Origin: a virus
Strand: one strand, 5' to 3'
DNA: 22,806 nt
IMG/VR virus record: IMGVR_UViG_3300043539_000499
Coordinates: 1-22,806 of that record
Part shown: piece after piece, positions 1 to 22,806 of the stretch
Numbering within the stretch: position 1 is the stretch's first letter
Layout of the letters: each line of letters opens with the position of its first letter
Translations under genes and position numbers: made by a program
Notes under the pieces: model-generated
What the model saw: the letters and a program-made list of their open reading frames with translations, nothing else
The model's database searches: none
Told to the model about the DNA's origin: nothing

Positions 1-176
1 GTATCAGGACGATCAATTGTAGGATCTGTTTGTAGGCCACAAATTAGGTAATCACAGTGATTTTTAGCTTCACTCAACATAGCTATATGGCCGGCATGTA
101 GCATGTCAAACGTACTAAAAGTTATACCAATTTTCTTACCTTCTTGCTTGAGTTCTTTAATTTTATTAAAGATCAT
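1..176 (-). CDS. Nucleotidyltransferase (cytidylyltransferase-like), N-terminal part, cut by window edge
   Basis: Only the first 58 codons are in the window. Residues 16-30 read as a beta strand followed by FDMLHAGH, the HxGH signature of the cytidylyltransferase/nucleotidyltransferase superfamily (TagD, RfaE/HldE C-terminal domain, NMN adenylyltransferases), where both histidines contact the nucleotide triphosphate. It continues as a helix and a second strand ending in LICGLQTDP, again typical of TagD/HldE-like enzymes. The likely reaction is transfer of CMP or AMP to a phosphorylated sugar or polyol. The substrate cannot be told from this fragment. The ATG overlaps the clpS stop as ATGA, so translation is probably coupled to clpS and the gene is the last visible member of the S21-dnaK-hsp20-clpS transcript. 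The family call is secure; the exact substrate is unknown. Confidence 0.8.
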   Translation of the reverse strand, partial: MIFNKIKELKQEGKKIGITFSTFDMLHAGHIAMLSEAKNHCDYLICGLQTDPTIDRPD

Positions 177-478
177 GCGTCTGGCTCAAGTTTAATTACA
201 AGTGGAAAGCCATTTGCTCTAGCAAGTTGTGTTGCTTCAACACCTTTTTGTTCTGCCATTTCATATGGTAATACGATAACAGTGGCACTACCTTCTTCGT
301 GAATGGTTTGTGTAATTTCAATTGCTGTATCAACGGCAATATCAAATACCACACGCAAACTTTCAATAACAAATTCCATAGTTGTTACGTTGTCATTGAT
401 ATAAATGACCTTGTACATACTGGGTTCTTTGACTGATAAGTTTGGGGTTGTTTTAACTTTTGCAATTGCCTTGGCCAT
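173..478 (-). CDS. clpS: ClpS-like adaptor of the Clp protease (N-degron recognition)
   Basis: A 101-residue protein matching ClpS along its whole core. In the family ClpS binds N-terminal destabilising residues and hands the substrates to ClpA/ClpAP. Visible hallmarks are YKVIYINDNVTTMEF (residues 22-36), equivalent to YKVLLLNDDYTPMEF of bacterial ClpS, with the pocket residues Asn28, Asp29 and Met34. His60 in the TIHEEG segment corresponds to the alpha-amino-binding His66 of E. coli. The C-terminal end ANGFPLVIKLEP also matches. The third acidic pocket position is Asn30 instead of Asp, a conservative change. No ClpA or ClpP is seen in the window, so the protein presumably acts on the host protease. 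It lies downstream of hsp20 after a 65-bp gap with a hairpin and overlaps the next gene by ATGA. Confidence 0.9.
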   Translation of the reverse strand: MAKAIAKVKTTPNLSVKEPSMYKVIYINDNVTTMEFVIESLRVVFDIAVDTAIEITQTIHEEGSATVIVLPYEMAEQKGVEATQLARANGFPLVIKLEPDA

Positions 479-509
479 ATCTGCTCTCTTTATTTGTTTT
501 GTTGATGAT

Positions 510-529
510 GGGTGGAGTTTCCTCCACCC
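510..529 (-). terminator. Stem-loop between hsp20 and clpS
   Basis: A perfect 8-bp stem (GGGTGGAG / CTCCACCC) with a four-base loop. On the transcribed minus strand the loop is GAAA, a stable GNRA tetraloop. It sits 15 nt after the hsp20 stop and 31 nt before clpS. The bases after it on the minus strand are not T-rich, so it is more likely a weak or partial terminator, or an mRNA 3'-end stabiliser or processing site, than a full intrinsic terminator. Confidence 0.6.
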
Positions 530-543
530 TTATTACTATATTA

Positions 544-981
544 CTACTTTTCGAAGCTAATAGCAACCTTTTGTTTAACTGGCTCAGGTATAAATTGTTC
601 CAATTTAACAGTAAGTATGCCATTCTTAACGTGTGCAGTGCTGACTTCTACACCCTCTGCTAGCTTAATACGCTTAACAAAGTCACGTGCAGCAATACCA
701 CGGTGAATGTATTCTCCAGCACCTTCTGCGGTTTCACGGTTAGTACCTCGAATAACTAAATCACCGTCTTCAACTTCCACATCTAATTCACTTTCAGCAA
801 AACCTGCTACTGCTAATTCAATAGCATAGTTAGTTTCGTTTAGTTTAATCAGATTAAACGGCGGGTAACCACTATCCTTACCACGTTGCTCTAAGTGATG
901 CAGTTGTGCAAACAAATCATCGAAGCCAATAGCAAATTTATAGATGCTAGGGATATCAAGGGTTGTGTAAACTTGTTTCAT
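544..981 (-). CDS. Small heat-shock protein, IbpA/Hsp20 family
   Basis: A 145-residue holdase chaperone of the alpha-crystallin family, which binds unfolding proteins and passes them to DnaK/ClpB. The N-terminal segment PSIYKFAIGFDDLF (11-24) and the start of the crystallin domain (YPPFN at 39-43, then ELAVAGFAESELDVEV at 55-70) closely follow E. coli IbpA. The domain runs from about 40 to 130 and ends with NGILTVKLEQFIPE; a V-A-I tail (139-141) resembles the C-terminal IXI anchor. The start is secure: AAGGAGAG lies 7 nt upstream inside the dnaK end, and the dnaK stop and this ATG overlap by one base (TAATG), so the two are translationally coupled. Hsp20 genes are known in T4-like marine phages, but direct fusion to a dnaK operon is unusual. 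Confidence 0.95.
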   Translation of the reverse strand: MKQVYTTLDIPSIYKFAIGFDDLFAQLHHLEQRGKDSGYPPFNLIKLNETNYAIELAVAGFAESELDVEVEDGDLVIRGTNRETAEGAGEYIHRGIAARDFVKRIKLAEGVEVSTAHVKNGILTVKLEQFIPEPVKQKVAISFEK

Positions 982-2897
982 TATTTACTCTCCTTGTTAA
1001 CTTCTGTAAATTCAGCATCCACAACACCATCTTGTGCATCTGTTGCTGTCTGCTGACCAGGTTCAACTGTTGCTGACTCTTGTGCTTGTTTAGCTTGATA
1101 GATTGGTGCTACTGGTTCTGCTAGTTTAGTCATTGCTGTAGTAATTGCTTCTACATCATCACCCTTAATAGCTTCTTCAACTAGGGCAATAGCATCATTA
1201 ATTGCAGTATGTTGTTCAGCAGTTACCGAGTCACCAGCTTCTTCTACAGTTTTCTTAACATCGTGAACCTGTGCTTCAGCTTGGTTACGTGCATCAACTA
1301 ATTCACGCAATTTTTTATCTGCATCAGCATTAACTTCTGCGTCACGTACCATTGCATCAATTTCTTCTTCAGTTAGACCCGAGTTAGCTTTGATAGTAAT
1401 CTTGTTTTCTTTGCCAGTTGCTTTATCTTTAGCACTTACTTTTAAGATACCATTAGCATCAATGTCAAGAGTAATTTCAATTTGTGGTTGACCACGACGT
1501 TGTGGTTCAATACCTTCTAAATTAAACTGCCCAAGTACTTTATTGTCTTTGACAAACTCACGCTCACCCTGTGCTACCATAACAGTAACCGCTGGTTGAT
1601 TGTCTTCTGCTGTAGAGAATGTTTGGCTTGCTTTGGTTGGGATGGTTGTATTTTTCTTAATCAGCTTGGTCATAATACCACCCATTGTTTCAATACCCAA
1701 TGATAGTGGAGTTACGTCAAGTAACAATACATCAGTTTTGTCACCACCTAATACTGCACCCTGGATAGCCGCACCAACTGCTACAGCTTCGTCTGGGTTA
1801 ACGTCTTTACGTGGAGCTTTACCAAAGAATGCTTCAACAGCTTCTTGTACTTTAGGCATACGTGTTTGACCGCCGACTAGGATAACATCATCGATGTCGC
1901 TGACTGCAATACCAGAGTCTTTAACAGCAATTTTACATGGGTCAATTGAACGTTTAATTAAATCTTCAACTAAACTTTCAAACTTACTACGTGTTAGTTT
2001 AACTGACAAGTGTTTAGGACCGGTTGCATCAGCAGTGATGTAAGGTAAGTTTACATCTGTCTGTGTTGAACTTGACAATTCAATCTTAGCTTTTTCAGCT
2101 GATTCTTTAAGACGTTGTAGAGCAAGCATGTCTTGTTTTAAGTCAATGCCAGACTCTTTCTTAAACTCATCAACCAAGTATTCCATTACACGTTGGTCAA
2201 AGTCTTCACCGCCAAGGAATGTATCACCGTTGGTTGACAATACTTCAAATTGTTTTTCACCGTCGATGTCACTGATTTCAATAATACTGATATCAAATGT
2301 ACCACCACCTAGGTCATATACAGCAATCTTACGGTCTTTTTTATCACCTTTATCGCAACCAAATGCCAGTGCTGCCGCAGTTGGTTCGTTGATAATACGC
2401 AATACTTCTAGGCCTGCAATACGGCCAGCATCTTTAGTTGCTTGACGTTGACTATCGTTGAAGTAGGCTGGAACTGTGATAACTGCTTGAGTTACTTCAT
2501 AACCTAAATAGTCCTCTGCTGTCAATTTCATTTTGCGCAATACTTCTGCTGAAATTTGCGGAGGTGCTAGTTTGTTGCCATTTACTTCTACCCACGCATC
2601 ACCATTCTCATTTTTAACAATGGTATAAGGCATTAAGTCAATGTCTTTTTGTACTGCTGGTTCGTCAAACTTACGACCGATAAGTCGTTTGCTGGCGTAG
2701 ATTGTGTTTTTTGGATTAGTAACTGCTTGACGTTTGGCACTAGCACCTACAATAATTTCATCGCCATAGGCAACGATACTTGGTGTAGTACGAGCACCTT
2801 CGTTATTTTCAATTACACGTGATTTATTGTTTTCAAGAATGGCCACACAAGAGTTAGTGGTGCCTAGGTCAATACCTATGATTGTATTTTTGCTCAT
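981..2897 (-). CDS. dnaK: DnaK / Hsp70 molecular chaperone, full length
   Basis: A complete 638-residue DnaK, the same length as the E. coli protein. The ATPase domain has phosphate-1 GIDLGTTNS (8-16), Lys70, the [10 protein letters not shown] phosphate-2 loop with Thr200 (Thr199 in E. coli), and [10 protein letters not shown]. The interdomain linker [16 protein letters not shown], the substrate-binding beta domain ([14 protein letters not shown]) and the helical lid are present. The C-terminal tail ends in VVDAEFTEV, the bacterial form of the Hsp70 tail. The sequence is strongly proteobacterial (beta-like), implying acquisition from a host. No dnaJ or grpE is in the window, so host co-chaperones would be used. 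It is preceded by a sigma70-type promoter overlapping a late-promoter motif, a 5' leader of about 60 nt and an AAGGAG ribosome site. No inactivating change was seen. Confidence 0.98.
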
Positions 2898-2930
2898 TGT
2901 TTTCTCCTTATAAAAAGCAAGTAATAGTTG

Positions 2931-2951
2931 TAGACCCTAATTAGGCATCTA
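2931..2951 (-). promoter_or_regulatory. Palindromic element in the dnaK 5' leader
   Basis: CCTAATTAGG is a perfect 10-bp palindrome flanked by TAGA/TCTA arms, so the leader RNA upstream of dnaK can fold into an interrupted hairpin. It lies downstream of the predicted transcription start and about 35 nt before the start codon. It does not cover the ribosome site. Its role (RNA stability, protein binding) is unknown. Confidence 0.4.
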
Positions 2952-2957
2952 CATAAC

Positions 2958-2965
2958 TATTTATC
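2958..2965 (-). promoter_or_regulatory. Late-promoter-like motif GATAAATA before dnaK
   Basis: The minus strand reads GATAAATA, one base from the T4 late consensus TATAAATA. It lies directly downstream of the sigma70-type -10 box of the same intergenic region. This suggests dnaK can also be transcribed late. The match is short, so this rests on its repeated occurrence before other genes here. Confidence 0.5.
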
Positions 2966-2994
2966 ATAATACACTATACTACATTAGTTGTCAA
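2966..2994 (-). promoter_or_regulatory. Sigma70-type promoter of dnaK-hsp20-clpS
   Basis: On the minus strand a perfect -35 TTGACA (2989-2994) is followed by a 17-bp spacer and the -10 TATTAT (2966-2971). The -35 is one half of an inverted repeat, TTGTCAA-N5-TTGACAA (2988-3006), which could be an operator. The promoter directly follows the bS21 stop codon, so dnaK can be expressed independently of bS21, probably early with host RNA polymerase. Confidence 0.8.
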
Positions 2995-3013
2995 GTAGTT
3001 TGACAAATAATTC

Positions 3014-3250
3014 TTAATAAAGTTTTGCTGGAAGTGTTTGACTGGATAATTTCTTTTTCCAACGTTGTTTAGCCGCAGCCGCTTTGCGTTTGCGTTTAAG
3101 TGTTGGTTTTTCATAAGACTCACGAGCACGTAGATCTAATATTAATCCACTGTCCTGTATGTTCTTTTTGAATTTGCGCATTGCCTGTTCTACGTTATCA
3201 TTTTTAACGTAAACTGTATTACCTCTTACCATTGAATCGTGTTGTGCCAT
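3014..3250 (-). CDS. rpsU: Ribosomal protein bS21 homologue
   Basis: A 78-residue basic protein aligned to bacterial bS21: NTVYVKNDNVEQAMRKFKKN (11-30) matches the VRENEPFDVALRRFKR region, SGLILDLRARESYEKPTLKRKRK matches the central arginine/lysine helix with the invariant YEKP, and the C-terminal LY ends as in E. coli. bS21 is the 30S protein next to the anti-Shine-Dalgarno end of 16S rRNA and is exchangeable on the ribosome. A phage copy could therefore replace the host one and bias initiation to phage mRNAs; that role is inferred. bS21 is among the ribosomal proteins known to be carried by phages. The start is supported by AAGGAAGA 8 nt upstream and a TATAAATA late promoter 27 nt upstream. 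Confidence 0.93.
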   Translation of the reverse strand: MAQHDSMVRGNTVYVKNDNVEQAMRKFKKNIQDSGLILDLRARESYEKPTLKRKRKAAAAKQRWKKKLSSQTLPAKLY

Positions 3251-3276
3251 TGATTACTATCTTCCTTATTGAAATG

Positions 3277-3284
3277 TATTTATA
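3277..3284 (-). promoter_or_regulatory. Late promoter TATAAATA of rpsU
   Basis: A perfect T4-type late promoter on the minus strand, placing the start of transcription about 20 nt before the bS21 ATG with the AAGGAAGA ribosome site between. Confidence 0.8.
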
Positions 3285-3291
3285 TGCGTTG

Positions 3292-4893
3292 TTATTGAGG
3301 GTTATTTTTAATATACTGTTGAATTTGTTCTTGCTCTGCCGGTGTAAGCAGATCTACATCATACTCGCCAGATGCTATTTTATTAGTTAGATGTTTAATG
3401 TATTCTACATCATATGAATATACATCTGTAGTAGTTTTGTCTACTTCAATCCATTTGATATCATTCCATTTGTACAATTTACTTGGCAAATAATCAACTC
3501 TTAGGTACAAATCTCCTTTGGTTGGATTTTTTGGAAAGGTTGTACCAAATCCAGCATTTACACTGTTGCCATCAAGTTCGGCATTGATACTTAAATCTGG
3601 TGCAGTGACCTGTTGTGGTTGTGGATAATATGTGGCAATTGGATTGCCCAAATGGTCTGTTAGGGTAACTGGATCAACTGATTTAATCTGTGCCAATTCT
3701 TCGTGTTTAGCATCGTGCTCTGCTTGTAGCACATCTAACTTAGCCTGCATTTCTGCAATTAAACTAATAGCATTGTCTAAGTCTTGTTTACTAGTGTCTG
3801 TATCAATAGCCTCTTGAGCCCACATTTCTTCACCTTCCGGTATAGGAATGTCTAAAGGATCTTCGTCAACTGGTTGTTGTTTAGGTACCAGTCCTTCGTT
3901 GGTGGTGCGGTCGGGCCATATCCACGGAGTGTGTAGATATACCTGTGTACTAGCATAGTTAGCAGGTAAGTAACCATCGTTGTCGTCAATTGACTTAGCT
4001 AGTTCCTTGCCATCATCAAAGAACTTTTGCATTGCAATGTAATCGTCAACATCAGCTTCTTGCTTAATTTTTTCGTATTGTTCGTCGGTTAGCTGTCCAT
4101 CGTCTAGTTCGTATTCATCTTCTTTCTTACGCTTGTCTTCTCTAGCCCACATAAGAGTTTGTTCTGCGGCTAGAATAAGGATAAGTGCCAATGGGTCAAA
4201 TACAAATACTAGTAGGATAATTACCCAACGTACAGCACGTTCTAGCAAGTTCGCATCTGGATTGTCACCGTAGATCAGTGCGGCTATATATTTTATTGGT
4301 CCTACTTCTGCTTCAATCTTACGATTCTGCGCGGCTAGTGGAGCACGTTCTGCTTGTAGTGCGGAAATATTCTTTTGTGCGGCTGTGATGTCTGCTTGTA
4401 ATGATTTACGTTCTTTAGCTTGATTCTTGCGAATCTGTACAGCACGATTGGCACCCTTGTCGTCTGTGGTACGACCTAACATTTGGTCTACCTGCGCATC
4501 CATTTGTTGTAGGGCCTTCTTGTTTACGCTGATATTATCCTGTTCTGTTTTAATCTTTTCATCTAAGATCTGCACCTGGGCGGCACTGTCGCCTACCGTA
4601 ATGTTTTGATCCATGTGTGCCTTAGATAAGAAACCAAAGATACCCATGCTGGTAATCAGCATCAGCACTAATATGGCAGGAACAAGATAAAGTTTAAACT
4701 GTATGTTAGCACGATGCCAAAATTTGTGTAGCCATACAGTAGCGGCAATTTTACCTACTTCTAGTACAGCACCCATAATGATAATAGGCACTACAGCCGC
4801 GGCAAATATAGCTGTTAGTCCAGCTATGGAATAGTATGCGGCCACGGCTGAAATGCTTAAAGCCACCGCTAAGATGAATAATCCAAATAACAT
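3292..4893 (-). CDS. Large phage membrane protein with coiled coil, function unknown
   Basis: A 533-residue protein. The N-terminus holds two hydrophobic helices (about 3-45), a short loop VGKIAATVWLHKFWHR and a third helix (about 70-92). Residues 100-200 form a Lys/Gln/Glu-rich coiled coil. A further hydrophobic segment (about 218-245, VIILLVFVFDPLALILILAAE) is followed by a long acidic soluble part with a second coiled coil (about 365-405). The last 100 residues carry a folded-looking domain (GDLYLRVDYLPSKLYKWNDIKWIEVD) ending in a Gln-rich helix. It is not matched to a named family; the layout suggests an inner-membrane protein with a cytoplasmic or virion-facing tail. The stop lies 7 bp from the rpsU late promoter. 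An AATAAATA motif sits only 7 nt before the ATG and no Shine-Dalgarno sequence is visible, so the mRNA would have almost no leader. Confidence 0.8.
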   Translation of the reverse strand: MLFGLFILAVALSISAVAAYYSIAGLTAIFAAAVVPIIIMGAVLEVGKIAATVWLHKFWHRANIQFKLYLVPAILVLMLITSMGIFGFLSKAHMDQNITVGDSAAQVQILDEKIKTEQDNISVNKKALQQMDAQVDQMLGRTTDDKGANRAVQIRKNQAKERKSLQADITAAQKNISALQAERAPLAAQNRKIEAEVGPIKYIAALIYGDNPDANLLERAVRWVIILLVFVFDPLALILILAAEQTLMWAREDKRKKEDEYELDDGQLTDEQYEKIKQEADVDDYIAMQKFFDDGKELAKSIDDNDGYLPANYASTQVYLHTPWIWPDRTTNEGLVPKQQPVDEDPLDIPIPEGEEMWAQEAIDTDTSKQDLDNAISLIAEMQAKLDVLQAEHDAKHEELAQIKSVDPVTLTDHLGNPIATYYPQPQQVTAPDLSINAELDGNSVNAGFGTTFPKNPTKGDLYLRVDYLPSKLYKWNDIKWIEVDKTTTDVYSYDVEYIKHLTNKIASGEYDVDLLTPAEQEQIQQYIKNNPQ

Positions 4894-4900
4894 AGTTAAT

Positions 4901-4908
4901 TATTTATT
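4901..4908 (-). promoter_or_regulatory. Late-promoter motif AATAAATA, near-leaderless
   Basis: Seven nucleotides separate this motif from the ATG at 4893. With the T4 late spacing the transcript would start about 2 nt before the start codon. Confidence 0.6.
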
Positions 4909-4947
4909 GAGTTGTAACTGATAGTTTAACATGGTAGTTTATATTAG

Positions 4948-4974
4948 TCAAGAGGTTTGGTCCAAACCTCTTGA
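4948..4974 (-). terminator. 27-bp palindrome covering the stop codon
   Basis: TCAAGAGGTTTGG and its exact reverse complement are separated by one base. The RNA can form a long stem at the extreme 3' end of the 61-residue gene. The following minus-strand sequence (CTAATATAAACTACC) lacks a T-run, so it could be a 3'-end protector, processing site or weak terminator rather than a classic intrinsic terminator. Confidence 0.55.
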
Positions 4975-5133
4975 TACTTGTAAGTACCACGGAGCACTGG
5001 TCAAACTTAAACTGTTAGTAACACGCAGTTCTGGCTTACCGTCAGTGTTGTAGTCCATCACCTTATGAAGGTCTAATAGATTAGGCTCATGCGGATGCTG
5101 GTAGTTGGTTGAATTAGGTAGTTGAACGCCCAT
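4948..5133 (-). CDS. Small conserved-looking phage protein, unknown function
   Basis: A 61-residue protein, MGVQLPNSTNYQHPHEPNLLDLHKVMDY at the start and a short beta-like end. It sits 6 bp after the 314-residue virion-type protein, in the same orientation, and probably belongs to the same late transcript. The composition (Asn, Pro, Leu, Ser) and lack of membrane segments fit a minor structural protein, but no family is recognised. Its last codons and TGA stop are part of a 27-bp near-perfect palindrome (4948-4974). Confidence 0.6.
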   Translation of the reverse strand: MGVQLPNSTNYQHPHEPNLLDLHKVMDYNTDGKPELRVTNSLSLTSAPWYLQVSRGLDQTS

Positions 5134-5139
5134 AATATA

Positions 5140-6084
5140 TTAAGGTACCGCTGGATAGTTAGTTGTCTTTACGTATGCAGCCGTTATCTTAGTGCCTTTG
5201 TACGAGTCAGTCCATGTGGCTTGCCAAGGCCAGAGGCCGCCTGTTCCTGTGCTGACTACTCCTAATCCTATGTTGGTATATAGCCAATTTGTGCCATCCC
5301 AAGACAGACTCTCGTCAACATAATTATAACTTGTTTTTCCATTGACTGTGCCTACCGGAGCCATCTTGCGCCAACTTTGTCCGCCGTAGAATCCGTTTTC
5401 ATCACCGTAAGGGCCATCCATTAACACCCAAGCAGTGGCTTCAGGTTCTGCGGCATTGGCTGGATCGTCTGTACCAATTCCTGTCCAAGGACGGCCTTGA
5501 ACTAATCCACCTTCGTTAGGATTGTCAACGACATCATAACCGTCATACTGTGTGGGCAACTGCGTAATGATATAGGATGCTCTTGGGTTACTACTTGCGG
5601 AACGATCGTTGGCAGCTAAATTTAGTTTGGCAATTTGTCTTGCCTCTTTATCTGCTCCACCCCCGCCACCTGACTCGGTTGCGTATATAGTAAAGGAAGT
5701 ACCGTTGGGAATCAACGCTATATTAATTTGATCAGCACCACTGCCACTTAAATTGCCAGCGGCTGTAGTAACGTTCCAAATAGCAACACCGGACTCACTT
5801 GGATCATTGGAGATATTAGTGCCATCAGGTTGAGTCATTGATCTTGTAAAACTAGGTTGTCCATTACCCGGCACAAAAGTCCAGTTCCTAGCACCAGCAC
5901 CCAAGGCAATAACCTGCGCCATGTAAGCATCTATTGCGCCGCCATCTTTTCTAATGGCAAATCCAGCACCGTATGCGTCATAGTTAAACGTACCCACTGC
6001 CACTAGATAACTGCTGGCTTGAGTATAACTGGTTGCTGTTAAGCCACTTGATAGCATCAGTGTTGAAATTCCGTTGGCTGCCAT
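5140..6084 (-). CDS. Probable virion structural protein (fibre, decoration or capsid-associated)
   Basis: A 314-residue protein rich in Gly, Ala, Thr, Asn, Ser and Tyr with few charged residues, typical of phage tail or decoration proteins. An N-terminal domain (1-140) is followed by a flexible SGGGGG hinge (about 138-143), a short helical linker and a C-terminal part with many aromatics (WVLMDGPYGDENGFYGGQSWRKM; SLSWDGTNWLYTN). No signal peptide or membrane helix is present. It has its own late promoter (ACTAAATA, 19 nt upstream) and an AAAGAGAAC ribosome site, and shares the late region with the 92-residue protein upstream. A specific virion role cannot be assigned. Confidence 0.65.
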   Translation of the reverse strand: MAANGISTLMLSSGLTATSYTQASSYLVAVGTFNYDAYGAGFAIRKDGGAIDAYMAQVIALGAGARNWTFVPGNGQPSFTRSMTQPDGTNISNDPSESGVAIWNVTTAAGNLSGSGADQINIALIPNGTSFTIYATESGGGGGADKEARQIAKLNLAANDRSASSNPRASYIITQLPTQYDGYDVVDNPNEGGLVQGRPWTGIGTDDPANAAEPEATAWVLMDGPYGDENGFYGGQSWRKMAPVGTVNGKTSYNYVDESLSWDGTNWLYTNIGLGVVSTGTGGLWPWQATWTDSYKGTKITAAYVKTTNYPAVP

Positions 6085-6102
6085 ATATCGTTCTCTTTAG
6101 TG

Positions 6103-6110
6103 TATTTAGT
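6103..6110 (-). promoter_or_regulatory. Late promoter ACTAAATA
   Basis: A variant of the TATAAATA late promoter 18 nt before the 314-residue structural gene. The same ACTAAATA octamer precedes other genes here (19484-19491, 22260-22267). Confidence 0.65.
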
Positions 6111-6115
6111 TAATC

Positions 6116-6394
6116 TTATGCTGTACAGCTAGCTTTTACTCCGCCCGCTTGTTCTGTTATAGTTACTGCTCCGGGTGTGCCGACTGCTTGCACAGCAATG
6201 CGACTACACTTAACAGGAAAACGCATCGTTCTACTTTCGCCAGCACGTAGTACAGCGCACGTGTTAGGGTCAACTATAGGATTCTCACCCACTACAAAAT
6301 AAATTGATACTGATGAATACAGTATAATAACTCCCTTCTTAAGTACAGGGCTTTGTTGACTTGTGTTGGTAGCAGTTAATGAGTATGATGCCAT
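6116..6394 (-). CDS. Small beta-rich probable virion protein
   Basis: A 92-residue protein with alternating hydrophobic/polar strands (KKGVIILYSSVSIYFVVG; SRTMRFPVKCSRIAVQAVG; GAVTITE), the look of a compact beta-sandwich such as a decoration, head-fibre or tail accessory protein. Three cysteines are present (one in PNTCAVL, one in VKCSRI, one near the C-terminus). A perfect TATAAATA late promoter lies 18 nt upstream and TAGGAA serves as ribosome site. It begins the late structural cluster after the terminator at 6430-6449. The family is not recognised. Confidence 0.65.
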   Translation of the reverse strand: MASYSLTATNTSQQSPVLKKGVIILYSSVSIYFVVGENPIVDPNTCAVLRAGESRTMRFPVKCSRIAVQAVGTPGAVTITEQAGGVKASCTA

Positions 6395-6412
6395 TATTGA
6401 TTCCTAATACAA

Positions 6413-6420
6413 TATTTATA
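6413..6420 (-). promoter_or_regulatory. Late promoter TATAAATA
   Basis: A perfect late consensus on the minus strand placed just after a strong terminator and 18 nt before the 92-residue gene. Confidence 0.85.
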
Positions 6421-6421
6421 G

Positions 6422-6449
6422 CCAAAATAAAAGGCCCCGAAGAGCCTTT
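6422..6449 (-). terminator. Rho-independent terminator with UUCG loop
   Basis: Minus strand: an 8-bp stem AAAGGCTC/GGGCCTTT (one T-G pair) closing a TTCG tetraloop, followed by a T-rich tail TTATTTT. The C(UUCG)G loop is exceptionally stable. It ends the early small-gene transcript that runs from 8482 to 6478 and isolates it from the late unit that begins at 6420. Confidence 0.88.
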
Positions 6450-6477
6450 GGTTAGGTTAATAATAGGGTTTCTCGAG

Positions 6478-6723
6478 TTATATATTGCGCACCATGTATT
6501 CTGAAATCTTACGCTCAATCATGCTGGGAATATTCAGCGCAGGCCATTCAAGTTCAAACGGACAAGGCGCATCACCCCAAGAGCCAGTTGTGATAAACTG
6601 TTTGTATACTGCCAAGTCTGCTTTCTTAGTTGGGTCAAATTTGCGTTTTACAAAAGCATTTTGCATCGAATAAAGTGTATTAACCATTGCTTGTTCCATT
6701 GTGTTAGTGTTAGTGTTTAACAT
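6478..6723 (-). CDS. Small early phage protein, unknown function
   Basis: An 81-residue protein starting MLNTNTNTMEQAMVNTLYSMQ. The reading frame is open further upstream, but the ATG at 6723 is preferred because AAGGA lies about 10 nt upstream and the longer form would overlap the well-supported 57-residue gene at 6749-6922. A central WGDAPCPFELEWPALNIPSMI segment suggests a small folded domain. It is the last gene before the UUCG terminator. No known family. Confidence 0.6.
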   Translation of the reverse strand: MLNTNTNTMEQAMVNTLYSMQNAFVKRKFDPTKKADLAVYKQFITTGSWGDAPCPFELEWPALNIPSMIERKISEYMVRNI

Positions 6724-6748
6724 AGTATACAGTCCTTTTTGTAGTAAG

Positions 6749-6922
6749 TCAATATGTTTCTTTGGTAATGTAAAATTCAGTAGTAGGATACTTTTCTTTA
6801 AATTCGTCAGTAGCAACGTATTGATTTAACCCAGTCATATTAAAGAATTGTTTATGGAATGCTGTCTTGTGTGTTTCTTTAACCGATACTGTTAGGTATA
6901 CCGAAGTTGCTTTGCCTGCCAT
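6749..6922 (-). CDS. Short early phage protein (57 residues), unknown function
   Basis: Begins MAGKATSVYLTVSVKETHKT and ends TEFYITKETY. It has a strong ribosome site (AAGGAG, 8 nt before the ATG) that lies inside the end of the upstream gene, one base away from overlapping it. The next gene begins 25 nt after its stop. The pattern of a beta strand, a helix (FHKQFFNMTGLNQYV) and a C-terminal strand suggests a small alpha/beta protein. Function unknown. Confidence 0.65.
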   Translation of the reverse strand: MAGKATSVYLTVSVKETHKTAFHKQFFNMTGLNQYVATDEFKEKYPTTEFYITKETY

Positions 6923-6923
6923 T

Positions 6924-7124
6924 TTATTGCTCCTTGTTATCGCGTTCGCGTAAAATTACTAAAATAGCCTGTGACATCATTTCTAATTCAACATCATTAA
7001 ACTCAAACTCTTCCAACCAATTGATGCAGTTAGTAATAGCAGTATCCTCACCTTGAATTGCGATATCAGCATCAAAGATTGCTTGGTTAATGTTATTGAC
7101 AATAATCATATCATCAATATTCAT
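6924..7124 (-). CDS. Small acidic early protein, unknown function
   Basis: 66 residues, strongly acidic and helical (NWLEEFEFNDVELEMMSQAILVILRERDN). Its ATG overlaps the TAA of the preceding 90-residue gene by one base (TAATG), so translation is coupled. No family recognised; acidic small early phage proteins often bind host proteins, but nothing here shows that directly. Confidence 0.6.
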   Translation of the reverse strand: MNIDDMIIVNNINQAIFDADIAIQGEDTAITNCINWLEEFEFNDVELEMMSQAILVILRERDNKEQ

Positions 7125-7396
7125 TATACTGCCTCCAACATACTAGCTGGTACACGATACGCACCTAATGGAGTATCTACAACAATATTTTTAATAGCAA
7201 GTTTGCGCACTGTGCCTGTAATTGTTTGGCCGCTACGTGAGCTAGCAAAACGAACTTTGTCGCCGACAGACAAGCTACGTTTAGTTGCTTTGCCTAAGTT
7301 TAAACGAGCGTACTTAATAGCATCAATAATGCTGGCTAATTCTTCGTTGGTAAAAGTACCTTGAATTAAAGCAGTAGTAATTTGTTTAGCGTTCAT
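7124..7396 (-). CDS. Early protein with SH3/KOW-like C-terminal barrel, unknown function
   Basis: 90 residues. The N-terminus is helical (NAKQITTALIQGTFTNEEL). From about 42 on, the pattern SLSVGDKVRFASSRSGQTITGTVRKLAIKNIVVDTPLGAYRVPASML reads as a small beta barrel with the G-DKVRF and GTV turn spacing seen in KOW/SH3-like nucleic-acid or protein binding folds. It begins an early operon behind a consensus sigma70 promoter at 7430-7458. A specific role is not known. Confidence 0.65.
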   Translation of the reverse strand: MNAKQITTALIQGTFTNEELASIIDAIKYARLNLGKATKRSLSVGDKVRFASSRSGQTITGTVRKLAIKNIVVDTPLGAYRVPASMLEAV

Positions 7397-7429
7397 TTAT
7401 TGCTCCTGTGTTGTTAGTGTATGTATAGC

Positions 7430-7458
7430 ATTATACAGTCATTTTACCAAAATGTCAA
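7430..7458 (-). promoter_or_regulatory. Consensus sigma70 early promoter
   Basis: Minus strand TTGACA (7453-7458), 17-bp spacer, TATAAT (7430-7435): both hexamers perfect. The block from the -35 through the -10 is almost identical to the promoter at 8515-8543, differing at one spacer base. Confidence 0.9.
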
Positions 7459-7460
7459 CC

Positions 7461-8030
7461 TTAAAATGCAATTGCCATGTGTTTACTGCCCCAGCGTGAT
7501 ATTTCTCTCTGTTTGTTAAACTTAGTTGCTTTATTTGCAACTTCAATTCCGTATGTTTTCATAACATGTTCACTAATATCTTGCTCAATATCAGTTGAAT
7601 ATTCTAATTTAGAATGTATTCGGTGTGCAACCATAACAACATGACATTCATAGGTATCACTTGATGCAAGGATTTCGTATGCAGATCGGGTTGCTACATC
7701 TGCACCTTCAATTACTCCTTGGAAGCAACGTCCCAACTCATTTAAGATTTCTCTGCCTCGTTGATTAAATGGGTCAACTGTATGAATAGATTTTCTATTC
7801 GCTGTGGTGCCCGCCTTAACAACAATATGTATTCCTCGTGTCCGAAGCTCAGTTGCACATTGCATATTAAATGTGCCATTGCTAGTTGTTGCTACTACCT
7901 GCTCAACTATTTGCTTAACATTAGTTCCAATTAAATAGAACATCATATATGAGCCAACTTCGTCATCGGTTAAGTCAATTGATTTACCAACCTGAAAATT
8001 GACACGTTGTTTGTATGCCGGTTTGTTCAT
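7461..8030 (-). CDS. Early phage protein, unknown function (189 residues)
   Basis: A soluble protein, MNKPAYKQRVNFQVGKSIDL at the start, with a mixed alpha/beta pattern and no membrane segment. Motifs such as IHIVVKAGTTANRKSIHTVDPFNQRGREIL and YECHVVMVAHRIHSKLEY with clustered histidines are notable but not matched to a named family. It sits between two early promoters, so it is probably transcribed early and in one direction with its neighbours. The ribosome site is weak (CGAGAAA about 9 nt upstream). Confidence 0.65.
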   Translation of the reverse strand: MNKPAYKQRVNFQVGKSIDLTDDEVGSYMMFYLIGTNVKQIVEQVVATTSNGTFNMQCATELRTRGIHIVVKAGTTANRKSIHTVDPFNQRGREILNELGRCFQGVIEGADVATRSAYEILASSDTYECHVVMVAHRIHSKLEYSTDIEQDISEHVMKTYGIEVANKATKFNKQREISRWGSKHMAIAF

Positions 8031-8061
8031 TTTGTTTCTCGTGTTGTTATAGACAAGTGCT

Positions 8062-8090
8062 ATTCTATATTCGTATTGTCAAAAAGTCAA
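8062..8090 (-). promoter_or_regulatory. Sigma70-type early promoter
   Basis: Minus strand TTGACT (8085-8090), 17-bp spacer, TAGAAT (8062-8067), overlapping the stop of the upstream gene. It shares the TTTTGGTTGAC context with the other early promoters in this segment and drives the 189-residue gene. Confidence 0.75.
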
Positions 8091-8482
8091 CCAAAAAGTG
8101 CTAATTCCTGCAATACTTCATCAAATTCTTTAGCATAACTGTATGGTAGACCTAACTTGTAGCAGATGTAGTCGCCGCCATACATTTTATCTGAATCCGT
8201 AAGAGCCAAACCTTCAACAATCCATCTAATAGATTGTTTGCGTGAGTTGCTAATTGACTCCAATGAAACAACATGCTTTTCAAAGCTATCAATTGCCTGT
8301 TGGTCACGGGTTTGTTCTTCCTTGACTGCAACATCAAGTTCACCCAATAAACGTTCCCAAATCAACTGTTTGCCAGCCGCATCAATGTTGGTCCATTCTT
8401 CCCAAAAGTATTCATCTGGGCGTGAGCCACGTGCATCTTTATGTAGGTCACTGACTAAGTTTTCATCAAATGTGTATGTCAT
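8087..8482 (-). CDS. Early phage protein (MTYTFDE type), unknown function
   Basis: 131 residues from the ATG at 8482. That start is chosen because GGAG lies 6 nt before it; the alternative ATG at 8494 overlaps this ribosome site. The N-terminal segment MTYTFDENLVSDLHKDARGSRPDEYFWEEW has the look of a conserved small protein found widely in phages, followed by a long helical region and GGDYICYKLGLPYSYAKEFDEVL at the C-terminus. No function is established. It is the first gene of the leftward early unit, behind a consensus promoter and opposite the rightward operon. Confidence 0.7.
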   Translation of the reverse strand: MTYTFDENLVSDLHKDARGSRPDEYFWEEWTNIDAAGKQLIWERLLGELDVAVKEEQTRDQQAIDSFEKHVVSLESISNSRKQSIRWIVEGLALTDSDKMYGGDYICYKLGLPYSYAKEFDEVLQELALFG

Positions 8483-8514
8483 TGTGTGCTCCATTGCTTT
8501 AGTGTATAAGTGCT

Positions 8515-8543
8515 ATTATACAGTCATTTTACCAAACTGTCAA
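8515..8543 (-). promoter_or_regulatory. Consensus sigma70 early promoter (leftward)
   Basis: Minus strand TTGACA (8538-8543), 17-bp spacer, TATAAT (8515-8520). It is nearly identical to the promoter at 7430-7458 and is divergent from the rightward promoter at 8557-8585, the two -35 boxes being only 13 bp apart. Confidence 0.92.
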
Positions 8544-8556
8544 CCAAAATATTCCG

Positions 8557-8585
8557 TTGACTTTTGAGTAATATGAGTATATAAT
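8557..8585 (+). promoter_or_regulatory. Sigma70-type early promoter (rightward)
   Basis: TTGACT (8557-8562), 17-bp spacer, TATAAT (8580-8585). The expected start of transcription, 7 nt after the -10, is the A of the ATG at 8592, so the first gene of the rightward operon would be read from a leaderless mRNA. Confidence 0.88.
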
Positions 8586-8591
8586 AACAGT

Positions 8592-8816
8592 ATGAAAATC
8601 CTATTAGAACAAGATGGTGGGCATTTGGTCATGTATGTAGAGCATGAGCCCAGACAGTTTGAATTAAGCTGGGACGTTACAGTCACGGACATGGCCAAAG
8701 AACTTGACCATAGACAAGGTGTGCGCCGTATGAGCTACGACACCTGGCATTGGGATCTGCGCAAACAGCAAGAAGCAGAAGAATACATAACTTATTTTTA
8801 TCTAAAGCACGAATAA
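8592..8816 (+). CDS. Small protein of the rightward operon, unknown function
   Basis: 74 residues, MKILLEQDGGHLVMYVEHEP at the start and a C-terminal QEAEEYITYFYLKHE. The C-terminal pattern (acidic residue, then a helix with xxTxFxLK) resembles the ends of the proteins at 9937-10137, 10362-10598 and 10595-10846, so it may be a distant paralogue. No Shine-Dalgarno sequence precedes the ATG, which coincides with the predicted transcription start. The stop overlaps the methyltransferase start by one base (TAATG). Confidence 0.7.
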   Translation: MKILLEQDGGHLVMYVEHEPRQFELSWDVTVTDMAKELDHRQGVRRMSYDTWHWDLRKQQEAEEYITYFYLKHE

Positions 8817-9940
8817 TGATAGGCATAACAGATTTACACAATATTTGGGGAATAGCGCAGTATGCAACTCAACCGCAGTTTACCTGCTATGAATCAGTGC
8901 AGGATAAATTAGACACCTACACAAAAGAACAGTATCTTAAAGATCCAGAAGCAACAGTACAGCAAGTGTTTGACATCTACCGTAGTATTAACATTACGCC
9001 AATTGTCTACTACACAGAAGCTGGATTGATTAGTGCTATTAAAGATTTGTCCGAGACTGTGACTAATAGTGTTAAGAATAATGTTATTAACTTGGGTAAT
9101 AATCAAGGACAAGGTATTAATAGATTCCTGTTCCCAAACATGATGACTGCTGAACCTAAGGGCCGCGGCAGTAACAGTCTTAAAGATCGTTTCTTAAATG
9201 ATGCAAAGCTAAAACGTGCTATCAACTTATGCTTTGAATACAGAGAAGGTAACAATCTAGTCAGCCCAACTGCACTGCGTCGTGCATTAGAGTTAGTCAC
9301 AGGCGAGAACGTACAGAACTTTAAGAGTCTAAATGCACGTGCTATCGTAGAACACTTATGCCCTGTGCTTTGGGGCAATGTCTATGACTACAGTGCGGGC
9401 TATGGCGGCCGCATGCTGGGTATAACAACCAGTAACATGCGTTATAACTACCAATGTATCGACCCTAACACAGAAACAGTCAAGCACTTAACATACTTGA
9501 GTGAACTGATAGAACAAGCAGTTGGTAACAGAGGTTTAATCACACAGGCAGTTAGTGAAGAATACGAGCCCAAGGATATTGACCTTGCGTTTAGTTCGCC
9601 GCCGTACTTTAACTTAGAAAAGTACAGTGATGAGCCTACACAGTGTATGGTTCGTTATACTACATTAGATGAGTGGTTTGAGGGCTATGTTGTGCCCACT
9701 ATGAAAAATATACACAAAGGTTTGAACAGTGATGGTGTGTTTGCTACCAACATTGCAGACTACAAGTCATATGGTAATAAAGAATACTTTGTATGCGAGC
9801 GTTGGATCGCTACTGCTGAGAAGTTAGGCTTTAAACATTCAGGTACGATTAAGATGATGCTTAACACTCGTCCAGGTGTAGGCAACGATAAGACTGCCGG
9901 GCGTGAAAAGTTTGAAGGCGTGTACGTCTTTACAAAATGA
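8816..9940 (+). CDS. DNA methyltransferase (amino-MTase, SPPY type)
   Basis: 374 residues from the ATG at 8816, chosen because it gives a TAATG junction with the upstream gene; the frame is open further back but would overlap that gene. The S-adenosylmethionine motif I is DYSAGYGGRMLG (191-202) with an acidic residue in CIDPN (Asp217), and the catalytic motif IV is SSPPYF (260-265), the form used by N4-cytosine/N6-adenine methylases. Motif I precedes IV. The N-terminal 140 residues are helical and probably recognise DNA. Likely role: modification of phage DNA against host restriction or regulation of phage genes. No partner endonuclease is nearby. The target sequence and base cannot be read from the sequence. 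Confidence 0.85.
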   Translation: MIGITDLHNIWGIAQYATQPQFTCYESVQDKLDTYTKEQYLKDPEATVQQVFDIYRSINITPIVYYTEAGLISAIKDLSETVTNSVKNNVINLGNNQGQGINRFLFPNMMTAEPKGRGSNSLKDRFLNDAKLKRAINLCFEYREGNNLVSPTALRRALELVTGENVQNFKSLNARAIVEHLCPVLWGNVYDYSAGYGGRMLGITTSNMRYNYQCIDPNTETVKHLTYLSELIEQAVGNRGLITQAVSEEYEPKDIDLAFSSPPYFNLEKYSDEPTQCMVRYTTLDEWFEGYVVPTMKNIHKGLNSDGVFATNIADYKSYGNKEYFVCERWIATAEKLGFKHSGTIKMMLNTRPGVGNDKTAGREKFEGVYVFTK

Positions 9941-10137
9941 AGATCAGTATCAGACATTTAAGTTACGGAAATATTCAAGACCGGGTTACATGGTTAGAAC
10001 AAAACGTAGGAGAACGTAAGTATGTTCTGCATAACCAAACAGGTGGATATGGGTGGTGGTATTTCAATAATGATAGAATTATCGAAATTGAAGATGAACA
10101 GTGGGCTACAATATTTTTATTAAAGTTTGGCGGATAG
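9937..10137 (+). CDS. Small WY-rich protein of a paralogous family
   Basis: 66 residues, overlapping the methyltransferase stop as ATGA. After an N-terminal helix (NIQDRVTWLEQNVG) comes GGYGWWYFNNDRIIEIEDEQWATIFLLKFGG. The ending D-E-Q-x-x-T-I-F-L-L-K is shared with the genes at 10362 (DEQLTLFVLRW) and 10595 (DDQLQTMFLLRY). The shape, short strands carrying aromatics and then a helix, suggests a small alpha/beta protein. Function unknown. Confidence 0.65.
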   Translation: MKISIRHLSYGNIQDRVTWLEQNVGERKYVLHNQTGGYGWWYFNNDRIIEIEDEQWATIFLLKFGG

Positions 10138-10365
10138 ATGAAAATAACCATGCAGGAGTTTGAGAAATTTGAACAAGAGTTCATATTTGACTTAATTAAA
10201 AATCCACACTATCGTCTCGGGCAGGCAGTTATTAACACCTATCCCAAGATCAGTCGTAGTATGGAAGATGATGGTGACCTTGGTTATATGCAATGGCAAG
10301 AATTGTGGGAGTGTAAAGATCGTAAACGTGTATTAGAGATAATCGATCGGTATATTATTAAATGA
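10138..10365 (+). CDS. Small helical protein of the rightward operon, unknown function
   Basis: 75 residues, starting immediately after the previous TAG. It is mostly helical (MQEFEKFEQEFIFDLIKNPHYRLGQAV) with an acidic middle (SMEDDGDLGYMQWQELWECKD) and a C-terminal helix. It lacks the DEQ-TFLL ending of its neighbours, so it is a separate family inside the array. Its stop overlaps the next start as ATGA. Confidence 0.65.
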   Translation: MKITMQEFEKFEQEFIFDLIKNPHYRLGQAVINTYPKISRSMEDDGDLGYMQWQELWECKDRKRVLEIIDRYIIK

Positions 10366-10598
10366 GTTTACTAGACGGTGCTAACGGACGTAGGTTTATA
10401 GCCTCAGGTCCGTTCGATGATGAAATGCCTTGGCACTATCTTGTTATTGCTGATATTAGTTATTGGCTAAAACATGAACCAGAAATCTACACATGGATGG
10501 ATGATAACTTACCTAGAGGCAGATTACACCAACAAGGCATGACTTTGGAATTTGAAACCGATGAACAATTAACTTTATTTGTATTGAGATGGGCATGA
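10362..10598 (+). CDS. Small protein of the paralogous DEQ-F-L family
   Basis: 78 residues. An N-terminal part (GRRFIASGPFDDEMPWHYLVIADISYWL) is followed by TLEFETDEQLTLFVLRWA, the strand-then-helix ending shared with the 9937 and 10595 genes. Both ends use ATGA overlaps, so the operon is translationally coupled throughout. Function unknown. Confidence 0.65.
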   Translation: MSLLDGANGRRFIASGPFDDEMPWHYLVIADISYWLKHEPEIYTWMDDNLPRGRLHQQGMTLEFETDEQLTLFVLRWA

Positions 10599-10846
10599 CT
10601 AAAACACTTACACTATCGCATAAAAATTGGAATAATCTTAGAAATAAAATTATAGAGGATTATGGTCAGGCTACTGTACTAATCAGTTGGCGATTACGTA
10701 CTACATTAGGATTCACTGTGCGTGAGCATAGGGGTTATCAACCCGGTGCCGAAGGACATGAACAAAGTATTATTTGTTTGGACTTTTGGGATGATCAATT
10801 ACAAACAATGTTTCTTCTTAGGTATAGCGATTACGTAAGTTCGTAA
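10595..10846 (+). CDS. Small protein of the paralogous DEQ-F-L family
   Basis: 83 residues from the ATG at 10595, which makes an ATGA overlap like the other junctions; an ATG six bases earlier is also possible. It starts MTKTLTLSHKNWNNLRNKII (a helix), has a middle of strands with WRLRTTLGFTVREHRGYQPG, and ends IICLDFWDDQLQTMFLLRY, the shared C-terminal signature. It is the last rightward gene; its stop codon abuts the stop of the convergent leftward gene with no bases between. Confidence 0.65.
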   Translation: MTKTLTLSHKNWNNLRNKIIEDYGQATVLISWRLRTTLGFTVREHRGYQPGAEGHEQSIICLDFWDDQLQTMFLLRYSDYVSS

Positions 10847-12274
10847 CTAGGCGCCAAATTTCAGTGGAGCTATACCCTGCGCCATCATTAATGCTTTATT
10901 TTTACCTTCTGCTAAACTTGCTTTAATCGCATCGCCACTAGCACTTGCAGTGTTGGCCATGTTTTTAAGCGCATCAGTAATGCCAGAACCAGATGTATCT
11001 GCACCTATTTTATGTAGATTTGTTGCAAAACTCATTGCACTACCCAAACTTGGCATAGGCGGAACAGTTAAATCAATCCCTGCCGATGTCATAAGTCCTT
11101 GTGATTTAACCAGAGAATCTTCAAGTGCCGTAATCTGCTCATCAGTAATAGCACCGGCAGCATTAATTGCCGCTAATTCAGGACCGCCGCTAACAGCATG
11201 AGTAAAATCTGATATATTAGGTAATCCATTTGCTCCGTTTAGAGCAGATAGGCCCGATGCAGTGCCTGTCATATTTCCTATATCTGTTGACATACCGCTC
11301 ATTAATCCACTTAATGACGGAGCGGCTGCTTCCAAGTTAGGAATAGATGGTATTTCAATTGCACTACACATACCTGCCGCAGCTGCCGGGCTTGTAAATT
11401 TTGCACCCATATCGCTAAACTTGCTGGCCATTGCACTCATATCAGGTAAATTGGCCGCAGTTAAACCAGAACCAGAAGGTGCTAGTTTATTTAAATCAGT
11501 TAGGTCTTTAAGACTAGCAATTGACCCACCAGGACTGATACCCAATTGTTCAGTAACTGTAGACAAAACTTTAGGATCAGTAATAGAACCCATAATTTTA
11601 TCAACCTGCGCTGTGTGTTCGGGCATACTTAAATCTAATCCTGCGCCAGCAATTGCGCCATTGATTCCGCTGGCATTACCTAATTTCACAGTATTTAATT
11701 TATCAATAAGCCCAGCCGATGTGCCAAACTTTGACATATCCTTTAAATCAAACGCAGGGCCGGCAGCTTCAAATGCTTTCGATACATTACCTAAATCACC
11801 AAGCGCACCATCTAATCCCTGTGTGGCCATAGAACTCATGTTGGTGATGCCCGTGCCATAATCACTAAATGATGTATTTGATATAAAATCAGTTGCTTTT
11901 TTTAACTCTTGTGAGTCAGCAATGTGTCCTTGCGCTTGATTTAAAATTTGACCAAATGCCGCATGATTGCCAGTTGGCATAAGTTGCGATTGCAGTACAG
12001 TTAGATTTGCTTTTGCTGAAGTGATTCTTGCCGCTAATGCCAGACTAGGTGCTGTATTAGCAGCTATTAAATCAGTAATTTGACTGTCCATATTAGCCAT
12101 AGCACCAGTCACAGTAGGAGCAAGTTGTAATGCTGTGCCTTTGGCTATACCAACCATGGCGGTAATGGTACTAGGTGTAAGTGCACCACTAGCAGTAGCC
12201 AGAGAAACTTTCATGTTCTCTGCTATTACACTGCCTGCCTTCGCAGTTACTAAACTAATATCATGTTCTGCCAT
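10847..12274 (-). CDS. Ala/Ser/Gly/Met-rich protein, probable virion-associated, unknown function
   Basis: A 475-residue protein of striking composition: dominated by Ala, Ser, Gly, Leu, Ile, Thr and Met, with no Trp and only one each of Arg, Cys and Tyr. It reads as repeated amphipathic helices broken by Gly/Pro-rich turns (for example SIPNLEAAAPSLSGLMSGMS). There is no signal peptide, and no single long hydrophobic helix, though much of it is weakly hydrophobic. Such compositions occur in phage structural or internal proteins; this is inference only. It is the last gene of the nrd operon direction, 13 nt after the 120-residue gene, with an AGGAAC ribosome site. Confidence 0.6.
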   Translation of the reverse strand: MAEHDISLVTAKAGSVIAENMKVSLATASGALTPSTITAMVGIAKGTALQLAPTVTGAMANMDSQITDLIAANTAPSLALAARITSAKANLTVLQSQLMPTGNHAAFGQILNQAQGHIADSQELKKATDFISNTSFSDYGTGITNMSSMATQGLDGALGDLGNVSKAFEAAGPAFDLKDMSKFGTSAGLIDKLNTVKLGNASGINGAIAGAGLDLSMPEHTAQVDKIMGSITDPKVLSTVTEQLGISPGGSIASLKDLTDLNKLAPSGSGLTAANLPDMSAMASKFSDMGAKFTSPAAAAGMCSAIEIPSIPNLEAAAPSLSGLMSGMSTDIGNMTGTASGLSALNGANGLPNISDFTHAVSGGPELAAINAAGAITDEQITALEDSLVKSQGLMTSAGIDLTVPPMPSLGSAMSFATNLHKIGADTSGSGITDALKNMANTASASGDAIKASLAEGKNKALMMAQGIAPLKFGA

Positions 12275-12287
12275 GCTTGTTCCTAAG

Positions 12288-12650
12288 TTATAATTTTGAT
12301 AAATCTAACGATAATATATCGTTGCCTGCTGCTACAAATTCCCAATTATTATAAAATTTAGGCCAGCCGGCAATTTTAGGATCAGGTAAATTACAAATAC
12401 ACGTAGCCAATGCTACAGTAGGATCATTATGATCATATTCGTCATAATGATCCTGCATATATACAACTAATGTTCTTTTATGATTATCAAGGAAATTAAA
12501 AATTTTTAATTCGTTGGCAGTTGGATGAATTAATCTACGATCCCAGTCAGTTATTTCTAAATTAGACTCTGACTGTGATTTTTCCATAAACAAAATATAA
12601 GTTGATTGTTCTGGATCAAATACAAAACTAGTTGTTTCTGTCTCCGACAT
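12288..12650 (-). CDS. Small acidic protein, unknown function
   Basis: 120 residues, beginning MSETETTSFVFDPEQSTYIL, with a Tyr/Asp/His-rich middle (YMQDHYDEYDHNDPT) and a C-terminal WPKFYNNWEFVAAGNDILSLDLSKL. It lacks membrane segments. The gene contains a 13-bp inverted repeat (12420-12454) that encodes the Asp/His/Tyr stretch. It lies between the Sm-like gene and the Ala-rich gene with 8- and 13-nt gaps and AGGA-type ribosome sites. No family recognised. Confidence 0.6.
   Translation of the reverse strand: MSETETTSFVFDPEQSTYILFMEKSQSESNLEITDWDRRLIHPTANELKIFNFLDNHKRTLVVYMQDHYDEYDHNDPTVALATCICNLPDPKIAGWPKFYNNWEFVAAGNDILSLDLSKL
12420..12454. repeat. 13-bp inverted repeat inside a coding region
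   Basis: AGGATCATTATGA and its exact reverse complement are separated by a 9-base loop. It can form a strong hairpin in the mRNA of the 120-residue gene. Confidence 0.8.
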
Positions 12651-12658
12651 GCCTAATC

Positions 12659-12970
12659 CTAAGTTATAATACCACCAGCGCCAGCTGGCTCAATACCTGT
12701 TGTTGTTTGTATATAGTGGTTTACTAATGCGCCACTTGTTTGTGCATGTAGCATAACATGACGTCTATCAATGTGTATACTCTTATTTAACTCAGATGTA
12801 AATAGGCTCTGCATCAAGCCAATACCCTGTGGGCTTGGCACTACAATCATTGGTTTAGATACAATGAATTCATCGGCAGTTTCTTCTAATACCTTAGCAA
12901 TAACTTCATCACCATTTACTAATTTAAATGATACTAGTGTATCCTTGTCGTACTTATTAGTTACTAGCAC
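12659..12970 (-). CDS. Sm-like (LSm fold) protein of cyanophage type
   Basis: 103 residues. LVSFKLVNGDEVIAKVLEETADEFIVSKPMIVVPSPQGIG (residues 12-51) has the Sm1-like strand pattern: a strand, the N-G-D-E-V turn, a strand and then the bent strand D-E-F-I-V. The closing hydrophobic part follows after a longer insert. Sm-like proteins of putative cyanophage origin have been described structurally; they form rings and are suspected RNA-binding proteins. The gene overlaps the glutaredoxin gene by 14 bp. Its position next to nrd genes is reminiscent of T4-like phage genomes. The biological role is unknown. Confidence 0.7.
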   Translation of the reverse strand: MLVTNKYDKDTLVSFKLVNGDEVIAKVLEETADEFIVSKPMIVVPSPQGIGLMQSLFTSELNKSIHIDRRHVMLHAQTSGALVNHYIQTTTGIEPAGAGGIIT

Positions 12971-13220
12971 TTGTTTCCCCTAACATTTCGTTTAGTTGTT
13001 CATTGGTTAATTTTTGTAGGCCTTGATAGCCACCCGATACAAACAGTTTACCGTCTTGATAAATTTGTGGCACTGTACGATGCCCTTCACTCATAATAAA
13101 CTCGCGTGCGTCTAAATCTTCATCAATTTTAATTACTTCAAACGCAATCTTTTTCATTGTTAATAAATTCTTTGCTTGCTCACAGAATGGGCAAGAATCT
13201 TTTGAATACACAGTTAACAT
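12957..13220 (-). CDS. grxC: Glutaredoxin (GrxC type)
   Basis: 87 residues with the complete thioredoxin-fold glutaredoxin core. The active site is CPFC (Cys14 and Cys17 region, SKDSCPFCEQAK), followed by the cis-proline TVPQIY motif and the GG turn (SGGYQGL) that bind glutathione. It reduces disulfides using glutathione and is the expected electron donor for the ribonucleotide reductase encoded immediately upstream in the same operon. AAGGAGCC lies 5 nt before the ATG, and the gene starts 15 nt after nrdB. The C-terminus overlaps the Sm-like gene by 14 bp. It could alternatively use host thioredoxin reductase chemistry, but CPFC favours glutathione. Confidence 0.93.
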   Translation of the reverse strand: MLTVYSKDSCPFCEQAKNLLTMKKIAFEVIKIDEDLDAREFIMSEGHRTVPQIYQDGKLFVSGGYQGLQKLTNEQLNEMLGETSASN

Positions 13221-13234
13221 ATTGGCTCCTTTTA

Positions 13235-14335
13235 TTATAGTGTAGGTAATTCGTCGTAGTTCATCTCATCACTCATTACGCCAATTACGTAGTTAGTTGA
13301 TTCGGACTCTTGTAAGGCTGTTTGTTTTTTACTGGTATCACTGTGCTTATTAAACCAAGGAATCGGAGTTGATTTAGGCGCAGGGCTAGTGTAACGTATA
13401 CCGATTTGTTTTAGTGCATCTACGGCGGTATAATCAACAAAATCTTTCAAGATGTTAGCGTTTAAACCAATAACTGGGCCCATTTTGAACAAATAATCGG
13501 CCCATGCTTTCTCTTCGCAAATAACGTCTAGGTACATTTGATACACCTCAGCTTCGCATTCTTGTTTAATAGCAGCAAAGCGTGGATCTTCTTTAATCAC
13601 TTGATTGATCAAGAACGCTGTCCATTCTTTGTGTAGTAATTCATCTTGTAGAATTAAACTGATAATATTACCATTACCAATAAAGATACGATTTTCCACC
13701 ATAGCCAAACTTGTGGCAAATGATACCATAAAGCGGAATGCTTCTAGGCCGTAACTAGCATGTAGGGCTAGCCAAATAGCTTTAATATGTTCTGTTTCGC
13801 TAACTTTAATGCCGAGTTCAGCTTGACAGTTAATCACATGCAATTTGTCATAGTAGTTGCCAATGGTTGATGCCATGCTGACAATTTCTTGTGTATCATG
13901 AATTGTATTAAACACATCTTTAGGCACATTATAGATATTACGAATAATGTGGCTGTAGCTCTTACTGTGAATGTTAGTTTCAAAGAAGCTCCAATTACTA
14001 ATAAGTGCTTCTAGTTCTGGAATACTTACCACAGGACCAAACACCTGATTAGGTGCGCGGCCTTGCAGGCTGTCTAGGGCTGTTTGACGTAACAAGTTAC
14101 TAGTAAAGATATGTTTGACTGCATCGCTGGCACTTTTAAAATCATTGGCATCTTTACTTAGGCTAATCTCTTCTGGTTGCCAAAAGAAACCACGTGCTGT
14201 AGCTTCATAATCTGCAATCTTGTTATACTTAACTTCTTCAAAGCGTTGCACTGTTACTGGACCTGCCGGATCCAAAAACATCTTACGTTGTAGATAGTTA
14301 GTTGGCTTACTTAGGTTATACTGTGCTTTACTCAT
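13235..14335 (-). CDS. nrdB: Class Ia ribonucleoside-diphosphate reductase, small (beta) subunit
   Basis: 366 residues matching E. coli NrdB. Diiron ligands are Asp88 (TALDSLQGR), Glu119 and His123 (FFETNIHSKSYSH), Glu198 (GLEAFRF), Glu232 and His235 (QDELLH). Tyr127 corresponds to the radical-bearing Tyr122. The C-terminal tail has Tyr349 (TNYVIG), equivalent to Tyr356 in radical transfer, and ends in a NrdA-binding peptide (NYDELPTL). One oddity is that the first Glu and His ligands are separated by three residues (E-T-N-I-H) where E. coli has two (E-T-I-H). The gene begins immediately after the nrdA stop (TAA then ATG). Its product makes dNTPs for phage replication together with NrdA and the glutaredoxin. 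Confidence 0.97.
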   Translation of the reverse strand: MSKAQYNLSKPTNYLQRKMFLDPAGPVTVQRFEEVKYNKIADYEATARGFFWQPEEISLSKDANDFKSASDAVKHIFTSNLLRQTALDSLQGRAPNQVFGPVVSIPELEALISNWSFFETNIHSKSYSHIIRNIYNVPKDVFNTIHDTQEIVSMASTIGNYYDKLHVINCQAELGIKVSETEHIKAIWLALHASYGLEAFRFMVSFATSLAMVENRIFIGNGNIISLILQDELLHKEWTAFLINQVIKEDPRFAAIKQECEAEVYQMYLDVICEEKAWADYLFKMGPVIGLNANILKDFVDYTAVDALKQIGIRYTSPAPKSTPIPWFNKHSDTSKKQTALQESESTNYVIGVMSDEMNYDELPTL

Positions 14336-16654
14336 TTATAATTTGCAGCTTTCGCAGCCCTCTTCATCATCATAATCTATTGGTGCCATTGTTGGCGCTA
14401 CTTCTGCAACCATCTTACTACCTTGTTTATTAATCAAGCTATAGTAGAATGTTTTAATGCCCCATAGCTGTGCCTGCATTAAATTCTTAGCAATCAATGT
14501 AGTGGGCACCTTACGATCCGCAAAGTGTGCCGGATTGTAAAATGTGTTAGTGCTGATACTTTGATCCACATAGGCCGCTAGTACTGCCGCAGTTTTTAAG
14601 TATGCTGAACAATCTTTTTGTTCCCACATGAGTTGATATTTATTCTTTAACTTATGATATTCCGGAACAACCTGTGTGAATGAGCCAGCTTTTGATTCTT
14701 TAACTGAAATTAAACTCATAGGCATTTCAATACCATTGGTTGAGTTAATAACAACACTGCTTGACTCTACAGGAGCAATAGCCATTAAGGTAGCATTGCG
14801 TACACCATATGATCTCATATCACTACGTAGTTGTTCCCAATCAAGTTCTGGTGTAAAGTCAGCAAGTTCATTAACACCATCTGCACGATTCTCCCAAGGA
14901 AACTGTCCTTGACCGTAACGTGTTTTTGCAGAATCTAAACATGGGCCACGTTCTTTAGCAAGTTCGACTGTGGCTTCTGTTAAGTAGAATGCTTGATGTT
15001 CCATCCAACTTTTAACTTCTTGTAGGGCATCGCTATCGCCGTATTGTAAACTACGTTTAGCATGCCAATAGGCCAAGTTAGTAATACCAATACCCAAGGG
15101 TTGTAGCTCATCGTTTGACAATTGGCTTTGTATGCTTAAGAAATCTTGATAGTCCAAAATGTTACATAAACTACGTTGCAGGATACGGCAAGCACGACGC
15201 ATGTCTTCTGGATTGCGGAAAGCACCCCAATTTATACTACCAAGTGTACACAGGGCAATGCGACCAGTTGGATCATCTAAGCGTTTGAATGGCTTAGTGG
15301 GTAGTAAAATCTCGCAACACAGATTACTTTGATAGATGGTATGATATTCTGGATCAAATGGTCCTTGCTTCATAACGTTATCAATAAACACTAGATAGAT
15401 ACGACCTGTATCTGTACGTTCTTTTAAAATGCCGCCTTTAAATACTTCTTCGGCTGACATTGTTTTCTTACGTAGGTTTTTTTGTTTCTCGTACTTAACA
15501 TACAATTCTTCAAACAATTCAGTATTAGTGTAAAATGCTTCGTATAAGTCAGGTACTTCGTTAGGATCAAAGAATGTAATATTTTCTTTATTTTTAAAAC
15601 GACGCCAAAAGAAAGCACTTAGTACAACACCGTAGTCCATATGACGTACACGGGTTTCTTCTGTACCTTGATTGTTTTTAAGTACAATTAAATCATCAAA
15701 CTGATGATGCCAAATTGGGTAGAATACAGTTGCACTAGCATTACGTATGCCGCCTTGGCTACAACTACGTAAATCACCAAACCATTTTTTCAAGAACGGA
15801 ATCATACCCGTATGTTGTATTTCGCCGCCACGTATAGGTGATCCTAAACTACGTAAGCGACCGATTTCTAAACCAATGCCAGCACGTTTACTAGCATACT
15901 TGGCCATCATTTCACCTGATGCAAATATACTGTCTAGGTCGTCGTCCGCTTTGATCAATACACATGAACTAAATTGTTTAGTTGGTGTGCCTAAGCCGGC
16001 GAGAACAGGCGTTGCTAGTGTAAACAAACTGTCACTGGCGCAATTATAGTATTCTTTGATAAAACGCATACGTGCGCTACCAGGTTCTTCTTTATGGAAT
16101 ACTGTTGCTGCCGCGACTATATAACGTATCTGCGGAGTTTCGTAAATCTGTTTAGTAGCACGATTGCGTACTAGATATTTTTCAATTAGCTGTTCAATGG
16201 CCGCATATGAATATGTTTCGTCTTTGGTATGATCAACAAACGAATCCATTTTGTCCCATTCTTCTTCACTATACCACTCAAGTAGTTCATTAGTGTATAA
16301 GCCCGTTGCTACATTCTTTTTAACAATTTCGTATAGACGAGGAACTTCATAATCACCGTAGACGTCTTTGCGCAACATACTTAGACGTTGCTTACCTGCT
16401 ACGTATTGATAGTTTGTGTGCCCTATATCTGGATTGTGTTCGATGTCAATAAGATCAACAATAGCACGAAGTGTAATTTCGTCAATTTCACGTGTGCTAA
16501 TGCCATCATAAAAGTGTGGCTGTGCTTTGATTTCAATCATTGATTGACTTACGTCTGCGATTCCAGCACATACTTTTGTAATCTGGGCTTGCCATTTATC
16601 TACTGCTAACGGGGCGCGGCTACCGCTACGTTTTATTACTTGAATGATACTCAA
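14336..16654 (-). CDS. nrdA: Class Ia ribonucleoside-diphosphate reductase, large (alpha) subunit
   Basis: 772 residues, slightly longer than E. coli NrdA. An N-terminal ATP-cone (about 1-95, IQVIKRSGSRAPL) implies allosteric activity control. Catalytic residues are in place: Cys231 (SSCVL) and Cys469 (ALCTLGSINWG) as the redox pair, Asn444, Cys446 and Glu448 in SNLCCEIL as the radical-chemistry site, and Tyr737-Tyr738 (KTFYYS) on the radical path. The C-terminus EGCESCKL carries the CxxC that is re-reduced by glutaredoxin or thioredoxin. The start codon is TTG (16652-16654 on the minus strand), with GAGG about 9 nt upstream; no ATG exists in the first 38 codons, and the TTG start matches the family N-terminus. 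It opens the operon nrdA-nrdB-grx-Sm-like. Confidence 0.97.
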   Translation of the reverse strand: MSIIQVIKRSGSRAPLAVDKWQAQITKVCAGIADVSQSMIEIKAQPHFYDGISTREIDEITLRAIVDLIDIEHNPDIGHTNYQYVAGKQRLSMLRKDVYGDYEVPRLYEIVKKNVATGLYTNELLEWYSEEEWDKMDSFVDHTKDETYSYAAIEQLIEKYLVRNRATKQIYETPQIRYIVAAATVFHKEEPGSARMRFIKEYYNCASDSLFTLATPVLAGLGTPTKQFSSCVLIKADDDLDSIFASGEMMAKYASKRAGIGLEIGRLRSLGSPIRGGEIQHTGMIPFLKKWFGDLRSCSQGGIRNASATVFYPIWHHQFDDLIVLKNNQGTEETRVRHMDYGVVLSAFFWRRFKNKENITFFDPNEVPDLYEAFYTNTELFEELYVKYEKQKNLRKKTMSAEEVFKGGILKERTDTGRIYLVFIDNVMKQGPFDPEYHTIYQSNLCCEILLPTKPFKRLDDPTGRIALCTLGSINWGAFRNPEDMRRACRILQRSLCNILDYQDFLSIQSQLSNDELQPLGIGITNLAYWHAKRSLQYGDSDALQEVKSWMEHQAFYLTEATVELAKERGPCLDSAKTRYGQGQFPWENRADGVNELADFTPELDWEQLRSDMRSYGVRNATLMAIAPVESSSVVINSTNGIEMPMSLISVKESKAGSFTQVVPEYHKLKNKYQLMWEQKDCSAYLKTAAVLAAYVDQSISTNTFYNPAHFADRKVPTTLIAKNLMQAQLWGIKTFYYSLINKQGSKMVAEVAPTMAPIDYDDEEGCESCKL

Positions 16655-16720
16655 TTTGATAACCTCGTAATTTAGTACTGCTCTAAATTTGTATTGTTGA
16701 TTGTTGTGTTGTATTTACTT

Positions 16721-16748
16721 ATACTATACAGTGTACATAATATTTCAA
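16721..16748 (-). promoter_or_regulatory. Sigma70-like promoter of the nrd operon
   Basis: Minus strand TTGAAA (16743-16748), 16-bp spacer, TAGTAT (16721-16726), in a very AT-rich leader of about 60 nt before nrdA. Alternative -10 registers exist in the same TATAGTATAAG run. A poor late-like GTAAATA follows at 16712-16718. Confidence 0.6.
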
Positions 16749-16766
16749 CTTTTTGCAAGTTTTATA

Positions 16767-17357
16767 TTAGATAAATGTCTTTATATAATAGTTAAATGTA
16801 GCATCGACACCACTAGTTGTAGTATAGGTTAATATCGCTGCATTAACATCGCTTTGAAATCCTAATACAACTCCGGTGTCAGCTGTTTCAACATAATCAT
16901 CTTCGTACAATGATGTGCCTAACAGCTCAGTGACTTTAAGTGTACCAACTCGTGAAGTTGAGCCACGAATAATAGTATAATCAATTGTGCGAGAAGAAAG
17001 TGATTCGAATGTTATAGTAGTATTAGCAGCAACTAGTGTATTGCCTGGAAATGTAAATGTATGCAATGCAACATTTGCTTCTAAACTATTAAGTTCAGAC
17101 TGAATAGAAGTAATGTTTGCTGTCATGTTAGCAACATTACCTTGTAATGCTTCAATAAGGGCTAACTCACTATATATAGTTTGAGTAGTAAGGATTTCGG
17201 TCATACCGACTACAGGTGCGCCCTCAGCCAATGTGCCATTCCCAATAAACAATCGTTGTTCATCAATCGACCAACCTAGTTCAGCCGAGCTAAGTTGTGG
17301 TAAATTTTCTTGCAGTCCTCTGCGGATTTGTATTTTGGAGATTTGGGTTACAGCCAT
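16767..17357 (-). CDS. Tail appendage-type protein (Mtd-like N-terminal domain)
   Basis: 196 residues. The N-terminus ISKIQIRRGLQENLPQLSSAELGWSIDEQRLFIGNG (6-41) follows the pattern K-I-Q-x-R-R-G, L-P-x-L, E-x-G-x-x-x-D-x-x-x-L-F-I-G that recurs in phage tail fibre and receptor-binding proteins, including the major tropism determinant N-terminal domain. A short coiled coil (about 62-97) probably trimerises it, and the last 95 residues are beta-rich (TFPGNTLVAANTTITFESL). It likely forms or attaches part of a tail fibre or baseplate appendage. It has its own late promoter and an AGGATA ribosome site, consistent with late expression. Confidence 0.72.
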   Translation of the reverse strand: MAVTQISKIQIRRGLQENLPQLSSAELGWSIDEQRLFIGNGTLAEGAPVVGMTEILTTQTIYSELALIEALQGNVANMTANITSIQSELNSLEANVALHTFTFPGNTLVAANTTITFESLSSRTIDYTIIRGSTSRVGTLKVTELLGTSLYEDDYVETADTGVVLGFQSDVNAAILTYTTTSGVDATFNYYIKTFI

Positions 17358-17380
17358 ATTAATATCCTATCTATATTTTA

Positions 17381-17388
17381 TATTTAGC
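17381..17388 (-). promoter_or_regulatory. Late promoter GCTAAATA
   Basis: A late-promoter variant covering the stop codon of the exonuclease gene and lying 23 nt before the tail-appendage gene. Confidence 0.6.
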
Positions 17389-18067
17389 TGAGATTATAAT
17401 ACTGCTCCACTCTTTTCAACCAACGTTCAGTCCACATATCCCATTCAGCGCCTTCAACTGTCCAAGTTTGGTATTGGAAGTCTTGACTGCACATTAGAAT
17501 AACACCCTGTCGAATGTCTGTTCCGTGAGTTTCGTTATGTGCTAGTCCATAGGCACATAATTGAAGGAAATAGTCCTGAACCCACTCTGTTTTCTTAGGT
17601 TTATTAGTCTGTTTGTAGTCTAAAATAGCCGGTTTACCTTTGTGTACACCACAAGCGTCAGTTGTACCAGCATACAGTCCACTAACGTATAAAGGCACTT
17701 CAATACCCCATACTTCATCTACATGCACCAATCCTTCCTCTACAATCTTTTGTGCCATCTTGTGGCTTTGTATACTGTAGGGATTAGTACCGGGTTCGCC
17801 CATTTGACGATTGTTCTGCACATAGTCTTCTAACCACTTGTGCATACGTGTTCCACGATTAGCGGCTTCTGTAGTGATTTCCTGTGCTTTCTTTTCGCCA
17901 ACTGACTTCCGCCAGTTTTCTAAGGCTAACTTAGCTTCAGGTGGTTTTGTCTTGTCTAAGATTGTTGTTACTGAAGGAACCTTACTACCATCTGGTAAAC
18001 TGTAAAGTCTTTTTCCATTCTCGCTCTGGCGATTAATGGGTGTGTAATCATATTTTTGTATAAGCAT
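17384..18067 (-). CDS. PD-(D/E)XK family exonuclease (RecB/MGME1-like)
   Basis: 227 residues. After an N-terminal platform (YSLPDGSKVPSVTTILDKTKP, helical residues 42-70) the motifs run RGTRMHKWLE (His76), WGIEVPLY (Glu123), GTTDACG (Asp137), ILDYKQT (Asp150, Lys152) and a helix with QLCAYG (Gln169). This is the complete active-site set of RecB-like and mitochondrial MGME1-like nucleases, which cut single-stranded DNA using metal ions. The role is probably in phage DNA recombination, repair or host DNA degradation. Spacing to neighbours is 17 bp or less. The ribosome site is weak. Confidence 0.85.
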   Translation of the reverse strand: MLIQKYDYTPINRQSENGKRLYSLPDGSKVPSVTTILDKTKPPEAKLALENWRKSVGEKKAQEITTEAANRGTRMHKWLEDYVQNNRQMGEPGTNPYSIQSHKMAQKIVEEGLVHVDEVWGIEVPLYVSGLYAGTTDACGVHKGKPAILDYKQTNKPKKTEWVQDYFLQLCAYGLAHNETHGTDIRQGVILMCSQDFQYQTWTVEGAEWDMWTERWLKRVEQYYNLS

Positions 18068-18084
18068 ACTATTAGTATATAAGG

Positions 18085-19125
18085 TTAATTGTCAAAGGTC
18101 AAAGAAAATTGTTGCCTAAATTCTTCAGATCGAATATATTCCGAATTACGCTGTAATCTAGGTTTAAGTTGATTGTATATACTCTCAATATCCAATGTCA
18201 TTAAACGATCAACTTGTGCTATAACTGCTAGTAATCGCAATCTATTATCTACTAGAGTATCATAACTATGATCAATAATATCATCAAATGTATCAATGCC
18301 GATATCTCGTAAAAATTGTACTGCGCCGGCGGCAGCAACTAATATGAATAATTGCCCAGCAACAATTGGTTTAAATGTTTTTTCACTGAGCATAGAGAAT
18401 TTTCCATTTATAGTAGTTTCAGTGACTAGATTAATATATGTTTCTAAATATGCTGGATGATCGATAGTTATATCAATCTTAGTATGTTGATCCCTGTCTG
18501 TAAATTTAAATTTAGCTGGTAATTGTGCAAATTTATTATTTTCTTCGTCGGTTAATCGGAATTCATCGAAATTATTACACGAAATATTATCATCTCGATT
18601 GCCATAACTAAACACCATATCATTAAAATACGGTTTATGTGCAAGTTGTAAATACACCCATTTTCTATGCTGCCAAGGCATGCCGTTTAAGCAACTAAGT
18701 TTATATTTTTTAGGCTGTTGAGAAAAATTATAATTTTTAAAATTACCATCTATAGCATGCGGCGCACTTGCCCATACTGTCCAAAACGGAAAAAATTTTA
18801 TATGTGTATTGGCAGGCGGATGATTACAATAGGTAAATTCTCCCGTTAATAGATAAAATGGTACAGTTAAATTTAATTGTAAAATATTTTGATATAATTG
18901 ATTAGAATCTACAATATGTCCGGATGAATCAAAGATTATATGACCGAGATGATTTTCAATTATTGATCTAGCAGCCGGACTAAGGTCAACCCCGCCGGCA
19001 GTAAAATCAAAGACATCTATTGATACTATTAAACTGCCATCAGGTACATAGCGTGTTGTAATGTATTCTACATAACGATCACTGAATTCAGTAAGTGTAT
19101 GGTTGGCGTTTAATCGATAAATCAT
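18085..19125 (-). CDS. Putative glycosyltransferase-like phage protein
   Basis: 346 residues. The C-terminal third contains MLSEKTFKPIVAGQLFILVAAAGAVQFLRDIGIDTFDDIIDHSYD (about residues 244-289). The S-E-K-T-F-K-P-I-x-x-G-Q-x-F-I-x-x-x-x-x-G-x-x-x-x-L-R-x-x-G-I-x-T-F order resembles the nucleotide-sugar binding segment of phage and GT10-type glycosyltransferases. A central segment PKKYKLSCLNGMPWQHRKWVYLQL has the length and Asn-Gly pattern often seen before it. It could modify phage DNA or virion proteins, or host surface sugars. The assignment rests on pattern resemblance only. The start overlaps the upstream stop as ATGA. Confidence 0.5.
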   Translation of the reverse strand: MIYRLNANHTLTEFSDRYVEYITTRYVPDGSLIVSIDVFDFTAGGVDLSPAARSIIENHLGHIIFDSSGHIVDSNQLYQNILQLNLTVPFYLLTGEFTYCNHPPANTHIKFFPFWTVWASAPHAIDGNFKNYNFSQQPKKYKLSCLNGMPWQHRKWVYLQLAHKPYFNDMVFSYGNRDDNISCNNFDEFRLTDEENNKFAQLPAKFKFTDRDQHTKIDITIDHPAYLETYINLVTETTINGKFSMLSEKTFKPIVAGQLFILVAAAGAVQFLRDIGIDTFDDIIDHSYDTLVDNRLRLLAVIAQVDRLMTLDIESIYNQLKPRLQRNSEYIRSEEFRQQFSLTFDN

Positions 19126-19478
19126 TTGGTAATATGATCACGTTTAATTTCTCTAACTGGATCATCAAGTAATTCAGCTAGTGTATTTTTAATAGTAACT
19201 CTCTTGTGGCCAATGTCTCTAATATGTAATGCACGTTGGCCAATTTCGTCTAGTGGCAATCCGTCTATACGATTCTTTTTAAAGTCATCTTCTAACGACC
19301 ACACATATCTATGATGATCGATTAATTCAACTATTAGTTGATGTTGTAGATCTAAATTAACTTCTTGCATTTGTTCTATATAAAAATCAAGTTCTTCTTG
19401 GTTGGCACCTTGAGTTTTTTCATATTTAACTACAGCAATAGTGTATCTATCCACTATTTCAATCACTGGAAATTTCAT
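19122..19478 (-). CDS. Small helical protein, unknown function
   Basis: 118 residues, MKFPVIEIVDRYTIAVVKYE at the start and then almost entirely helical, charged sequence (EELDFYIEQMQEVNLDLQHQLIVELIDHHRYVWSLEDD). It has no membrane segment and no known family. The gene lies directly before, and overlaps by ATGA, the putative glycosyltransferase, so the two are probably translated together. An ACTAAATA late promoter sits exactly 5 nt before the ATG and no Shine-Dalgarno sequence is present. Confidence 0.65.
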   Translation of the reverse strand: MKFPVIEIVDRYTIAVVKYEKTQGANQEELDFYIEQMQEVNLDLQHQLIVELIDHHRYVWSLEDDFKKNRIDGLPLDEIGQRALHIRDIGHKRVTIKNTLAELLDDPVREIKRDHITK

Positions 19479-19483
19479 AGTAA

Positions 19484-19491
19484 TATTTAGT
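19484..19491 (-). promoter_or_regulatory. Late promoter ACTAAATA, leaderless
   Basis: Five bases lie between the last A of the motif and the ATG at 19478. With T4 late spacing the first transcribed base is the A of the start codon. Confidence 0.7.
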
Positions 19492-19505
19492 ACATAAATA
19501 TCAGA

Positions 19506-19658
19506 CTATATAGTAAATATTCTATCTAATACTGCTTGTTTTTGTTCGTTGGTATAATTGTACCACTCAACTACTTCATCGGTTGTTCTGTTACAACCTC
19601 GACATACATCATTGATTAATTGGCAAACGCCGACACATGGGCTTTCAACTTCTTCCAT
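19506..19658 (-). CDS. DUF1289-type small cysteine protein
   Basis: A complete 50-residue reading frame, small enough to be overlooked. It reads SPCVGVCQLINDVCRGCNRT at residues 6-25, matching the DUF1289 pattern S-P-C-x-x-x-C-x-(loop)-C-x-G-C-x-R-T, then DEVVEWYNYTNEQKQAVLDRI, the usual E-I-x-x-W and helix. Four cysteines (8, 12, 19, 22) could bind zinc or an iron-sulfur centre. The function of this family is not established. The ATG overlaps the iscU C-terminal fragment stop (TAATG), so it is translated together with IscU and forms an Fe-S-linked module with it. The family call is based on the motif. Confidence 0.8.
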   Translation of the reverse strand: MEEVESPCVGVCQLINDVCRGCNRTTDEVVEWYNYTNEQKQAVLDRIFTI

Positions 19659-19927
19659 TATTGTTTATTCCTGTAATCGTTTATTGCAGCTTTAATAGCA
19701 TCTTCTGCCAATACACTGCAATGTATTTTAACTGGCGGTAATGCAAGTTCTTCTGCTATTGCTGAATTTTTAATTGTTGATGCTTCATCTAAGGTCATAC
19801 CTTTAAGCAGTTCTGTTACTAGACTAGAACTAGCAATTGCTGAACCACATCCGTATGTTTTGAACTTTGCATCAATTATAATACCGTCTTCGACTTGAAT
19901 TTGTAACTTCATGACGTCGCCTGTCAT
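19658..19927 (-). CDS. iscU: IscU Fe-S scaffold, C-terminal part (separate reading frame)
   Basis: 89 residues from the ATG at 19927, beginning MTGDVMKLQIQ and continuing as the rest of IscU. It carries Asp4 (Asp39 of E. coli), Cys27 in KTYGCGSAIASSSLVTE (Cys63), the LPPVK chaperone-recognition motif at 63-67, and His69-Cys70 (His105-Cys106). Length and order match the family except that residues 1-37, including the Cys37 ligand, are encoded in the preceding frame. The start overlaps the stop of that frame as ATGA, the same coupling used by many gene pairs here. If made as two chains, they would have to assemble to rebuild the Fe-S site. An upstream TTG (19933) is an alternative start. It overlaps the DUF1289 start. 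Confidence 0.88.
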   Translation of the reverse strand: MTGDVMKLQIQVEDGIIIDAKFKTYGCGSAIASSSLVTELLKGMTLDEASTIKNSAIAEELALPPVKIHCSVLAEDAIKAAINDYRNKQ

Positions 19928-20040
19928 CCGCAAGCTGGGGCACCGACGATTCCGGTCCCAACTTGCGCATTCTCCTTGTCTAAAGATCCCACATTTCTAG
20001 GATTTTCGTAGTGATCTAACACAGCAGTTGAATATGCCAT
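19924..20040 (-). CDS. iscU: IscU Fe-S scaffold, N-terminal part (38 residues)
   Basis: This frame encodes the first 38 residues of IscU: MAYSTAVLDHYENPRNVGS at the start and GTGIVGAPACG at the end, where Cys37 is the first cluster ligand at exactly the E. coli position. It stops at TGA (19924-19926) directly after GGA. In intact iscU the next codon would be GAC, which is found 8 nt further on, in the frame of the C-terminal part. The two parts together make a complete IscU with nothing missing. The insert relative to an intact gene is 8 nt (ATGACAGG, or an equivalent register). A clear AGGAGAG ribosome site lies 4 nt before the ATG, and an overlapping early/late promoter pair precedes it. 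The 70 nt at 19911-19980 are about 60% G+C, far above the rest of the window. Confidence 0.88.
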   Translation of the reverse strand: MAYSTAVLDHYENPRNVGSLDKENAQVGTGIVGAPACG

Positions 20041-20067
20041 AATACTCTCCTATAATAGTATACTAAT

Positions 20068-20096
20068 ATACTATACTATTTATAGTGGTAGGTCAA
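20068..20096 (-). promoter_or_regulatory. Sigma70-type promoter of the iscU operon
   Basis: Minus strand TTGACC (20091-20096), 17-bp spacer, TAGTAT (20068-20073). The late consensus TATAAATA (20077-20084) lies inside the spacer, so early and late polymerases would compete for the same place. Confidence 0.72.
20077..20084 (-). promoter_or_regulatory. Late promoter TATAAATA of the iscU operon
   Basis: A perfect late consensus inside the spacer of the sigma70-type promoter; the leader to the iscU ATG is about 30 nt. Confidence 0.8.
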
Positions 20097-20106
20097 TGTG
20101 TTTTAG

Positions 20107-20499
20107 TTATTGTGCTACAGGTGCACCACGTGTTTTAGCGGCACGTTTAGCCATGCTAGTAACATCATCTACTGGTGCTTGGAATGTATTTTGTTCTGCA
20201 CTATTAGTGTTAGTTGTTGTAGGTTCTTCTTCACTACCTTGTAGCGGAGCAAGAACAACTTGATCTTGATTGAAACTTTTGATTAGATTTTTTACTGCTG
20301 GATTGTTTTCATTTGCATCAACTAGTGCATCGTAGCTGAATGTACGATCTGTGTTCAACACTAGATTAATAAGACTTTGTGTGCTGATTGTTGCCGATGC
20401 CGATTTGTCTTGCGAACGGTGACGTAATAACTCCAGAGCAGTAACTAGGTTAGACTCTGGAGTGTTTGTTGGGCCGTGAGCAAATTCACGTAAACGCAT
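20107..20499 (-). CDS. Phage protein with disordered C-terminal half, unknown function
   Basis: 130 residues. The first 70 are helical (ESNLVTALELLRHRSQ; SATISTQSLINLVLNTDRTFSYDALVDANENNPAVKNLIKSF); after LAPLQGSEEEPTTTNTNSAE the protein is low in hydrophobics and probably disordered. The start overlaps the upstream 225-residue gene by one base (TAATG). A 9-bp inverted repeat (20430-20463) lies in the first third of the gene. No family recognised. Its pairing with the 225-residue helical protein suggests a shared complex. Confidence 0.6.
   Translation of the reverse strand: MRLREFAHGPTNTPESNLVTALELLRHRSQDKSASATISTQSLINLVLNTDRTFSYDALVDANENNPAVKNLIKSFNQDQVVLAPLQGSEEEPTTTNTNSAEQNTFQAPVDDVTSMAKRAAKTRGAPVAQ
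20430..20463. repeat. 9-bp inverted repeat within coding sequence
   Basis: ACTCCAGAG and its exact reverse complement CTCTGGAGT with a 16-base loop, near the 5' end of the 130-residue gene. It could form a hairpin in the mRNA. Confidence 0.65.
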
Positions 20500-21176
20500 T
20501 AGCGCAATTCTCTACCTAATGTTTCAGTTCCACCAACAGCGGCATCAGTAGCTGCAAAACCATCAGCTGGTTCTTCAGCATCAAAATCGCTTTCTGGTGG
20601 TGGAGGTAATTCAGCACCTAGTTCATCACCTGGCAAAGCCATTGGTTGATCAACTGCTTCACCGCTTAATACACGTACACCAGTGTCAACACCTTCACGT
20701 GCAGATTGTAAGTTTTGCATTAGTTGATCTAATGTAGCACCAACTGCATTTTTAAATGCATCAGCTTGTTCACTACCAATTTGGTCACGGATGCTGTCAA
20801 GTAATTGTGGAAGTTGTTCATTTTGCATTTTACCAACTTTCTCAATGGTGTCCTGAACACTATCAACCATATCTTTGGCAGCTAACAATACTTCTGCATT
20901 GCCAACTTCGCCTTCATTTAGTTGTTGATGTTGTTCAGTAAGCCAAGTATTTAGGCCTTCTTGTACAGTTAACAATTCCATGTAACGTGGATTTGTTTCC
21001 GCACGATGAAAATCCGCACTATGACGGATTTTGTTTAGGTTTAATGAAATTGTTTCACCCAGGCGTTGTGCTTTAGCAATAGACAAATTGTCATAGTTAA
21101 TAGCAAAGCCAAAACGGCTTTCTAATACTTTATTAATTCTTTTTGCAGATGTCTGTGACATTTCTGATAGTTTCAT
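20499..21176 (-). CDS. Helical phage protein with acidic, Pro-rich tail, unknown function
   Basis: 225 residues. Residues 1-170 are almost all alpha-helical with heptad-like spacing (SQTSAKRINKVLESRFGFAINYDNLS; AAKDMVDSVQDTIEKVGKMQNEQLPQLLDSIRDQIG). The C-terminal 45 residues are acidic and flexible (GAELPPPPESDFDAEEPADGFAATD). This arrangement fits a scaffold or prohead-core-like protein, but no motif proves that. A GATAAATA late motif (21209-21216) and an AGGAAGAA ribosome site lie upstream, so late expression is likely. Confidence 0.6.
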   Translation of the reverse strand: MKLSEMSQTSAKRINKVLESRFGFAINYDNLSIAKAQRLGETISLNLNKIRHSADFHRAETNPRYMELLTVQEGLNTWLTEQHQQLNEGEVGNAEVLLAAKDMVDSVQDTIEKVGKMQNEQLPQLLDSIRDQIGSEQADAFKNAVGATLDQLMQNLQSAREGVDTGVRVLSGEAVDQPMALPGDELGAELPPPPESDFDAEEPADGFAATDAAVGGTETLGRELR

Positions 21177-21197
21177 GGTTAATTCTTCCTAATGCAA

Positions 21198-21689
21198 TTA
21201 TTTAATATTATTTATCAAAACAATAGACTTCTTCAATTGTTTCTTTGATTCTTCAATTCTAAGCATAGTTTCAGTGTATTTATTAGAATATAGTGTGATA
21301 TTCCAATCATCGTTCTTCTCTTGTGCTTGTTTATAGCGATATCTATATAGTATGGCGTCAAATTCAAGTACACCAATTAAATTATCATTAACTCGTACTT
21401 CTTGTGCTAATTCATATTTGTGCTTGTGTAAGGCAATGCAATAAAATATGGCGTCTTTTCTATTAAAAAAGTCAAATATCTGTTCATTATCTTTAGTTAT
21501 TCGCCAGTTTTTGTCTGTTATTTTTGTTATTTTGTACTTGCCTACAATTAGTGTATCTGCGCCTAATTGATAGCAGAATGGCAGAGGACCTCGACTATGT
21601 TTGGCCAACTCTGCTTCTGTAAACCTACGTATCTTTTCAACGTCGATCTCAGTCAATGCGTTTTTTGTAGTAGATTTTGCCGGCTTCAT
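21198..21689 (-). CDS. Phage protein, unknown function (163 residues)
   Basis: A basic protein (MKPAKSTTKNALTEIDVEKI at the start) with a middle alpha/beta part (LGADTLIVGKYKITKITDKNWRITKDNEQIFDFFNRKDAIFYCIALHKHKY) and a C-terminal helix rich in Lys/Arg. It overlaps the upstream 69-residue gene by 41 bp, in another frame. It has no membrane segment and no recognised family. Confidence 0.6.
   Translation of the reverse strand: MKPAKSTTKNALTEIDVEKIRRFTEAELAKHSRGPLPFCYQLGADTLIVGKYKITKITDKNWRITKDNEQIFDFFNRKDAIFYCIALHKHKYELAQEVRVNDNLIGVLEFDAILYRYRYKQAQEKNDDWNITLYSNKYTETMLRIEESKKQLKKSIVLINNIK
21209..21216 (-). promoter_or_regulatory. Late-promoter motif GATAAATA
   Basis: A one-base variant of the late consensus inside the end of the 163-residue gene, 32 nt before the 225-residue gene, with a ribosome site between. 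A second, weaker ATTAAATA lies at 21199-21206. Confidence 0.5.
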
Positions 21690-21858
21690 TTGTTCTTAAC
21701 AGTACATCTTTGACTGTGAGTTGATTTGCAATCAGTTGTTCGCGTTCGTCTAATTGACTTTTAGCAATAGTATTATCGCCAGTGAACTGTTCTAAGAGTT
21801 CGTGTTCTTCGTTTGTGATTGTTAGTAGTAGTTTGTTTGTGAGTTCAACAATTTTCAT
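21649..21858 (-). CDS. Small phage protein, unknown function
   Basis: 69 residues, MKIVELTNKLLLTITNEEHELLEQF at the start, helical and acidic, ending in a short basic tail (EAGKIYYKKRID). It has an AGGATA ribosome site and an AATAAATA late promoter 17 nt upstream. It overlaps the next gene by 41 bp. The N-terminal K-I-V-E-L-T-N-x-L beginning recurs in small phage proteins, but a function is not known. Confidence 0.6.
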   Translation of the reverse strand: MKIVELTNKLLLTITNEEHELLEQFTGDNTIAKSQLDEREQLIANQLTVKDVLLRTNEAGKIYYKKRID

Positions 21859-21875
21859 GATGTTATCCTATAAAG

Positions 21876-21883
21876 TATTTATT
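21876..21883 (-). promoter_or_regulatory. Late promoter AATAAATA
   Basis: A one-base variant of the late consensus 17 nt before the 69-residue gene. Confidence 0.6.
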
Positions 21884-21904
21884 ACAGGATGGCATTGCAG
21901 AGTT

Positions 21905-22168
21905 TTATTTAAAGATTGAGCGAGCAATAAAACCAATAAGTCCAGCTAATACAACGCCCATCATAGTTGTGAAGATGCTGATGGTTTGTTTGTCATTACC
22001 CGATATTTTGTCGGTTAGGCTGTTTTTAATGTCAATCAGATGCAGCTCAAGTTTATCCATGCGCTGTTCTAAGTTGTTTAATTTAGTTTCCAAGCTACCG
22101 TACCTTACGGCGCATAGTTCGACATGTGCTTCTAAATTTTCTTTCTCAATATCTGTAGGTTTTGCCAT
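21905..22168 (-). CDS. XhlA/holin-like membrane protein
   Basis: 87 residues. A coiled coil (about 8-58, with heptads such as LETKLNNLEQRMDKLELHLIDIKNSL) is followed by one membrane helix near the C-terminus (about 65-84, IFTTMMGVVLAGLIGFIARSIF). This is the layout of XhlA-type and related proteins that accompany phage holins and endolysins, and it may act in host membrane disruption or superinfection control. No endolysin is in the window. Its start is preceded by GAGAG in a hairpin loop (22170-22194) and a late promoter (22260-22267) gives an 86-nt leader. Confidence 0.65.
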   Translation of the reverse strand: MAKPTDIEKENLEAHVELCAVRYGSLETKLNNLEQRMDKLELHLIDIKNSLTDKISGNDKQTISIFTTMMGVVLAGLIGFIARSIFK

Positions 22169-22169
22169 T

Positions 22170-22194
22170 ATCGCTCTCTTTTATTAGTAGCGAT
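22170..22194 (-). promoter_or_regulatory. RNA hairpin at the start site of the XhlA-like gene
   Basis: ATCGCT and AGCGAT form a 6-bp inverted repeat with a 13-base loop. The Shine-Dalgarno GAGAG lies in the loop/3' arm and the ATG begins 2 bases after it, so folding would cover the translation start and could time lysis-related expression. Confidence 0.45.
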
Positions 22195-22259
22195 GCGTAT
22201 TCTTTGAGCCTAGTTTATGCCGTAATATGTGCCATGATTAATGTTGTTGCATCAACTAA

Positions 22260-22267
22260 TATTTAGT
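22260..22267 (-). promoter_or_regulatory. Late promoter ACTAAATA of the XhlA-like gene
   Basis: The same octamer found before the 314- and 118-residue genes; the leader to the ATG at 22168 is about 86 nt, the longest in this late region. Confidence 0.6.
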
Positions 22268-22284
22268 AATTTTAATGTAGTAGG

Positions 22285-22707
22285 TTATATGCGTGTTTTA
22301 AAATAGATATTTTTATCTACACCGCTGGCGTAGAATAAGGGTAGTGGGGGTTTGGCTGTTTCGTCTAGACCAAGTATAATAGGTGCAAGTTTAAAATCAT
22401 CCTTGAGTATACCGTACCTATCATGGTTAACTGCATAGACATCTTCTCGCTCAACTGCAAAGTCAAAAGACCAAATTTTATGTAGACCTGTATAGTTAAT
22501 ACCAAATGAATACTCTGCCACATCATCAGTGACCGCAGGCAGATAATTAAATTCCATTAACTGTGCTCGCAAACTTAATAACTGATTTATTGTTTCCCAA
22601 TTACGTTGTTGATTGCGTTGCTTCTGTTGTTCTGCTGACTGTGTTAGTACTTTCGTTTCGGTTATATCTATTAGGGTATATGCGTAATATCGATACAATG
22701 TTTCCAT
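22285..22707 (-). CDS. Phage protein, unknown function (140 residues)
   Basis: Starts METLYRYYAYTLIDITETKVL; a longer frame is open to 22737, but that ATG lies inside a transcription terminator, and the late promoter TATAAATA ends 5 nt before the ATG at 22707, which is therefore the real start. The middle is a Gln/Arg-rich helix (SAEQQKQRNQQRNWETINQLLSLRAQL), followed by beta-like segments (EYSFGINYTGLHKIWSFDFAVEREDVYAV). No membrane segment, no known family. As with the 118-residue gene, there is no Shine-Dalgarno sequence and the mRNA is predicted to be leaderless. Confidence 0.7.
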   Translation of the reverse strand: METLYRYYAYTLIDITETKVLTQSAEQQKQRNQQRNWETINQLLSLRAQLMEFNYLPAVTDDVAEYSFGINYTGLHKIWSFDFAVEREDVYAVNHDRYGILKDDFKLAPIILGLDETAKPPLPLFYASGVDKNIYFKTRI

Positions 22708-22712
22708 AGCAA

Positions 22713-22720
22713 TATTTATA
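22713..22720 (-). promoter_or_regulatory. Late promoter TATAAATA, leaderless
   Basis: A perfect late consensus with five bases to the ATG at 22707, so the predicted first base of the RNA is the A of the start codon. It lies 6 nt after the T-run of the terminator. Confidence 0.82.
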
Positions 22721-22725
22721 GTCGT

Positions 22726-22756
22726 AAAAAAAGCCACAAATTATTGTGGCCTTTTT
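22726..22756 (-). terminator. Strong intrinsic terminator (works on both strands)
   Basis: A perfect 7-bp stem GCCACAA/TTGTGGC with a 4-base loop, followed on the minus strand by seven T and on the plus strand by CTTTTT. It ends the gene entering from the right edge and is directly followed by a late promoter. Confidence 0.88.
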
Positions 22757-22779
22757 AGTTTACATTTTAATAGTTTATA

Positions 22780-22806
22780 TTAGAATGTATAGTCTGCAAC
22801 TGTAAC
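22780..22806 (-). CDS. C-terminal end of a gene cut by the window edge
   Basis: The last eight codons (VTVADYTF, then TAA at 22780-22782) are open to the edge and end 24 nt before the terminator, as expected for the last gene of a transcription unit. Too short to identify; the ending resembles beta-rich virion proteins. Confidence 0.4.
   Translation of the reverse strand, partial: VTVADYTF

Follow-up and report, generated by a model that had tools for sequence, protein, structure and literature searches.

A viral iscU gene broken in its active-site loop

Can a viral iscU gene whose reading frame breaks off one residue past Cys37 still yield a single protein, and if so, by what route? The question is raised by the window, which is the whole stretch of DNA analyzed here (22,806 nucleotides; a 22.8-kb viral record). 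On its minus strand, the first iscU frame (20040..19924; MAYSTAVLDHYENPRNVGSLDKENAQVGTGIVGAPACG) starts at position 20040 behind an AGGAG ribosome site, runs for 38 codons to ...GAPACG, and ends with TGA at 19926-19924. The remainder of the gene, from Asp39 to a TAA stop codon (19658..19918, minus strand), lies in another frame (GDVMKLQIQV...NDYRNKQ), which overlaps the first at ATGA and ends at 19658. Both parts scored above the Pfam NifU_N cutoff (41.9 and 121.3 bits, respectively), so that IscU/NifU_N similarity extends over the two together. Reading of the frames and these profile matches confirmed the original prediction of a full IscU in two frames with its break in the active-site loop after Cys37, between Gly38 and Asp39.

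On the minus strand, the junction comprises a proposed take-off codon, GGA (Gly38; 19927..19929), where the alleles described below likewise have GGN, a proposed untranslated gap, TGACA (19922..19926), which begins with the in-frame stop codon and is delimited by the sequence and by allele comparison, and a proposed landing codon, GGC (19919..19921). The intergenic stretch 5' of iscU (20041..20106, minus strand) contains the AGGAG site and a TATAAATA box that, judged by eye, resembles a T4 late promoter; it holds no endonuclease gene. No tRNA genes were found in the window. Other genes of the window (173-2897, 3014-3250, and 12957-16654) encode ClpS, Hsp20, a DnaK-like protein, ribosomal protein S21, glutaredoxin, and both ribonucleotide reductase chains.

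The junction recurs at one codon in different frames

Among 80 close viral IscU relatives, 8 were split at exactly the codon affected in the window, and the remainder were intact. A complete scan of viral contigs specified the flanking codons only (any 2 to 32 nt between TGYGG and GAYGTNATG) and required neither a stop codon nor a second Gly codon. Together with loci collected earlier, it yielded 61 different iscU alleles carrying an insert. In all of them but L358 (60/61), a stop codon came right after the Gly of ACG and GGN stood right before Asp39, although the search did not force this arrangement. Disjoined frames with a stop right after the take-off codon, as in gene 60 of phage T4, are thus present in 60 of 61 alleles, with one protein as the presumed outcome. 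The stop codons were TGA (36 alleles), TAG (13), and TAA (11), and the gap between the glycine codons measured 3 nt (1 allele), 4 nt (29), 5 nt (21), 6 nt (8), or 7 nt (1). Since the frame of the second part varies with gap length, no single frameshift or readthrough event fits all alleles; a Gly-to-Gly hop fits them all, and its predicted product is always ACGDV.

Inclusion of alleles found through the endonuclease described below, under a slightly different counting rule, brought the number of distinct junctions to 67, i.e., 66 besides that of the window. In this set, three allele types have no stop codon in the A site after the take-off Gly codon. These are L436 (GGT A GGC; A site, AGG), L421 (GGT TGTT GGA), and L358 (GGT TGTT GAC), and each has the hairpin.

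Take-off and landing codons agreed in their first two bases in 39 of 40 allele types, and the third base was identical in 15 of 40. Mismatches were GGT to GGA in 10 of the 40; in 3 others, one of which is that of the window, take-off from GGA would be followed by landing on GGC or GGT. Re-pairing would thus often rest on two of three bases. The commonest stop context was TGAC (13 of 40 allele types), which is a poor terminator context.

No such element was found in bacterial iscU, either in 369 genomes of one class or among the bacterial genome-contig matches listed. Within 2.6 Mb of loci, no convincing signature was present in other genes; the leftover matches lay in GC-rich, unrelated contigs, except for one ordinary gene end in L335. 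An iscU match labeled "Acinetobacter phage MD-2021a" (CAKLQH020000011.1, L371) proved to belong to a bacterial iscRSUA-hscBA-fdx operon. An intein at Cys37 was rejected as the invader, as the sole pattern match (L370) was due to chance. In-frame, intein-like inserts were seen between TYG and C in the second part of iscU in L338, L357, L345, and L438 (between HN and CGSAIA in the first three), and such an insert can co-occur with the bypass element in one allele.

A hairpin of coding sequence precedes the proposed take-off codon

Directly 5' of the junction, the coding sequence of the window contains a conserved stem-loop (19929..19967, minus strand; −24.8 kcal/mol) built of an 11-bp outer stem, a 2-nt bulge, a 5-bp inner stem, and a 5-nt loop, with its 3' foot on the first base of the take-off codon. 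The stretch encodes QVGTGxVGAPAC or HVGTGxVGAPAC. All 25 distinct split versions first examined had the hairpin (−21.6 to −30.3 kcal/mol), with a mean z of −3.5 relative to synonymous recodings that preserve the peptide. For comparison, the same stretch in 69 intact alleles had a mean of −12.7 kcal/mol and a z of −0.24, and the hairpin was missing from these alleles with one clear exception. In L052, the hairpin occurs without gap or endonuclease, perhaps as a reversion. A 5' stem-loop adjoining the take-off site, as known from gene 60, is thus present; a take-off stem-loop containing the stop codon and gap is not, the gap being too short.

Across 33 versions, standard pairs filled 96.0% of pair cells, compared with 30 to 41% when the pairing was slid by 1 to 3 columns, and both sides had changed in 36 pair cells, versus 11.9 in shuffled data. 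The covariation score (0.234 versus 0.105 shuffled) was reached by none of 500 shuffles, although kinship among sequences can by itself push a score above shuffled data. We take the covariation as structure because paired wobble positions change in concert and the stretch stays unpaired in intact genes, which encode the same peptide. The wobble positions of codons 26 and 36, for example, form A-U, C-G, U-A, or G-C and are always paired in split alleles, compared with 22% in intact genes. The residue at the stem foot is always Gln or His in split alleles because the stem needs a C there, a base found at that place in 2 of 69 intact alleles; the stem has thus altered the protein. Silent sites within the hairpin were constrained (pS of 0.455 versus 0.700).

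In TGAC alleles, including the window (19911-19926), UGAC can pair with GUCA around the landing codon by way of GTC for Val40. GTC was used in 10 of 18 TGAC allele types and in 0 of 27 others, and the pairing is not conserved family-wide. A search for conserved 3' structure was negative, as folding strength barely exceeded that of intact genes.

Split alleles are linked to a putative endonuclease and move between gene backgrounds

Among split alleles with sufficient flanking sequence, 43 of 54 have an open reading frame (ORF) of ∼200 amino acids immediately upstream of iscU, compared with 2 of 69 intact alleles, a linkage that fits a cassette in which the endonuclease gene accompanies the bypass allele and is absent from ordinary ones. 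In a profile scan, every copy with readable downstream sequence was located upstream of iscU. The predicted protein has invariant Cys pairs (four Cys) and an HNH-like DH...N...NR signature. Its matches to Pfam HNH were weak and below the cutoff (E values of 0.02 to 0.035), a minority of members matched HNH families of PHROG (E values of 1e-4 to 7e-3), and a predicted structure (pLDDT of 73, partly confident) gave no useful match in the PDB.

A second endonuclease type occupies the same slot upstream of iscU in L329, L368, and L033, with a truncated copy in L003/L092; the L329-type protein matched NUMOD3 above the cutoff (E value of 8.8e-8). In L033, a related endonuclease adjoins an ordinary iscU target, which counts against the cassette reading. 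With a full endonuclease in L329, a truncated remnant in L092, and none in the window, the three loci read as stages of a homing cycle.

Intact iscU genes beside an endonuclease had no hairpin (mean, −10.3), and most had altered target residues at GAPACGDVM (GAPSCGDVL, GSPACGDVM, GAPACGDVL, or GAPACGDLM). The hairpin thus goes with the gap, not with the endonuclease. An unusual active-site motif (GAPSCGDVL or GSPACGDVM) was seen in intact iscU beside the endonuclease in L036, L380, L384, L388, L397, L400, L443, and L451, and such residues are possibly another route to immunity.

The hairpin block moves between divergent iscU genes. In 88 pairs of alleles with a near-identical hairpin but second parts more than 20% divergent, third-position identity was 0.92 to 0.99 within the block and about 0.5 to 0.8 outside. 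Mapped on a tree of second parts, the split or intact state changed 30 times, with at least 10 changes forced.

Programmed bypassing is the probable explanation of the split genes

The second parts of split and intact genes evolve alike, with medians of 0.134 (pN) and 0.820 (pS) in split alleles and 0.127 and 0.816, respectively, in intact ones; hence, the product of the split genes seems to be required. This protein could in principle consist of two chains, as the original prediction favored: translation would stop at TGA and restart either at the ATG of ATGA or farther on, at the ATG within GDVM, and the two peptides would assemble. The ATGA overlap is indeed found in the window and in relatives with a 5-nt gap, and the GDVM ATG is kept in most alleles, in some with GGAG shortly ahead. 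However, the overlap is not conserved: in relatives with gaps of 4, 6, or 7 nt, ATG is missing or out of frame there, which leaves the second frame no usable start at the overlap. Four DVL alleles (L413, L427, L430, and L433) even lack any in-frame ATG, GTG, or TTG from the gap as far as the YGC cysteine, the next catalytic Cys; for them, two chains are hard to maintain. On these grounds the coupled pair fails, and since two chains would neither need a conserved GGN before Asp39 nor give the first-frame hairpin a role, we regard this explanation as unlikely. Somewhat less credible still is that hairpin and gap act purely at the DNA level, in mobility or immunity, and that split iscU is a nonfunctional leftover. 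The linkage to the endonuclease and the spread by conversion speak for it; against it, purifying selection acts on the second part just as it does in intact genes, with no neutral signal in pN/pS, GGN is kept for both take-off and landing in 60 of 61 scanned alleles, and the hairpin tracks the gap, being absent from endonuclease-linked intact alleles.

Conventional frameshifting or stop readthrough, with extra residues inserted, could join the parts in the in-frame alleles with 6-nt and 3-nt gaps (L084, L132, L135, L186, and L355). Gaps of 4, 5, and 7 nt would each require a different shift, though, and no slippery heptamer was seen. Moreover, the intact alleles examined have no insertion between Gly38 and Asp39, and the Gly codon before Asp would be redundant. 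We therefore consider this route very improbable, and the −1 shift suggested for the window, which would add Arg-Met-Thr, finds no support, because gap lengths throw the second part into all three frames. The metagenomic source made an assembly or sequencing error conceivable, and an indel of this kind had been listed from the start. It is refuted by the recurrence of the junction, which is repeated letter for letter in five other contigs (L129, L137, L192, L330, and L331) and is found at the same position in 67 distinct forms from many contigs with covarying hairpins. Intact frames, which the original prediction had named as grounds for refutation, do exist among close relatives (L004 is 95% identical in the second part), but the split form itself is widespread and conserved and hence no private mutation.

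The comparative evidence instead favors a reading that the original prediction had named as an alternative, namely bypassing from GGA to GGC with ACGDVMK as product, by the logic of T4 gene 60; the hairpin and the linked endonuclease had not been part of it. With a probability of roughly 0.8, short programmed ribosome bypassing (a stop-hop) makes one IscU from the two frames, and the allele belongs to a mobile cassette whose endonuclease has since been lost from the window. The hop and its efficiency are inferred. A ribosome with peptidyl-tRNA-Gly on GGA (Gly38) would meet TGA in the A site, the tRNA would release GGA, the mRNA would slip by 8 nt, and the tRNA would re-pair at GGC. Decoding would then restart at GAC (Asp39), so that IscU reads through the junction as ...GAPACGDVMK... 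with no interruption. As in T4 gene 60, the stem-loop immediately 5' of the take-off codon probably serves as a motor: by folding again once the ribosome has passed, it would draw the mRNA backward through the ribosome. On this analogy, the inner stem would already be exposed at take-off, and a shift of the mRNA by 6 to 10 nt could allow additional pairs. The lower stem would still be inside the ribosome at that moment, so the motor model accounts incompletely for its strict conservation.

The gap and the recoded hairpin lie on the most conserved stretch of iscU, the presumed site of cleavage, where they most likely render the gene uncuttable by the putative HNH-like homing endonuclease whose gene precedes iscU in most relatives. 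Endonuclease and bypass allele would have spread jointly as a mobile cassette; in the window, the endonuclease would have been lost and the resistant allele left behind.

Comparison with known bypassing and homing systems

T4 gene 60 has so far been the one well-studied case of efficient bacterial bypassing, and no report of bypassing in iscU was found in the open-access literature searched. The element described here is probably a second, independent combination of homing endonuclease and bypass cassette, widespread in uncultured phages, with natural stop-hops of 3 to 7 nt, some of them in frame, and with a hairpin made entirely of recoded essential codons. Dozens of natural variants at one site, differing in stop codon, gap length, Gly codons, and compensated stems, allow comparison to test what governs take-off, the motor hairpin, and landing. 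They also suggest that genes whose most conserved codons are targeted by selfish endonucleases can escape through bypassing, and that this can happen repeatedly. "Broken" iscU genes of viral metagenomes are probably working genes overlooked by annotation.

Like T4 gene 60, iscU is a phage gene with a Gly take-off codon directly followed by a stop codon, a Gly landing codon, and a 5' stem-loop at the take-off site (PMC5009743, PMC3014915, PMC11194080). In gene 60, this stem-loop has been proposed to pull the mRNA as it refolds outside the exit channel for mRNA (PMC5009743, PMC11194080). As with T4 mobA and gene 60, an endonuclease gene of HNH type (for iscU, putatively so and in most relatives) lies upstream, the insert is proposed as protection, and other relatives of the gene are intact. 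In contrast to the 50-nt gap of gene 60, however, the iscU gap of 3 to 7 nt leaves no room for a take-off stem-loop within it; moreover, the 5' stem-loop consists of recoded conserved codons, and the landing match often comprises two of three bases. Gene 60 also has further elements that iscU lacks. The gene is iscU instead of a topoisomerase gene, the leader peptide is unrelated, and whereas the gene 60 element has been described as unique to T4, that of iscU has many natural variants and a wide spread.

Synthetic stop-hops in Escherichia coli likewise involve a short hop of peptidyl-tRNA over a stop codon onto a similar codon, and the iscU alleles with 3- and 6-nt gaps would correspond to in-frame hops, of which no natural example was known to a 2016 review (PMC5009743). 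Unlike the synthetic cases, the iscU junction is natural, conserved, and equipped with a dedicated 5' hairpin. The byp elements of Magnusiomyces mitochondria share with it numerous short bypassed inserts that restore a protein and an imperfect match of take-off and landing sites, but they are mitochondrial, occur in many genes, and are reported to be independent of mRNA context, whereas the iscU element is confined to one gene and one site with a conserved hairpin (PMC5009743). Its gene arrangement recalls the free-standing seg and mob homing endonucleases of T-even phages, which are intergenic, in the same orientation, and beside their presumed target, with coconversion of the flanks (PMC2988022). 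The iscU-linked protein differs from these in its weak HNH match, and immunity to it would bring a stop codon inside the host gene and thereby require recoding.
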